In this document: piece by piece, positions 1 through 64,000 of the stretch
How the letters are laid out: every line of letters starts with the position of its first letter
Position numbering within the stretch: the first letter of the stretch is position 1
NCBI GenBank assembly: GCA_024635795.1
Contig: JAGXIH010000011.1
Coordinates: 1 to 64,000, forward strand
From: Salegentibacter sp.
GTDB taxonomy: Bacteria > Bacteroidota > Bacteroidia > Flavobacteriales > Flavobacteriaceae
DNA length: 64,000 nt
Direction: 5' to 3'
Notes under the pieces: model-generated
The model's database searches: none
Told to the model about the DNA's origin: nothing
Seen by the model: the letters and a program-made list of their open reading frames with translations, nothing else
Made by a program: the position numbers and the translations under genes

Positions 1-1824
1 ATTGAACTTTTTGAAGAAAGTCTGGGTCAGCTTAAAAGAATCTGTTATCTGGGCCCGCAGATCGGGATTTCCTTCAACATAAGTATATGGGTCCAGGTAG
101 AATATAAAAGGATTGAAATTGCTGTAATTCGGTCTTGATATTCTTCTGCTATAGGCATAGTTCAACTGGTAATTCTCACTTACCTTCTGTTCAAGCATGG
201 CATTGGGAAAGAACTCCAGATAATCCCTCTTATTACTTTCATTCATGGTAAAGGATCTTCCCTCACCAAAAGTTTGTTCCGCTCTAAGTCCTGCCTGTAA
301 ATTCCAGGTGTCATTAAATCTGTTACTGTAGCTCACATATGCCGCGTAGATATCTTCTTCATATTTAAATCTGTCGCTATTGGAGGGGTCTAGGCGGCGA
401 TCGTTATTCTCCGTCACGAAATACTTTAGATCACTATCAGATATTACCTTACTGGCTTTTACTCCCAATTCAAGATTTGAACTGGCTGACAAAGGTTTTG
501 TGAAATCTATTTTTGCAGCGTAAATGCTGTAGTCTGATAGGCTGTTATTGTCGAGCAGTTCCAGTACTTTAGAATCATCAGTGTGGTAGGTATAAGTATT
601 AGTGAAACTGGCATTAACTTCGTTTTTGAGTCTCACATAATCCACATCGGCCGATATGGAGGTTCCTGTAGTATCCAGTTTTCCCGTATAGTGAACATTG
701 AACTGCCCGTTTGAAAAACTGTCATTCCTGTTGTTAAGGGCATCTACGCTAACAAAAGGACCATTTACAGGGTGCCGCAAAGTACTGAAGGTATTCCAGT
801 CATCTTGTCTGTCCTTGTAAATAAGATTGGCCATTATTCCAATGCTGTGATTGTCATTAAAATCGTAATCCGTTCCAATTCGAAGAGATGGAACAAATTG
901 TTCGCTTTCCTGAAGTCCTGATTGTTCGTATATGGAAAAGTCCTGGTTACCGGGAAATGTTCTGATCACCTTCTGTGGCCTGTAATCTCCCCGTTCAGAC
1001 AGATCTAGATTGAAGAAAGAATTCCAGTTTCCTTTGTTATAGCTCAAATTAGCACCCCCATTGAATAATTTCTGATTACTTACTTTATACCCCCCGTAAA
1101 TACTACCAGTGAGTCCGGTGCCGACACTCTTCTTAAGGTTTATGTTCAAAATCCCGGCGGTACCTTCAGCATCATATTTGGCTGAAGGGTTATGGATCAC
1201 TTCAATTTCTTCTATGCTTTCTGCAGGCATGCTCTCGAGCAGGGTCTGGAGTTCCTTGGCTGAAAGGTAAGTCATACGCCCATCGAGCATAACAGTTACT
1301 CCCTGGTTTCCGTTGATCATAAAGTCCCCATCCTGTCCAACTGAAACTCCGGGTGCTCTGGAAAGCATTTCATAAGCCGTTCTGCCGGCAGCAACAGCAG
1401 TTCCTTCCACTTTCATCACCATTTTGCCATTTTCGACTTTTACACGCGGCCTCCAGCTATGGATCATAACCTCGTTGAGCATGGCCATTTCTTCCCGCAT
1501 GGTAACCAATCCGAAATCCCTGCTGAAATCTGAACTGGCTATTTCAAATAACGGGCTAAATGTGGATTCAAAACCTATGGCGCTGAATCTCAGTACATAT
1601 TTTCCATTTTTAGGGGGTTTCAGATTAAAGGTCCCATCCATTTCTGTAGTCGATCCCGTTACCAGTGTAGAATCGGGTAATTTCATTACTGCGACAGTCG
1701 CAAAAGGTATGGATTCTTCTTTTTGGTCCATAAGGCTCCCGCTGAGCAAACCCTGCTGAGCGATACTGATCTGTGTTATAAAACATATAAAAAAGGCGAT
1801 TGTTAATTTTCGATACAACTTCAT
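1..1824 (-). CDS. TonB-dependent receptor / outer membrane beta-barrel family protein (C-terminus truncated by window edge)
   Basis: Reverse-strand translation from ATG at 1824: MKLYRKLTIAFFICFITQISIAQQGLLSGSL... with carboxypeptidase-regulatory-like repeat, plug domain (APGVSVGQDGDFMINGNQGVTVMLDGRMTYLS...ESIEEIEVIHNPSAKYDAEGTAGILNINLKK). Not in the ORF track because it is open at the edge. Confidence 0.9.
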   Translation of the reverse strand, partial: MKLYRKLTIAFFICFITQISIAQQGLLSGSLMDQKEESIPFATVAVMKLPDSTLVTGSTTEMDGTFNLKPPKNGKYVLRFSAIGFESTFSPLFEIASSDFSRDFGLVTMREEMAMLNEVMIHSWRPRVKVENGKMVMKVEGTAVAAGRTAYEMLSRAPGVSVGQDGDFMINGNQGVTVMLDGRMTYLSAKELQTLLESMPAESIEEIEVIHNPSAKYDAEGTAGILNINLKKSVGTGLTGSIYGGYKVSNQKLFNGGANLSYNKGNWNSFFNLDLSERGDYRPQKVIRTFPGNQDFSIYEQSGLQESEQFVPSLRIGTDYDFNDNHSIGIMANLIYKDRQDDWNTFSTLRHPVNGPFVSVDALNNRNDSFSNGQFNVHYTGKLDTTGTSISADVDYVRLKNEVNASFTNTYTYHTDDSKVLELLDNNSLSDYSIYAAKIDFTKPLSASSNLELGVKASKVISDSDLKYFVTENNDRRLDPSNSDRFKYEEDIYAAYVSYSNRFNDTWNLQAGLRAEQTFGEGRSFTMNESNKRDYLEFFPNAMLEQKVSENYQLNYAYSRRISRPNYSNFNPFIFYLDPYTYVEGNPDLRAQITDSFKLTQTFFKKFN

Positions 1825-1950
1825 CACGTTTATTTTAATTGGTTAATAATTGATTGATGAAGCAAATATGACAGGAATTAACCCTCCGGGGAACCGCAAT
1901 TCTATGAACCGGGATTTCATCTCAATGAACCGGGATATGGTCAATATGAA

Positions 1951-3168
1951 ATGGAAGGGAGTTTTTTAAAATTAAGAGATCTTGCACAAGAGATAGAAAT
2001 CCAAACCATAATGGATATGAGAAAACGAAAAAACCTTTTAATTTTTTACATTTACCTTTTAGATAAAATAAAAAGAATAGAAGCTTCAGCTAAAAATATT
2101 GACTCCTCACGGAAACGATTCGGATTTTATTTGATCCTAAAAGATATCGGCATTGCAGCTTTAACGACTGTTCTGTTTTACTATGTAATGGTTTTTATGC
2201 ACCAGGGCTATATTATGCTTCCCTCTTTTTACAATTTGGTTGAAATGGGCTTGGCATTTGTATTTCTCCTGTTTCTTTTCTGGGTGCATCATGGAATTTC
2301 TGGCTTAATGGAGTCTGATGTGTTTAAGAGAACCAGTCCCGTTAACAGAACCATTATTGAACTATCCATTGTTATTCTGGCGACTCTCCTGTTAACTTTT
2401 ATTGTGACTTATCTTCCGTCCAGTTATATATTTCCTCCCGAGGCCATTCTACCCGAACGGGTACGAACTGCCTTTGTTATAACGATCATCCTTTCTCTGT
2501 TTTTCTATTTTTTTGTCGAACGGGAAAGAAATAAAAGAAAACTTCAGGAAAAAGTATTGCGCTCAACCCATCTCCAAAAGGAGAATTATCAGGCCCAGAT
2601 ACAAAGCCTTAAAAATCAGGTGAACCCTCATTTCCTATTTAACAGTCTCAATGTCTTGAGTTCCCTGATTCAGAAAAACCAAAGCCAGGCCCAGGAGTTC
2701 GTGCGCAGGCTTTCAAAAGTATACCGATCCTTCCTTGATCATAGCCAAGAACAGTTGGTGTCGCTTCGAAAAGAGATGGAATTAACAGAGGCTTATATTT
2801 ACCTGCTTAGTACGCGATTTGGTGACAATGTTCGGTTTGAGATAAATGTCTCCAAAGATCATACGCATTTATTATTGCCTCCCGGTTCTCTGCAGATGTT
2901 GGTCGAAAACGCCATAAAGCATAACGGCTCTACCAGAAAAAAGCCTTTAATCATTCAGATCTCTTCCGAAAAAGATGAACTGATTGTGAAAAACAACCTC
3001 CAGCCCCGTTTGGAGAAAATGGAATCCACCAGGACCGGATTGGAAAATATTACCAGACGATACAAATTTTTGACAGATCAGGAAGTGAAATTCATTACAT
3101 CAGAAAAAGATTTTATTGCCAAACTTCCATTGCTAAAAGTTGAAGCTTATGAAAATAGTAATTATTGA
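1951..3168 (+). CDS. LytS/YehU-type sensor histidine kinase (membrane)
   Basis: TM-rich N-terminus, then NQVNPHFLFNSLNVLSSLI (His_kinase family H-box) and LVENAIKHN N-box. Confidence 0.9.
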   Translation: MEGSFLKLRDLAQEIEIQTIMDMRKRKNLLIFYIYLLDKIKRIEASAKNIDSSRKRFGFYLILKDIGIAALTTVLFYYVMVFMHQGYIMLPSFYNLVEMGLAFVFLLFLFWVHHGISGLMESDVFKRTSPVNRTIIELSIVILATLLLTFIVTYLPSSYIFPPEAILPERVRTAFVITIILSLFFYFFVERERNKRKLQEKVLRSTHLQKENYQAQIQSLKNQVNPHFLFNSLNVLSSLIQKNQSQAQEFVRRLSKVYRSFLDHSQEQLVSLRKEMELTEAYIYLLSTRFGDNVRFEINVSKDHTHLLLPPGSLQMLVENAIKHNGSTRKKPLIIQISSEKDELIVKNNLQPRLEKMESTRTGLENITRRYKFLTDQEVKFITSEKDFIAKLPLLKVEAYENSNY

Positions 3169-3919
3169 AGACGAAGCCTTTGCAGCAGATTCCCTGGAGT
3201 CGATGATCCTTGAATTACGGCCGAAAACCGATGTGCTGGAAAAGTTAGAATCGATCGAGGAAGCTGTGGAATGGTTCAGCATGAATCAGCATCCTGATCT
3301 GGTGTTTTGCGATATACATCTTTCAGATGGGAACAGCTTTGAGATTTTCAGGCAAACAGAGGTTAAATGTCCGGTGATCTTTACCACTGCTTACAATGAA
3401 TATGCTATTGAAGCTTTTAAAGTAAATAGCATAGATTATCTGCTAAAACCTATTGGGAAAGAAGAACTTGCAAAGGCAATACGAAAGTATGAAGAACTTA
3501 AGCAAACGAACCTGCCCCTGGAGATCAAAAACTTACAGAGTCTTCTACATGATGCTGCCAAAGGAAGCTCTCAGGCAGAGAAGAAATCCCGTTTTATGGT
3601 AAAATCAGGACAATCAATAAAAACTATTTCCAGTGAAAAAGTAGCTTATTTTTTGGCAGAAGACGGAGTGGTATTATTGGTTACTTTTGAGGCTAATCGT
3701 TTTGTGGTGAATTATACCCTCGATCAGTTGGAAGAGATGCTTGATCTTAAAACATTTTTTAGGACCAACCGGCAGCTTATTGCAAACATCAGATCTGTGA
3801 AGGAGGTGAGCCCCTATTTTAAAGGACGGCTTCATCTCGTTCTAAATCCATCCCTGGCAGGTGATCAGATCATAAGCAGTAGTAAGGCTTCTGCTTTCAA
3901 GGATTGGCTGGACCTGTAA
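3149..3919 (+). CDS. LytTR-family response regulator
   Basis: Receiver domain (MKIVIIEDEAFAADSLE..., VFCDIHLSDG, TTAYNEYAIEAFKVNSIDYLLKP) plus LytTR domain. Start chosen at ATG 3149; overlaps end of the upstream kinase gene. Confidence 0.92.
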   Translation: MKIVIIEDEAFAADSLESMILELRPKTDVLEKLESIEEAVEWFSMNQHPDLVFCDIHLSDGNSFEIFRQTEVKCPVIFTTAYNEYAIEAFKVNSIDYLLKPIGKEELAKAIRKYEELKQTNLPLEIKNLQSLLHDAAKGSSQAEKKSRFMVKSGQSIKTISSEKVAYFLAEDGVVLLVTFEANRFVVNYTLDQLEEMLDLKTFFRTNRQLIANIRSVKEVSPYFKGRLHLVLNPSLAGDQIISSSKASAFKDWLDL

Positions 3920-3934
3920 GAAATGTAGAGATTA

Positions 3935-5065
3935 TTGAATAATGACCAGGAAATGAGACTGAAATTAGCTGAGAAAATAAAACCGCGGTATCGGGTTTGG
4001 CTGCACAGAATACTTGTGGCTGGATTAATAACTGTCGCAATCCAACTGATATTCCTTTATGTAAAATATGGGAGTATATTCGTAGAGCTACATTACACCT
4101 CTGGAATTGAATTTACCTTTACATTTCTTTATTTTCTATCGCTATTTTCGATATATCCCAGGATTTCCCGTTTTCTCCATTCTCCTGTATTCAATCGCAT
4201 GGGGTCAGTTTATATCAATATTCTTGAAGGAATAACTGTAGCCATGTCTACTTTCCTGTTGATCACGATCATGAAAATCTTGCCAATATATATACTGCTC
4301 TTGTATCTCAACGCAAGATATGAGGATATGAATGCCTCATTTGACATAGATGCTTTGCGCCGGGACGTCATTGCGCATGCCGTCTTAGGTCTTTTCATTT
4401 ATTATTTTGTAGAAAGAGAGAGGATTCGGAAGCAAATACAGGCAGAAGCTTTACGATATGCACAGCTACAAAAAGAAGAATTTAAAGGTCAACTGGAGAA
4501 CCTGAAAAACCAGGTGAATCCTCATTTCCTGTTTAATAATCTTGAAGCTCTTGATTCCCTTATTGAAAAAGATCCGGAAGAAGCTGTCAGATTTGTAAAC
4601 CGCTTATCTTATGTCTATCGGTCTTTCCTAAATCATGAACAAGAATTGGGGACATTGGCAAAAGAAATGGAATTGGTGGAGGCGTATATATATTTGCTAA
4701 AAACCCGTTTCGGGGATAAAATACAATTTAACATAAAAACACCTCCGGAATACATGTCTCTTCAGATACCTCCCGGAAGTTTACAGGTACTTATTGAGAA
4801 TGCTGTATTATATAACGAAATTAGCAGAGAAAAGCCTCTTCATATCAATATCAGTATTCACAGGGGAAAACTCATGGTGCGCAATAATTTGTATGAGATT
4901 GGGCGTGAAAAGACATCAGGAGCGGGGTTGAAGGATTTAATAGAAAGGTATGAATATTTCACCAATGAAACCATTGAGGTAGAGGAGACCGGCAGAGAGT
5001 TGGTTGTTAAACTGCCCTTGCTAAAGCTTGAAGAGGAAGAAGACGATGTCGAGAAAAAGTTCTGA
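3935..5065 (+). CDS. LytS-type sensor histidine kinase, paralog of 1951..3168
   Basis: NQVNPHFLFNNLEALDSLIE H-box; co-linear similarity to the upstream kinase; apparent TTG start. Confidence 0.85.
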   Translation: MNNDQEMRLKLAEKIKPRYRVWLHRILVAGLITVAIQLIFLYVKYGSIFVELHYTSGIEFTFTFLYFLSLFSIYPRISRFLHSPVFNRMGSVYINILEGITVAMSTFLLITIMKILPIYILLLYLNARYEDMNASFDIDALRRDVIAHAVLGLFIYYFVERERIRKQIQAEALRYAQLQKEEFKGQLENLKNQVNPHFLFNNLEALDSLIEKDPEEAVRFVNRLSYVYRSFLNHEQELGTLAKEMELVEAYIYLLKTRFGDKIQFNIKTPPEYMSLQIPPGSLQVLIENAVLYNEISREKPLHINISIHRGKLMVRNNLYEIGREKTSGAGLKDLIERYEYFTNETIEVEETGRELVVKLPLLKLEEEEDDVEKKF

Positions 5066-5391
5066 TCCCTGTCGAAATTTGCACGTAGAGTCCGAATCCT
5101 GGTTTCATTTTTATAGGGGATTAATTCCAAAATAGTAGGATTGCCATTCTCATCGGTATAGGTAAACGGGTGTACGCTTTTCTTCCTCCTGGTTTTTCTC
5201 CAGAAATCGGTATGCAAATAGGCATATAAAATGCCTCCTATAATTGCTTTCAGGTTAAGGTAGGAATCAAATTCAACAGAAAAGGCTTTTCTTACACTCC
5301 AGCCTTCTTCTTCTTCTTCTTCCCTTATCCGGTCAAAAGACTTTATTATATAATATCCGGTTTTATTTAGCGCAACAAACCAATAAATCTA
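4858..5391 (-). pseudogene. Probable gene remnant (start-less minus-strand reading frame)
   Basis: Open minus frame IYWFVALNKTGYYIIKSFDRIREEEEEGWSVRKAFSVEFDSYLNLKAIIGGILYAYLHTDFWRKTRRKKSVHPFTYTDENGNPTILELIPYKNETRIRTLRANFDRDQN... has protein-like composition, no ATG at its head, and runs antisense into the 3' end of the kinase gene. Confidence 0.4.
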
Positions 5392-5649
5392 ATTCCGTAT
5401 TTTTACCGGACACTAATGAAAATTTATATGAAAACTTTTTGTTTCAGATTTTAAGTTTTTTAGCGGAGATATTAACCGCAACTTAGAATTGATTTGCAAA
5501 AAAATATAACCCTAGAATTCTATAGTAAATCAAAAAACTTGTATTTTTATAAAATGGAAGTCAATTAGACATATTCAAGTTCAAGATTAAGGACACCTAA
5601 AAGGTTACCTTTAAGATATAATTCGTTGTAACCTTTGTCAGTTCTAAGA

Positions 5650-5682
5650 TACGTAGGTTAGGTTTGAATCCTGGCAAGGTCA
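5650..5682 (+). other. tRNA T-arm plus acceptor-strand-like sequence (possible tRNA 3' relic)
   Basis: ttagg-tttgaat-cctgg forms a T-stem/loop, followed by caaggtc-a; no matching 5' half found nearby. Confidence 0.3.
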
Positions 5683-5693
5683 CTTAAAGCAGA

Positions 5694-5721
5694 AAGTTCG
5701 CACGTGAGTGCGGACTTTTTT
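5694..5721 (+). terminator. Rho-independent terminator-like hairpin
   Basis: AAGTTCGCAC-GTGA-GTGCGGACTT followed by T-tract. Confidence 0.75.
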
Positions 5722-5938
5722 GTTTTCTGCAAAAACTGAGCGTAGCTTAAAGCTTTGGAGGGATCAAGCCTAATTGTTGTAGACTATTCCAGAAGAAAAT
5801 TCCTACAAATCGTTTTCCGAAGAAGGCATTTATCAAGTATTTAAGTTATTGGCCTAAAAGTATTTGCAGGGCCTCTTTTTCTTCTTATCTTGGTAAGACC
5901 ATAACATAAGTAGGTTAAGTTCATGGTAGATTTGGGGC

Positions 5939-5971
5939 AAAAAAAGGTGGATGAATAATCCGCCTTTTTTT
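5939..5971 (+). terminator. Rho-independent terminator-like hairpin
   Basis: AAAAAAAGGTGGAT-gaata-ATCCGCCTTTTTTT. Confidence 0.7.
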
Positions 5972-6282
5972 ATGTTCAATTTTCTGGGATCAAACTCAAA
6001 AGTTCCTTAAGAGCTCTATCAAACTATTTTGAAATTTTTAAAAAAGGAAATAAACCTATGTTTATCCCGAGATATTTTTGATTCATGATCACTGCTTAAT
6101 TTAGCAAGGAAGTACTATACTTGTGGAAATAATTGCTAACTTACTGATCACAACAGCTCATAAACTCAATTAAAACCTGTGTTTATGAACAAACCTTACC
6201 AACGAGGCGAAGAAAAGACAGAGGCAACATAAGCTCAAACAAAATGGGTTGAAAATGGAACCACGGAATTTAATTTAAAATA

Positions 6283-8064
6283 ATGGAACCAGATATTATT
6301 ATCGTTTTGTTAATCCTTAGTGTAACAGTAATATTGCTGGTATTCGATTTTGTCCGCATTGATATTGTTGCTATTGGTTGTATGCTGGCGCTGGGCTGGA
6401 CCGGTATTTTAAATCCGCAGGAGATGTTTTCCGGGTTTTCGAGTAATGCCGTAATAGCCATGCTTAGCGTGATGATACTGGGGCGCGGTATTGCCCGAAC
6501 GGGTATCATGGATGAATTTTCAAAATTTGTTATCAGCAAGGCTGGCAGCCACAAACGAAATTTAGTTGGATTACTCTCAATTTCAGCAGGTTTACTATCT
6601 GGTTTAATTCAAAATATTGGCGCAGCTGCGCTTTTTCTGCCCGGAATCATGCAGGTTTCTCGCCGTACGAAGATTCCCGCATCATCGCTTATTATGCCCG
6701 TTGGGTTTGCAGCCATACTGGGGGGAACCCTAACCATGGTTGGCTCGGGTCCGCTTATTCTGGTAAACGACCTGTTAAGAAATGAAGGCCTTGAAGCCTA
6801 TAACTTATTTAGCGTAACCCCTGTTGGCATTGTGCTTCTCTTGTCGGGCATAGGTTATTTTTTGCTGTTCGGAAATAAAGTTTTACCTAAGAAGAAAGGT
6901 GGGGAAACAGAAAAAACCGAACAGGAAAGGTTAGTTGAGAAGCTTGATTTACCAGACAATATCACGCTGTTGACCGTACCCGGTAAAAGTTCACTGGCTG
7001 GGAAAACAACAGAAGAGGCAGGCTTATGGAAAAAATACAATATCAATCTTTTAGGCATTGGGAAAGGGGAGGATGTGGTTTACGCCCCCTGGCGTGAAAA
7101 CAAGTTTGAGAATGGGCAAACCCTTGCCGTTTTGGGTTCTGCTGAAAACACAGATCAGTTTTCAAAAGACTTTCAGCTTGAGAATCGCTCTGCGTCGGGC
7201 AATTTCTCTGATGGTTTTAACCCTAATGTCAGCGGTTTTGCAGAGGTGATTATTCCTCCGGATTCAGAACTTGCCGGAAAAAGTATACGAGAATACACCC
7301 TTAGAAAACGCTATGCTGTTGAGCCGGTAATACTATTCAACAAAGGAGAAAGAGTGGAGGGAGATTTTTCTGATGTGGTAATCGGCACAGGTGACACCCT
7401 GATTGTTTACGGCAGGTGGGACAATATAAAAGATTTGAAAGAAAGCGCTGATTTTGTTGTGGTCACTGACTTCGATGTAGATAAAAAAGATAAGTCAAAA
7501 ACCTGGCCGGCTATAGGCTGCTTTGTATTTGCCATTGCTCTGGCAATGTTCGGCTTTCCCATTTCTATGGCTTTTTTGACCGGAGCTCTTTGTATGGTTC
7601 TGGCCCGTGTATTGAATATCGGACAGGCCTATGAGTCAATTGAATGGAAAGTAGTTTTTCTGCTGGCGGGATTGATTCCTTTGGGTGTGGCCATGCAAAA
7701 AACAGGGACTGCTAACTTCCTGGCCGAATCTATCATGAGTGTAGTTATTGATTTACACCCTGTTTTCTTCATACTGATGATTGGAGTGTTGTCAACCGTT
7801 TTTTCACTGTTTATGTCCAATGTAGGAGCAATTGTCGTGCTGACTCCGCTGGTAATAGGTATGGCCGGTATTGACCCCAGACCACTTGTGCTGATGGCTG
7901 CGGTTTGTGCCGCAAACTCCTTTATTCTGCCCACACACCAGGTTAATGCCTTCCTGATGTCATCGGGTGGGTATCGCAATGCCGACTATTTAAAGGCAGG
8001 GAGTGGAATGACAATCCTATTCCTGGCCGTTACAGTTACTCTGTTCTACTTTTTTATTATTTGA
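6283..8064 (+). CDS. SLC13-family permease with two RCK/TrkA-C domains
   Basis: Multi-TM CitMHS/Na-sulfate-symporter-like halves flanking two TrkA-C-like segments (ITLLTVPGKSSLAGKTTEEAGLWKKYNINLLGI; AEVIIPPDSELAGKSIREYTLRKRYAVEPVILFN). Confidence 0.85.
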   Translation: MEPDIIIVLLILSVTVILLVFDFVRIDIVAIGCMLALGWTGILNPQEMFSGFSSNAVIAMLSVMILGRGIARTGIMDEFSKFVISKAGSHKRNLVGLLSISAGLLSGLIQNIGAAALFLPGIMQVSRRTKIPASSLIMPVGFAAILGGTLTMVGSGPLILVNDLLRNEGLEAYNLFSVTPVGIVLLLSGIGYFLLFGNKVLPKKKGGETEKTEQERLVEKLDLPDNITLLTVPGKSSLAGKTTEEAGLWKKYNINLLGIGKGEDVVYAPWRENKFENGQTLAVLGSAENTDQFSKDFQLENRSASGNFSDGFNPNVSGFAEVIIPPDSELAGKSIREYTLRKRYAVEPVILFNKGERVEGDFSDVVIGTGDTLIVYGRWDNIKDLKESADFVVVTDFDVDKKDKSKTWPAIGCFVFAIALAMFGFPISMAFLTGALCMVLARVLNIGQAYESIEWKVVFLLAGLIPLGVAMQKTGTANFLAESIMSVVIDLHPVFFILMIGVLSTVFSLFMSNVGAIVVLTPLVIGMAGIDPRPLVLMAAVCAANSFILPTHQVNAFLMSSGGYRNADYLKAGSGMTILFLAVTVTLFYFFII

Positions 8065-8362
8065 GTCCTGTAGAAAACTATCAAAAAATTCGCTAAAAAT
8101 AAGCGCTTTCTTTAATGGTGATGGTCTTCTTCTGCATATTCGTATGTTTCATGAATTATCAATAGAAAAATACTAAATCTGAAACTGTGAGGGAGACTAA
8201 TACTTCCTGCATCTACGGAATGGGGTGGAACCAGCTAAAATATACACCATTTCCTTTTTGGAAGGCTTGTAGGTTTATTTAAAAAACAAGAATTTTAATT
8301 TATCTTACCGGCTCATATAATTTATTAGTGTTAAGAACCCAATTTTATCCAAGTCCTTACCT

Positions 8363-11074
8363 ATGACCCTATTCAAAAAAATAATTTTCTTATTGCTAAT
8401 TCTGGCTATCTGTTCTTGTGCTTCTGAAACAGAAAGCACCAGTTTTAGAATAGGCTTCTCACAGGCAATGACTACCGATAATTGGCGTAAACAGATGAAC
8501 AGGTCTATGCAGGTGGAAGCCTCTTTGCACCTCGGTCTGCAGCTGGAAATAAAGGATGCTCAAAATGATGTAAAGCGCCAAATTGAGCAAATTGAAAGCT
8601 TTATTGAGCAGGGTGTTGATGTTTTGATCGTTTCCCCAATTCAGTCACAACCCATTACCCCTGTAATTGAGAGGGCGATGAATTCAGGGATACCTACTAT
8701 CGTAATAGATAGAAAGATAGAGGGCAGTAATTATACCTCATATATTGGAGCCGATAATGTTGAAATAGGAAAAAATGCGGCTAATTTCATATTGTCTCAT
8801 TCAAATGGGGAAATAGAAGTTGTAGAGATTACGGGATTGGAGGGCTCTTCTCCCGCTTATGAACGTAGTGAAGGTTTTACTTCAGTTATTCAACAGAACG
8901 ACAAAGTTAAACTTGTCTCCCAAATTCGTGGGGATTGGGAAAAAGCATCTGTAAAAAATAAACTTGAGCAAAAACTTGATTCCATTCAAACCCCCGATTT
9001 TATTTTTGCTCATAACGACAGGATGGCACTTGGAGCCTGGGAGGTGGCCAGAAGCAGGAATTTCGAAGATAGTATACAAATTATAGGTGTAGATGGCCTT
9101 TTTGGGCCAAATGGAGGCATCCAATTAGTGAAGGAGGGTATATTAACGGCTACTATCCTGTATCCTACCGGGGGAGGAGAAGCCATTAAGCTCGCCAATC
9201 GTATTCTTAGTGGTGAAAATGTTCCTAAGAATAATATCCTAAGTACGGTGGTTATAGATTCTGTAAATGTCAATATTATGCAGAACCAGTTCAATAGGAT
9301 TAATCAGCAGCAATACGATATCGAAAAACAGCAGGGGATCATAGATCAGCAGTTGGCTACCTATAGATCACAGGCTATTCTAATAAAAGTAATGATCGGC
9401 CTAAGTATGCTCTTGTTTATTCTGGGCTTATGGGCGGGCTATCTCGTTTATAAATTGAAAAAGAGCAAAAGAAAACTGGAGATAAATAATAAAAAGATCA
9501 AGACCCAGCGTAATCAGATCGAAAGTTTTGCTGAAAAACTTCAGATTTCCAATGAGTCTAAGATCAATTTCTTTACAGCCCTTTCTCACGAATTTAAAAC
9601 CCCTTTAAGCCTGATCATAAGCTCTATAGAGAGCATCACCGGTAGGAAAAATAAGAATATTCAGGAGTTTTCCTATGAAACCAGTTTAATAGTAAATAAT
9701 TCCAAACGTTTACTCCGGTTAATTGATGAATTGTTGGATTTCAGAAAACTGGAAAGTGGAAATTTAAAGCCCAGACCTGTAAAAACCGGTATTATTGGTT
9801 TTCTTCAGAATATTTATGAGGATTTTAAAAGTGAGGCTTTAAGAAAATCTATACAGCTTGAATTTAAAGCTCCCCGAAATGAGGTCGAGGTATATATAGA
9901 CAGAAATATGATGGATAAGGTATTTTATAATATCCTGTCTAATGCGCTTAAGTTTACTCCTCACAATGGAAAAATCTTAATCCAAATTGAAGAATCCACC
10001 TCAAATACTTTGGAAATTAGAATTAAGGATTCCGGTATTGGAATTCCCAAAGAAGAGTGGGAGCAGATTTTTGATCCGTTTCGTCAGGCGAGTAATAATG
10101 CCCGGCCCAGCTCAGGTTTAGGTTTATATATAAGTAAGCAATATGTAGAGCTCCAGAAAGGAAAAATTGAAGTTTATTCGCATCAGGGTTCAGAATTTAA
10201 AATTACTATTCTGAAAGGGGATGATCATCTCAAAGAATATGAGGTGGAAAAAATTGATCCCGGAAACACCTATCAGAAACAATTTGAAACTTTAAGTCCA
10301 CCGGAAATTAGTGAGGTGACCCTGCCGGAAAATGCTGAGTCAATTTTAATCATTGAAGATAACCCCGACCTCTCTTACCTTTTATCAAAGAAATTCGGTG
10401 AACGGTATAAGGTATATTTATCTGATGGAAGAAAAGCGGTAGAAATGGCACTGGACCTTATTCCTGATATTATAATTTGTGATTTAAACCTTCCTGAAAA
10501 ATCTGGCTTTGAAATTTCAAGGGAACTTAAAAATGACCTGCGCACTTCTCATATTCCTACCATTATTCTTACTGCTCTTAATGATGAAGAATCCCGCTTA
10601 AAAGCCCTGAAAGCCGGAGCCGACGCTTATATAACGAAACCCTTTAACTTCGAAATCCTCCTGGAATCTCTACGTACGGCACTTTATAATCGTGAAAAAC
10701 TGAGGTATTACTATACGAATAGGATAGATAGGGTGACCGATGAAAACTTTGAAGATTCTGAACAGCAATTTCTCAAGGAACTAAATGAACATATTCAGAA
10801 TAATTTAAAAGATCCCGATTTCAGTGTTGAAGAACTGGCCCGACTTCTCAAAATATCCAGGGTTCAGCTTTATCGAAAAGTTAAGGCTTTGCTGGATATG
10901 AACATAAGTGAGTATATTAATGAACAGCGCTTAAGAAAAGCCAGGCATTTGCTTAAGGATACAAGTCTTAATATTTCTGAAATAGCTTATTCTGTTGGTT
11001 TCTCATCACCGGGTTATTTCTCCACAAGTTTCAAAAACAAATATAGAGAGAGCCCCAAGCAATTCAGAAAGTAA
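8363..11074 (+). CDS. Hybrid two-component system regulator (periplasmic sugar-binding domain, HK, REC, AraC HTH)
   Basis: Lipoprotein-like signal, Peripla_BP_4/LacI-like domain (FRIGFSQAMTTDNWRKQMN...), HK (FFTALSHEFKTPLSLI), REC (IIEDNPDLSYLLSKKF... DIIICDLNLPEKSG), AraC HTH C-terminus. Confidence 0.93.
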   Translation: MTLFKKIIFLLLILAICSCASETESTSFRIGFSQAMTTDNWRKQMNRSMQVEASLHLGLQLEIKDAQNDVKRQIEQIESFIEQGVDVLIVSPIQSQPITPVIERAMNSGIPTIVIDRKIEGSNYTSYIGADNVEIGKNAANFILSHSNGEIEVVEITGLEGSSPAYERSEGFTSVIQQNDKVKLVSQIRGDWEKASVKNKLEQKLDSIQTPDFIFAHNDRMALGAWEVARSRNFEDSIQIIGVDGLFGPNGGIQLVKEGILTATILYPTGGGEAIKLANRILSGENVPKNNILSTVVIDSVNVNIMQNQFNRINQQQYDIEKQQGIIDQQLATYRSQAILIKVMIGLSMLLFILGLWAGYLVYKLKKSKRKLEINNKKIKTQRNQIESFAEKLQISNESKINFFTALSHEFKTPLSLIISSIESITGRKNKNIQEFSYETSLIVNNSKRLLRLIDELLDFRKLESGNLKPRPVKTGIIGFLQNIYEDFKSEALRKSIQLEFKAPRNEVEVYIDRNMMDKVFYNILSNALKFTPHNGKILIQIEESTSNTLEIRIKDSGIGIPKEEWEQIFDPFRQASNNARPSSGLGLYISKQYVELQKGKIEVYSHQGSEFKITILKGDDHLKEYEVEKIDPGNTYQKQFETLSPPEISEVTLPENAESILIIEDNPDLSYLLSKKFGERYKVYLSDGRKAVEMALDLIPDIIICDLNLPEKSGFEISRELKNDLRTSHIPTIILTALNDEESRLKALKAGADAYITKPFNFEILLESLRTALYNREKLRYYYTNRIDRVTDENFEDSEQQFLKELNEHIQNNLKDPDFSVEELARLLKISRVQLYRKVKALLDMNISEYINEQRLRKARHLLKDTSLNISEIAYSVGFSSPGYFSTSFKNKYRESPKQFRK

Positions 11075-11149
11075 AATTTCTTCGCAAAGGTTTTCGCTGT
11101 AAAATTGTTTTAGTGTATCGTGATTAGAATTTACGTATCATATTTAAAA

Positions 11150-11163
11150 CTATAACGTTATAG
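11150..11163. promoter_or_regulatory. Perfect 14-bp palindrome CTATAACGTTATAG, candidate operator
   Basis: Self-complementary sequence in the HTCS-to-transporter intergenic region. Confidence 0.3.
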
Positions 11164-11314
11164 CGGGATATAATAAAAGTCTTTAAAAACTTGGTATATA
11201 GTGATTTAACATATGTTTTGCATTCAATTAACATTTTTATATGCTTTTGAGCTAAACTTAAAAGCGGGCCTCTCTTTTTAAACATATTTTAGTTTCACAA
11301 TTAGAAATTACGAT

Positions 11315-12661
11315 ATGAGTAAAATTTTAGCTTGGTCGATTAGTGCAGCTTTAGCCGGCTTTTTATTCGGATTTGATACCGTGGTGATCTCTGGAGCCGA
11401 TAAACAACTCCAGTTACTTTGGGGAACTTCCGATGCTTTTCACGGCTCGGTTGTGATGGCTATGGCCTTATGGGGTACTGTTGTGGGAGCTATTTTTGGC
11501 GGGATTCCCACCAATAAATTTGGAAGAAAAAACACCCTTTTAATAATAGGAGTGCTATATTTTATTTCGGCACTCGGATCAGCCCTTGCCAATGATCCTA
11601 TAACTTTTGCTGCCTTGCGTTTTATTGGTGGTTTGGGAGTAGGTGCTTCCACTATTGCAGCACCCACTTATATTTCTGAAATCGCGCCGGCTAAACATCG
11701 TGGCAGATTGGTTTCTATGTACCAGTTCAATATAGTATTAGGAATTTTAATCGCTTTTCTTTCTAATTATTTATTAAGAAATACCGGAGAACAGCCCTGG
11801 CGATGGATGGTTGGGATCGAAGCAGTACCGGCTTTTATTTATTTCCTTTTTGTGTTGTTTATTCCCAAAAGCCCCAGGTGGCTTATCTCAAAATCAAGAA
11901 ATAGCGAGGCTGCTGATATTCTGCAGAAAATAAATCCCGAAACTGATCTGGAGACCAAAATGCAGGAGATAAAGCAGCAATCTGAGACCAAAGTTTCAGG
12001 GGAGAACATTTTCATGAAAAAATACCGGTTTCCGCTCATTCTGGCATTTTTGGTGGCCTTTTTCAACCAGCTCTCCGGGATAAATGCTTTTCTTTATTAT
12101 GCACCAAGAATTTTTGAAGAAGCCGGCCTTGGCGCAAGTACAGCTCTTTTAAGCAGTATTGGAATAGGCGTGGTGAATCTGCTATTTACTTTATTAGGAG
12201 TTTTTCTAATCGATAAACTAGGTAGAAAACAATTAATGTTTATTGGTTCTATAGGCTATATCATTTCCCTTTCACTTGTGGCGGCCGCATTTTTCCTTAA
12301 TTGGGGCGGGTTATGGGTGCCTATATTTCTCTTCCTGTTTATAGCGGCACACGCCATTGGCCAGGGAGCAGTGATCTGGGTATTTATTTCAGAAATATTC
12401 CCTAATCATTTACGGGCATCTGGCCAGGCTTTTGGCTCATCAACACACTGGGTACTTGCTGCGATAATACCTTCTTCTATACCCTTTTTGTTTGCCACTA
12501 TAGGAGCTGGGTATGTTTTCGCCTTTTTCGCCTTTATGATGGTGTTGCAACTACTCTTCGTCATCTTCATGATGCCGGAGACAAAAGGGAAATCCCTGGA
12601 AGAACTAAGCGAAGAACTGGCATTAAAGGATACCGGTGAACTTTCATATAAAAATCATTAA
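11315..12661 (+). CDS. MFS sugar porter (likely fructose transporter)
   Basis: Sugar porter motifs GFLFGFDTVVISGA, NKFGRKNTLLI, PETKGKSLEEL; position in GH32 locus. Confidence 0.88.
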   Translation: MSKILAWSISAALAGFLFGFDTVVISGADKQLQLLWGTSDAFHGSVVMAMALWGTVVGAIFGGIPTNKFGRKNTLLIIGVLYFISALGSALANDPITFAALRFIGGLGVGASTIAAPTYISEIAPAKHRGRLVSMYQFNIVLGILIAFLSNYLLRNTGEQPWRWMVGIEAVPAFIYFLFVLFIPKSPRWLISKSRNSEAADILQKINPETDLETKMQEIKQQSETKVSGENIFMKKYRFPLILAFLVAFFNQLSGINAFLYYAPRIFEEAGLGASTALLSSIGIGVVNLLFTLLGVFLIDKLGRKQLMFIGSIGYIISLSLVAAAFFLNWGGLWVPIFLFLFIAAHAIGQGAVIWVFISEIFPNHLRASGQAFGSSTHWVLAAIIPSSIPFLFATIGAGYVFAFFAFMMVLQLLFVIFMMPETKGKSLEELSEELALKDTGELSYKNH

Positions 12662-12674
12662 TTAAACAGAAATC

Positions 12675-14273
12675 ATGAAAAATAATTATCAAGCTTTACT
12701 TCTCTTTTTTCTCGGAGCCATTTTCTTCACCTCTTGTAAAGATCGTGAACCTGAAAATTCTTCTTCAGAAAAGGATACCATAGTGCAAGCTGACGAAGAT
12801 TTTAGACCAAACTTTCACTTTACCCCAAAATCGGGCTGGATGAATGATCCCAACGGGATGTTCTTCTATAACGGTTATTTTCATCTCTACTTTCAGCATT
12901 ACCCAGATGATAATATATGGGGTCCTATGCATTGGGGGCATGCTATAAGTACCGATATGATCACTTGGAAAGAACAACCTATTGCCCTGGAGCCTGATGA
13001 AAAAGGTTATATATTTTCAGGAAGCGCGGTAGTAGATAACAATAATACTTCCGGATTTGGACAGGAAGGTAAAGTGCCTATCATAGCCATGTTTACTTAT
13101 CACGATCCTAAGGGTGAGGAGGCAGGAGAAATAGACTATCAGTCCCAGGCCATTGCATATAGTCTTGATGAAGGAAAAACCTTTACTAAATATGAAGGAA
13201 ACCCTGTGATTGAAAATCCCGGAATTCGTGATTTTCGGGATCCAAAAATAACCCGTGATGAGGTACACGATCAATGGGTTATGGTACTTTCTGCCGATGA
13301 TAAAACGATGTTTTATACTTCTCAAAACTTAAAAGATTGGGAGTTAGCCTCTGAATTTGGCCGTGGGATAGGTGCCCACGGCGGGGTTTGGGAGTGTCCC
13401 GACTTTATACAGATGAAGGTGGAAGGAACTGAGGAGAAAAAATGGGTTCTAATTCAAAGCTTAAACCCAGGTGGATTCAACGGTGGTTCCGGTACCCAAT
13501 ATTTTGTAGGCGATTTTGATGGCAAAACCTTCACACTGGACGAGTCTATGAAAGATTTGGGTGAAGACCATCATTACTGGATAGATTTTGGTAAAGACAA
13601 TTATGCAGGAGTAACCTGGGCCAATATTCCAGAAGAAAACGGACGCAACCTATTTATGGGTTGGATGTCAAACTGGCAATATGCCAATGAGGTTCCTACA
13701 GAGACCTGGAGAAGCGCTATGACCATTGCTCGCGAATTGAGGCTGGAGAAGAATGACAACAGTTACCTTATTACCTCTGTTCCTGCAAAAGAACTTAAGA
13801 ACTATAGGGGTATCAGTTATCAGGAGGAAAATATAAAGATTGAGGGAGAGACCAAACTTATAGACTCTTCTAGAATAGATCTTGCAAGTGCAGAGATAAG
13901 GTTTAACATCTCAGATCTTAAGGATACCAATTATAAGTTCAGACTTTCTAACTCTCAGGGAGATGAACTTGTGTTCGGATATAACCATTCAAAAAAGGAA
14001 TTTTATCTGGACAGGTCGGCAGCGGGGCAAACCGATTTCTCTGAAGACTTTGCAAATAAGATGTCTACTGCTCCCCGAATATCGAAATCTGAAGACCTAA
14101 GTGGAATTATTATTCTTGATAAAACTTCCATTGAACTATTTTTTGATGAAGGAGAAACTGTAATAACAGAAATACTCTTTCCCAATTTTCCTTGGGAGCA
14201 ACTCTCTGTAATTGCAGAGGACGGCGAATTCACCCTGGATAATGTAGAAGCATACCAATTAAATTTTAAATAA
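12675..14273 (+). CDS. GH32 family glycoside hydrolase (levanase/inulinase/invertase-like), lipoprotein
   Basis: WMNDPNG nucleophile motif, FRDPK, WECPDF acid/base motif; lipobox near the N-terminus (FFTSCKD). Confidence 0.95.
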   Translation: MKNNYQALLLFFLGAIFFTSCKDREPENSSSEKDTIVQADEDFRPNFHFTPKSGWMNDPNGMFFYNGYFHLYFQHYPDDNIWGPMHWGHAISTDMITWKEQPIALEPDEKGYIFSGSAVVDNNNTSGFGQEGKVPIIAMFTYHDPKGEEAGEIDYQSQAIAYSLDEGKTFTKYEGNPVIENPGIRDFRDPKITRDEVHDQWVMVLSADDKTMFYTSQNLKDWELASEFGRGIGAHGGVWECPDFIQMKVEGTEEKKWVLIQSLNPGGFNGGSGTQYFVGDFDGKTFTLDESMKDLGEDHHYWIDFGKDNYAGVTWANIPEENGRNLFMGWMSNWQYANEVPTETWRSAMTIARELRLEKNDNSYLITSVPAKELKNYRGISYQEENIKIEGETKLIDSSRIDLASAEIRFNISDLKDTNYKFRLSNSQGDELVFGYNHSKKEFYLDRSAAGQTDFSEDFANKMSTAPRISKSEDLSGIIILDKTSIELFFDEGETVITEILFPNFPWEQLSVIAEDGEFTLDNVEAYQLNFK

Positions 14274-14283
14274 ACATAGAACC

Positions 14284-17200
14284 ATGAAATTAAAATTAAG
14301 CTTATTCCTGTTGCTCTTAATGCCTTTGAGCTTTATTACAGCTCAGGAGATACAAGTAACGGGTACCGTAACCACCGCTGAAGACGGAATGCCACTATTA
14401 GGAGCGACGGTTTCTATAAAGGGAACCTCTAGGGGAACCACCACAGATTTCGATGGAAATTATAGCCTTGATGGGGTAGCAGAAGATGCTACGCTGGTAT
14501 TCACATTTATGGGCTATAAAGAAACGGAAGTGCCGGTAGAAGGTAGAAGCGTTATTGATGTTGTTCTGGAGGCTGATGCTGCTTTGCTCGACCAAGTAGT
14601 GATAACAGGTTATTCCAGGGAACGAAAAGTAGATGTGACGGGAGCCATAACAGTGGTAGATGTTGCACCTATTGAAGGCCAGAGCAGAAGCTCGGGAAAT
14701 GCCATGCAGGCCCTTCAAGGACGGGTGCCTGGGTTATTCGTTGAAAAATCAGGAGATCCCACTGGAGCAAGTAGCCGGGTGCTTATACGGGGTGTCACTA
14801 CTCTTGGTAATAATGACCCTTTGTATGTTATAGATGGGGTGCCTACCCAGCGGCAGGAAGTGTTTTCATCACTTAATCCTGACGTAATAGAATCTATTCA
14901 GGTACTTAAGGATGCATCGGCTTCTTCTCTTTATGGAGCAAGAGCGGGTAACGGCGTGATCGTGGTAACCACCAAAAATAGAGCTGGAGCCGCAGAGAAG
15001 GTAAGCGTAAGCTTTAATTCTAACATTTCTGTACAATCTGAAAAGCAACAACGCTATGATATGTTAAATGCTTTACAGCGCGGTGAAGCGATTTGGAGAG
15101 CCTCTGTGAATGATGGTGCCGATCCTGCTTCGGGATATGGAGAAATCTATAATTTCGACTGGAATATGGATTTTGATAACCCCGTATTGAATAGTGTTAG
15201 TGTTCAACCTTTTGTAGGAGGAGACGAAAATGTACCGGTGGGAGATACGGACTGGCAGGATGAGATGTATGAAATCGGCTATGTTATTAATAATGAACTT
15301 ACTGTTTCTGCAAATTCAGAGAAATCTTCGTTTTTAGTAAACATGGGGCATTTAAAAAATACTGGGATTTTAAAATATACTAATTACGATCGTTATACAG
15401 CAAAGATCAATGCTAATACAAAGCTTTTTGATGATAAGGTGAGATTTGGGGTCAATACTCAGTTCTCAACTTCAGATGAGACCCTAGCCGCTACAGATGT
15501 TGGTAGTGCTCCCACTCCCGGACTAGCCATTTCACTGGCTCCTACCATTCCTGTATATGATGCAAATGGAAATTTTGCAGGGCCGCTTGGAGCGGGATAT
15601 TCCGATAGGAATAACCCTTTGCTAATGCAGTATTTAAATCGCTGGGATAATGCCGAGAAGAATAATTTTTTTGGGAATATTTATGCCGAAGTTGACCTTA
15701 TAGAAAATTTAACCTTTAGGACAAGTCTTGGTATAGATTTCAGTGACTTTAAAAGTAAAGATATAGAACGAAGAGTAAATAATGGTTTTATTACCAGAAG
15801 CAACAATAGGTTAACCTTCGACACCAATAAATATACTAGTGTGGTTTTTACAAATACTCTTAATTATAAACTGGAAGTAGGTGACCATAATTTTGGACTT
15901 TTGCTGGGTGCAGAGTCGGTAAAGAACGATTTTGATTCGGTTATTGCGCGAGCAGATGATTTTGCTGTTGAACAGGAATCTTATTTTGTTCTTGACGCAT
16001 CCACAGGAGCAAGGACCTCAAACGGAAATTCCTCCGGAAACCGATTGCTTTCACAATTTGGAAAACTTAACTATTCTTTTGATAACAGATACCTGGCTTC
16101 TGTAACAGTACGTAGAGACGGTTCTTCAAGATTCGGTAAAAATAATCGTTATGGTGTTTTTCCTGCTGCAACTGCCGGGTGGCGTATAAGCAATGAGGAA
16201 TTCCTTAAAAATAATGAGATTATCACCAACCTGAAATTTAGGGCAGGCTATGGGGAGGTAGGTAACCAGGCAATTGGAGACTTAGCGAGATTCGGCCTTT
16301 ATGAATCAAGATATGGCCCCACACTTTCCCAGTATACCGGAGGTTTCTTCGAGCAGTATTATAATGTAGGTACAGCCTATGATATCAATGGGAACGATAC
16401 CGGAAATTTAGCTTCAGGTTTTGTTTCAGTCCAGGCCGAAAACCCTGACCTTAAATGGGAAACTACAAAGGAATGGAACTTTGGGGTTGACTTTGGATTC
16501 TTTGACAATAAACTTTCAGGATCCTTTGATTACTTTACAAGGAAAACGGTAGATATATTAACAACTCCACCCATTCCTTCAGTATTTGGTGAAGGTCAGC
16601 AACGTGTACTGAATGGTGCATCAACGCAAACTAATGGATGGGAATTTGCTTTAGCCTATTCCAATACACTGGATAATGGATTAACCTTTTCGGTATCTAC
16701 TAATTTCTCATCTTTCAAAGACGAGATAACCTTCCTTCCCGAGGAAGTGCGTGCGGCTTTTCCGGGAACTGCAGAAAACTCAATTCTAGGACATTCCCAG
16801 TTTTCGATTTTTGGATATAAAACCGATGGACTTTTCCAAAGTGAGGAAGATATCGCCAATTCACCAGAGCAGGTTGGAGCCAGGCCGGGAGGTATAAAAT
16901 TCATAGATCTTAATAGTGATGGAGTTATAGATACAGATGATCGTGATTTTATCGGGACTACCCTACCAGATCTTGAGTATGGTATACGTGTAGATCTTGG
17001 TTATAAAAATTGGGATTTCTCGATATTCGGTTCCGGGGTGACTGGAAGAATTGGGCAAGATCCTTATATTTTCTGGAACAACTTTGTACAGGGCCGGGAG
17101 AATGCCGGTATGGGAGTTCTTGATGCCTGGACCCCTGATAATACTGGAAGTAACATCCCATCATTATCGCTTGCATTCAATGACCTTAGGACTTCAGATT

Positions 17201-17436
17201 ATTTGTTTAGAAATAATTCCTATTTCAAGATCAGGAATATGCAACTTGGGTACACCCTTTCTGATGGGCTGATTGAAAAACTAGCTCCATTACAGAGTTT
17301 CAGGATTTATCTTCAGGGTGAGAACCTTTTCTGGTTTACCCCAGAAGATTATATAGGATCTGATCCTGAAAGAACAGATGTGAATAGAATACCAGTGCCT
17401 ACAGTGGTTTCTCTAGGTATTAATGTGAATTTTTAA
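14284..17436 (+). CDS. SusC/RagA family TonB-linked outer membrane protein
   Basis: Carboxypeptidase-like domain, plug (ALQGRVPGLFVEKSGDPTGASSRVLIRGVTTLGNNDPLYVIDGVP), SLYGARAGNGVIVVTTK, large beta-barrel. Confidence 0.97.
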   Translation: MKLKLSLFLLLLMPLSFITAQEIQVTGTVTTAEDGMPLLGATVSIKGTSRGTTTDFDGNYSLDGVAEDATLVFTFMGYKETEVPVEGRSVIDVVLEADAALLDQVVITGYSRERKVDVTGAITVVDVAPIEGQSRSSGNAMQALQGRVPGLFVEKSGDPTGASSRVLIRGVTTLGNNDPLYVIDGVPTQRQEVFSSLNPDVIESIQVLKDASASSLYGARAGNGVIVVTTKNRAGAAEKVSVSFNSNISVQSEKQQRYDMLNALQRGEAIWRASVNDGADPASGYGEIYNFDWNMDFDNPVLNSVSVQPFVGGDENVPVGDTDWQDEMYEIGYVINNELTVSANSEKSSFLVNMGHLKNTGILKYTNYDRYTAKINANTKLFDDKVRFGVNTQFSTSDETLAATDVGSAPTPGLAISLAPTIPVYDANGNFAGPLGAGYSDRNNPLLMQYLNRWDNAEKNNFFGNIYAEVDLIENLTFRTSLGIDFSDFKSKDIERRVNNGFITRSNNRLTFDTNKYTSVVFTNTLNYKLEVGDHNFGLLLGAESVKNDFDSVIARADDFAVEQESYFVLDASTGARTSNGNSSGNRLLSQFGKLNYSFDNRYLASVTVRRDGSSRFGKNNRYGVFPAATAGWRISNEEFLKNNEIITNLKFRAGYGEVGNQAIGDLARFGLYESRYGPTLSQYTGGFFEQYYNVGTAYDINGNDTGNLASGFVSVQAENPDLKWETTKEWNFGVDFGFFDNKLSGSFDYFTRKTVDILTTPPIPSVFGEGQQRVLNGASTQTNGWEFALAYSNTLDNGLTFSVSTNFSSFKDEITFLPEEVRAAFPGTAENSILGHSQFSIFGYKTDGLFQSEEDIANSPEQVGARPGGIKFIDLNSDGVIDTDDRDFIGTTLPDLEYGIRVDLGYKNWDFSIFGSGVTGRIGQDPYIFWNNFVQGRENAGMGVLDAWTPDNTGSNIPSLSLAFNDLRTSDYLFRNNSYFKIRNMQLGYTLSDGLIEKLAPLQSFRIYLQGENLFWFTPEDYIGSDPERTDVNRIPVPTVVSLGINVNF

Positions 17437-17439
17437 TCA

Positions 17440-19191
17440 ATGACAATCATGAAAAATATAAAACTTATACTAACAGGATTATTATTCGCTTTTACTGCGG
17501 TTTCCTGTTCCGAAGATTTTTTGGAATACGAACCTGAAGGGGTCCTTTCCAATGAGAATGTTACAACGGCTGATAATGCTGAATCGCTGGTAATAGCTGC
17601 CTATGCTGGTATTGCGAACGATGATATGATAGGACCATTGACCAATATGTGGGTATACGGAAGTGTACGCTCTGACGACTCCTATAAAGGAGGCGGTGGC
17701 CGTGGAGATGTTGGGGAAGTAGATAGATATGAACAATATTATTTGACTGTACCTGATCAGGGAGAATTAATGGCTCCGCGTACCTGGACGAATTACTATA
17801 AAGCTATCTCAAGAGCTAATTTTGCACTGTCGGTGATTAATGAGATTCCAGAAGAAGAATATCAATTGAAGACGATCCGACAGGCTGAACTGAGATTTTT
17901 AAGAGCGCACTCTCATTTTATGTTAAAGCGTATCTTCAAAAAGATACCCTATATCACAGAGGAACTTTCCCAGGAAGAGATAGAAGAAACCAGTAACGAT
18001 CTTCCTAATCAGGAATTATGGAATAAAATCGCCGACGACTTTTTGTTCGCATACAATAATCTTCCACAGACCCAAGATGAAGCGGGACGGGCAGATAGGA
18101 ACGCGGCAGCAGCATATCTTGCCAAAGTTAAATTGTATCAGGCTTATGAACAGAATGAAACACATCAGGTAGTGAATATCAATGAAGCCTTGCTACAAGA
18201 AGTTATTAATTATGCCGATGAGGTTACGGGAAGTCTTGAGCCTGATTATGGAAATAACTTTCTTGTGGAGTATGAGAATGGTCCGGAGTCTATTTGGGCA
18301 GCTCAGTTCTCTATTAATGATGGGACAAGAGTAGGAAGAGTGAGTTTTGTGACCGGTCTAAATTCACCACACGGTACAGGGCTTTACGGATGCTGTGGGT
18401 TTCATCTTGCTAGCCAGAATATGGTAAATGCTTTCCAGACGGATGGTAATGGACTGCCATTGCTTGATACTTTCAACAATTCAGATATTCTAAGCAATGT
18501 GCAGGAAGATGGAACAGTTGAGGTATCTTCTGGATTAACTGTAGACCCACGGCTTGACCATACGGTAGGAGTACCGGGAAGACCTTTTAAATATCGCAGT
18601 ACAGTGAATTCAGAAGGAGATATGATCTATAACTTTACCTGGGCGAGAGACCCCGGGGTTTATGGGTTCTTTGGAAATATGAAAGAACAGCAAGCACCAG
18701 ATTGTTCTTGTTACGTTAAGGAAGGTCCATTTGTGGGAACCTCCAGGAATGTGATTTTTATACGTTATGCTGATGTACTGTTATTCAAGGCCGAGGCCCT
18801 AATTCAGCTTAATAGGTTTGAAGAAGCCCTTCCGTTGATTAATGAAATTAGACAAAGAGCTGCAGCTAGTGGACAAAGACCTTTAGATGCGGGAGCCTCC
18901 GATATTTATAATGTTGAACTGTATGATTCCTTTCCAAGCAAGGAGTTTGCCTGGAAAGCACTAAAATTTGAAAGAAGACTGGAATTTGGAATGGAAGGCC
19001 CCAGATTCTTCGATCTTGTGAGATGGGGAGAGGCAGCTGAGACTCTCAACGCTTATCTTGAGGAAGAAAAAACAAAAAGAGATTTCTTAGCAAATGCTAT
19101 TTTTACGGCTGGAAGAGATGAATATTATCCAATTCCACAACGGGAAATAGATTTTACAGGAGGACTTTATCAACAAAATCCAGGCTATTAA
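17440..19191 (+). CDS. SusD/RagB family nutrient-binding outer membrane lipoprotein
   Basis: Lipobox (AVSCSEDFLE), SusD architecture, C-terminal EFAWKALKFERRLEFGMEGPRFFDLVRWG and YYPIPQREIDF. Confidence 0.96.
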   Translation: MTIMKNIKLILTGLLFAFTAVSCSEDFLEYEPEGVLSNENVTTADNAESLVIAAYAGIANDDMIGPLTNMWVYGSVRSDDSYKGGGGRGDVGEVDRYEQYYLTVPDQGELMAPRTWTNYYKAISRANFALSVINEIPEEEYQLKTIRQAELRFLRAHSHFMLKRIFKKIPYITEELSQEEIEETSNDLPNQELWNKIADDFLFAYNNLPQTQDEAGRADRNAAAAYLAKVKLYQAYEQNETHQVVNINEALLQEVINYADEVTGSLEPDYGNNFLVEYENGPESIWAAQFSINDGTRVGRVSFVTGLNSPHGTGLYGCCGFHLASQNMVNAFQTDGNGLPLLDTFNNSDILSNVQEDGTVEVSSGLTVDPRLDHTVGVPGRPFKYRSTVNSEGDMIYNFTWARDPGVYGFFGNMKEQQAPDCSCYVKEGPFVGTSRNVIFIRYADVLLFKAEALIQLNRFEEALPLINEIRQRAAASGQRPLDAGASDIYNVELYDSFPSKEFAWKALKFERRLEFGMEGPRFFDLVRWGEAAETLNAYLEEEKTKRDFLANAIFTAGRDEYYPIPQREIDFTGGLYQQNPGY

Positions 19192-19280
19192 TTTGCTCGA
19201 CCATTTAAAAATCAATAAATAGAATCGACTTTAATGCCTGATTCTGGAGCTATGCCACAGTAAATCGCTTATTCTTGGGG

Positions 19281-19318
19281 AGACCGAATAACAATTATTG
19301 TTAATTTTCGGTCTTCTT
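19281..19318 (+). terminator. Stem-loop between susD and fructokinase
   Basis: AGACCGAAtAACAATtATTGTTaattTTCGGTCT-type inverted repeat. Confidence 0.5.
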
Positions 19319-19357
19319 AGAGTAAGGGTGTGAATATCTAATAGAAATTTTAGAAAT

Positions 19358-20248
19358 ATGAATAAGCCAATTGCTATATGCTTCGGCGAAATATTATATG
19401 ATGTTTTTCCAAACCAAGAGAGAATTGGTGGCGCACCGCTTAATGTTGCCTATAGATTATCGGGATTGGGAATTGAAACCGAAATGATTAGTAAAGTAGG
19501 GGGCGATGAAAAAGGCGAAAAGCTAATTTCGTATCTGAAATCAAAGAATATTAAAACCGATAATATTGCCAAAGATGCAGAACATGCTACGGGAGTGGTT
19601 AGTGTAACTTTATCTGAAAGCGGATCGGCGAGCTATGAGATTTCCTATCCTGCCGCCTGGGATAAGATTCAGCTTACTGAGGAAATGAAAGAGGCAGTTA
19701 AGGAGGCCGATCTTATGATCTTCGGAAGTTTGGTATGCCGCGATGAGGTGAGTAGAAAAACCTTGCTGGAACTTCTTCCTTATGCCAAATTCAGGGTTTT
19801 TGATGTGAACCTTAGACCACCACATTACGAGAAGGAAATTCTTATTCAGCTAATGCAGAAAGCTGATTTCATCAAATTCAATGATGACGAGCTTTTTGAG
19901 ATCGCAGAAATGCTGGATTCCCCATTTAATTCCCTGGAACAGAATATTCGTTTTCTGGCTGAAAAGACCAGCACCAAAGTTATTTGTGTCACCAAAGGCC
20001 GGCATGGGGCGGTTTTATTGAAAGACGGAGAATTATATTACAATAGTGGATTCAAGATCGATGTGAAAGATACCGTCGGTGCAGGAGATTCTTTCCTCGC
20101 TTCGCTTTTGGCGAAACTGCTTCAAGGGGAAGAGCCACAGCAGGCCCTGGATTTTGCTTGCGCCGTGGGAGCTCTGGTGGCTGGCCGCGAAGGTGCCAAC
20201 CCCGAATTGTTAGAAAAAGAAATAAACGGGTTTATTAGGCCTATTTAA
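19358..20248 (+). CDS. PfkB-family carbohydrate kinase, probable fructokinase
   Basis: N-terminal CFGEILYDVFP...GGAPLNVAYRLSGLG and C-terminal DTVGAGDSFLASLLAKLL. Confidence 0.92.
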   Translation: MNKPIAICFGEILYDVFPNQERIGGAPLNVAYRLSGLGIETEMISKVGGDEKGEKLISYLKSKNIKTDNIAKDAEHATGVVSVTLSESGSASYEISYPAAWDKIQLTEEMKEAVKEADLMIFGSLVCRDEVSRKTLLELLPYAKFRVFDVNLRPPHYEKEILIQLMQKADFIKFNDDELFEIAEMLDSPFNSLEQNIRFLAEKTSTKVICVTKGRHGAVLLKDGELYYNSGFKIDVKDTVGAGDSFLASLLAKLLQGEEPQQALDFACAVGALVAGREGANPELLEKEINGFIRPI

Positions 20249-20290
20249 GTCATTGAAATTAATTCAGGCAATGCCAGATTAAACACATAA

Positions 20291-20324
20291 AACCCCTTGA
20301 GAAATCAAGGGGTTTTGTTTTTTT
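20291..20324 (+). terminator. Rho-independent terminator
   Basis: AACCCCTTGAgaaaTCAAGGGGTTTTGTTTTTTT. Confidence 0.85.
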
Positions 20325-20411
20325 AGAACTGAAATTTCAAGAAGTTAGCCGGTTTTTAGCTCACAACTAGTGAACTAGAAAATTTTCAGGAAATCAATTT
20401 AGGTAAAATAT

Positions 20412-20789
20412 CTACTCATACACCGAATGCTCTTTCCAGTAAGAAATTTCCGGTGGGCCAGCTAGAAATTCCTGGGACTCGGCTTTAAACTGCTTGAGGT
20501 GTTCGGTTTCCATGTGCTGGTTCTTATAGTAGTTTTCGTCGTTCCATACCTCGTAAAGCATAATATTGGAATTATCGTTTTTGTCTACATGGAGTTTGAT
20601 CTGAACGAAATGGTCTTCCTTCTCCACATTTTCAATGAGGCGTTCCATACTTGCCAGGGCGTCTATATTTTTGTTGGGAAGGGTTTTGTATTTAACCAGG
20701 ATGATAACTTCTTCGCCCTCTTCCTTGTTACAGGAAGTAAAACCCAATACCACCAGGCTTATAAGTAATAAGAGGATATTTTTTTTCAT
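20412..20789 (-). CDS. Lipoprotein with antibiotic biosynthesis monooxygenase (YgiN-like) domain
   Basis: Lipobox GFTSCNKE; ferredoxin-like ABM pattern (ILVKYKTLPNK...MLYEVWNDENYYKNQHMETEHLKQF). Confidence 0.8.
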   Translation of the reverse strand: MKKNILLLLISLVVLGFTSCNKEEGEEVIILVKYKTLPNKNIDALASMERLIENVEKEDHFVQIKLHVDKNDNSNIMLYEVWNDENYYKNQHMETEHLKQFKAESQEFLAGPPEISYWKEHSVYE

Positions 20790-21035
20790 AATTATGATAT
20801 TTTAATTGGAATGTCTCTATCAAAAATACAGCTTTCTACTGAAATAAAGAGATTTTCAATTTTTCCTGAAAAAACAGTAAAATATTCTAAGCCCAGAATT
20901 TTATAATTTAACTCAACTCCCACTTTCCTGGTAATTGGAGATATTGTTATTTTCTTCAGTTAATCCCTCTTACCTCTATTAGCCTCTAAATTCTTATCTT
21001 CGGAAAAGTTTTAATACACCCAATTCAGCTGTTCC

Positions 21036-22814
21036 ATGCATAAACTTACTTTCAGAATTTCACACCTTTGCGCTTTTCCTCTTTTACTGCTGCTATTTCT
21101 TTTGTCTTTCAATGCAGAAGCACAAATTCTGGGTGCTCCGGCTGAAAAGCAAGATAAAGAAGAAAAAATTCCCGAAGATGCCCTGGGTCGTAGAAGCCCA
21201 CGAGGAACGGTAACGGGGTTTATAGATGCTATGTCTGACCAAAATTATTCCCGGGCAGCCAGGTACCTTGAATTTTCCAGTATTTCAGATCAAGAGGAAC
21301 GCGAAGAAATTGTGCAGGTGTTGTTAAGACTGCTCGACCAGGGAGGTGATATCCTGCCTTATTCTCTCATCAGTAAAAACCCGGAAGGACGCACCGATGA
21401 TAACCTGGATCAGGATACCGACAGGATTGGGAGCGTTTCTGCCGATGGAGAGGTTATAGACATCCTTCTGGTTCAAACAAGGGATGAAAATGCTTATCCT
21501 GTTTGGTTATTTTCAGAAGAAAGTTTAAGTCAGATCGCTTCGTTAACTCTGGACCGAAGGGCTCTTGTTAACCGTATAATGCCGGAGTTTTTAGAGAATC
21601 GTATCTGGGGAGGTGTGCCTGCCGGCCAATGGATAATCGCCATACTACTTATCTTTTTAAGCTATGCTCTGGCCTGGAGCCTTATAAGTTTTATCACTTT
21701 TCTACTTCCCAGGATATTCAAGGCTGCGAAAGAGGATCCGGTTTCAGGGATTATAGGAGCCCTTAAACTGCCCTTAATGCTTTATGCGGCGGTTTGGATC
21801 TTCGTAATTTTCTCCCGAAACCTGGGATTATCTATTATAATAAGACAGAAATTCAGCGTTCTCACTATAATTATTGGCATAGCGGCCTTGCTTATACTTT
21901 TATGGCGGTTGTCTGATTTCCTGGGAAGGTATTCTCAACAAAAGATGATTCTAAGAGGCAATCCTGCCGGGGTGTCTATAGTCTTGTTTCTGCAGAGAGC
22001 TGCAAAAATAGCCATAGTGATCTTTGGAATTATTGCAATTTTAGGAATACTGGGAATAGATGTTACTACCGGGCTTGCAGCACTGGGGATTGGTGGTATC
22101 GCACTTGCTCTGGGAGCCCAGAAAACCATTGAGAACTTTGTAGGGAGTGTTACTCTTATCGCCGACAGGCCAATACGGGTGGGCGATTTTTGTCGGGTAG
22201 GAGAGATCTTAGGAACAGTAGAGAAAATAGGGGTGAGATCTACCCGAATCCGTACCCTGGATCGTACCCTGGTGACTATCCCCAATGGCGCTTTTTCTTC
22301 AGATACTATTGAGAACTATGCCCACCGTGATAAATTCCGGTTTCATAGCGTTATTAATTTCCGTTATGAAACAAGTCCCGATCAGCTGAGGTTTCTCCTG
22401 GCCGAACTACGGAAAGTTCTTTATGCCCATCCCAAGGTTTTTGAAGATCCTGCACGAGTAAGGTTTATTGGTTTTGGTTCGAGCTCTCTGGATATAGAGA
22501 TCTTTGCCTATTTAAATGCCTTGGATTATAGTGAGTTTTTGGAAATCAGAGAAGACCTGATGCTGTTAATGATGGACGTGGTAGAACGCAGTGGCTCCGA
22601 ATTTGCCTATCCTTCTCAAACGCTTTACTTCGCTAAAGATGGCGGGCTCTCCAAAGAGAAAGGAGAAATTGCAGAAAATCAGGTGAAAGAATGGCGGGAA
22701 AAAGGCGAAATGCCCATTCCTAAATACAGCGAAGAGCAGATAGAAGCGCTGCGATCTTCACTCAATTATCCGCCCGTTGGATCTGTGGGCCGGAAAGAAA
22801 CCCCTGAAAATTAA
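21036..22814 (+). CDS. Mechanosensitive ion channel family protein (MscS)
   Basis: TM3-like GLAALGIGGIALALGAQKTIENFVGSVTLIADRPIRVGDFCRVGEILGTVEKIGVRSTRIRTLDRTLVTIPNG. Confidence 0.93.
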   Translation: MHKLTFRISHLCAFPLLLLLFLLSFNAEAQILGAPAEKQDKEEKIPEDALGRRSPRGTVTGFIDAMSDQNYSRAARYLEFSSISDQEEREEIVQVLLRLLDQGGDILPYSLISKNPEGRTDDNLDQDTDRIGSVSADGEVIDILLVQTRDENAYPVWLFSEESLSQIASLTLDRRALVNRIMPEFLENRIWGGVPAGQWIIAILLIFLSYALAWSLISFITFLLPRIFKAAKEDPVSGIIGALKLPLMLYAAVWIFVIFSRNLGLSIIIRQKFSVLTIIIGIAALLILLWRLSDFLGRYSQQKMILRGNPAGVSIVLFLQRAAKIAIVIFGIIAILGILGIDVTTGLAALGIGGIALALGAQKTIENFVGSVTLIADRPIRVGDFCRVGEILGTVEKIGVRSTRIRTLDRTLVTIPNGAFSSDTIENYAHRDKFRFHSVINFRYETSPDQLRFLLAELRKVLYAHPKVFEDPARVRFIGFGSSSLDIEIFAYLNALDYSEFLEIREDLMLLMMDVVERSGSEFAYPSQTLYFAKDGGLSKEKGEIAENQVKEWREKGEMPIPKYSEEQIEALRSSLNYPPVGSVGRKETPEN

Positions 22815-22824
22815 GTTGAATCCT

Positions 22825-23982
22825 TTAAGTTTCTTCGGAAGTAACCTGGTATTTCCTGTATTTTAAGACTCGTTTCGAGATAGGTATCAGCATTAATCCG
22901 GCGATTAGGAAGAGGCCAAAGGAAACTCTCAGATTAAAAAGATGAGCGATATAACCAACAAGGGGTGGTCCCAGTAACATACCCGAGATGGCATAGGTTG
23001 TCACTATGGAAATAGCCATTCCGGGAGAATATTTTTCCGAAGAACCTGCAAGTAAAAAGGTCATGGGAACCACTGCCGCCACGCCTAAGCCTACCAGGCA
23101 AAATCCCACCAGAGCTGCCCAGAAATTAGGGAAAATGGTCATCAATAAAATTCCGGAAATGATAAACACCGAACTTATAGTATAGGTTTTTTGCATTCCG
23201 AGCCTTTCCATTATCTTATCTGAATAAAACCTGGAAAGCGCCATAAAGATCATAAAGATGAGGTAGCCCAGCGTGAAAATATCTTCGTTCACTACATCTC
23301 TGAAGTATACGCCGCTCCAGTCAAACATTCCGCCTTCACATAATGCCGCGAAAAACACCAGCAGGCCCAGGTAGAGGATAAATTTATCGGGTTTTCCCAG
23401 TCTTAATTTATTTCCTATAGAAGATCTGTCCTTTTTCAGCAGAAAGGAAAAGCTTGCGGCTGCGGCCAGAGTGCCTAAAATAGCTACCATCAGGATATGA
23501 TAAAACATAGGTACCTCGAGTTTTATCATTAAAGTCGAAACGGCAACGCCGGCAACTCCGCCCGTGCTCCACAAACCATGAAAGGAGCCTATTATCTTTC
23601 GGTCAAATTTTTTCTGAAGGCTTAGGGATTGGGTGTTTATGGCGATATTAAAAATACGCATGGCGAAAGCGAAGATGGAGATCGATATCACCAGCATAAG
23701 CATATTATCGGTAAATCCAATTCCAAGTAGTCCCAATGCAAGTAAAAAGAAGGAGACCAGCAGAGGCAACCGGCTCTCGAATTGGGAAACAAGCCAACCT
23801 GAAATGGGTAAACCTATCATAGAACTTACAGGCATGGTAATAAGTAAATTTCCCAACTCTGCTTCATTAAGGTCAAAGAATGTCTTCAGGCTTGGGATGC
23901 GGGAAGCCCAGGTCGAAAAGAAAAAACCTGAGATAAAAAAATAGGTGCTTAACGCTATACGTTGTTTCTTCCTGCTTTCCAT
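22825..23982 (-). CDS. MFS transporter
   Basis: 12-TM pattern; RIPSLKTFFDLNEAELGNLLI N-terminus typical of YbjJ-like MFS. Confidence 0.8.
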   Translation of the reverse strand: MESRKKQRIALSTYFFISGFFFSTWASRIPSLKTFFDLNEAELGNLLITMPVSSMIGLPISGWLVSQFESRLPLLVSFFLLALGLLGIGFTDNMLMLVISISIFAFAMRIFNIAINTQSLSLQKKFDRKIIGSFHGLWSTGGVAGVAVSTLMIKLEVPMFYHILMVAILGTLAAAASFSFLLKKDRSSIGNKLRLGKPDKFILYLGLLVFFAALCEGGMFDWSGVYFRDVVNEDIFTLGYLIFMIFMALSRFYSDKIMERLGMQKTYTISSVFIISGILLMTIFPNFWAALVGFCLVGLGVAAVVPMTFLLAGSSEKYSPGMAISIVTTYAISGMLLGPPLVGYIAHLFNLRVSFGLFLIAGLMLIPISKRVLKYRKYQVTSEET

Positions 23983-24097
23983 AAGTGATTTGCATGATGC
24001 AAATATCCTGGCTATTTCCTTAAGTAAAAAATTTTATGAATGGATTATTTCTCCTTAAGTACTCCCTTTAAATTAAATTTTGTAAAAATGTATATAA

Positions 24098-24844
24098 CTA
24101 ACTTTTTCCTGTAGGTTTTATTAGTAGTTCATTCACGTTTACCGAAGCAGGCTGGGTCAATGTATAAAAAACGGCATCGGCGATGTTTTTCGGTTTTAGT
24201 TTGGGTTCGTTTCCACCATAATCTTTATTTTCTAAAAGCTCTTTATCACTAATATCTTCCCGAAGGTCAGTTTCCACGGTTCCCGGTTCGATAGAGGTGA
24301 TTCTTATATTAAATTCAGGAGAAAGCTCCATACGCATGGCCCTGGAAAGTTCAATTACTGCAGCTTTAGAAGCTCCGTAAACCGCCCCGCCTTCAAATAT
24401 TTCTTTACCGTCAACCGAAGCAATATTGATAATATGCCCGCTTTTTTGCTCTTTCATAGATGGAAGCACTTCGTGAATACAACGCAGTGTTCCTTTTACA
24501 TTTACCTCAATGGTTTGTAACCATTCTTCCAGATGCCGGTTTTTTAAATAGGTGAGGGGCATAACCCCTGCGGAATTAACCAGGATATCTATTTTGCCGA
24601 ATTCTTTTCTGATTTTTTCAAACGCGCTGTTCACGCTTGCAGTGCTGCTCACATCCATCCCCGCGATAAAACTTTCAGATGGTAATTCTTTTTTGATCTC
24701 TACCAGTTTTTCTATACTTCTGCTGGCAAGGGCTACCTTGCAACCTTCGGCAGAGAGTTTTTTCGCTATCGCTTTTCCTATTCCGCTGCTTGCACCGGTT
24801 ACCACAATCACTTTTCCTTTTAAATTCATAGTATTTTTCTTCAA
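24098..24844 (-). CDS. Short-chain dehydrogenase/reductase (SDR)
   Basis: VTGASSGIGKAIA, NSAGVM, YGASKAAV motifs. Confidence 0.93.
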   Translation of the reverse strand: MKKNTMNLKGKVIVVTGASSGIGKAIAKKLSAEGCKVALASRSIEKLVEIKKELPSESFIAGMDVSSTASVNSAFEKIRKEFGKIDILVNSAGVMPLTYLKNRHLEEWLQTIEVNVKGTLRCIHEVLPSMKEQKSGHIINIASVDGKEIFEGGAVYGASKAAVIELSRAMRMELSPEFNIRITSIEPGTVETDLREDISDKELLENKDYGGNEPKLKPKNIADAVFYTLTQPASVNVNELLIKPTGKS

Positions 24845-25096
24845 TATCGCTTGATTTCCTTAAAGATGCCGTTAAGAAGATTCTAAATAACAGAGATTTA
24901 AGTTTTTGCTGAAAATTTTTTAGCTCCATCTATTTATTATTCGGCATAAACACGAATTCACTATTAATATGATGCATTTTGCCAAAACTCTAAAAGAGAT
25001 TCCGTATCCTACCAATGTAAAGTAACTGGAAAAATAAGCTAAAAAAATGAACAAATAGGTTTTCTTCTAAATAGGGAGGTTTCTTATCTTGCACCT

Positions 25097-25612
25097 ATGA
25101 TAAATCTTGATCAGTATATAAGAGATATCCCTGATTTTCCTAAGAAAGGGGTTGTTTATAAAGATATTTCTCCAATGCTTCAAAGTCCGGAGGCAATGCG
25201 CTTTGCGGTTGCATCTTTTATCGAGAACCTAAAAGGTGAAAAAATCGATAAAGTTATTGGAGTGGAATCCCGGGGCTTTTTCTTCGCCACGCTATTAGCC
25301 GATAGACTCGATGCGGGGTTTATCCCAATCCGGAAACCGGGAAAACTTCCCTATAAAACACATACCGAAGCTTACGAACTGGAATACGGCACCGATTCCC
25401 TGGAGATCCATCAGGACGCGATAACAAAAGGGGAGAGGGTATTGGTTCACGACGATGTACTCGCCACCGGAGGGACGGCTTTAGCTGCCTGTAACCTGGT
25501 AGAAAAATTAGGTGGAAAGATCGTGCAATGTAATTTTCTTGTGGAAATAAGATTTTTAAAAGGTCGGGATAAATTGAAGAATTATCAGGTAGAATCCTTG
25601 CTGAAGTATTAA
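25097..25612 (+). CDS. apt: Adenine phosphoribosyltransferase
   Basis: IPDFPKKGVVYKDISPML, GVESRGFFFA, VLVHDDVLATGGTA PRPP motif. Confidence 0.95.
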   Translation: MINLDQYIRDIPDFPKKGVVYKDISPMLQSPEAMRFAVASFIENLKGEKIDKVIGVESRGFFFATLLADRLDAGFIPIRKPGKLPYKTHTEAYELEYGTDSLEIHQDAITKGERVLVHDDVLATGGTALAACNLVEKLGGKIVQCNFLVEIRFLKGRDKLKNYQVESLLKY

Positions 25613-25761
25613 TCGAGAGCATTCTTCGTGACCCAGAGTTTCCAACCGATTATTGCCATCTGTACTTTACTGGCTTTTTGGAGGTCGAGCTGCTTTTTTG
25701 AGTAACTCGGTAAAACTTTCTTATTGAAACGAGAGAGCATTTTGAAGAATTTCTTTTTCAT
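25609..25761 (-). CDS. Small conserved-looking basic protein (50 aa)
   Basis: Reverse-strand ATG at 25761: MKKKFFKMLSRFNKKVLPSYSKKQLDLQKASKVQMAIIGWKLWVTKNALD*. Below the ORF track size cutoff; tail-to-tail overlap with apt stop. Resembles a short flavobacterial family by memory only. Confidence 0.65.
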   Translation of the reverse strand: MKKKFFKMLSRFNKKVLPSYSKKQLDLQKASKVQMAIIGWKLWVTKNALD

Positions 25762-25858
25762 TAGTTCAGGTTGGGTTTACCCAAAGGTATTGAAAATCAG
25801 GTAAAAGAGAAAAGGCAGGTAATAAGCATGTCTTTTTATAGGAACCTGTTATAAGTAT

Positions 25859-26182
25859 TTAGTCCACAAAGGTTTCTTTCAGTACTTCTTTACATTTTCG
25901 AATTTCAGATTTACTCAGAGAATCAAAGATTTTTATAATTCTTTGTTTGTCAATTGTCCGAATTTGGTCAATTGCTATCATTCCTTTTTTATCATTTGTT
26001 TTAATCGCAATTCTGGTAGGATATTTTGTGAGATTTGTTGTCATCGGGGCTACCACAATTGTTCTCAAATATTTGTTCATTTCGTTTGGCGAAATAATTA
26101 CACAAGGCCGGGTTTTCTTTATTTCACTTCCAATAGTTGGATCAAGATTTACTAGAATGATTGAATATTGTTTTAGTTCCAT
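25859..26182 (-). CDS. MazF/PemK-family toxin (endoribonuclease)
   Basis: YSIILVNLDPTIGSEIKKTRPCVIISPNEMN...TIVVAPMTTN. Confidence 0.92.
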   Translation of the reverse strand: MELKQYSIILVNLDPTIGSEIKKTRPCVIISPNEMNKYLRTIVVAPMTTNLTKYPTRIAIKTNDKKGMIAIDQIRTIDKQRIIKIFDSLSKSEIRKCKEVLKETFVD

Positions 26183-26418
26183 TCATCAAAATTTTCATCC
26201 TCAAAAACGTCATTTATAAGAAGTGCGTCATCATTATTATTTGCCATTTCTTTAAATTTCTCTTCCCAGTTTTTTCTTGGAGATTCTATTGGCCGGAGAA
26301 TGATTTGTCCTTTTTCTAAAATCAACTCCACTTTATCTTTTATATGATATTTTTCTAAGATTGTTTTACTCAATCTTAGCCCTTTTGAATTACCGATTTT
26401 AATAATTGAAACTTCCAT
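26173..26418 (-). CDS. MazE/AbrB-type antitoxin
   Basis: MEVSIIKIGNSKGLRLSKTILEKYHIKDKVELILEKGQIILRP; overlaps toxin start. Confidence 0.9.
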   Translation of the reverse strand: MEVSIIKIGNSKGLRLSKTILEKYHIKDKVELILEKGQIILRPIESPRKNWEEKFKEMANNNDDALLINDVFEDENFDEWN

Positions 26419-26512
26419 AACGCTAATTTTGTAAATACAAAGTTATTACTTTTTTTGAATTAATAAAATTAAGTCAGGATTTTGTGAGTAATGGCAAAAT
26501 CCACCAGTACAT

Positions 26513-26722
26513 TTATTTTCCAAATATTCCTATCGCTTTTGCAATATGCCCAGTTGCAACAATAAAATTTGCGCTATCTCCTTCTTCTAAAACAGTATTG
26601 AGATACTCAGCAATCATTTCTTTGCTGTCCAAATATTCTGCTATGTCAAATTTTGTCGTCCCCATTTTTTTAAAAATCAGAAAATGCTCCGGTATTTTGA
26701 ATCTTAAATTTTCCCTCCCCAA
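26513..26722 (-). pseudogene. Truncated addiction-module antidote protein (HigA-like N-terminal fragment)
   Basis: TKFDIAEYLDSKEMIAEYLNTVLEEGDSANFIVATGHIAKAIGI matches the family N-terminus but stops before the HTH. Confidence 0.7.
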
Positions 26723-26771
26723 TTTATTAAAAATTCGGCGTCTATTTTAAGAAAATTGAGATTTTCACAGC

Positions 26772-26898
26772 CTAAAAAGTGAATTTCAAACTCACCAACA
26801 ACTGCGAAGGCCGTAGTCGATATGTGCTCTGCACATACGAAAATTCGTTGCTGGAAACATTTACAAAATCATTGAACCGTCCAGATAGGGATTTGAGA
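26772..26898 (-). pseudogene. C-terminal fragment of an outer membrane beta-barrel / TonB receptor
   Basis: Minus frame ...VLKSLSGRFNDFVNVSSNEFSYVQSTYRLRPSQLLVSLKFTF* has an OMP-like terminal strand ending in F; no start or upstream body present. Confidence 0.5.
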
Positions 26899-26931
26899 AC
26901 CTAATGAGATAAATAGAAATTAAATCAGAAA

Positions 26932-26958
26932 AAAAGGCAGGTGATGAGCCTGCCTTTT
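26932..26958 (-). terminator. Terminator-like hairpin downstream of 26985..27419
   Basis: AAAAGGCAG gtgatgagC CTGCCTTTT, T-tract on the minus strand. Confidence 0.65.
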
Positions 26959-26984
26959 AATTCAAATTACAATGAAAAGCTAAA

Positions 26985-27419
26985 TTATTCTTGTGCTGCT
27001 TTTTTATTTCCAAACCTATATCTTATCCCCCAACTACCTCTCAAAAGACTGGACTCCCTCAAAATAGGTGTTAACTCCATTTGAAAGCCAAAGTTCTTTT
27101 TTTCGAAAGGGTAGATATTTAAACCAATGGGAACAACGAGTCCTTCAAAATCTCCAAGTCTTCCACCTAAGCCTACGTATATATTAACCATTTCAGTTCT
27201 CTTGAAAATATAATTAACCGCTAATTCCAGGCTGGTGTCAGCTATATAATTGTCGGTGCCAATTCGAAGCTCCGGAATAAATCTATTGTTTATCTCATAA
27301 CTGATACCAACAAATGGCAGATTGGATTGATTAAAACTAACCCCTAATTGGGCAAAGGAATTATTGGAGATGAAGAAGATAGATAAAACAACAATAAACC
27401 TGAAAGTAGTTTTGTGCAT
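26985..27419 (-). CDS. Hypothetical secreted outer-membrane-like protein
   Basis: Signal peptide and alternating beta-strand pattern (YEINNRFIPELRIGTDNYIADTSLELAVNYIF...); no specific family recognised. Confidence 0.7.
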   Translation of the reverse strand: MHKTTFRFIVVLSIFFISNNSFAQLGVSFNQSNLPFVGISYEINNRFIPELRIGTDNYIADTSLELAVNYIFKRTEMVNIYVGLGGRLGDFEGLVVPIGLNIYPFEKKNFGFQMELTPILRESSLLRGSWGIRYRFGNKKAAQE

Positions 27420-27442
27420 AGTATTTATTTTAGGTTAATTAG

Positions 27443-29608
27443 TTAAGATTTTTTTGTTGTTTTCTTCGTAGTAATCTCAATAACCCCATCTTTAGCTTCT
27501 TTTCCATATTTTTCTATTGCGCCAGCCCCTTTTAGCACATTAATTTTCTCAATGTCTTCAGGCTGTAATTCATTTTTCATAAATTCAGCGGTTTCCCTCT
27601 TCCCGTCAATAACAACTAATGGGGAAGCTTGCTGCTGCCCATTGGTGAAAATTGTGGCTTTCGCTTCATAGCCCGTTATTTCATCGGAATCTGGCTTTTT
27701 ATCATATTTCTGAAATGCATTGATATCTTCATCTTCCTCATAACGAATGTCTATATTAGTAAGAATTTGATAATCAGATTTTTTCTTGAACTGGTTTTCT
27801 TTATCCTGAATATAAATAGATCCGGTTCCATTTTGGGTTTTATTTTTTACTTCATCCAAAACTTTAGTAGTAATTATCACCGCACCATCTTTAGCATCTT
27901 CACCATAAAGGGAAACAGCGCTTTCACCTTTAAGAACATTTACACTTTCGATAAGGTTGGGATCTATAAGATTTATAATTTCTTTCTTAGTCTTTTCGCC
28001 GTTTAAAATATAAATTGGATTTCCGGGAATCTGTTCACTATTTTTAGAAACCTGCCCGATCTTTTTATTTTTCTTATCAGGTTTGTTTTGAAGGGAAATT
28101 AAAACAGGAATTTTGCCGTGTTCAATTTGTAAGAATTCGCGTTTAGTTTCGATATTTTCCTTGTCAATTCTTTGTAGTTCCTCTTCAAAATCATTTAATA
28201 TTCTTGCATTATTTGCTATAATAGCTCCGTCTTTAGCTTCGTTTCCAAACTTGGCTATGGCTTCTTCAGCTAAAGAAATACTGATTCCTTCGCCAGAGAT
28301 ATCCAGGTATTTTCCGTCTAAGTCTTTTGAAGTGTATTTTTTTCCGCCTATAATATAGAGCGGGTTTTCCCCGAGTTCGTTTAAAAGACTACCATTTGAG
28401 GAAATAGTATTTTTTCCCATAAAGGCGTTGACCTTTCTAAACCCGGTTTCTTTTTTGTCTGTAAAAACCTCAAAAGATGCTATTCCCTCTGAATTAGTGG
28501 CTGAAAAAACACCGGTTTCGTTCGTTTCCTTGTTTAAGAAGGAGACTTTTATGCTGGTAAGAAACTTATTGGCATATTCAATTTCTGAAAACTCCAGCTC
28601 AACATCGAATTTTTTAAAGATCCTGGAAAGGTTTTCAAAGCTTTCCGGTTTTGAAAATTTGGTGATCACCGCTGAAACCGATTTATCATATTGAACACTT
28701 TCAACCGCCCAGGCAGATTCTTTCGTTTGCGCTTCGGTCTTTACATTAAAAGTTAGCAAAAAGGCCAGAATTAAAGGAAATACCAGGCTTATTCTCAAAA
28801 AACTAAAATTTTGAGTTGATTGTTTGTTCAGCATAAGAATTCGTTTTTTGATAAATGATTGATAAAATTGATTGGTAAGCGCGGGTTTTAGATTAGGTAC
28901 GCAAACTTTAACCAGCGTTTGTTGATAAGACTTTTTAGCTCCCGAAATAGCCACCGTTTCTCTATCGGCGATATATTCCAGGTTTTGTTCCAGGCTTTTT
29001 TTGTAATACCAGCTCAGGGGATTAAACCAGAGTAGGGCCGTGGTGAGGTTGGCTATTAAAATATCTATAGAATGCCACTGAGCCGCATGTACTTTTTCGT
29101 GTAGCAAGATCATTTTCAGATCTTTTTCTGAATGCGCCGCAGGATTGTAAACGATAAATTTGAAAAAAGAGAACGGATTTACATCAGCGTCTGTTTTTAT
29201 AAATCTGAAGTTTTCAATGCTGGAGATATTGCTTTTTCGAATGAGCTTGTAAATATTGTAGAGCTGAAAACCAATCTTAGTGAAAAAGAAAGCAGTGATA
29301 AAAAGATAAATAATCCCGAGTATTTCCCACACACCCAAATTAGAAGCTAAAACTTCTGAAGAAGCATTCGTGCTAATAGGAATATCATTTACGGAGAAAT
29401 TAGTGGCTTCTACAAATACTTTCCGTGTAAAATAAACCGCGGGTAAAACAGCAGATGCGATAATGCCGCCTAGTAAAAACTTTCGGTTTTCGGTAAAACT
29501 TGTTTCATTTTTCAGTAATAAAAGGTAGACCAGGTAGAAGATGCTTAAAAGCGCGGTGCTTTTTAAGAGGTAGGTTAAAAATGGCTCCATATTATTTTTT
29601 CTTTTCAA
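27443..29608 (-). CDS. M56/BlaR1-family membrane metallopeptidase sensor with C-terminal TonB-plug-like repeats
   Basis: LLHEKVHAAQWHSIDILIANL zinc motif; three C-terminal segments of type PLxIIxGKK...INVLKG..AI.KYGxEAKDGVIxITTK. Confidence 0.9.
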   Translation of the reverse strand: MKRKNNMEPFLTYLLKSTALLSIFYLVYLLLLKNETSFTENRKFLLGGIIASAVLPAVYFTRKVFVEATNFSVNDIPISTNASSEVLASNLGVWEILGIIYLFITAFFFTKIGFQLYNIYKLIRKSNISSIENFRFIKTDADVNPFSFFKFIVYNPAAHSEKDLKMILLHEKVHAAQWHSIDILIANLTTALLWFNPLSWYYKKSLEQNLEYIADRETVAISGAKKSYQQTLVKVCVPNLKPALTNQFYQSFIKKRILMLNKQSTQNFSFLRISLVFPLILAFLLTFNVKTEAQTKESAWAVESVQYDKSVSAVITKFSKPESFENLSRIFKKFDVELEFSEIEYANKFLTSIKVSFLNKETNETGVFSATNSEGIASFEVFTDKKETGFRKVNAFMGKNTISSNGSLLNELGENPLYIIGGKKYTSKDLDGKYLDISGEGISISLAEEAIAKFGNEAKDGAIIANNARILNDFEEELQRIDKENIETKREFLQIEHGKIPVLISLQNKPDKKNKKIGQVSKNSEQIPGNPIYILNGEKTKKEIINLIDPNLIESVNVLKGESAVSLYGEDAKDGAVIITTKVLDEVKNKTQNGTGSIYIQDKENQFKKKSDYQILTNIDIRYEEDEDINAFQKYDKKPDSDEITGYEAKATIFTNGQQQASPLVVIDGKRETAEFMKNELQPEDIEKINVLKGAGAIEKYGKEAKDGVIEITTKKTTKKS

Positions 29609-29951
29609 TGATTTCCAGTATCTCCCTTAATTCCCTGGCGCTTATTTTTTCTTCTTTTGCAAAAAAGCTAACCACATTTTTGAAGGAATTGTCAAAAAAA
29701 CGGCTGGTGGCCAGGTCCATATATTTGTCCCGGTATTCCTCTTTACTTATTAGGGGGAAATAGCGGTGGGTTTTTCCAAAAGCTTCGTGGCCCACAAAAT
29801 CTTTTTCTTCCAGTTTCCGTACGATGGTGGAAACGGTGTTATAATGAAGTTTCTGGTCTTTTATTTCTGGTAAAATTTCTTTCACAAATGCCTTTTTCAA
29901 TTTCCAGAGAATGCGCATTATCTCTTCTTCTTTATTGGTTAATTTTTCCAT
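29592..29951 (-). CDS. BlaI/MecI/CopY-family transcriptional repressor
   Basis: KEEEIMRILWKLKKAFVKEILPEIKDQKLHYNTVSTIVRKLEEKDFVGHEAFGKTHRYFPLI. Confidence 0.95.
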   Translation of the reverse strand: MEKLTNKEEEIMRILWKLKKAFVKEILPEIKDQKLHYNTVSTIVRKLEEKDFVGHEAFGKTHRYFPLISKEEYRDKYMDLATSRFFDNSFKNVVSFFAKEEKISARELREILEIIEKKK

Positions 29952-30097
29952 AATTTATTGAAATTTCAGTAAGACTATTTTTTCTAAAATCAAATGTAAC
30001 GATAAAAATAGTTATAAAACGGAAAAAGTAGTTGTTATTTTTAAAAATTTTGATTTCCATAGCGGTCTACTTCTTTTATCTTCGCAAAAAAATATTG

Positions 30098-31045
30098 ATG
30101 AGCATTCTTTTCATATTAATAGGACTGGCGCTTTTAGTAGTAGGAGGTGAGTTTTTGGTTAGGGCGGCAGTAGCTTTATCTTTTAAATTGAGTGTATCCC
30201 GTATGGTGATAGGGCTTACGGTAGTCTCATTCGCCACTTCAGCTCCTGAATTAATTGTGAGTCTGCAGGCCGCCCTTGATGGGTTTTCAGATATTTCCCT
30301 GGGTAATGTAATTGGTTCCAATGTGGCTAATATTGGCCTGGTATTGGGAATCACGGCTATTATTTCATCCCTTGCTGTAGACAGGGAGTTTTATCGCTTC
30401 AACTGGCCGGTGATGATGCTTTTCTCTTTTGCACTTTATTATTTTCTGAAATCTGGTGAAAACATTTCCCGCCTGGAAGGATTGGCCCTTCTAATTGGGC
30501 TGGTGATTTATCTCATCGTCCTTATCTATCGCTCGAGGAAGAAAGCTGAATTGCCCGTGGAAGGGATTGATGATTCGCTGAAGGAAACCACGAATTTCAA
30601 AATGATCATCTGGCTTTTAATTGGTGGAGGTACCCTGTGGGGTGGTTCAGAATTACTGGTTAGCGGGGCGGTTGATCTTGCAACGGTTTTAGGAGTAAGT
30701 GAAAGGGTTATCTCGGTTACTATGATCGCCATTGGAACCAGCGTACCGGAACTTGCAGCTTCGGTTATTGCAGCATTGAAAAAAGAAAAAGCAATTTCCC
30801 TGGGGAACCTCATTGGCTCTAATATTTTCAATATCGCATCTGTTTTGGGAATAACGGCACTTATTCAACCTATTTATCTACAGTCTGATAAAATCCTGAC
30901 CAGCGATATTTTCTGGATGATCGCTTTCTCTTTTGTGTTAGTTCCGCTGGCATTTCTTCCGAAAAAATATATTTTAAGCCGATATAAAGGTGTGATATTG
31001 TTCGTAGGATATGGAATTTTTATCGGTCTTGCATTTTTGGGATAA
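30098..31045 (+). CDS. Calcium/sodium antiporter (CaCA family, YrbG-like)
   Basis: Two alpha-repeats: SFATSAPELIVSLQAALDG...GNVIGSNVANIGLVLG and IGTSVPELAASVIAALKKE...GNLIGSNIFNIASVLG. Confidence 0.95.
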   Translation: MSILFILIGLALLVVGGEFLVRAAVALSFKLSVSRMVIGLTVVSFATSAPELIVSLQAALDGFSDISLGNVIGSNVANIGLVLGITAIISSLAVDREFYRFNWPVMMLFSFALYYFLKSGENISRLEGLALLIGLVIYLIVLIYRSRKKAELPVEGIDDSLKETTNFKMIIWLLIGGGTLWGGSELLVSGAVDLATVLGVSERVISVTMIAIGTSVPELAASVIAALKKEKAISLGNLIGSNIFNIASVLGITALIQPIYLQSDKILTSDIFWMIAFSFVLVPLAFLPKKYILSRYKGVILFVGYGIFIGLAFLG

Positions 31046-31161
31046 ATTAGGGGGGTATATTAATAAAAGTTAAAAAAACACATCTTAACCCCTATTTTTT
31101 GGAGGGGGTGTTTCAAAAATAGTTACATTTGGTGCTGAAATTAAAAATAAAACAGCACAAT

Positions 31162-33348
31162 ATGTCAACTTTACGATTTGAGGCCATTAAACAAACCTTT
31201 AACCGGAAACCGGTGAAGGTGGATGAGCCTGCAAGAAGATCTGAAATCTTCGCGACTAATGTTTTTCATGAAGATGTGATGCGTCAGTTTCTTACCAAAG
31301 AAGCTTACGAGAATGTGAAAGACGCTATAGAAACAGGAGCCAAGATAAGCCGCGGTGTTTCCGATCATATTTCAACAGGAATGAAAGAATGGGCTATTTC
31401 CAAAGGAGTAACTCATTATACACACTGGTTTCAGCCTTTAACGGGTACCACAGCCGAAAAACACGATGCCTTTTTTGAGACTGTTGGACCTACAAGTGCA
31501 ATTGAAAAATTTGGAGGTGGGCAACTCGTTCAGCAAGAACCTGATGCTTCCAGTTTCCCGAGTGGTGGGATTAGAAATACATTCGAAGCCCGTGGATATA
31601 CTGCATGGGATCCAACTTCTCCCGCTTTCATTTGGGGAACTACCCTTTGTATTCCAACTGTTTTCGTGAGTTATACCGGAGAAGCATTAGATTATAAAAC
31701 TCCTTTGCTTCGTGCCTTACAGGCGGTTGATAATGCGGCTACAAAAGTTGCCAAATATTTTGACAAGAATGTAACCAAGGTACACGCTACCCTGGGTTGG
31801 GAACAGGAATATTTTCTTATAGATTCGGCCCTTGTCTACACAAGACCAGACCTGCAACTGGCAGGACGCACTCTTTTAGGACATTCTCCGGCAAAAGGTC
31901 AGCAGCTGGACGATCATTATTTTGGTTCTATTCCAACGCGGGTACTTTACTTTATGAAAGACCTGGAAATAGAGTGTATGAAACTTGGAATTCCGGTGAA
32001 GACTCGTCATAATGAGGTTGCACCCAACCAGTTTGAAATGGCACCTATTTTTGAGGAAGCCAATCTTGCGGTAGATCACAATTCCTTGCTTATGGATGTG
32101 ATGTCTAAGGTTGCCGAAAGACATGATTTTAAAGTTCTCTTTCATGAAAAGCCCTTCGCCGGCATCAATGGAAGTGGAAAACACAACAACTGGTCACTTA
32201 GTACCGATACAGGAACAAACCTGTTAGGACCCGGTTCTACACCGATGAAAAGTCTTCAGTTCTTAACCTTCTTTATCAATACCATTAAAGCGGTACATGA
32301 TAATGAAGAATTGTTGAGAGCTGCCATCGCCAGCGCTTCCAACGATTACAGGCTTGGAGCCAACGAGGCGCCACCCGCAATCATTTCTACATTTATCGGG
32401 TCGCAACTTACCAAAGTTCTGGATGAACTTGAAAAAGTAACCGATGGTAAACTCTCTCCACAGGAGAAAACAGACCTAAAACTGAATGTTGTTGGAAAGA
32501 TCCCTGAGATCCTTCTCGATAATACCGACAGAAACCGTACCTCTCCTTTTGCTTTTACCGGCAATAAATTTGAGTTCAGGGCAGTTGGATCTACCGCTAA
32601 CTGCGCTAATCCAATGACCGTTCTCAATACTATAGTTGCCAAGCAGCTTAAGGACTTCAAAAAAGAAGTTGATGAGTTGATAAAAGGCAAGAAGATGAAA
32701 AAGGATGATGCCATCTTTAATGTGCTTAGAGAGTACATCAAGAAATCCAAGAAAATTCGTTTTGAAGGTGATGGTTATGGTGAAGCCTGGGAGAAAGAGG
32801 CTAAAAAACGTGGCCTGAGCAACAATCGCTCTACCCCGGAAGCTTTAAAAGCTTTGGTGTCTAAAAAGACCATAGATCTTTATAAGGAAATGGGAGTGAT
32901 GAATAAGGTAGAGATCGAAGCGCGTCACGAAATCGAACTGGAAGAATACTCAATGAGAATTCAGATTGAAGGTAGGATTCTGGGCGATATAGCCAGAAAC
33001 CACGTGATCCCTACTGCTATTCGTTATCAGAACCTACTTATTGAAAACGTAGAAGGCCTGAAGCATATTTACAATGAAGGTTTCAAGGAACATTCCAAAG
33101 AGCAGCTGGATATTATTGAGAAGATCTCGGCGCATATCGCCAAGATCAATAGCCAGGTTAATGAAATGATCGAGGCAAGGAAAGTTGCCAATAAGATCGA
33201 AGATCCGGAGAAGCGGGCTTTTGAGTACTGTAATGAGATAAAACCATTCTTTGAAGAGATACGGTACCACTGTGATAAACTGGAGCTAATGGTAGACGAT
33301 GAGCTTTGGCCATTGACCAAATACCGCGAACTCCTGTTCACCAAGTAA
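31162..33348 (+). CDS. glnN: Glutamine synthetase type III
   Basis: About 728 aa; GSIII motifs HYTHWFQPLTGTTAEKHDAF, KTRHNEVAPNQFEMAPIFEEAN, GINGSGKHNNWSLST, NRTSPFAFTGNKFEFRAVGS. Confidence 0.97.
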   Translation: MSTLRFEAIKQTFNRKPVKVDEPARRSEIFATNVFHEDVMRQFLTKEAYENVKDAIETGAKISRGVSDHISTGMKEWAISKGVTHYTHWFQPLTGTTAEKHDAFFETVGPTSAIEKFGGGQLVQQEPDASSFPSGGIRNTFEARGYTAWDPTSPAFIWGTTLCIPTVFVSYTGEALDYKTPLLRALQAVDNAATKVAKYFDKNVTKVHATLGWEQEYFLIDSALVYTRPDLQLAGRTLLGHSPAKGQQLDDHYFGSIPTRVLYFMKDLEIECMKLGIPVKTRHNEVAPNQFEMAPIFEEANLAVDHNSLLMDVMSKVAERHDFKVLFHEKPFAGINGSGKHNNWSLSTDTGTNLLGPGSTPMKSLQFLTFFINTIKAVHDNEELLRAAIASASNDYRLGANEAPPAIISTFIGSQLTKVLDELEKVTDGKLSPQEKTDLKLNVVGKIPEILLDNTDRNRTSPFAFTGNKFEFRAVGSTANCANPMTVLNTIVAKQLKDFKKEVDELIKGKKMKKDDAIFNVLREYIKKSKKIRFEGDGYGEAWEKEAKKRGLSNNRSTPEALKALVSKKTIDLYKEMGVMNKVEIEARHEIELEEYSMRIQIEGRILGDIARNHVIPTAIRYQNLLIENVEGLKHIYNEGFKEHSKEQLDIIEKISAHIAKINSQVNEMIEARKVANKIEDPEKRAFEYCNEIKPFFEEIRYHCDKLELMVDDELWPLTKYRELLFTK

Positions 33349-33373
33349 ATTAGATTAGGTTACATCTGTTAAC

Positions 33374-33410
33374 AAACCACGTGCTTTTATAAGTACGTGG
33401 TTTTTGTTTT
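33374..33410 (+). terminator. Rho-independent terminator after glnN
   Basis: AAACCACGTGC-ttttataa-GTACGTGGTTTTTGTTTT. Confidence 0.8.
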
Positions 33411-33786
33411 AACACATGTCGGAATTCCCTTAAGGGGTTTTTCCCCTTTTGGTACTTAAGAAATTTTTAACATCTGTTTTCGGCCCTTGCTACGCTTAAG
33501 ATTTTGTTAAAATATTGAGTTTTCCATAATGTGTTTCATCGAAAAATTTCAACACCATTGATTTTGAGGTAAATATGTTTATATATTAGCTGTGAAGTTA
33601 ATCGGAAACCCTACCTTAAGATAACTTCAAGCCCTCCAATAATCAAATTCATTACCTACTATTTTTATTTTTCGCCCCCCCTACTTAGTTATACATGACG
33701 ATAACATCATGTTTTAAAAAGACTCATTTGGCCAAGTGATATATTTATTAACCATTTAATATTAACCATTTAAATATTTTATTATT

Positions 33787-35271
33787 ATGAAAAAAGTGAT
33801 TTTAAGCGCTGCGGCGCTAATGATTGGGACAATTGGGTTTGCCCAGGTAAGCGGGGCACCAGAAGCTCAATCTCAAACTACTGTTCCTAATAACAGTGCA
33901 AATGCCGATGCCAATAAAGGTAAATCGGAACAATTTGGTGACGATCACCGGGTAAGGGTTAGACAGGCAGGAACCAAACAATCGGTTTACACCTATCAGG
34001 CCAATGGAGTTGGTACAATAGGAGGAAACAGGGCTGAGGTACTTCAATCCGGGGATATTAATACGAATAGTGGTCGATTAAATGAGGCAGATGTATTACA
34101 GACCGGTGATGAAAACCTATCGCTCACCATTCAGGAAGGCGATAGAAACAATGCTATTACCAGACAGGGGCAAACTGATGATGCAAGTGCACGTAACCAA
34201 GCCTTTATCAGACAGGGTAACAATGGTAATGCAGAGGATAACTATGCGGCTATTGACCAGGATGGAAACGACAACCAGGCTATGACTCGTCAAACCTATG
34301 ATAATAATGACGCATATACTGATCAGGATGGGAACAATTTAAGATCGAGAATTACCCAAATAGCCTCTCCAAATGGATCCGAAGGACATTGGGCTCTTGT
34401 TGACCAACAAGGAGATGATAATGAATCCTGGGTGCTACAGGAAGGTGATGGTGCCAGAAACTATGCTCATACAGCTCAGGATGGTTTAAGCAACTATGCA
34501 GACCAATATCAAACTACTCTGGCAACATCAGGAGATGCAAACCGAGCTCAGATTGCACAGGGTCAAGATCCATTATGGAGTGTAGTAGGATTTAACAGTG
34601 AAATGGTTGATTTGAAAAATGATACCTATGCTGTGGATGGTGTACAAGGTACAGGGCCTTTATACTCAGAAGGTGCACAGGCTTTCCAAAAACAGGATGG
34701 AGATGATAACCAGGCCAATATAGGTCAATACGGTATATTAGCAGGCAATCCGCTAGCTGGTAACTATGCTGAGCAAGATCAATTAGGTGATGACAATAAC
34801 TCTTTCCTTATACAAAATCTTTTTGGAAATACTGCTGGAGGTGGCAATAAGGCTCAACAGCTCCAGATTGGAGATGATAACAATGCAGGTATAGTGCAAA
34901 GTGGTACTGGTCATAAAGCCAAACAATATCAACTTGGTGATGACAACTTAGCGTTAACTTCTCAAAAAGGAAATGGTAATAAAGCATTTACCTTTCAATA
35001 TGGAGATGATAACTGGGTAAGTACTGCTCAAAGAGGTCATGACAACAAGATAGTTGTTTCTCAATATGATGGCCAAAGTTATATTGCCGAGCAAAATCTT
35101 TATCAACATCCACAAGCAGGTGGTAATCAGATTGATGTTGTTCAAACCGACGGAAGTCAGTCAATTAATGATTGGTTAGCTGAGGAATGTGAAATCGATA
35201 TGATGACTCCACAAGAGTGGACTAATTTTAGAAGTCCATCTACTCCAGATATTTGTCAGGATTGCAATTAA
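33787..35271 (+). CDS. Curlin-repeat amyloid protein (CsgA/B-like, large)
   Basis: Signal peptide; many imperfect repeats of the QxGxxNxA(x)3Q type with recurrent GDDN turns; next to csgEFG-like genes. Confidence 0.9.
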   Translation: MKKVILSAAALMIGTIGFAQVSGAPEAQSQTTVPNNSANADANKGKSEQFGDDHRVRVRQAGTKQSVYTYQANGVGTIGGNRAEVLQSGDINTNSGRLNEADVLQTGDENLSLTIQEGDRNNAITRQGQTDDASARNQAFIRQGNNGNAEDNYAAIDQDGNDNQAMTRQTYDNNDAYTDQDGNNLRSRITQIASPNGSEGHWALVDQQGDDNESWVLQEGDGARNYAHTAQDGLSNYADQYQTTLATSGDANRAQIAQGQDPLWSVVGFNSEMVDLKNDTYAVDGVQGTGPLYSEGAQAFQKQDGDDNQANIGQYGILAGNPLAGNYAEQDQLGDDNNSFLIQNLFGNTAGGGNKAQQLQIGDDNNAGIVQSGTGHKAKQYQLGDDNLALTSQKGNGNKAFTFQYGDDNWVSTAQRGHDNKIVVSQYDGQSYIAEQNLYQHPQAGGNQIDVVQTDGSQSINDWLAEECEIDMMTPQEWTNFRSPSTPDICQDCN

Positions 35272-35339
35272 TTTAAGGTTAATAATCCAATTAGGGGAGA
35301 GTAATTGCAATTTCTCTCCCCTTTTTTAAATATAAAGCT

Positions 35340-35861
35340 ATGAAAGTTTTAAATTACATTTTATTGGGTGGTCTTATTTTATTTTCCTTTCAAACTCAGG
35401 CTCAAACATATATAGAAACTACCGATAATGAATTGATTGAGGAAGGAAGTGAACTTACCCCTGTAAGCTTATCCTATTTAGGGATTTTTACAGGTTTAAA
35501 CCCCCGTGTTCAGGAGATAACCGGCAACTCGGTTTCCCTGGAACAAATAGGGGAGATGAATAAAGTAAATATTATGACCAGAACAGAAGCCAGTGAAATT
35601 AATGTTCGTCAGGAGGGTAATAATAACAACACCAGCTTGAAATATATTGCAAAAACTGCTTATACAGATGTTTTTCAGTTAGGGGATTATAATACGATAA
35701 AAGATTTTGTGAATGCTCCAACTGAAGAAATCTCATTAGAGCTACAGCAAACGGGGAATGATCAAATATTTGAGAGGAACGGGATAAATGAGCTTACTAA
35801 ATCGATAAGATTTAATCAAACAGAAGCCACCCCGGTTTTAATAATCAATAGTTATAATTAA
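35340..35861 (+). CDS. Short curlin-repeat protein (candidate minor subunit/nucleator)
   Basis: Signal peptide, VSLEQIGEMNKVNIMTRTEASEINVRQEGNNNNTSLKYI...DVFQLGDYNTIKDF...LELQQTGNDQ. Confidence 0.8.
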   Translation: MKVLNYILLGGLILFSFQTQAQTYIETTDNELIEEGSELTPVSLSYLGIFTGLNPRVQEITGNSVSLEQIGEMNKVNIMTRTEASEINVRQEGNNNNTSLKYIAKTAYTDVFQLGDYNTIKDFVNAPTEEISLELQQTGNDQIFERNGINELTKSIRFNQTEATPVLIINSYN

Positions 35862-36631
35862 TGGGTTTTAATAGAAACATAGGCCTATTTGTGATTTTCT
35901 GCTTTGCAGTTGTCTTTCAGGGAAAAAGCCAGATCTTAAATGAGGTAATAAAAGCCACTATTCAGGTTGAGGACAAAGGTGAATTTTTAAATTTTAAGGC
36001 CGTCGCAGAAAATCTGAATTCCGCAGATCGCAATCTGGAATATGAATTTATAGTAATAAAAAAGGATGCCCGGGGAAATAGTGCCAGAACGAGCCAGGGA
36101 GATAGATTCTTTATACAAGCTCATGAAAAGATCATTTTATCATCCACACAAATTAACAGAGCCTTAAATGGTAGTATTATAGTGATGCATCTTATTTATG
36201 ATGAAGATCGCAACCCGATAGGTCGCGATAAGCTTGAATTTGAATTTACCGAAGAGGGTATAAAAGAAGTTTCAGAAAAAAAAGTAGTGAAAATAAGTAC
36301 TGATGAGGCAAAACCCCAGGATGGATTTATTATAAATGGGTTAGTAATTGAGAATACTATAACCAAAGCAGGAAGGGATTTCTATCGCTTCTTTTACTCT
36401 GATTATTATAACAAACAAATTACAACGCCATTTAATATTAAAATTGAGGAAGATCCAGGAAGAGGGAGAATGACCAGAATCTCGGTATATGTGCAGGATG
36501 AGTTAGTTATGAGGTTTTTTGCACAACCTCGCCGGGATTATTTAAAACAGATGGCAAAAATAGCCATGCAACGCAGTATAAATCAACTTCGAAAATTAGA
36601 ACAACAAACCACCACTGTAAAACATTATTAA
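35861..36631 (+). CDS. CsgE-domain protein with N-terminal CsgH-like domain
   Basis: C-terminal half GFIINGLVIENTITKAGRDFYRFFYSDYYNK...RISVYVQDELVMRFFAQPRRDYLKQMA aligns with CsgE; N-terminal half has the CsgH-like pattern (EYEFIVIKKDARGNSARTSQGDRFFIQAHEKIILSSTQIN). Confidence 0.88.
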   Translation: MGFNRNIGLFVIFCFAVVFQGKSQILNEVIKATIQVEDKGEFLNFKAVAENLNSADRNLEYEFIVIKKDARGNSARTSQGDRFFIQAHEKIILSSTQINRALNGSIIVMHLIYDEDRNPIGRDKLEFEFTEEGIKEVSEKKVVKISTDEAKPQDGFIINGLVIENTITKAGRDFYRFFYSDYYNKQITTPFNIKIEEDPGRGRMTRISVYVQDELVMRFFAQPRRDYLKQMAKIAMQRSINQLRKLEQQTTTVKHY

Positions 36632-37039
36632 ATGAAAAAGCTAGTCTTATTGATTGTTTTAGGACTTTTTGCCGGTCCATTAACCGCTCAGCAGTTAACA
36701 TACACTCCTCTTAATCCCGCATTTGGGGGAAACCCTTATAATTACTCGTGGATGTTGAGTTCGGCAACTGCACAAAACCAGCATAAAGCGCCGGTTGATC
36801 CAAGGGAGGAGACGTCAGAATTAGACCGCCTGAATGAAAATATAAACCGGCAACTTCTTAGCCAGATCTCTCGTTCCCTTTTATTTGAACAGTTGGAAGG
36901 TTTTGATTTCAATGAAGAAGGAACTTTTACTTACGGGACCTTAAATATGGAAATTTACAGGAGTCTGGAGGGGATAGTTATTAATATCCTTGATACTTCT
37001 ACCGGAGAGGAAACCCAAATAATAATCCCATATACATAA
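36632..37039 (+). CDS. csgF: CsgF-family curli assembly protein
   Basis: QQLTYTPLNPAFGGNPYNYSWMLSSATAQNQHK is a strong match to the CsgF N-terminal motif. Confidence 0.93.
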   Translation: MKKLVLLIVLGLFAGPLTAQQLTYTPLNPAFGGNPYNYSWMLSSATAQNQHKAPVDPREETSELDRLNENINRQLLSQISRSLLFEQLEGFDFNEEGTFTYGTLNMEIYRSLEGIVINILDTSTGEETQIIIPYT

Positions 37040-37059
37040 TACTTAAATCCCCCCACGTT

Positions 37060-38442
37060 ATGTTTAAAATTCTTAAATTATGCTGCGCCATAATTGTCCT
37101 ATGGTCATTTAGTTCCTGCGCTGCTTATTTCAATCAGCCATTCCAAAAAAGTTCATCCCGAACAGGCGAATTAACAACCAATAGTAAACCCTTATTAAAT
37201 TTACCGCCGGCAGTTGACCCGGTAGAAGTAGCTGTTTATAACTTTAGTGATCAAACCGGTCAATACAAAGCAGTTGAAAATGGTTCTACATTTAGTACTG
37301 CTGTAACTCAGGGTGGAACCACCATTTTAATAAAAGCCTTAGAAGACTCCGGTTGGTTCATACCTATAGAAAGGGAAAACCTTAGTAACCTATCTACCGA
37401 GAGAAATATAATTCGAAATACAAAACAGGAATATATTAAGAACCTGAATCCTAATGAACCTCCATTACCGGCATTACTTTATGCAGGATTAATTTTAGAA
37501 GGAGGGATTATCTCTTATGATACCAATATTATAACCGGAGGCATTGGAGCCCGTTATTTTGGGGTGGGTGGCTCTGCCAAATACAGGCAGGATAGAATTA
37601 CTGTTTATCTAAGGGCTGTCTCAACCAGTAGTGGTGAAATTTTAAAAACAGTGTATGTGTCAAAAACCATACTCTCACAGGCATTAGACGGAAATATTTT
37701 CCGCTTTGTTAAATTCCAAAGACTTTTGGAGGCCGAAACCGGTATTACGCATAACGAACCGGTACAGATGGCTATTCAGGATGCTGTAGAAAAGGCTGTT
37801 CATGATCTTATAGTAGAAGGGGTGCAGGATGGGCTGTGGTACGCGCGGGGAGGAGATGAAGTTAATCATAATTTGGTAACTACTTATTTAAAAAATAAAG
37901 AGGAGGATGATAATACCGAACTCTATGAGAGGTTGCTGATAGATCGACCCTACAAGAATAATCTCAGTTTATCAGGCGGGATAGGATTAATAGATGGAGA
38001 TTATCAAAAAAAGAATCCTGGAGTTTTGGCCAGGTTAGAATATCAGCATGATATTTTTCCTCATCTAAGTTTAGGTGCCTCAATCAATTATTTTCAGCTG
38101 GATAATGGGAATGCCTTTAAAAATGACTTCGGAAGTTTTGATCTTAATGCCCAATTAAATTTGCTTCCCAATGATGATCTTGCACCTTATATCTATGCAG
38201 GGTCTGGTTATCTTAGAGCTTTAGATAGTTTTAGTAATGAAAATAATATCGAAGATTCTAAATCCGATTTTCTGAAAATGCAATACGGTGCAGGATTACG
38301 TTACTTATTATCACCAAGGATAGGTATTAAAATTTTTGGAGAACATCATCTGCTTTTTAGTGATAAACTGGATTATATAGAACAGGGTAAAAGAGATGAT
38401 CACTACTATAATTTCGGAATAGGCATTAATTTTTATTACTAA
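37060..38442 (+). CDS. csgG: CsgG-family curli secretion lipoprotein with extra C-terminal beta-barrel-like domain
   Basis: VEVAVYNFSDQTGQYKAVENGSTFSTAVTQGGTTILIKALEDSGWFIPIERENLSNLSTERNIIR, GGIGARYFGVGGSAKYRQDRITVYLRAVSTSSGEILKTVYVSKTILS; residues after about 300 look like an OMP barrel (SLSGGIGLIDGDY...YYNFGIGINFYY). Confidence 0.93.
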   Translation: MFKILKLCCAIIVLWSFSSCAAYFNQPFQKSSSRTGELTTNSKPLLNLPPAVDPVEVAVYNFSDQTGQYKAVENGSTFSTAVTQGGTTILIKALEDSGWFIPIERENLSNLSTERNIIRNTKQEYIKNLNPNEPPLPALLYAGLILEGGIISYDTNIITGGIGARYFGVGGSAKYRQDRITVYLRAVSTSSGEILKTVYVSKTILSQALDGNIFRFVKFQRLLEAETGITHNEPVQMAIQDAVEKAVHDLIVEGVQDGLWYARGGDEVNHNLVTTYLKNKEEDDNTELYERLLIDRPYKNNLSLSGGIGLIDGDYQKKNPGVLARLEYQHDIFPHLSLGASINYFQLDNGNAFKNDFGSFDLNAQLNLLPNDDLAPYIYAGSGYLRALDSFSNENNIEDSKSDFLKMQYGAGLRYLLSPRIGIKIFGEHHLLFSDKLDYIEQGKRDDHYYNFGIGINFYY

Positions 38443-38462
38443 CCCATCAAATATTATCGAAA

Positions 38463-39959
38463 ATGAAAACCATATATAAACTATTACTGCTTTCGGTTTT
38501 AGGAATCCTTCAGGCCTGTTCCGAAGACACTATTGGAGAAGAATTAACAGGATCGGTTACCGGGCTGGTAATTTCTAAATCTACCGGAGAGCCTATTGAG
38601 GAAGTAGAAATTACTACATCTCCGGCATCTACAACTGTTTTTACCGATGAAAATGGAGAATTTCTCCTGGAAAATATTTTGGTGAATTCTTATTCGGTTA
38701 AAGCGGAAGCAGACGGTTACGTCACCAGTTTTAAAGGGGTAGCTGTAACCACAGGGGCTACTTCTAATGTAGTAATTGAAATGGCTGAAGGGACCGGGAA
38801 TAACAGGGCGCCCAATCCACCAGAATTGATTACCCCTGAAGATAATGCTGAAGGACAATCTCTTGAATTAGATTTAATCTGGGAGGCCAGTGATCCTGAT
38901 GCCGATACTTTAACCTATGAATTAGAAATTCGTAATAATCGGAATGACGAAATTCTGAAATACGACAGTATCCAGGATACTATCTTTAGGCTGGAAGGAC
39001 TAAATTATGGGTATAAATATTTCTGGCAGGTCAAAGTAAGTGATAGCATTAACAATCCTGTAATGAGTGAGGTTAAATCCTTTACTACATTAGAACATCC
39101 TGGGTCCAGAATTTTCTATACAAAATCGATTAATGGGAACAATGTAATCTTTGCCATGGATTCTAATGAAAACGAATATCAACTTACTTCTTCTGATGTT
39201 AATAGTTTTAGACCGAGAAAAAATCTCCGGACAAACAAAATTGCATATTTAAAGACCGAAGCAAATCAAATCCACCTTTACACGATGAACCTGGGCGGTT
39301 CACAGCAAACACGCGTCACCGGTAATATTCCGGTCAATGGTTTTAATCTCGGGCAAATAGATTTTTCATGGGCTGATGATGGAGCAAGTTTGGTTTATCC
39401 CAATTTCACAAAACTTTATAAAGTAAACGTCAATGGAAATGATACTAAATTAATTTATCAGGAACCGAAAGGAAAATTTATAACTGAAGTGGACGTAAGC
39501 GAAAAAAACGAAAATATGGCACTGTTGGTAAATAATGCCAGTGGCTATGAAGCCGAAATATATATAATTGACCATCTAGGGAACAAGCTCAATACTGTTT
39601 TATCAAATGTAAATGGGGCTTTAGGAGGTTTGGATCTTTCTGTAGAAAATAAATTCTTATTGTTTACCAGAGATATTTCTGAATATGAAAGTTCCGACTA
39701 CAGAAGATTAGATTCTCATATTTTCATTTATAATTTAGAGACCTCAGCAGTGCAGGATTACAGTAGGGGGAAGCTGGAAGGTACTAATGACCTTGATCCG
39801 CGGTTCTCACCTAATGAAGCTGAAATTATCTTTGTCAATACTTCCAACGATGGGGTGTCTCAAAAAAATATATATACGGCCTATTTAGAAGATCAGGAGT
39901 CTGATGGATCTCATAGAATAGAGCTGATCGAAGGCGCGAAAATGCCGGATTGGGAATAA
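38463..39959 (+). CDS. Lipoprotein with carboxypeptidase-regulatory-like, fibronectin-like and TolB/WD40-like propeller regions
   Basis: Lipobox LQACSED; GSVTGLVISKSTGEPIEEVEITTSPASTTVFTDENGEFLLENI; PNPPELITPEDNAEGQSLELDLIWEASDPDADTLTYELEI; propeller-like DLDPRFSPNEAEIIFVN. Confidence 0.8.
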   Translation: MKTIYKLLLLSVLGILQACSEDTIGEELTGSVTGLVISKSTGEPIEEVEITTSPASTTVFTDENGEFLLENILVNSYSVKAEADGYVTSFKGVAVTTGATSNVVIEMAEGTGNNRAPNPPELITPEDNAEGQSLELDLIWEASDPDADTLTYELEIRNNRNDEILKYDSIQDTIFRLEGLNYGYKYFWQVKVSDSINNPVMSEVKSFTTLEHPGSRIFYTKSINGNNVIFAMDSNENEYQLTSSDVNSFRPRKNLRTNKIAYLKTEANQIHLYTMNLGGSQQTRVTGNIPVNGFNLGQIDFSWADDGASLVYPNFTKLYKVNVNGNDTKLIYQEPKGKFITEVDVSEKNENMALLVNNASGYEAEIYIIDHLGNKLNTVLSNVNGALGGLDLSVENKFLLFTRDISEYESSDYRRLDSHIFIYNLETSAVQDYSRGKLEGTNDLDPRFSPNEAEIIFVNTSNDGVSQKNIYTAYLEDQESDGSHRIELIEGAKMPDWE

Positions 39960-40070
39960 GGAAAAATTAATGTGGGGAGCGGTAGTTTCATTTATGGGCT
40001 GCCGCTTTTTTATTTTAATTAGTTTTTTGGGAGGTTCAAACTGTTTATCTTTGAACCCCACAACACAATT

Positions 40071-41252
40071 ATGAGCCAGGAAATCAGTAAACGTTACGCC
40101 CAAAGAGGTGTGTCGGCAGGAAAAGAAGATGTACACAACGCGATAAAGAATGTAGATAAAGGATTGTTTCCGCAGGCCTTTTGCAAAATAGTTCCCGATT
40201 ACCTTACCGGAGATAAGGATTACTGCCTCATTATGCACGCCGATGGTGCCGGCACAAAATCTTCGCTCGCCTATATGTACTGGAAGGAAACCGGAGATCT
40301 TTCGGTTTGGAAAGGTATCGCCCAGGATGCGCTTATCATGAATATTGATGATTTGCTTTGCGTTGGTGCTACCGATAATATTTTGCTTTCCTCAACTATT
40401 GGGAGGAATAAGAACCTGGTGCCGGGAGAAGTGATTTCCGCAATTATCAACGGTACCGAAGAACTACTTGAAGACCTTAAGAAATTTGGCGTGGATATTC
40501 ATTCCACCGGCGGCGAAACCGCTGATGTTGGTGATCTGGTACGAACCATTATCGTGGATTCTACAGTTACTGCCCGAATGAAACGCAGCGAGGTAATCGA
40601 TAATGCCAATATTAAAGCCGGAAATGTGATTGTTGGCCTCTCTTCTTTTGGACGGGCAACTTACGAAAAGGAGTATAACGGCGGAATGGGTAGCAACGGC
40701 TTGACCTCAGCACGACACGATGTGTTTTCAAAGATTTTAGCTGAAAAATATCCTGAAAGTTTTGATAACGGGATTCCTGAAGATTTGATCTATTCCGGAT
40801 CAAAGAAATTGACTGATAAAGTTGAAAATTCACCGCTTGATGCCGGGAAACTGGTGCTTTCTCCAACCCGAACCTATGCTCCGATAATAAAAAAGATGCT
40901 GTCAAAATTCAGCAATAAGGAAATTCACGGGATGGTGCATTGCAGTGGTGGCGCACAAACCAAGATCCTTCATTTTGTTGAAAACCTGTATATTATTAAA
41001 GATAACCTCTTTGAAGTGCCGCCGTTGTTTAAGCTTATTCAGCAGGAAAGCAAAACCGACTGGAAAGAGATGTACCAGGTGTTCAATATGGGGCACAGGA
41101 TGGAGCTGTATGTGGATGAAAATATCGCTTCAGAGATCATCGAAATTTCAAAATCCTTCAAAATAGACGCTCAGATTGTTGGAAGGGTTGAAGCTTCCGA
41201 AGAAAAGAAACTCAGTATTAACAGTGAGTTTGGGGAGTTTGAGTATAAATAG
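40071..41252 (+). CDS. purM: Phosphoribosylformylglycinamidine cyclo-ligase (AIR synthase)
   Basis: AIRS-like motifs: HADGAGTKSSLAYMYWKETGDLSVWKGIAQDALIMNIDDLLCVGA, HSTGGETADVGDLVRT, MVHCSGGAQTKILHF. Confidence 0.85.
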   Translation: MSQEISKRYAQRGVSAGKEDVHNAIKNVDKGLFPQAFCKIVPDYLTGDKDYCLIMHADGAGTKSSLAYMYWKETGDLSVWKGIAQDALIMNIDDLLCVGATDNILLSSTIGRNKNLVPGEVISAIINGTEELLEDLKKFGVDIHSTGGETADVGDLVRTIIVDSTVTARMKRSEVIDNANIKAGNVIVGLSSFGRATYEKEYNGGMGSNGLTSARHDVFSKILAEKYPESFDNGIPEDLIYSGSKKLTDKVENSPLDAGKLVLSPTRTYAPIIKKMLSKFSNKEIHGMVHCSGGAQTKILHFVENLYIIKDNLFEVPPLFKLIQQESKTDWKEMYQVFNMGHRMELYVDENIASEIIEISKSFKIDAQIVGRVEASEEKKLSINSEFGEFEYK

Positions 41253-41257
41253 AAATT

Positions 41258-41920
41258 CTAACTAAAATAATCAGGGTTTATATATCCCATTTCTTCTAAT
41301 TGCAGAGGACTGGTGATAAGTTTGGTGCAGCCTTTTTTAAGGAAGTACAAATCATCAGCAATTTCCTGGATATCCTTATAAAGGTGATCGGTAATCACAA
41401 AGGCTTTATGTTGCTTTTCCCGAAGAATTTCCTGTTTAATAATATTGATATAAATCGGGTCCAGATGAGTGAATGGCTCATCAAGCAAAACCAATTTGGC
41501 ATTTGACTTTATAATTAACCAGGTTTCTACCAGTCTTTTTTCCCCTCCAGAGAGTTCGGCAATCCGGGGATTTTTCTTTGACGCTAGCTTCGGAAGGATT
41601 TCAGCGAATTCAGCCCAGTTTACTTTAAATATGTCGAAGAGGCTTTTCAGTCTGATATGTGAGGGTAGATAGTTTTTCTGCGAAAGAAATTTCACCATTC
41701 CAGTGCGGTAAAATCTATTGAGATATCCTTTTCCATCTACCCTAACCAGCTGATTATTCGCTGTAAGGTTTCCGAAAAAAATCTTAAGCAACGAGGTTTT
41801 TCCGCAACCGTTTGTGCCTAAAAGTCCGGTTACTTTGCCGGTTTCGGCCTTAAGGTAAACTCCGTAGAGAATGTTCTTTTCTCCAAAATTCAGTTCTATA
41901 TTTTCTAGTTCAAAAACCAT
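41258..41920 (-). CDS. ABC transporter ATP-binding protein
   Basis: Walker A GLLGTNGCGKTSLLK, signature ELSGGEKRLVE, Walker B KLVLLDEPFTHLDP. Confidence 0.95.
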   Translation of the reverse strand: MVFELENIELNFGEKNILYGVYLKAETGKVTGLLGTNGCGKTSLLKIFFGNLTANNQLVRVDGKGYLNRFYRTGMVKFLSQKNYLPSHIRLKSLFDIFKVNWAEFAEILPKLASKKNPRIAELSGGEKRLVETWLIIKSNAKLVLLDEPFTHLDPIYINIIKQEILREKQHKAFVITDHLYKDIQEIADDLYFLKKGCTKLITSPLQLEEMGYINPDYFS

Positions 41921-42272
41921 AAAGCAGTCTGAAAAATTTATAGGAAACTGCAGTAAGTATGAATTCTGCCGTAAAACATCCGGCTAAAAGAAATCGCGGA
42001 CTGATTCCAAAATTCCTAAAAAATATCAGTTTATCATCTTCAGGAGTGAATCTAAACCAGGCAAATAAAGCTCCAAAAAGGAAAAGTTTGAGAAGTAGCG
42101 TAGCCTCTGCGGGATTCTTCATAAAAATCAGAAATGCATTCAAAATAATGCTGGGAAATAGGAATTTCCGGTAGAAAATAAAAAACACCTTTATTTTTAG
42201 AAACAAACTGGTAGTTTTAATGCCGTTTTTAAAGTTATGAAAAAATCGGTGGAGTTGATTTTCCAATTTCAA
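41910..42272 (-). CDS. Small membrane protein, possible partner of the ABC ATPase
   Basis: Hydrophobic segments; overlaps the start of the ATPase gene. Confidence 0.5.
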   Translation of the reverse strand: MKLENQLHRFFHNFKNGIKTTSLFLKIKVFFIFYRKFLFPSIILNAFLIFMKNPAEATLLLKLFLFGALFAWFRFTPEDDKLIFFRNFGISPRFLLAGCFTAEFILTAVSYKFFRLLYGF

Positions 42273-42360
42273 AAACGACGCGGTTTTTCTTAAAAATTTC
42301 CATTACCTGAAATCGCCTAAAATATCGTAAATTTGCTATCCTAAAATCAGTTAGATTTAT

Positions 42361-43437
42361 ATGATTGAGAAGCTTAACATAGTAAAGCAGCGTTTTGATG
42401 AGGTGAATGATCTTATCATTCAACCCGATGTGATTTCAGATCAGAAACGGTATATAGAATTAAATAAAGAATACAAGGACCTTAAGGCCCTTATGGAGGA
42501 GCGTACAACCTACCTGGAACTCACCAATAATATCAAGGAAGCTGAAGAGATCATTGCCGATGGCAGTGATGCCGAAATGACCGAGATGGCTAAAATGCAG
42601 TTGGAAGAGGCAAAAGAAGAGCTGCCGAAGCTGGAGGAGAAGATTAGAATGATGCTTGTGCCGAAAGATCCTGATGATGCCAAAAACGTGGTGATGGAAA
42701 TCCGTGCCGGTACCGGAGGGGATGAAGCCAGTATTTTTGCCGGCGACCTTTACCGTATGTATACTAAATATATTGAAAGCAAAGGCTGGAAAAGTAATAT
42801 CGTAGACTTTAGTGAAGGCACCAGCGGTGGTTTTAAAGAGATAATCTTTGAAGTTACCGGCGAGGATGTTTACGGAACGCTAAAATTTGAGGCCGGAGTA
42901 CACCGGGTTCAAAGAGTTCCACAAACTGAAACTCAGGGACGGGTGCATACCTCTGCAGCTACCGTAATGGTATTGCCTGAAGCCGAGGAATTTGATGTGG
43001 AGATAGACCCTAAGGATGTGCGAATAGATTATTTCTGTTCCTCAGGCCCCGGCGGGCAGTCTGTGAACACTACTTATTCGGCGGTAAGACTTACCCACGA
43101 GCCTACCGGATTGGTAGCCCAGTGTCAGGATCAGAAATCTCAGCATAAGAATAAGGATAAAGCTTTTAGGGTACTTCGTTCCCGTTTATACGAAATGGAG
43201 CTTGCCAAAAAGCAGGAAGCCGATTCTGCGAAAAGAAATTCTATGGTGTCCAGCGGAGACCGTAGTGCCAAGATTAGAACTTATAATTATTCCCAGGGAA
43301 GGGTAACCGATCACCGAATCAATTTAACCCTATATGACCTTGGAAATATCATAAACGGCGATATTCAGAAGATCATCGATGAGCTGCAACTGGTGGAAAA
43401 CACCGAAAAGCTCAAGGAGAATTCTGATGTATTCTAG
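42361..43437 (+). CDS. prfA: Peptide chain release factor 1
   Basis: [59 protein letters not shown]. Confidence 0.97.
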
Positions 43438-43445
43438 ACTTAGTC

Positions 43446-43473
43446 ACCTCCGCGAAGGTGGAGGTCTCTTTTT
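43446..43473 (+). terminator. Terminator-like hairpin after prfA
   Basis: ACCTCCgcgaaggtGGAGGT followed by ctcttttt. Confidence 0.6.
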
Positions 43474-43528
43474 AATATTAATGTGATCTACCCATAAAAA
43501 TTTAAATCCCCCTAAAAAACCAGTTTCA

Positions 43529-44347
43529 ATGTCCAACCAAGAACTAACCGAACAAATATTTAAGAAAAAATCTTTTTTATGTGTAGGCCTGGATATTGAT
43601 CTGGAAAAGATTCCAACCTATCTGCTTTCTGAAGAGGACCCTATTTTCAGTTTTAATAAGGCGATTATCGATGCCACCCATAAGTTTTGTGTGGCCTATA
43701 AACCCAACATTGCTTTTTATGAAGCCAATGGGATTGACGGCTGGAAAGCTTTGGAAAAGACTATAAGTTACCTGCATCAGGAATATCCCGAGATCTATAG
43801 TATTGCAGATGCCAAACGCGGAGATATAGGAAATACTTCCAGAATGTACGCCAAGACTTTTTTAAAGGATTTAGGCTTCGATTCGGTTACTGTAGCACCT
43901 TATATGGGGAAGGATTCTGTGGAACCCTTCCTTGAATTTGAAAATAAACACGCCATTCTTCTGGCATTAACTTCCAATGAGGGTGCTTTTGATTTTCAGA
44001 CCCAAAAAATCGATGGGGAAGAACTGTATAAAAAAGTCATTCGGGTTTCCCAAACCTGGGAAAATGCCGATAGACTAATGTATGTGATTGGAGCAACTAA
44101 AGCAGAATTCCTCACTGAAATTAGAAAGATCATTCCTGAAAACTTTTTGCTGGTGCCGGGTGTTGGCACCCAGGGTGGAAAACTGGAAGATGTTTGTAAA
44201 TATGGGTTGACTAAAAATGTTGGACTGTTGGTAAACTCTTCAAGGAAGATCATTTATGCTTCCGAATCTTCCAATTTTGCTGAAATAGCCGGAGCCAAAG
44301 CTGAGATACTTCAACGACAGATGGCCGAGGAATTAAGGCAACTTTAA
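43529..44347 (+). CDS. pyrF: Orotidine-5'-phosphate decarboxylase (type 2)
   Basis: [47 protein letters not shown]. Confidence 0.95.
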
Positions 44348-44357
44348 ATATAGTTTT

Positions 44358-45131
44358 ATGGAATTGCGGGACCAACTTCAACGAAAGATCGTATTAAATG
44401 GAGTTCCTCAACGCGTGGTTTCCCTGGTGCCCAGCCAAACCGAACTTCTTGTCGAACTGGGACTGGAAGAAACACTGGTGGGGGTCACCAAATTCTGTGT
44501 GCACCCCATTTATCTTCTGAACACTAAAAAGATCGTGGGTGGTACCAAGCAGGTTCATATAGACAGAATAAAAAATTTACAGCCCGATCTCATTTTATGC
44601 AATAAAGAAGAGAATACTCCTGAAATGGTAGAGGCTTTGGAAAAAATTGCTTCCGTTCATGTCTCAGATATCAACGAAATTGATGATGCTTTTGAAATGA
44701 TGCTTCAGTATGGGCAGATATTTAAAAGGGAAGAGCTCACCAAAACGATGGTGAAATCTATCCAGAAGAAAATTTCAGTATTAAAGGAGGCCAATAAGCG
44801 AAAGCCGCCAAAAAGAGTGGCTTATTTGATCTGGAAAAAGCCTTTAATGGTGGCCGGAAAAAATACTTTTATCGATACGCTGTTACACTTGAATAATTTT
44901 GAGAATGTATTTGAAGAAGCTAGGTATCCGGTTACAAGCCTTGAAGAACTAAAGGAGAAGAAACCCGATTTGATCTTACTGTCATCAGAACCTTATCCAT
45001 TTTCTGAAAAGCATTTTGAGTTCTTTAAAGATATTGGTGCCGAAATAAAATTGGTGGACGGGGAGTATTTTAGCTGGTATGGCTCGCGTTTATTAGGCGC
45101 AATGGATTATTTTAAAAACCTGAACTTTTAA
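44358..45131 (+). CDS. BtuF-like helical-backbone metal/cobalamin-binding protein without signal peptide
   Basis: RVVSLVPSQTELLVELGLEETLVGVTKFCVHP...KNLQPDLILCNKEEN; no hydrophobic leader at the N-terminus. Confidence 0.8.
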   Translation: MELRDQLQRKIVLNGVPQRVVSLVPSQTELLVELGLEETLVGVTKFCVHPIYLLNTKKIVGGTKQVHIDRIKNLQPDLILCNKEENTPEMVEALEKIASVHVSDINEIDDAFEMMLQYGQIFKREELTKTMVKSIQKKISVLKEANKRKPPKRVAYLIWKKPLMVAGKNTFIDTLLHLNNFENVFEEARYPVTSLEELKEKKPDLILLSSEPYPFSEKHFEFFKDIGAEIKLVDGEYFSWYGSRLLGAMDYFKNLNF

Positions 45132-45331
45132 TGGTCTATTTTATCACATTCCATTCTCTGTAGTTCGTTCAGTATTTTTCTGGCTTTATCATTTAACCGA
45201 TCACTTTCTTCCTTATCGGTTAATGCGAGTTTGAAAGAGCGGTGCATTAGCTGTTTATACTTAGCGCACATGCATTCCTCTCTAGTTCTTGTTTCAAAAA
45301 TCTTAAACATAGCATCATCAATCTTAAACAT
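45128..45331 (-). CDS. Small coiled-coil protein, possibly Lacal_2735 family
   Basis: KYKQLMHRSFKLALTDKEESDRLNDKARKILNELQRME resembles this short flavobacterial family by memory. Confidence 0.5.
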   Translation of the reverse strand: MFKIDDAMFKIFETRTREECMCAKYKQLMHRSFKLALTDKEESDRLNDKARKILNELQRMECDKIDH

Positions 45332-45472
45332 TCCATCATCCTTTCGTGTACAAAGATAGATTTAGGCCTGCTTAAGTTTTGCTAAGCTTTGGTTAAGCTT
45401 ATTGTAAAATAACTTTTATAAACACTATAAATGTTAAAAAACAGGGTAAGCGCTTTATTTAAACGGTTTATG

Positions 45473-46168
45473 TTAGTCCTGAAGAGAAAAAACCCTTTTT
45501 AGCAAGGCAGTGCTTCTGGCAGCCACATTTTCCCTGATTTCCTTTTCCTCAACGGCGATCATGGTATAAACTCCTTCAAGGGCTTCTGTGGTGACATAAT
45601 CTACAAGATCGGGATTCACATTACTGGTTATAGGCAGGTTGTTGTACCTGGTAATAATATTGCGCCATACTTCAGTAGCTCCAACCTTATCCAGGGATTG
45701 TTTTACAACAGGATTAAAGCTGTTATAAAGTTGTTTTTCGGTCTTATCGGTAAGGTATAGGGTAGCGGAATTATCGCTTCCAAGCAGAATATTACGGGCA
45801 TCGGTAAAAGTGATCTCTTTTACCGCATTCACAAAGATTGGAGTAGCTTCTTTCACAGCATCTTCTGCGGCGCGGTTAAGTACCTTTAAACCTTCATCTG
45901 CTAAAGCATCAAGGCCAACATCTCTCAGTGTTTTATCCACTTTTTGAAGTTCCATAGGAAGACCAATCCTTACGAGTTCGTTACTGTAGAAGCCATTCTC
46001 CTCGGTGAGTTTAGTGACTTGCTTATCGATTCCGTGATCGAGGGCCTGGCGCAGGCCGGAGGCTATTTCGGTATCGGAAACCCCAATCGGATATTCACTG
46101 GCTATTTGTTGTAATTCTGCACAGGAATAAAAACTGAAAATGCTAAGCAAAACTAAAAACTTCTTCAT
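45473..46168 (-). CDS. DUF4197 domain-containing protein
   Basis: SDTEIASGLRQALDHGIDKQVTKL...NPDLVDYVTTEALEGVYTMIAVEEKEIRENVAARSTALLKRVF. Confidence 0.85.
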   Translation of the reverse strand: MKKFLVLLSIFSFYSCAELQQIASEYPIGVSDTEIASGLRQALDHGIDKQVTKLTEENGFYSNELVRIGLPMELQKVDKTLRDVGLDALADEGLKVLNRAAEDAVKEATPIFVNAVKEITFTDARNILLGSDNSATLYLTDKTEKQLYNSFNPVVKQSLDKVGATEVWRNIITRYNNLPITSNVNPDLVDYVTTEALEGVYTMIAVEEKEIRENVAARSTALLKRVFSLQD

Positions 46169-46344
46169 AATCTGGATTTTGCTTCAAAGGTATCAATAAA
46201 ATTCCGGTGAAAATTAGAAATGCCTGAAGGGCACCCGAATCTTCTTTGGAAGATCCTTTGCCGGATTCTGAAAAATGTTAATCCAACTCTTATTTCTTTG
46301 TGATTTTCGTAAATTGCGGAACCTAAAATTCGATATCATTACAA

Positions 46345-49300
46345 ATGGAACAACAGAGCCCATATAAACCTAAAAATAAAATAAGAATAGTAACCGCAGC
46401 CTCCCTTTTTGACGGGCATGATGCCGCCATAAATATTATGCGCCGCATCATTCAGTCTACAGGTGTTGAGGTGATCCACCTGGGTCACGATCGTAGCGTT
46501 GAAGAGGTTGTGAACTGCGCGATCCAGGAGGATGCACAGGCCATCGCAATGACCTCTTACCAGGGTGGTCACATGGAGTATTTTAAATATATGTACGATC
46601 TGCTTCAGGAGAAAGGCGCAGGCCACATCAAGATCTTTGGTGGTGGAGGCGGAGTGATTCTTCCAGAAGAGATCAAAGAGTTGATGGATTACGGCATTAC
46701 CAGGATTTATGCTCCCGATGATGGACGCGAGATGGGGCTTCAGGGAATGATAAATGATATGGTGAAGATGGCCGATGAAGCTCATTCCGATCTTAATGCT
46801 GAAAAGTCGGTTTCTGATTTACTGAAAAATAAAGATGTTAATACCATTGCCAGGCTTATTTCCCTTGCTGAAAATAAACACGATTCTTTTCTTGAACATT
46901 TTGAGCCGTTAAGGAAGCAGTTGGAAAATAGCGAAATTCCCGTACTTGGAATTACCGGTACCGGTGGAGCCGGAAAATCCAGTCTTGTTGATGAACTGGT
47001 TCGTAGGTTTCTGCTGGATTTCCCTGAGAAGAATATCGGTATAATCTCAGTAGATCCTTCAAAAAGAAAAACCGGCGGGGCCCTATTGGGAGACCGTATC
47101 AGGATGAATTCGATCAACAATTCCCGGGTGTATATGCGCTCTCTGGCTACAAGGCAATCTAACCTGGCACTTTCCAAACACGTAGCCGAAGCCGTGGAGG
47201 TTTTAAAAGCTTCAGAATATGATTTGATAATTTTGGAAACCTCAGGAATTGGACAAAGCGATACAGAGATCCTCGATCATTCTGATGTTTCTCTATATGT
47301 GATGACCCCTGAATTTGGGGCTGCTACACAATTGGAAAAGATAGATATGCTCGATTTCGCCGATCTGGTGGCAATTAATAAATTCGACAAGCGTGGGGCG
47401 CAGGATGCCCTTCGGGATGTAAAAAAACAATATCAACGCAATCACCAATTATGGGACGAGAAACCAGATAATCTTCCGGTTTTTGGAACCATCGCTTCTC
47501 AGTTCAACGATCCAGGGATGAATACGCTTTACCGCGAGATCATGGACAAGATCGTGGAAAAGACCAAAGTTGATCTTAAATCAGACTTTGAGGTTTCCGT
47601 AGAAATGAGTGAGAAGATCTTCATTATTCCACCAAAACGAACCCGTTACCTTTCAGAGATCGCTGAGAATAACAGGGCTTATGATGAGAAAGCTTCCAAA
47701 GAAGCTGAGGTAGCCCAAAAGCTCTATGGAATTTTCAAAACCATAGAATCGGTTTCAGGAATGGAACTGGATAAAGGTCAGGATAAATTCCTGACTAAAC
47801 ACGGAATTGAACAGGATGAGATCCTGGAAAGAACAGAGGAATCTCAGAAAAACCTGATAAAACTTTTGTTTGCCGAATTTGATAGAGTTAAGATGGATCT
47901 CGATCCTCATCACTGGGAAACGATCCTGGGCTGGCAACAGAAGGTTACCAAATACCGGGAGCCGGTTTATAGTTTCAAGGTTCGTGACAAGGAGATAAAA
48001 ATAAATACTCATACCGAATCCCTCTCGCATACACAAATACCTAAAGTAGCCCTGCCAAAATACAAGGCCTGGGGTGATATTTTACAATGGTGTTTGCAGG
48101 AGAATGTGCCGGGAGAATTTCCATATACCGCCGGCTTATATCCCTTTAAACGTCAGGGCGAAGATCCCACCCGTATGTTTGCCGGAGAAGGCGGCCCGGA
48201 GCGTACCAACAGGCGTTTTCATTATGTGAGTTTAGGACTTCCGGCCAAGAGGCTTTCTACCGCTTTTGATTCGGTTACGCTCTACGGAAACGATCCAGAC
48301 CACCGTCCTGATATCTACGGAAAGATCGGGAATGCAGGTGTTTCAATCTGTTGTCTGGATGATGCGAAGAAATTGTATTCAGGTTTTGATCTTGCCGATG
48401 CATTTACCTCGGTGAGTATGACCATTAACGGGCCGGCTCCTATGCTGCTCGGTTTCTTTATGAATGCCGCAATCGATCAGCAATGTGAGAAATACATAAA
48501 GGAGAATAACCTTGAAGATAAAGTTGAAGCCAAACTTAAGGAGCTTTACGACGACAGAAATATAGACAGGCCTGTTTACCGCGGGGAACTTCCCGAGGGC
48601 AATAACGGTCTTGGCCTGATGCTTTTAGGTTTAACCGGAGACCAGGTACTTCCCAAGGAAGTTTATTCAGAAATAAAGGAAAAAACCATTAGCGTAGTGC
48701 GTGGAACCGTGCAGGCCGATATTCTTAAAGAAGACCAGGCACAAAACACCTGTATTTTCTCTACGGAATTCGCCTTGCGTTTAATGGGAGATGTGCAGGA
48801 ATATTTTATCAGGGAGAAGGTGCGCAATTTCTACTCAGTTTCTATTTCAGGTTATCATATCGCCGAAGCAGGAGCTAACCCAATAACCCAGTTGGCTTTT
48901 ACCCTCTCAAATGGATTTACTTACGTAGAGTATTACCTGAGTAGGGGAATGGATATCAACAAATTCGGACCTAATCTTTCCTTTTTCTTTTCCAACGGAG
49001 TAGATCCGGAATACGCGGTGATTGGAAGGGTGGCCAGAAAGATTTGGTCGAAAGCTTTAAAACTAAAATACGGAGCAAATTCCAGGGCTCAGATGTTGAA
49101 GTATCACATCCAGACGTCTGGAAGGTCCCTGCATGCACAGGAAATAGATTTTAACGATATCAGGACTACCCTTCAGGCGCTTTACGCTATTTACGACAAC
49201 TGTAATTCGCTGCATACCAATGCTTACGATGAAGCCATCACCACACCAACCGAGGCTTCGGTAAGAAGAGCAATGGCTATTCAGCTTATCATTAATAAAG

Positions 49301-49800
49301 AACTAGGTTTAACCAAAAATGAAAACCCAATCCAGGGATCTTTCATAATCGAAGAGCTTACAGATCTTGTTGAAGAAGCGGTACTCTTAGAATTTGATCG
49401 TATCACAGAAAGAGGAGGAGTGCTTGGTGCAATGGAAACCATGTACCAGCGCGGAAAGATTCAAGAAGAAAGTCTGTATTACGAGACTTTGAAGCACAGC
49501 GGTGAATTTCCTATCATTGGAGTGAATACGTTTTTGAGTTCCACTGGATCACCAACAGTTACTCCGGGAGAAGTTATAAGAGCTACTGAAGAAGAAAAGC
49601 AACATCAGATAAAAACATTAGAGACGCTGCATAAAGCTAAAGAGGATTCGGCCCAGGCTGCTTTAGATAAGATAAAAGAAGCCGCTATAAACAATAAAAA
49701 CCTCTTTGAGGTCCTGATGGACGCCACAAAAGTTTGTTCCCTTGGGCAAATCAGCCAGGCGATGTTTGAAGTTGGCGGGCAGTATAGAAGAAATATGTAA
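46345..49800 (+). CDS. icmF: Fused isobutyryl-CoA mutase (B12-binding + MeaB-like GTPase + mutase)
   Basis: B12 domain [13 protein letters not shown]-loop [21 protein letters not shown], mutase domain with [35 protein letters not shown]. Confidence 0.95.
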
Positions 49801-49809
49801 GCAGAGAGC

Positions 49810-49943
49810 CACTTTACCAAGCGCGCAGCGCTCTGGTAAAGTGTGCGAATCGCTTATCCCGATGAGCGTAGCGATATCGGGATCTTTTTGGATTTGCGAC
49901 TTTTTCGGTAATCGCGAAGCACCTTTATAAAGTGTACGAATCG
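49810..49943. repeat. Hairpin-rich intergenic repeat cluster
   Basis: CACTTTACCA-AGCGC-gca-GCGCT-c-TGGTAAAGTG; ATCCCGAT...ATCGGGAT; AAAGTGTGCGAATCG repeated as AAAGTGTACGAATCG. Confidence 0.6.
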
Positions 49944-49971
49944 ACTGCCTGGAAGTTGTTGCAAAAAAATA

Positions 49972-50009
49972 AAACCCTTGCAGGTTTCAAAAACCTGCAA
50001 GGGTTTTTT
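49972..50009. terminator. Strong terminator hairpin between icmF and 50012 gene
   Basis: AACCCTTGCAGGTTTcaaaAACCTGCAAGGGTTTTTT. Confidence 0.85.
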
Positions 50010-50011
50010 GC

Positions 50012-50485
50012 TTACTCGGGATCATCATCAAAAGGATTTTCAAAAGGGATATCCTCGTCAGGATCTTTGTCGTCATAGCTAACACCAGGCGGATTAAATA
50101 ATCCCCAACGATCTATTATGTAATTCCATTGATCGAAAGTCTTAACCCATTCAGCAAACAAAACCCGGAATTCTTCTATGGTAGCTCTCAGCATTTCCAG
50201 ATAATCAACATCTTTGAAATCTTCTATTAAAAAATGATTGCAGAAAACATAAATATCCCGGGCACTTTTTCTTATAATCGTGGCATTTTCCATTTTTAAA
50301 TCGTAGATATCACCCTGGGCACCGGCTATTTTTACAGGAATCTTCATTGCATCACTCCTCATGAACTGCCCGGTGCTTTTAAGCATTTCATTTTCCTCAG
50401 GAATTAATTGTACAATATGTTCTACCAGATCAAGGATTTCCATTCCTTTGTTATATAAAGGCATTTTTTTCAATTCTCTATCCAT
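50012..50485 (-). CDS. Hypothetical helical protein (paralog of 51210..51611)
   Basis: MDRELKKMPLYNKGMEILDLVEHIVQLIPEENEML...; start taken at internal ATG 50485 since the longer listed ORF overlaps marC on the opposite strand. Confidence 0.7.
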   Translation of the reverse strand: MDRELKKMPLYNKGMEILDLVEHIVQLIPEENEMLKSTGQFMRSDAMKIPVKIAGAQGDIYDLKMENATIIRKSARDIYVFCNHFLIEDFKDVDYLEMLRATIEEFRVLFAEWVKTFDQWNYIIDRWGLFNPPGVSYDDKDPDEDIPFENPFDDDPE

Positions 50486-50591
50486 ACTTGAAAAATTTAA
50501 GTCTTTTAGTTTGTCACTCTGAAATTTCAGCTTAATTTTGCAGCTTCTTAAAATGAACCTGTAACTACGCAAGTGTCTAAAGGATAAAACT

Positions 50592-51206
50592 ATGGAAAAT
50601 TTTTGGTTGTTTGCCATAGGAGTTTTTACCGCGTTTTTTGCGATCAATAATCCAGTGGGGAATATTCCAATCTTCATGAGCCTTACCAAACAGGCCGACA
50701 GGCGACGGAAGAAATTTATTTCTAAAAAAGCAACCTTCACCGCCTTTATTATTGTTTCCGGTTTTATAATTCTGGGAAAATATATTTTCGAATTCTTCGG
50801 ACTTACCATTCCTGCCTTTAAGATTACCGGGGGGCTTCTGGTGTTTTTCGTTGGTTTTGAGATGATAAGAGCGCAGCAATCCAGTATAGATAATCAAACC
50901 GAAATTGATTTTAACGAGGGTATTTCTATCTCACCATTGGCAATTCCAATTTTGGCAGGTCCCGGTACCATTGTGACAGCAATGAACTATACCACCACAG
51001 CCAGTTACCTTGATATGGCTATTTTGGTAGTGGTGTTTGGGTTTGTAATGCTTCTCAATCACCTGGCTTTTATTTCCAGCGATTACCTGGTTCGCTTTAT
51101 TGGCCAAAACAAGATCATTGTTATCGAAAAAATTATGGGATTGATTATCGCGATAATCGGAACCAACATGTTGATTCAGGGAATAAACCTAGCCTTCATC
51201 GAGTAA
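50592..51206 (+). CDS. MarC-family integral membrane protein
   Basis: FFAINNPVGNIPIFMSLT...SPLAIPILAGPGTIVTAM. Confidence 0.92.
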   Translation: MENFWLFAIGVFTAFFAINNPVGNIPIFMSLTKQADRRRKKFISKKATFTAFIIVSGFIILGKYIFEFFGLTIPAFKITGGLLVFFVGFEMIRAQQSSIDNQTEIDFNEGISISPLAIPILAGPGTIVTAMNYTTTASYLDMAILVVVFGFVMLLNHLAFISSDYLVRFIGQNKIIVIEKIMGLIIAIIGTNMLIQGINLAFIE

Positions 51207-51209
51207 GAA

Positions 51210-51611
51210 CTAAGTCTTATTGTTTTGGAACCAATCGGAAACCATTTTGTCGAAAAGATGGATTTCCTTACGAAGCAGGTTCAGAAATTCTACTTCTTTA
51301 ACTCCGCAGCCTTCCAGTTTTCTACAAAGGTGCTTAAGGTTTTTGGCCACTGCCCTGATATTTTTAACGCGCTGGAGCCTTGATTCTGAATTAGGCGCAC
51401 AGGCTGCAGAGGCAATTCCCGGAGCGAGCTGAAGGGATTCGGTTACAAGAGAACCGGCTTGGTAATGTTGTGGGTTAGCTGAAAAATCCATTTCAATAAC
51501 GTGCTTATCATCAGAAAAATAAGCAGCGATGGCCCTGGAAATCTTAAAGATCTCGAGGGCTTTTCTGTATACTGGTAGATGATAAGTATTATTGGGAAAT
51601 GCGGAATCCAT
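51210..51611 (-). CDS. Hypothetical helical protein (paralog of 50012..50485)
   Basis: LPVYRKALEIFKISRAIAAYFSDDKHVI...EIHLFDKMVSDWFQN aligns along the length with 50012..50485. Confidence 0.75.
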   Translation of the reverse strand: MDSAFPNNTYHLPVYRKALEIFKISRAIAAYFSDDKHVIEMDFSANPQHYQAGSLVTESLQLAPGIASAACAPNSESRLQRVKNIRAVAKNLKHLCRKLEGCGVKEVEFLNLLRKEIHLFDKMVSDWFQNNKT

Positions 51612-51728
51612 ATCCAGGCTATTTTTTATTTAAAATTACCATGTTAATTACAGTTCTATCTTTAGATTTTAAACTCAATTATTTAATATATCTTTGATTT
51701 TAAGGAAAAATCTATAAAATAATTAAAA

Positions 51729-52175
51729 ATGCAGCTTGATGAATTAAACTGGGCCATCCTGGAGAGACTTCAAAAAAATGCCCGCAGGTCTTTTTCTGAA
51801 ATTGGCCGGGAAATAGGCTTAAGCTCTCCTGCGGTTGCCGAGAGAGTTAAGAAAATGGAAGATGCCGGGGTGATTTCCGGTTATAAAACCGAAGTCTCCT
51901 ATCACAAAACAGGGCATCAGCTAAAGGCAATTATTACCCTTAGAGCATTTATGGGGCGGTTAAAACCATTTCTTGAAAAAGTGGTTGAATTCCGTGAAGT
52001 GGTTAACTGTTATCGAATCACAGGTAACGAGAATATTATTATGGAAGTTGTGCTTTATGACCAGGTTCATCTCACTGAATTCATCGACAGGTTAATTACC
52101 TACGGCGAAATAAAAACTCATATCATTCTCTCCAATGTAATTGAGCACGCCCCTATAAAGAGGCGACTAGGTTAA
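51729..52175 (+). CDS. Lrp/AsnC family transcriptional regulator
   Basis: LDELNWAILERLQKNARRSFSEIGREIGLSSPAVAERVKKMEDAGVISGY. Confidence 0.95.
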   Translation: MQLDELNWAILERLQKNARRSFSEIGREIGLSSPAVAERVKKMEDAGVISGYKTEVSYHKTGHQLKAIITLRAFMGRLKPFLEKVVEFREVVNCYRITGNENIIMEVVLYDQVHLTEFIDRLITYGEIKTHIILSNVIEHAPIKRRLG

Positions 52176-52355
52176 AAATATTTTAAAGAAGAATTCTCTA
52201 CAATTGTTAAAAAATACTACTTGGCCAGGAAATCTTAACGTATTTTTGAGCCGTGCATATTCTTTTAGTTAAATCGGGATTAATTGTAATTTTCTTAATA
52301 CTTATACGACTAACCTGTGCTTAGATTTGTATCCAACAAAACAATAAAAAAAGTT

Positions 52356-52553
52356 ATGAGAAAATATAGTCCAATTTTTTTAATACTAGCCGTGGTGACC
52401 GGGCTGATAGGCTTTACCGGCCTTAGCTTCTCCGGAATTGAAGTGGTGAGAGTATTATTTCTGATATTTGCCGATTTATTGGTAATATCTCTTCTAGCCA
52501 AATTGATCTTTTCTACTGAAAAATTGAAATTACAGCGCGTGAAAACCAAATAA
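52356..52553 (+). CDS. Small membrane protein, DUF1328-like
   Basis: MRKYSPIFLILAVVTGLIGFTGLSFSGIEVVRVLFLIFADLLVISLLAKLIF. Confidence 0.6.
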   Translation: MRKYSPIFLILAVVTGLIGFTGLSFSGIEVVRVLFLIFADLLVISLLAKLIFSTEKLKLQRVKTK

Positions 52554-52574
52554 AAAATAATTCTGCCCCAAAAC

Positions 52575-52613
52575 AAAAGCTTTCCTCTTAAACAGACGAA
52601 AGCTTTTTTTTTT
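52575..52613 (+). terminator. Rho-independent terminator
   Basis: AAAAGCTTTCctcttaaacagacGAAAGCTTTTTTTTTT. Confidence 0.8.
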
Positions 52614-52662
52614 GAAAGTATATTAAATTTCAAAATGTGTATCTTTATATTAAAGGATTAAT

Positions 52663-54084
52663 ATGAAACGAGGTTTATTATTAAGTTTTTTTATTGCCAT
52701 TTTCTCTTTTGGTCAAATCTGGTCACAGGAAGCACGTATAGCCAAAGGAGTGGTGGTAGATACCCTTAAGGTGCAGGATAGTATTTCTGAAACCTTTTCA
52801 ATTTACATTCCGCAGGATTTTAAAAATGGTGAAACCTGGCCTGTCCTGGTTATTTTCGATCCGCAGGGACGTGGTAGGCTTACAGCCCAGCTTTTTAGAA
52901 GTATAGCCGAGGAACAGGGATATATTATTGCCGCTTCCAATGAGGTTTTAAATAAAACTCCATTACAGACTAACCTGCAAGTAGCTAACAGACTTATTAC
53001 CCGCCTGCTTATCTCAATACCGGTCAACCCAAAGTTGGTATATGCTGGAGGTCTGCAGGAAGGCGGTCAACTCGCTTCGGCAACTCCGTTAATCTACCAG
53101 GATGTTCGTGGGGTACTTGCCGTGGGCGATGCCTGGGTTAACCCGGAATTAACCGATAAGATGAAACCATTTTTCTTTAGTGCTGTGGCTGGTGATGAAG
53201 ATGCAGACCTTTTTAGACAGCAGGCTTTTGTGAATTTTTATAAAGGAAAAAAGTTTCCTACTGAAATGAATTATTTTGATGGTACTAATAAGGAATGGCC
53301 TGATACTTTCGTGTTGAATAATGCCGTTTCTGCTTTTAGTTTAGATGCAATGGCAAAAGGCCTGAGGGAAAAGGATCAGGTATTTGTTCAGCGTTTATTT
53401 GAGAAAGAATTGAAATCTGCTGAGATGCTTCGCCGCCAGAGAAATTACATCAAAGCTTATGAAAAGCTTGAACAAATGCAAGACAAGTATTCACTATTTG
53501 AGGTAAACACCGATGAATTGAATGATCGTATGAAGTCTTTAAGCCGTAATAAAGCATATAGACAACAACGAAGAGATTTTAGGAAAGCAGAGAATCTGGA
53601 AGCTGAAAAGCAGGAGGAATATCGCTACCTAATGGAAATGGATATTATAAGTGCTAATTTTGAAAATATTGGGTGGTGGGAATACCAAATGGAAGAACTT
53701 CAGAAGCTTTCTGAAGAAGGTAATCTCGCTGAAAAAAAAGTCTATAACCGGTTACAGGATTTTCTAAAAAAACTTTCCCGAAGCCATTTCAATAATATCA
53801 TGGAAAGCCAGGCCGGGATCGATACCAAAATTTTTGTGAGTGTACTGAGAACCGCCCTCGATAAGGAAGATCCTGAAGCATATTTAAAAATTATTTCTCT
53901 TGCGGGACACGATGGGGATCACCAGACAGCTCTTATGTATCTGGAGGACCTGTTGAAAACCGGATATGACGATATGGATGCTTTATATGATATTGAAGGA
54001 ATTCTTGATCTGAAACTGAGCAAAGAGTACAATGATTTGATCAGAAAATACCTGGGAGAATCAAAATACTATAAGCAGTCCTGA
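52663..54084 (+). CDS. Secreted alpha/beta-hydrolase-fold protein with helical C-terminal region
   Basis: SISETFSIYIPQDFKNGETWPVLVIFDPQGRGRLTAQLFRSIAEEQGYIIAASNEV esterase-like N-terminus; nucleophile-elbow position reads GLQEGG. Confidence 0.7.
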   Translation: MKRGLLLSFFIAIFSFGQIWSQEARIAKGVVVDTLKVQDSISETFSIYIPQDFKNGETWPVLVIFDPQGRGRLTAQLFRSIAEEQGYIIAASNEVLNKTPLQTNLQVANRLITRLLISIPVNPKLVYAGGLQEGGQLASATPLIYQDVRGVLAVGDAWVNPELTDKMKPFFFSAVAGDEDADLFRQQAFVNFYKGKKFPTEMNYFDGTNKEWPDTFVLNNAVSAFSLDAMAKGLREKDQVFVQRLFEKELKSAEMLRRQRNYIKAYEKLEQMQDKYSLFEVNTDELNDRMKSLSRNKAYRQQRRDFRKAENLEAEKQEEYRYLMEMDIISANFENIGWWEYQMEELQKLSEEGNLAEKKVYNRLQDFLKKLSRSHFNNIMESQAGIDTKIFVSVLRTALDKEDPEAYLKIISLAGHDGDHQTALMYLEDLLKTGYDDMDALYDIEGILDLKLSKEYNDLIRKYLGESKYYKQS

Positions 54085-54086
54085 AA

Positions 54087-54683
54087 ATGAAGTTTGTTGT
54101 TTTTTCTCTTCTTTTGGTTATCTGTGACGTTTGTACAGCCCAGGACAAGGAGTATTTAGCCGAATTGCAACAACATCGTGAAGAGATTTACCTGAAATTT
54201 GCAAATAAAGAAGAATCTCCACTTGAAGAAAACGATCTCCGGGATTTTAAAACCTTGGATTATTTTGAAGTGAATCCCGAATTCAGGCTAAAGGCCAAAT
54301 TTGTAAGAACCCCAAACACGCCTTTATTTGCAATGCCTACCACTACTTCCCGACTCCCAATTTACCGGAAATATGCTGAGATTTACTTCAGCTATGATGG
54401 AAAAAAATATAAATTAGATTGCTATCAGAACCAGGAATTAATTTCAGATCCTGAGTATTTTGATTATCTGTTTCTTCCTTTTACTGATCTCACCAATGGC
54501 CAAACCACCTACTCCGGTGGACGGTATTTGGACTTAAGGATTCCGGAGGGTGATTCCATTATTTTAGATTTCAATAAAGCATATAATCCATATTGTGCTT
54601 ATAGTGGAGAATATTCCTGTCCCGTGGTTCCGAAGGAAAATCATCTCGAAATTCCTGTCACTGCCGGGGTTAAAAAGTTTTAA
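54087..54683 (+). CDS. DUF1684 domain-containing secreted protein
   Basis: LRDFKTLDYFEVNPEFRLKAKFVRTP...DLRIPEGDSIILDFNKAYNPYCAYSGEYSCPVVPKENHLEIPVTAGVK. Confidence 0.85.
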   Translation: MKFVVFSLLLVICDVCTAQDKEYLAELQQHREEIYLKFANKEESPLEENDLRDFKTLDYFEVNPEFRLKAKFVRTPNTPLFAMPTTTSRLPIYRKYAEIYFSYDGKKYKLDCYQNQELISDPEYFDYLFLPFTDLTNGQTTYSGGRYLDLRIPEGDSIILDFNKAYNPYCAYSGEYSCPVVPKENHLEIPVTAGVKKF

Positions 54684-55916
54684 TCAACTTTCATTTATTC
54701 CCAGACTTGTATAGGCTACTGTGCCGTGCTCGTGAGCGTCCAAACCTTCCAGCTCTTCGATTTCTGTAACTCTTAAACCTATGCTTTTCTTTAATCCAAA
54801 TAGGATAATAAACGAAGAAGCAACACAAAATAGGCCTACTGCTAAAATTCCTAAAATCTGATTTAATAATTGCGACCAGCCTGCCAATTCTCCAAATATT
54901 CCTACGGCCAGGGTGCCCCAAATCCCGCAAACCAAGTGTACTGAAATTGCACCCACCGGGTCGTCCAGTCTTAAACTATCAAGAAATGCCACGGCAAGGA
55001 CTATAAGTATCCCCGAAATGAAACCAATAGCGAGTGCATCTATAACCCCCATCAGGTCGGCGCCGGCAGTAATTCCTACTAACCCTCCAAGAATTCCGTT
55101 AAGGATCATACTCAAGTCGTTGTCACGGTATCTAAGGTAAGAGACCACAAAAGCTCCAAGACCTCCGGCAGAAGCAGCAATACAGGTGGTAACCAGTACC
55201 AGGGAGGTTGTGGCAGGATCGGCGGAAAGGACAGAGCCGCCATTAAAACCAAACCAGCCAAACCAGAGTAAAAATACCCCAACTGTAGCTAAGGGAATAC
55301 TATGGCCGGGAATCACACTTATCTTCCCTTCTTTAAATTTTCCAATTCTGGCACCCAATAAAGTAATGCTCACCAGAGCTGCCCAGCCTCCCACAGAATG
55401 AACCAGGGTTGAGCCGGCAAAATCGTAAAAACCAAGTTTGTCCAGAAAACCACCTCCCCATTTCCACATTCCGGTTATGGGGTAGATAAAGCCAACATAT
55501 AATATCGAGAAGATCAAAAAACTTGAAAGTTTAATGCGTTCGGCTACTGCCCCAGAGACAATAGTAGCTGCCGTTGCTGCAAACATGGCCTGAAACAGAA
55601 AATCGGTATAAAAAGTATAAGCGCCATCAGCATAATCGGCAGAGAGCCCGTTGGAGGGTAAAAGCAAACCGAAATTGGAAAACCCGAACACCGCTCCAGC
55701 AAAAGTATCTCCCGGATACATTAAGCTAAAGCCAACAAAGGTGTATGAAAGAATCCCGATTATTAAAATCATAACATTTTTGAAGAGAATATTGATGGTG
55801 TTTTTGGCCCGGGTAAGCCCGATTTCGAGTAGGGAGAAGCCCAAATGCATAATAAATACCAGGGCTATGCAGATCATCATCCACAAATTGTTGGTGGTAA
55901 AAACAGCGTAGTCCAT
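54684..55916 (-). CDS. amt: Ammonium transporter
   Basis: AmtB motifs: FQAMFAATAATIVSGAVAERIKL, DFAGSTLVHSVGGWAAL, GAISVHLVCGIWGTLAVGIFG. Confidence 0.95.
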   Translation of the reverse strand: MDYAVFTTNNLWMMICIALVFIMHLGFSLLEIGLTRAKNTINILFKNVMILIIGILSYTFVGFSLMYPGDTFAGAVFGFSNFGLLLPSNGLSADYADGAYTFYTDFLFQAMFAATAATIVSGAVAERIKLSSFLIFSILYVGFIYPITGMWKWGGGFLDKLGFYDFAGSTLVHSVGGWAALVSITLLGARIGKFKEGKISVIPGHSIPLATVGVFLLWFGWFGFNGGSVLSADPATTSLVLVTTCIAASAGGLGAFVVSYLRYRDNDLSMILNGILGGLVGITAGADLMGVIDALAIGFISGILIVLAVAFLDSLRLDDPVGAISVHLVCGIWGTLAVGIFGELAGWSQLLNQILGILAVGLFCVASSFIILFGLKKSIGLRVTEIEELEGLDAHEHGTVAYTSLGINES

Positions 55917-55917
55917 A

Positions 55918-56256
55918 TTAATGAAGAGATTTTTTTCCGGTTTCTCGGGTTCGTATTCGGTAAACTTCTTTGACCGTGGAAATGAATATTTTTCCATCGC
56001 CCACGTTCCCAGTATAAGCGGTTTCTAAAAGGATATTGACCGCGGCCTCGGTAAAATTGTCACTAACCACCATAGAAAGCATACGTCTTTGAATATCGCT
56101 GGTACTATATGCAACCCCGCGGTAAACTTTCCCGTGTTTTTCATTTCCAACGCCTGTGACATCCCAGTAGGTAAAGAAGTTCACATTAATTTGTTGAAGG
56201 GCATCTTTAACCTCCTCGAATTTCGATTTCCGGATTATTGCTTCAATCTTTTTCAT
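55918..56256 (-). CDS. glnK: Nitrogen regulatory protein P-II
   Basis: MKKIEAIIRKSKFEEVKDALQQI...VSDNFTEAAVNILLETAYTGNVGDGKIFISTVKEVYRIRTRETG. Confidence 0.95.
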   Translation of the reverse strand: MKKIEAIIRKSKFEEVKDALQQINVNFFTYWDVTGVGNEKHGKVYRGVAYSTSDIQRRMLSMVVSDNFTEAAVNILLETAYTGNVGDGKIFISTVKEVYRIRTRETGKKSLH

Positions 56257-56445
56257 ATAAAGATTTTTATTGTCTTTTGATGTTCATAGGTAATACTCAT
56301 ATCGGTAATCACGCTTATGTTGAATCCCGGTTATGCGTATTTAATATGTTCAAATCGACTATTGATTTGATTCAAAAGTATAAAATAATTCTTCAGAGGA
56401 ATAAAAATTAGGGCTGTGTCGATTACTTTTATTAAAATATAAAAA

Positions 56446-56471
56446 ACGACCCCTAAAAAATTAGGGGTCGT
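56446..56471. terminator. Inverted repeat / terminator-like hairpin between glnK and crcB
   Basis: ACGACCCCTAAaaaaTTAGGGGTCGT. Confidence 0.65.
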
Positions 56472-56519
56472 ATAAATATAAGTATATTTTTTATGGAATT
56501 CGTATACGAATCTAGGGGG

Positions 56520-56894
56520 TTATAGCGATTTAGAGAAGAAAAGACCTAAACCTATAGCAAGAATTCCCAGGATAATACTACCCAGGGTATAAATAAGGAA
56601 ATGTAGATAATCGCCCGACTTTAGAAGGCTTTGATTTTCAAAAGCGAAAGTGGAAAAAGTAGTGAAGCCTCCACAAAATCCTACGGCAAGTGCAAGATTG
56701 ATATTTGAATTCAGGGCATTGTTCTTTATGGCCCAACCAAGAATAATACCTAATAGCAGGCTTCCCAGTATATTTACGGTAAGGGTGCCGTATGGAATGC
56801 TGAAATGGGCTTTGTTCAGGTATTTGGTTACCAGAAATCTTAAAGCGCTGCCAAGGCCACCTCCTAAAAAAACAAGGATAATTTGTTTAGCCAT
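56520..56894 (-). CDS. crcB: Fluoride efflux transporter CrcB/Fluc
   Basis: GGGLGSALRFLVTKYL, GTLTVNILGSLLLG, GFCGGFTTFSTFAFE. Confidence 0.95.
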   Translation of the reverse strand: MAKQIILVFLGGGLGSALRFLVTKYLNKAHFSIPYGTLTVNILGSLLLGIILGWAIKNNALNSNINLALAVGFCGGFTTFSTFAFENQSLLKSGDYLHFLIYTLGSIILGILAIGLGLFFSKSL

Positions 56895-56899
56895 TCAAA

Positions 56900-57931
56900 C
56901 TATTTAATCGGAAAATGAATCTGTGTGACCCAATCTGCCGGGTTAGGATTACTTTCAGGCCCGGTAATATATACTTCAAAAACATCTTCTTCTTCATTTA
57001 ATTCCAGGCTGTGTTCTTCAATATAATCGTAGGCCGTATTCCAGGCATCCGGGAGGTTTTTATAATCACCCTTAAGGGTTGCTCTTAAAACTTTTTGGTT
57101 TGGAAGGTTGCCGTTAAGTACCTGGCTATTATTTGGCGTTACCACCTGATTCGGTGTAAAGATCCCTGCTGAAAAAATTGCTGTACCGGCATTTTCATCC
57201 CTTTCATTATAAAGGGTAAAAGGTTTCCCGCTTATTTCTATATTATTTTCTTCCATATAGGTTCTTACATCTGCGATCATTTTTTGCACACGCTGATTTA
57301 CCTGGGAAGTTTTTGTGGCTGTAGTGGTGTACATATAATAGCCACCTCCGTGCTGTATTACTCCGTCTATATTGATGGAAAATTTTTCCATTTTCTTTAT
57401 TACAGAATTTTCCAGGTTCTCCAGGCCTTTTCTGAACATTGGCCGCATCATTCCACTTAAGGTTTCAGATTGGAAACTGAAAGCGAGTTTTTCCATAAAA
57501 CTCTGGGTGCCTTTCATACCCCAGGTAACTTTGGTACTATCTTCCATTTCGTTGAATTCCCAGTAAATATCACTGGTGGAAGAGCCAAAAGGCGTGTCAA
57601 AGCTTATTTCCTGGTCTATGCCTGAAAAAGGTTTAGCGTCCAGCGTCTTAATATTTCCATCTCCCATACTCTCACTTCTCCAGGAATAACCGGCATCTGT
57701 ACCACGGGTTTTTTCATCATATTCAACTACCATATCCTCTGCCTCCAGAGACCAGGGTTCCCAATTACGCCAGTTATGGTATTCATTCACTTCATTAAAA
57801 ACCACTTCTACCGGAGCAGGAATTATTCGGGTTTCTTCAATGTGATATTCCCCGTCTTTGGTAGCGATATAAATTGAACCGGCAATTACAATAATAAGAA
57901 GTAAAAAGAGGAGGTATTTAAATATTTTCAT
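56900..57931 (-). CDS. SRPBCC + GyrI-like effector-binding domain protein
   Basis: N-terminal SRPBCC pattern (IEETRIIPAPVEVVFNEVNEYHNWRNWEPWS) and C-terminal GyrI-like region. Confidence 0.8.
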   Translation of the reverse strand: MKIFKYLLFLLLIIVIAGSIYIATKDGEYHIEETRIIPAPVEVVFNEVNEYHNWRNWEPWSLEAEDMVVEYDEKTRGTDAGYSWRSESMGDGNIKTLDAKPFSGIDQEISFDTPFGSSTSDIYWEFNEMEDSTKVTWGMKGTQSFMEKLAFSFQSETLSGMMRPMFRKGLENLENSVIKKMEKFSINIDGVIQHGGGYYMYTTTATKTSQVNQRVQKMIADVRTYMEENNIEISGKPFTLYNERDENAGTAIFSAGIFTPNQVVTPNNSQVLNGNLPNQKVLRATLKGDYKNLPDAWNTAYDYIEEHSLELNEEEDVFEVYITGPESNPNPADWVTQIHFPIK

Positions 57932-58000
57932 TTTGGCAGTGGTTGATTATACTGCTAATATAAAGAATTTAACAAACCAATATCGCTATTCCCGGCTAGA

Positions 58001-58189
58001 TTAATGCCCAAGCCATGATTTCAGGAAAAAAAGAAGAATTATAAAACCAATAAAACCAATTAATACATAAATACTGCCTTTATAATACTTCTTGTGCAGT
58101 TTGGTATCTTTCCGGTAGGAGAGGATAATTATTGCAACAAATGCAATAAGGAAGAGGGCAGCAAATACTAATTGTCCGGTGCTAAACAT
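58001..58189 (-). CDS. Small two-TM membrane protein
   Basis: MFSTGQLVFAALFLIAFVAIIILSYRKDTKLHKKYYKGSIYVLIGFIGFIILLFFLKSWLGH. Confidence 0.65.
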   Translation of the reverse strand: MFSTGQLVFAALFLIAFVAIIILSYRKDTKLHKKYYKGSIYVLIGFIGFIILLFFLKSWLGH

Positions 58190-58337
58190 TCTGAATTATT
58201 TGTGGCAAAGTTACATTTTTATAGTTTTATCCTATCTAATTATTGCGGAACAAAAAGAAAACTAATAAATTATAAAACCCAGGATTAGTTCTTTATCATA
58301 GTTCTTCGAAAGCTTGGGCTAATTTTAAAGGAAAAAT

Positions 58338-59345
58338 ATGAAATACACTCTTTATATCTTATTGATCTTGTTCAGTTTTTCTTCTTTTAAAGAAAAATCC
58401 GAAAAAGAATCAAAGACCAGAAAAACTAAAAGCAGTGCTGTAAAAAAATCTTCCAAACAGTATCATTCAGCAGATTTTCAGCTTGTGTTTGAATATCCAG
58501 TGAATTATGAAGTAAGAGAAGACAGTCTTGCAGGGCAGACTCCCGTAATAAATGTATCCAGAAAAAATAATCCTGGGGTGCCTCCCTATGGAATTCACGA
58601 GGATTTCGAAAATACATATATTTCATTTTTACCTGACGGCTTTGGAGTAGATGGCCCTGCAGGAACTCAAAAATCTGTTGAGGAATTCGGCAACCCACTG
58701 CCTTTTTCTTTTGAAGTTGATGAAAAGGAATCGCGGGTTTATCTATTGAATAATGGAGAGGTCTGGGGTTTTTACCTTCGGTTTTCTACCCTTCCTGAAA
58801 GCTGGAGTGAATTTGGCGGTATATTTATCAGGTATAAAGTGTGGGACTTTGAAGCCCGATGTAAATCCTCGGCAGATGAGGAAATACCTATTGAAGAATG
58901 CGATCCCCTGACAGGAGATAAGATTTTATATTTTGGGGAAGTGGATGGAAAATCTAAAAAGGAGATCGATGAAATCCTTAAGAGTCTTTGGTTCTCCTTA
59001 GAAAATTATGATCGCAAGGAAATTTCAGATTTAATCAGGATTGATAAGCCGGTTAAAGGGAAAACCATAGAATCTCCTCTCCAAATTACAGGAGAAGCCC
59101 GCGGGAACTGGTTTTTTGAAGCCACAGCTCCCGTAGAACTCCTTGATGGGAATTTTCAATCTCTTGGCATAAGCTACATCGAAGTTTTGAATGCTGACTG
59201 GATGACCGAAGATTTTGTAGACTTTCGAGGCAGTATTGATTTTATAAAGCCAGACACCAAAAACGGATATTTGTTGCTCAAAAAAAGCAATGCTTCAGGA
59301 AAGCCCGAACTGGACCAGATACTAAGAATCCCTGTTAAATTTTAA
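58338..59345 (+). CDS. Secreted protein with Gmad2-like immunoglobulin domain
   Basis: KGKTIESPLQITGEARGNWFFEATAPVELLDGNFQSLG...DFRGSIDF. Confidence 0.8.
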   Translation: MKYTLYILLILFSFSSFKEKSEKESKTRKTKSSAVKKSSKQYHSADFQLVFEYPVNYEVREDSLAGQTPVINVSRKNNPGVPPYGIHEDFENTYISFLPDGFGVDGPAGTQKSVEEFGNPLPFSFEVDEKESRVYLLNNGEVWGFYLRFSTLPESWSEFGGIFIRYKVWDFEARCKSSADEEIPIEECDPLTGDKILYFGEVDGKSKKEIDEILKSLWFSLENYDRKEISDLIRIDKPVKGKTIESPLQITGEARGNWFFEATAPVELLDGNFQSLGISYIEVLNADWMTEDFVDFRGSIDFIKPDTKNGYLLLKKSNASGKPELDQILRIPVKF

Positions 59346-59346
59346 A

Positions 59347-60417
59347 CTACTGTTTTACTTCGTATCTCCAGCCGAATTTATCTTCGGCCTGGTTATACTG
59401 GATTTTCATCAGTTTATCTTTAAAGAAACTAGCGTAGGTATCCTCAAATTTTGGAAGCTCAAATTTTTCGCCTTTATGTCCAAACCCAACAATTGGGTTG
59501 ATCACAGCTGCAGTACCGGCGCCAAACATTTCTTTTAGTTCTCCCTTTCTGGCAGCTTCAACGATCTCTTTAACGCTTACCTTTCTCACTTCAACAGGAA
59601 TATTGAATTCTTCGGCAAGGGTAATAATGCTCTTTCGGGTAACTCCATCCAGGATCCTGTCGCTGGTAGGAGCAGTGAGCAATTTATCTCCAACCCTGAA
59701 GAAAATATTCATTGTTCCCGCTTCTTCCAGGTATTCGTGCGTATTGGCGTCGGTCCAAACTATCTGCTGGAAGCCTTCCTCTTTTGCAAGGTTTGTAGGA
59801 TGGAACTGCGCAGCATAGTTTCCGGCAGCTTTGGCATATCCCACGCCACCATCGGCAGCACGGCTAAAAGTCTCTGAAAATTTTACTCTTACCTCGCCAC
59901 TGTAATAAGCCTGGGCCGGTGAGCAAATAATCATAAATTTATATTTGGTAGATGGTGCAGCAGAAACACATTCTTCGGTAGCGATCACAAAAGGACGGAT
60001 ATAAAGTGAGTTGCCGAAACCTTTCTGAATCCATTCCTTGTCTATTTTTAATAATTCCTCAAGGCCATTGAAGAAATAGTCCTTCGGGAATTCAGGAATA
60101 GCAAGCCTTCCACCAGATACATTTATACGTTTAAAGTTTTCTTCGGGCCTGAAAAGCCAGATTTTATCATCTTCATCTTTAAAAGCTTTCATTCCTTCGA
60201 AAACCGCCTGCCCATAATGGAAAACCTTGGCCGAAGGCATAAGTTCTATCGGGCCATAGGGTTTTATCTTAGGGGTGTTCCACTTTCCATTTTCATAATC
60301 ACACTCCAACATATGATCGGTGAATATTTCACCGAATACGAGCTTGTCCAGCTTAGTTTGATCAAGTTTAGAGGTGGTAGATTTTATAATTTCGAGAGAG
60401 GAAGTGTCGGTTTTCAT
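59347..60417 (-). CDS. ilvE: Branched-chain amino acid aminotransferase
   Basis: FHYGQAVFEGMKAFK, SLYIRPFVIATE, GGVGYAKAAGNYAAQFHPT, EEAGTMNIFF; start set at ATG 60417. Confidence 0.95.
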   Translation of the reverse strand: MKTDTSSLEIIKSTTSKLDQTKLDKLVFGEIFTDHMLECDYENGKWNTPKIKPYGPIELMPSAKVFHYGQAVFEGMKAFKDEDDKIWLFRPEENFKRINVSGGRLAIPEFPKDYFFNGLEELLKIDKEWIQKGFGNSLYIRPFVIATEECVSAAPSTKYKFMIICSPAQAYYSGEVRVKFSETFSRAADGGVGYAKAAGNYAAQFHPTNLAKEEGFQQIVWTDANTHEYLEEAGTMNIFFRVGDKLLTAPTSDRILDGVTRKSIITLAEEFNIPVEVRKVSVKEIVEAARKGELKEMFGAGTAAVINPIVGFGHKGEKFELPKFEDTYASFFKDKLMKIQYNQAEDKFGWRYEVKQ

Positions 60418-60517
60418 TGATTTAAATTTAGTTAACAAATTTACCGAAATATTGGCAGAATAAAAATCAAAAGTTTTGGTAAATTAGTTTTTTGCTAATC
60501 ACCTAAGCTAATCCACA

Positions 60518-61000
60518 ATGAAGAAAATAATTTCTGTAATCACATTATTTTTGACCTTGTTTTGCTGGAATATTAGTTTTGCTCAAAATTCTAAAGATGT
60601 TTCCTACTCTTCTTATGGAGAGAAAATTTCTCAGGAAAAGGCAATTGAGCCCCTGGCAGCGAAAACTCAGTTCGACCTTTTGAAAGTTGGGGATACTTTA
60701 GATCTTAAATTTTCTACCAAAGTAAAAAGCGTATGCAAGATGAAGGGATGCTGGATGATCCTGGACCTTCCCGGGGAAGAAGTGCGGGTTACCTTTAAAG
60801 ATTATGGTTTTTTTGTTCCAAAAGATATTGAAGATAGGGAAGTGATTGTTGCTGGGAAGGCATATCTGGAAGAAATTTCGGTTGATGATCAAAAACATTA
60901 CGCTGAGGATGAAGGAAAAACTGAAGAGGAAATAGCACTTATTAATGAGCCCGTTTTAACCAGATCCTTTTTGGCCCATGGAGTTTTACTAAAAGAATAA
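60518..61000 (+). CDS. DUF4920 domain-containing secreted protein
   Basis: SYGEKIS...VKSVCKMKGCWMILDLPGEEVRVTFKDYGFFVPKDI. Confidence 0.85.
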   Translation: MKKIISVITLFLTLFCWNISFAQNSKDVSYSSYGEKISQEKAIEPLAAKTQFDLLKVGDTLDLKFSTKVKSVCKMKGCWMILDLPGEEVRVTFKDYGFFVPKDIEDREVIVAGKAYLEEISVDDQKHYAEDEGKTEEEIALINEPVLTRSFLAHGVLLKE

Positions 61001-61001
61001 T

Positions 61002-61676
61002 TTGGAAAGAAAGATAATAAAGACTGCCGATGGGTCTGTAACAATTCATTTACCCGAGTGGGATGAACAATACCATTCTAAACACGGCGCGGTGCAGGAA
61101 GCCCAGCATGTTTTTATTAAAATGGGTTTGCATCATTTTTTAAAGCAAAACCAAAAACCTAAGCTTTCCATACTGGAAATAGGTTTTGGTACCGGGCTTA
61201 ACGCTTTTATCACTTTTCTGGAAGCTCAGAAGTTACCTTTGCAATTTGACTATACCGGGGTGGAAGCTTATCCTGTCACTTCTGAAGAAATTGCTGCCTT
61301 GAATTATGCTGAAATGCTTTCAGCAGAAAGTCAGCAGGGGGCATTGCAGAAGATGCATGATTGTCCCTGGGAACAATATGTAGAAATAAGCGATAATTTC
61401 AAATTGAAGAAACTTCAAAAGAAATTTGATGAGATCACCATAAAAAATGAGGTTGACATCATTTATTTTGATGCTTTTGGGGCCAGGGTGCAACCTGATC
61501 TCTGGACTGAGGAGATTTTTGAAATAATGTATTCTGCTTTAAAAGGAGGAGGAATCCTGGTCACTTATTCGGCTAAGGGAAGTGTTAGGCGGGCTATGCA
61601 AAAAGTAGGTTTTATCGTTGAAAGACTTCCCGGCCCGCCAGGAAAACGGGAAATGTTAAGAGGGACAAAAAATTGA
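61002..61676 (+). CDS. mnmD: tRNA U34 methyltransferase MnmD (MnmC N-terminal-like)
   Basis: ADGSVTIHLPEWDEQYHSKHGAVQEAQHVFI, ILEIGFGTGLNAFIT, IIYFDAFGARVQPDLWTEEIF; apparent TTG start. Confidence 0.88.
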   Translation: MERKIIKTADGSVTIHLPEWDEQYHSKHGAVQEAQHVFIKMGLHHFLKQNQKPKLSILEIGFGTGLNAFITFLEAQKLPLQFDYTGVEAYPVTSEEIAALNYAEMLSAESQQGALQKMHDCPWEQYVEISDNFKLKKLQKKFDEITIKNEVDIIYFDAFGARVQPDLWTEEIFEIMYSALKGGGILVTYSAKGSVRRAMQKVGFIVERLPGPPGKREMLRGTKN

Positions 61677-61747
61677 ATTGCAATCATGTTAAACCTCTAA
61701 TAAAATCTTGGGGTAGCCCGCGGCAAGTGCTTATCTTGTAAAGAAAA

Positions 61748-62653
61748 ATGCGTGTATTAATTACCGGAGCTACCGGCCTTATTGGAACAAGGGTTACCCA
61801 ATTATGTCAGGAAAAAGGTATTAAGGTAAATTATCTTACTACCACCAAAGATAAAATTGAATCCAAACCCGATTATAAAGGATTTTACTGGAACCCGGAA
61901 AAAGACGAAATAGACCCTGAGGCTTTTAAGGGTGTGAGTGCTATAATTAATCTTGTTGGAGAGAATATCGCTAAACGCTGGACGCAGGAGCAAAAAGATA
62001 AAATTATAAGCAGCAGGGTAGATACGGCGGCACTGCTGTATAAAACCCTTCAGAATAACAATCATCATATCACCCATTTTATTTCTGCCAGTGCAATTGG
62101 GATCTATCCCAGTTCTCTCGAGAAACTCTACACCGAAGAAAATGAGGCTGTAGATGATTCCTTTGTTGGGGAGGTTGTTGTGCAATGGGAAGAAGTCGCC
62201 GATAATTTTAGTGACTTGGGAATGGATGTTGCCAAAATACGGGTAGGCCTTGTTTTAGCCCGGGAGGGTGGTTTACTGGAGAAGCTAAAGGAGCCTTTGA
62301 ATTTTAACGTGGGCTCTCCGCTTGGCAGTGGCAATCAGTGGCAATCCTGGATACATATAAATGATGTGGCGGGAATTTTTGTGCATACCCTGGAAAATAA
62401 ACTGGAAGGTACCTTTAATGCGGTTGCGCCCAATCCTGTGACCAATAAGGAACTGATAAACGAAGTCGCATCTAAAATGGGAAAATCGGTATGGTTGCCT
62501 AATGTGCCGGCATTTGCTTTAAAAGCGGTTCTGGGAGAAATGTCACGGCTTGTCTTATCCAGCCAGCTGGTGAGCAGCGATAAAATAGAACAAACAGGGT
62601 ATAGATTTGAATACACTAATTTAGCGAAAGCCTTGGAAGATACTATGCAATAA
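61748..62653 (+). CDS. TIGR01777-family NAD(P)-binding epimerase-like protein
   Basis: MRVLITGATGLIGTRV, AIINLVGENIAKRWT, SASAIGIYP, VRVGLVLAREGG. Confidence 0.92.
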   Translation: MRVLITGATGLIGTRVTQLCQEKGIKVNYLTTTKDKIESKPDYKGFYWNPEKDEIDPEAFKGVSAIINLVGENIAKRWTQEQKDKIISSRVDTAALLYKTLQNNNHHITHFISASAIGIYPSSLEKLYTEENEAVDDSFVGEVVVQWEEVADNFSDLGMDVAKIRVGLVLAREGGLLEKLKEPLNFNVGSPLGSGNQWQSWIHINDVAGIFVHTLENKLEGTFNAVAPNPVTNKELINEVASKMGKSVWLPNVPAFALKAVLGEMSRLVLSSQLVSSDKIEQTGYRFEYTNLAKALEDTMQ

Positions 62654-62683
62654 AAAAAACCACCAGATTTGGTGGCTTTTTTT
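62653..62683. terminator. Bidirectional-looking terminator
   Basis: AAAAAAACCACCAGATTTGGTGGCTTTTTTT between convergent genes. Confidence 0.8.
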
Positions 62684-62702
62684 ATTGGTAGTAATGGTGA
62701 TT

Positions 62703-63428
62703 TTAGGATTTTTCGGCGACTAGTCTTATCCTCAAATTTATATCATCATAGACAAAATTATCTCCAAGACCATCAAAGACTGACTTTGATCCAAAATTAA
62801 CTTTCCAATGGGTGCGATCTATACTGAATTCATTGCTTGAGATTTCTACCTGATCTCCACTGTGAGTAATGTTAACCGGGAAGGTGATATTTTTGGTGTC
62901 TTCTTTTATAGTAAGATTGCCCGAAAGCATAGTCTGCCCATTTTCTTCAGTTATATCGGTGATTTCGAAGGTGGCTTCAGGATATTTTTCCGTATTAAAA
63001 AAATCACCTTCCTTGCCTTCAACGGTACCTTTTAGATGGGCCTCAAGGTCAGAGCGATCCTTACCTTTTAGGTCGGTCACCTCTATGGATTTCATATCAA
63101 TTACAAAACTTCCACTTTCAATGGTGCTGTCGTTCGCCTTGAAGGAACCTTCTGCAAGTTTAATGGTCCCCGTGTGAGTGGCGGTGGGTTTCCGGCCTTT
63201 CCAGTGAATAGCAGATTCATCGGTCCTCACTTTAAAAGTTTCAGCTTCAAGATTCGCTTCGCGGGCATCTCTGGCATCTTCTGTTTTAGCTTTATTGTTT
63301 TCATTTTTACAACCTGTAACAGCTATACTTAGAAAAGCAATAAAAAATGTTTTACTTAAAAGTTTTCTCATTTTTAGTCGATTTAGGTATAAATTCAAAT
63401 TTAAGCTTTCTGTTATTCGTAGTTTCAT
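62703..63428 (-). CDS. YceI-family lipid-binding protein, lipoprotein
   Basis: Lipobox AVTGCKNE; FKVRTDESAIHWKGRKPTATHTGTIKLAEGSFKANDSTIESGSFVIDMKSIEVTDL. Confidence 0.92.
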   Translation of the reverse strand: MKLRITESLNLNLYLNRLKMRKLLSKTFFIAFLSIAVTGCKNENNKAKTEDARDAREANLEAETFKVRTDESAIHWKGRKPTATHTGTIKLAEGSFKANDSTIESGSFVIDMKSIEVTDLKGKDRSDLEAHLKGTVEGKEGDFFNTEKYPEATFEITDITEENGQTMLSGNLTIKEDTKNITFPVNITHSGDQVEISSNEFSIDRTHWKVNFGSKSVFDGLGDNFVYDDINLRIRLVAEKS

Positions 63429-63522
63429 AAAACAATCCTAAAATGATTTTGTGACATTTTGACATTTGATAAGAATTGGCAATACTTTTGACCGTTTCTG
63501 CCTGTATTTAAATGCTGAAAAA

Positions 63523-64000
63523 ATGAGTAAAAAGAAAACAGATAAAACCAAAAATCACGATAATCACGTAGATGATAATTCGGTTAAAGATAAAGTAGAA
63601 GACGCTATCGACCAGGCTATTGAAGACGTTGAAGAAAATACCGAAAATAAGCAGGACGACGGGGACTTTTCTGAAACCGATAAACTAAAAGAAGAGGTTC
63701 AGAAAGAAAAAGATAAGTTTTTACGTCTTTTTGCTGAATTTGAAAATTACAAAAGACGTACCTCCAAGGAAAGACTGGAGTTGTTTAAAACTGCCAATCA
63801 GGAAGTAATGTCAGCAATGTTACCCGTTTTGGACGATTTTGACAGGGCTTTAAATGAGATTCAGAAAACCAATGATAAAAACCTGCTTAAAGGAGTGGAA
63901 CTTATTCATACTAAATTCAGTGAAACCCTAAGAAACAAGGGATTGGAGCCTATGAATGTTGAAGAAGGGGACGATTTTGATGCAGACCTGCACGAAGCGA
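63523..64000 (+). CDS. grpE: Nucleotide exchange factor GrpE (truncated by window edge)
   Basis: MSKKKTDKTKNHDNHV...KDKFLRLFAEFENYKRRTSKERLELFKTANQEVMSAMLPVLDDFDRAL; open at right edge, so absent from ORF track. Confidence 0.92.
   Translation, partial: MSKKKTDKTKNHDNHVDDNSVKDKVEDAIDQAIEDVEENTENKQDDGDFSETDKLKEEVQKEKDKFLRLFAEFENYKRRTSKERLELFKTANQEVMSAMLPVLDDFDRALNEIQKTNDKNLLKGVELIHTKFSETLRNKGLEPMNVEEGDDFDADLHEA

Follow-up and report, generated by a model that had tools for sequence, protein, structure and literature searches.

The six consecutive plus-strand genes at positions 33787-39959 of the 64,000-nucleotide stretch of Salegentibacter sp. DNA analysed here (the window) constitute a complete Bacteroidota-type curli cassette, in which the supposedly absent chaperone of the CsgC/CsgH type appears, from profile searches and a predicted fold, to be present as an N-terminal domain fused to CsgE. 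The largest related genus is almost surely Flavobacterium, and in 36 of its species the corresponding halves of this gene lie in different reading frames, the junction between them being predicted to be a site of programmed frameshifting or transcriptional slippage. Judged by its gene content, which includes a curlin-repeat subunit, a CsgG pore, CsgE and CsgF, all the components by which curli and type VIII secretion are recognized, the cassette is a true curli system of variant form. The genes and signals follow one another in this order:

33374-33403, + strand, terminator-like hairpin at the left edge of the cassette, the terminator of the upstream glutamine synthetase III gene
33787-35271, + strand, gene 1, large curlin of 494 aa with Pfam curlin repeats and a signal peptide
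35293-35322, + strand, terminator-like hairpin between genes 1 and 2, AGGGGAGAG..CTCTCCCCT followed by a U run
35340-35861, + strand, gene 2, small curlin-like protein of 173 aa with a weak curlin match
35861-36631, + strand, gene 3, putative fusion of a CsgC/CsgH-like domain with CsgE, from profiles and an AF2 fold
35939-36235, + strand, N-terminal CsgC/CsgH-like domain of gene 3 (aa 27-125)
36276-36283, + strand, A8 run in the CsgH-CsgE linker of gene 3, at the site of the frame-shifting A10 run of relatives
36332-36616, + strand, CsgE domain of gene 3 (aa 158-252), PF10627
36632-37039, + strand, gene 4, CsgF of 135 aa, PF10614
37060-38442, + strand, gene 5, CsgG lipoprotein pore with a barrel, PF03783 and OMP_b-brl (CsgG pore, aa 40-276; long helix, 266-292; 8-strand barrel, aa 300-459, at 37957-38436)
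38463-39959, + strand, gene 6, lipoprotein with CarboxypepD_reg, Fn3-like and TolB-like propeller regions
39974-40010, + strand, strong terminator-like hairpin closing the cassette

The first-pass annotation had described six consecutive same-strand genes here, and all of them were recovered at these coordinates; its assignments of curlin, CsgE, CsgF and CsgG were borne out by profile searches, in which all core components were matched. The outcome named there as a refutation, profile searches without any CsgE, CsgF or CsgG match, was thus not observed. The spacing between successive genes from 1 to 6 was 68, -1, 0, 20 and 20 nt. As had also been noted, no CsgD-type regulator was found among the genes neighbouring the cassette, and the region upstream of gene 1 (33349-33786) contained relaxed matches to the Bacteroidetes-type -7 promoter but no exact TAnnTTTG. 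Since the assembly is 61.6% complete, further csg genes may exist elsewhere in the genome.

Gene 3 carries the most unusual architecture attributed to the cassette. Its residues 158-252 matched the CsgE profile PF10627 at 67.2 bits (cut-off 25), and its residues 32-99 gave a weak match of 27.9 bits to the NCBIfam CsgH model, whose curated cut-off is 35. When a profile of the N-terminal domain was built from relatives and compared with the PDB, CsgC ranked first (1.1e-5) and CsgH next (0.021), and 27 of 29 members of the domain family matched NCBIfam CsgH, 16 of 29 matching CsgC. The AF2 model of gene 3, a low-confidence model (pLDDT 61) computed from an alignment of nine sequences only, placed seven strands in the N-terminal part, as in the CsgC/CsgH fold. 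A Foldseek comparison of this model with 350,542 PDB chains returned CsgH 2N59 first (probability 1.00, TM 0.61 by target), the CsgE structure 2NA4 being also matched with probability 1.00. The low overall confidence of this model and of that of CsgG (pLDDT 61 and 60) is due to the few sequences in their alignments. No cysteine was found within aa 27-125 of gene 3, neither as CxC nor as the distant pair of CsgC/CsgH, so that the domain is better described as CsgC/CsgH-like than as a canonical CsgH. A CsgC/H component, previously reported as not visible, is thus likely to have been present all along, as the N-terminal part of the CsgE protein.

The fusion was seen in Flavobacteriales only, the domain being present in 56 of the 237 Flavobacteriaceae genera sampled. 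A phylum-wide occurrence was rejected, as other Bacteroidota families have CsgE alone or behind LysM, some with a separate H gene, and in some of these families a stand-alone H-domain gene lies beside the curlins. It was also observed that the LysM peptidoglycan-binding domain is N-terminal to CsgE in such families (L070, L076, L086), and that two tandem CsgH-like domains precede CsgE in two genomes (L175:1414-2610 and G1047).

The claim that two assembly components carry extra domains was confirmed for CsgE and, additionally, for CsgG. Gene 4, between them, is a CsgF (PF10614, 112.3 bits, cut-off 25.8). Gene 5 matched both the CsgG profile PF03783 (213.2 bits, cut-off 20.8) and OMP_b-brl (30.9 bits, cut-off 28.7), and its residues 40-276 could be aligned over their whole length with the solved structures of E. 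coli CsgG (7e-61). In the AF2 model, residues 300-459 follow a long helix and form eight predicted strands with pLDDT mostly between 70 and 90, for which Foldseek returned NspA and OmpA. The extra 8-strand barrel was present in every complete csgG among the loci sampled. PorG was rejected as an identity for this barrel, the PorG score being 31 of 130 bits; PorG of type IX secretion, OmpA and NspA share with it an 8-strand outer-membrane barrel, which in the window is fused to the end of CsgG. E. coli CsgG is a nonamer, and if the same holds here, by analogy each exporter would be surrounded by nine satellite barrels.

Gene 6 combines a CarboxypepD_reg domain (49.1 bits, cut-off 32.3) with a TolB-like propeller, and full-length relatives (E < 1e-128) were found in exactly 10 of 60 genomes, namely those with csgE (10/10 versus 0/50; Fisher 1.3e-11). 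Its mature N-terminus reads C-S-E-D-T, that is, a Cys followed at +2 to +6 by residues that are polar and acidic, and at least two acidic residues in this interval were carried by 25 of 33 gene 6 relatives versus none of 37 CsgG lipoproteins. This N-terminus resembles the surface-export signal of Bacteroidetes lipoproteins described in PMC5080379, and gene 6 is accordingly predicted to encode a surface lipoprotein, which we infer to serve as an anchor at the surface or as a nucleation factor. In congeners that have the cassette at this same locus (L053-L058), gene 6 is 55-60% identical and gene 3 (35861-36631) about 32%, a difference suggesting that evolution was uneven or that the front half was exchanged.

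The two curlin genes differ in the strength of their matches. Gene 1 matched the PF07012 curlin repeats at 70.9 bits (cut-off 20.7) in seven significant stretches and is, on its repeats, the probable major fibre subunit. Gene 2, which scored 13.2 bits, below the Pfam cut-off, and was matched by NCBIfam CsgA at 9e-6, is a candidate minor or nucleator subunit. Gene 1 has its repeats at irregular intervals, and those of relatives are long and regular. Where congeners possess extra curlin genes, these are adjoined by a second CsgH-like gene that stands alone (L056:14453-14842 and L057:4394-4795).

The large curlin is followed by the hairpin at 35293-35322 and its U run (z -2.7). A strong hairpin occupied the same post-curlin position, with unrelated sequences, in 18 of 22 relatives, the expectation from shuffled sequences being 0.02 of 22; at other gene ends none was found (0/22 after csgE, 0/22 after csgF and 0/21 after csgG, 0/65 together). 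This conserved placement suggests that the hairpin probably acts as an attenuator that lets the fibre protein outnumber the machinery. Therefore, the description of the locus as one compact operon is probably too simple, and this 'one operon' would comprise two expression tiers.

The cassette as a whole also varies in its presence. A sister genome, with a glutamine synthetase III 98% identical to that of the window, has the gene for this enzyme and a purM-like gene 140 bp apart, with no cassette between them. The alignment of this empty site (window 33374-40071 versus L223:1360-1501) gave 97.5% identity for the left flank and 90% for the right flank, and the left-edge hairpin at 33374-33403 is also present there. 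These alignments indicate that the cassette is a presence/absence unit, apparently mobile as a whole, within one genus. The nearest named genome is that of Salegentibacter sediminis, with 91-93% identity in the proteins compared.

In the window, gene 3 is fused in frame. In the 36 split species (L072, L074, L093-L111, L114, L115, L117-L128 and L153), the H and E halves occupy different frames, E always in -1, and the junction consists in all 36 of a run of exactly ten A and then a G, in one phase (S-AA AAA AAA AAG, containing A_AAA_AAG), the stop of the H frame usually falling no more than 13 nt after the run. The H domain flanking the run is saturated in these species, with a fourfold-site identity of 0.38 and protein identity down to 0.37; AAG makes up 11% of lysine codons, yet is found at the junction in 36 of 36; and in the new frame the G of the run is the first base of D, V, E or A codons. 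Taken together, the saturated flanks, the rarity of AAG and the variety of codons at the G make the nucleotides of the run themselves look selected. The E frame becomes open only 12-30 codons ahead of the E domain and in 25 of 36 offers no start codon there, and csgE was found in 17 of the 18 such genomes checked, one copy each, the genome without a match (G653) not being a split locus. CsgE would therefore depend entirely on the signal peptide of H, by way of a slip, for its passage to the periplasm. In the tree of H plus E, the split state requires at least two changes, one split species (L153) lying well inside another clade.

There are 6-17 copies of the A10-G motif per genome, most of them away from frame breaks. 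The other clear -1 break with the motif was found in dnaX, in two of the same genomes (L203, L221), where a GA10G run is followed by the tau part in the -1 frame. Antonov 2013 (PMC3711429) described a two-ORF dnaX with an A10 run and the downstream ORF in the -1 frame; the csgH-csgE junction of the relatives bears the same A10 signal, which here concerns a secretion chaperone and adaptor, not a polymerase subunit. For a stimulatory stem-loop of the dnaX type, the csgH-csgE junction gave a weak signal, downstream structure being only slightly more pronounced than in controls and inconsistent between loci; given this weak structure, transcriptional slippage and ribosomal frameshifting at the A10-G run are both possible, and the run length of 10 fits transcriptional slippage. 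In a glycosyltransferase gene of four genomes (L192, L201, L202, L207), an in-frame A10-G run lies between the two parts of the gene, where a -1 slip would hit a stop almost at once; it is possibly a further slip gene or a chance KKK motif.

It is highly likely that programmed recoding in the gene 3 family sets the ratio of free to channel-tethered chaperone: in the 36 Flavobacterium species standard reading would yield CsgH alone and a -1 slip CsgH-CsgE, the sole exportable CsgE, and the other members of the family, that of the window included, would be locked in the fused state. In relatives with in-frame genes and runs of 8-11 A, at least one of the shifted frames meets a stop within 17 nt. 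The A8 run of the window (36276-36283) would give TAG at once after a slip deleting 1 nt, and a working slip that leaks some free CsgH there is unlikely: the run is absent in S. sediminis, whose protein is 91% identical, which leaves it unsupported as a slip site, and its position at the joint may be due to chance.

It is likely that, as a whole, the locus is best explained as a mobile Bacteroidota-type curli cassette with a fused chaperone, a CsgG barrel, a dedicated lipoprotein and an attenuating hairpin. The curlins would cross the inner membrane by Sec and be kept unfolded by the CsgH-like domain, which, being tethered to the CsgE adaptor, would sit where the CsgG pore opens to the periplasm and hand the subunit in directly. 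Outside, CsgF would couple the pore to nucleation, and the satellite barrels of CsgG together with the surface lipoprotein would hold both pore and fibre fast in the outer membrane. Through the hairpin that follows gene 1, much curlin and little machinery would be made, and in the related Flavobacterium species the A10-G slip site between the halves would supply free CsgH and tethered CsgH-CsgE from one gene.

An ordinary Bacteroidetes curli operon, with an unrelated beta-sandwich linker at the N-terminus of gene 3 and with the CsgG barrel and gene 6 as incidental passengers, would agree with the sub-threshold NCBIfam CsgH score, the missing cysteines and the wide distribution of CarboxypepD_reg and small barrels in the phylum. 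This reading is quite unlikely, as profile and fold searches alike rank CsgC/CsgH first, the H domain stands alone beside curlins in other families and beside the extra curlins of two congeners, the barrel was present in all complete csgG genes sampled, and gene 6 co-occurs perfectly with csgE. Similarly, the accompaniment of the curlin-like proteins by CsgE, CsgF, CsgG and a CsgC/H-like anti-amyloid domain, together with the long regular repeats of relatives, makes it very unlikely that the system secretes a non-amyloid beta-solenoid adhesin whose curlin-like proteins form no fibres, to which the irregular spacing in gene 1 and the weakness of gene 2 might otherwise point.

For the Flavobacterium junction, homopolymers are prone to sequencing error, and the frame breaks could be read as such errors or as decaying pseudogenes rather than as recoding. 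This is extremely improbable in view of an A10-G run kept in one phase in 36 species, despite the saturation of its flanks (0.38) and an AAG share of 11% among lysine codons, and of a CsgE frame that is open and single-copy in every split genome found to have csgE. The recurrence of the signal in a second, separate lineage (L153), and of signal and frame change in dnaX of two of the same genomes, also argues for recoding.

Compared with csgBAC/csgDEFG of E. coli, the cassette shares curlin repeats, CsgE, CsgF and CsgG, and differs in lying on one strand without csgD, in the apparent CsgC-type domain on CsgE, in the CsgG barrel and extra lipoprotein, and in having a hairpin instead of two promoters. 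In the main text of Dueholm 2012 (PMC3521004), csgC was reported missing in all Bacteroidetes genera and csgD likewise, except in Spirosoma; it is also stated there that CsgD is not defining for curli outside Gammaproteobacteria, that single-operon forms exist elsewhere, and that CsgA size does not affect CsgG size. The Bacteroidetes operons of that study are of the same kind as this cassette, and its main text appears not to mention the fusion, the barrel, the lipoprotein or the frame slip. The main text of Taylor 2016 (PMC4838910) notes CsgH-like sequences in Bacteroidetes and sorts CsgC from CsgH by paired cysteines; the gene 3 domain has profile and predicted fold in common with this family (PDB 2Y2Y, 2N59) and differs in its fusion to CsgE and its lack of such a pair. 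In their main texts, the surveys PMC12822426 and PMC10192328 count CsgE, CsgG and CsgH matches. The CsgH-CsgE fusion, the CsgG barrel, gene 6 and the frame slip appear to be unmentioned in the open-licence main texts of these four papers, earlier notice is possible, and searches of the open-licence literature for CsgE frameshifting, or for curli with Flavobacterium and frameshift, returned nothing relevant. Within the searchable literature, the chaperone fusion, the CsgG barrel, gene 6, the post-curlin hairpin, the empty site and the A10-G frame break are new. The earlier view of the system as under-described consequently applies to these extra parts, and not to the one-strand layout without csgC and csgD, reported since 2012 (PMC3521004, main text).

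How an amyloid protein is kept unfolded until export is a central question in functional amyloid biology. The fusion implies, by its gene architecture, that a CsgC/CsgH chaperone would pass the client protein on to CsgE at the channel; for E. coli such a step has, to our knowledge, been proposed but not demonstrated. As new components of the curli exporter, the barrel of CsgG and the surface lipoprotein dedicated to the system are candidates across the whole phylum. Most worth following are the fusion of chaperone and adaptor and the recoded form of it in relatives, where the frame slip would make the ratio of free to tethered chaperone measurable and mutable and, if true, would be a further case among the few cellular genes of bacteria that are known to be recoded in this way.
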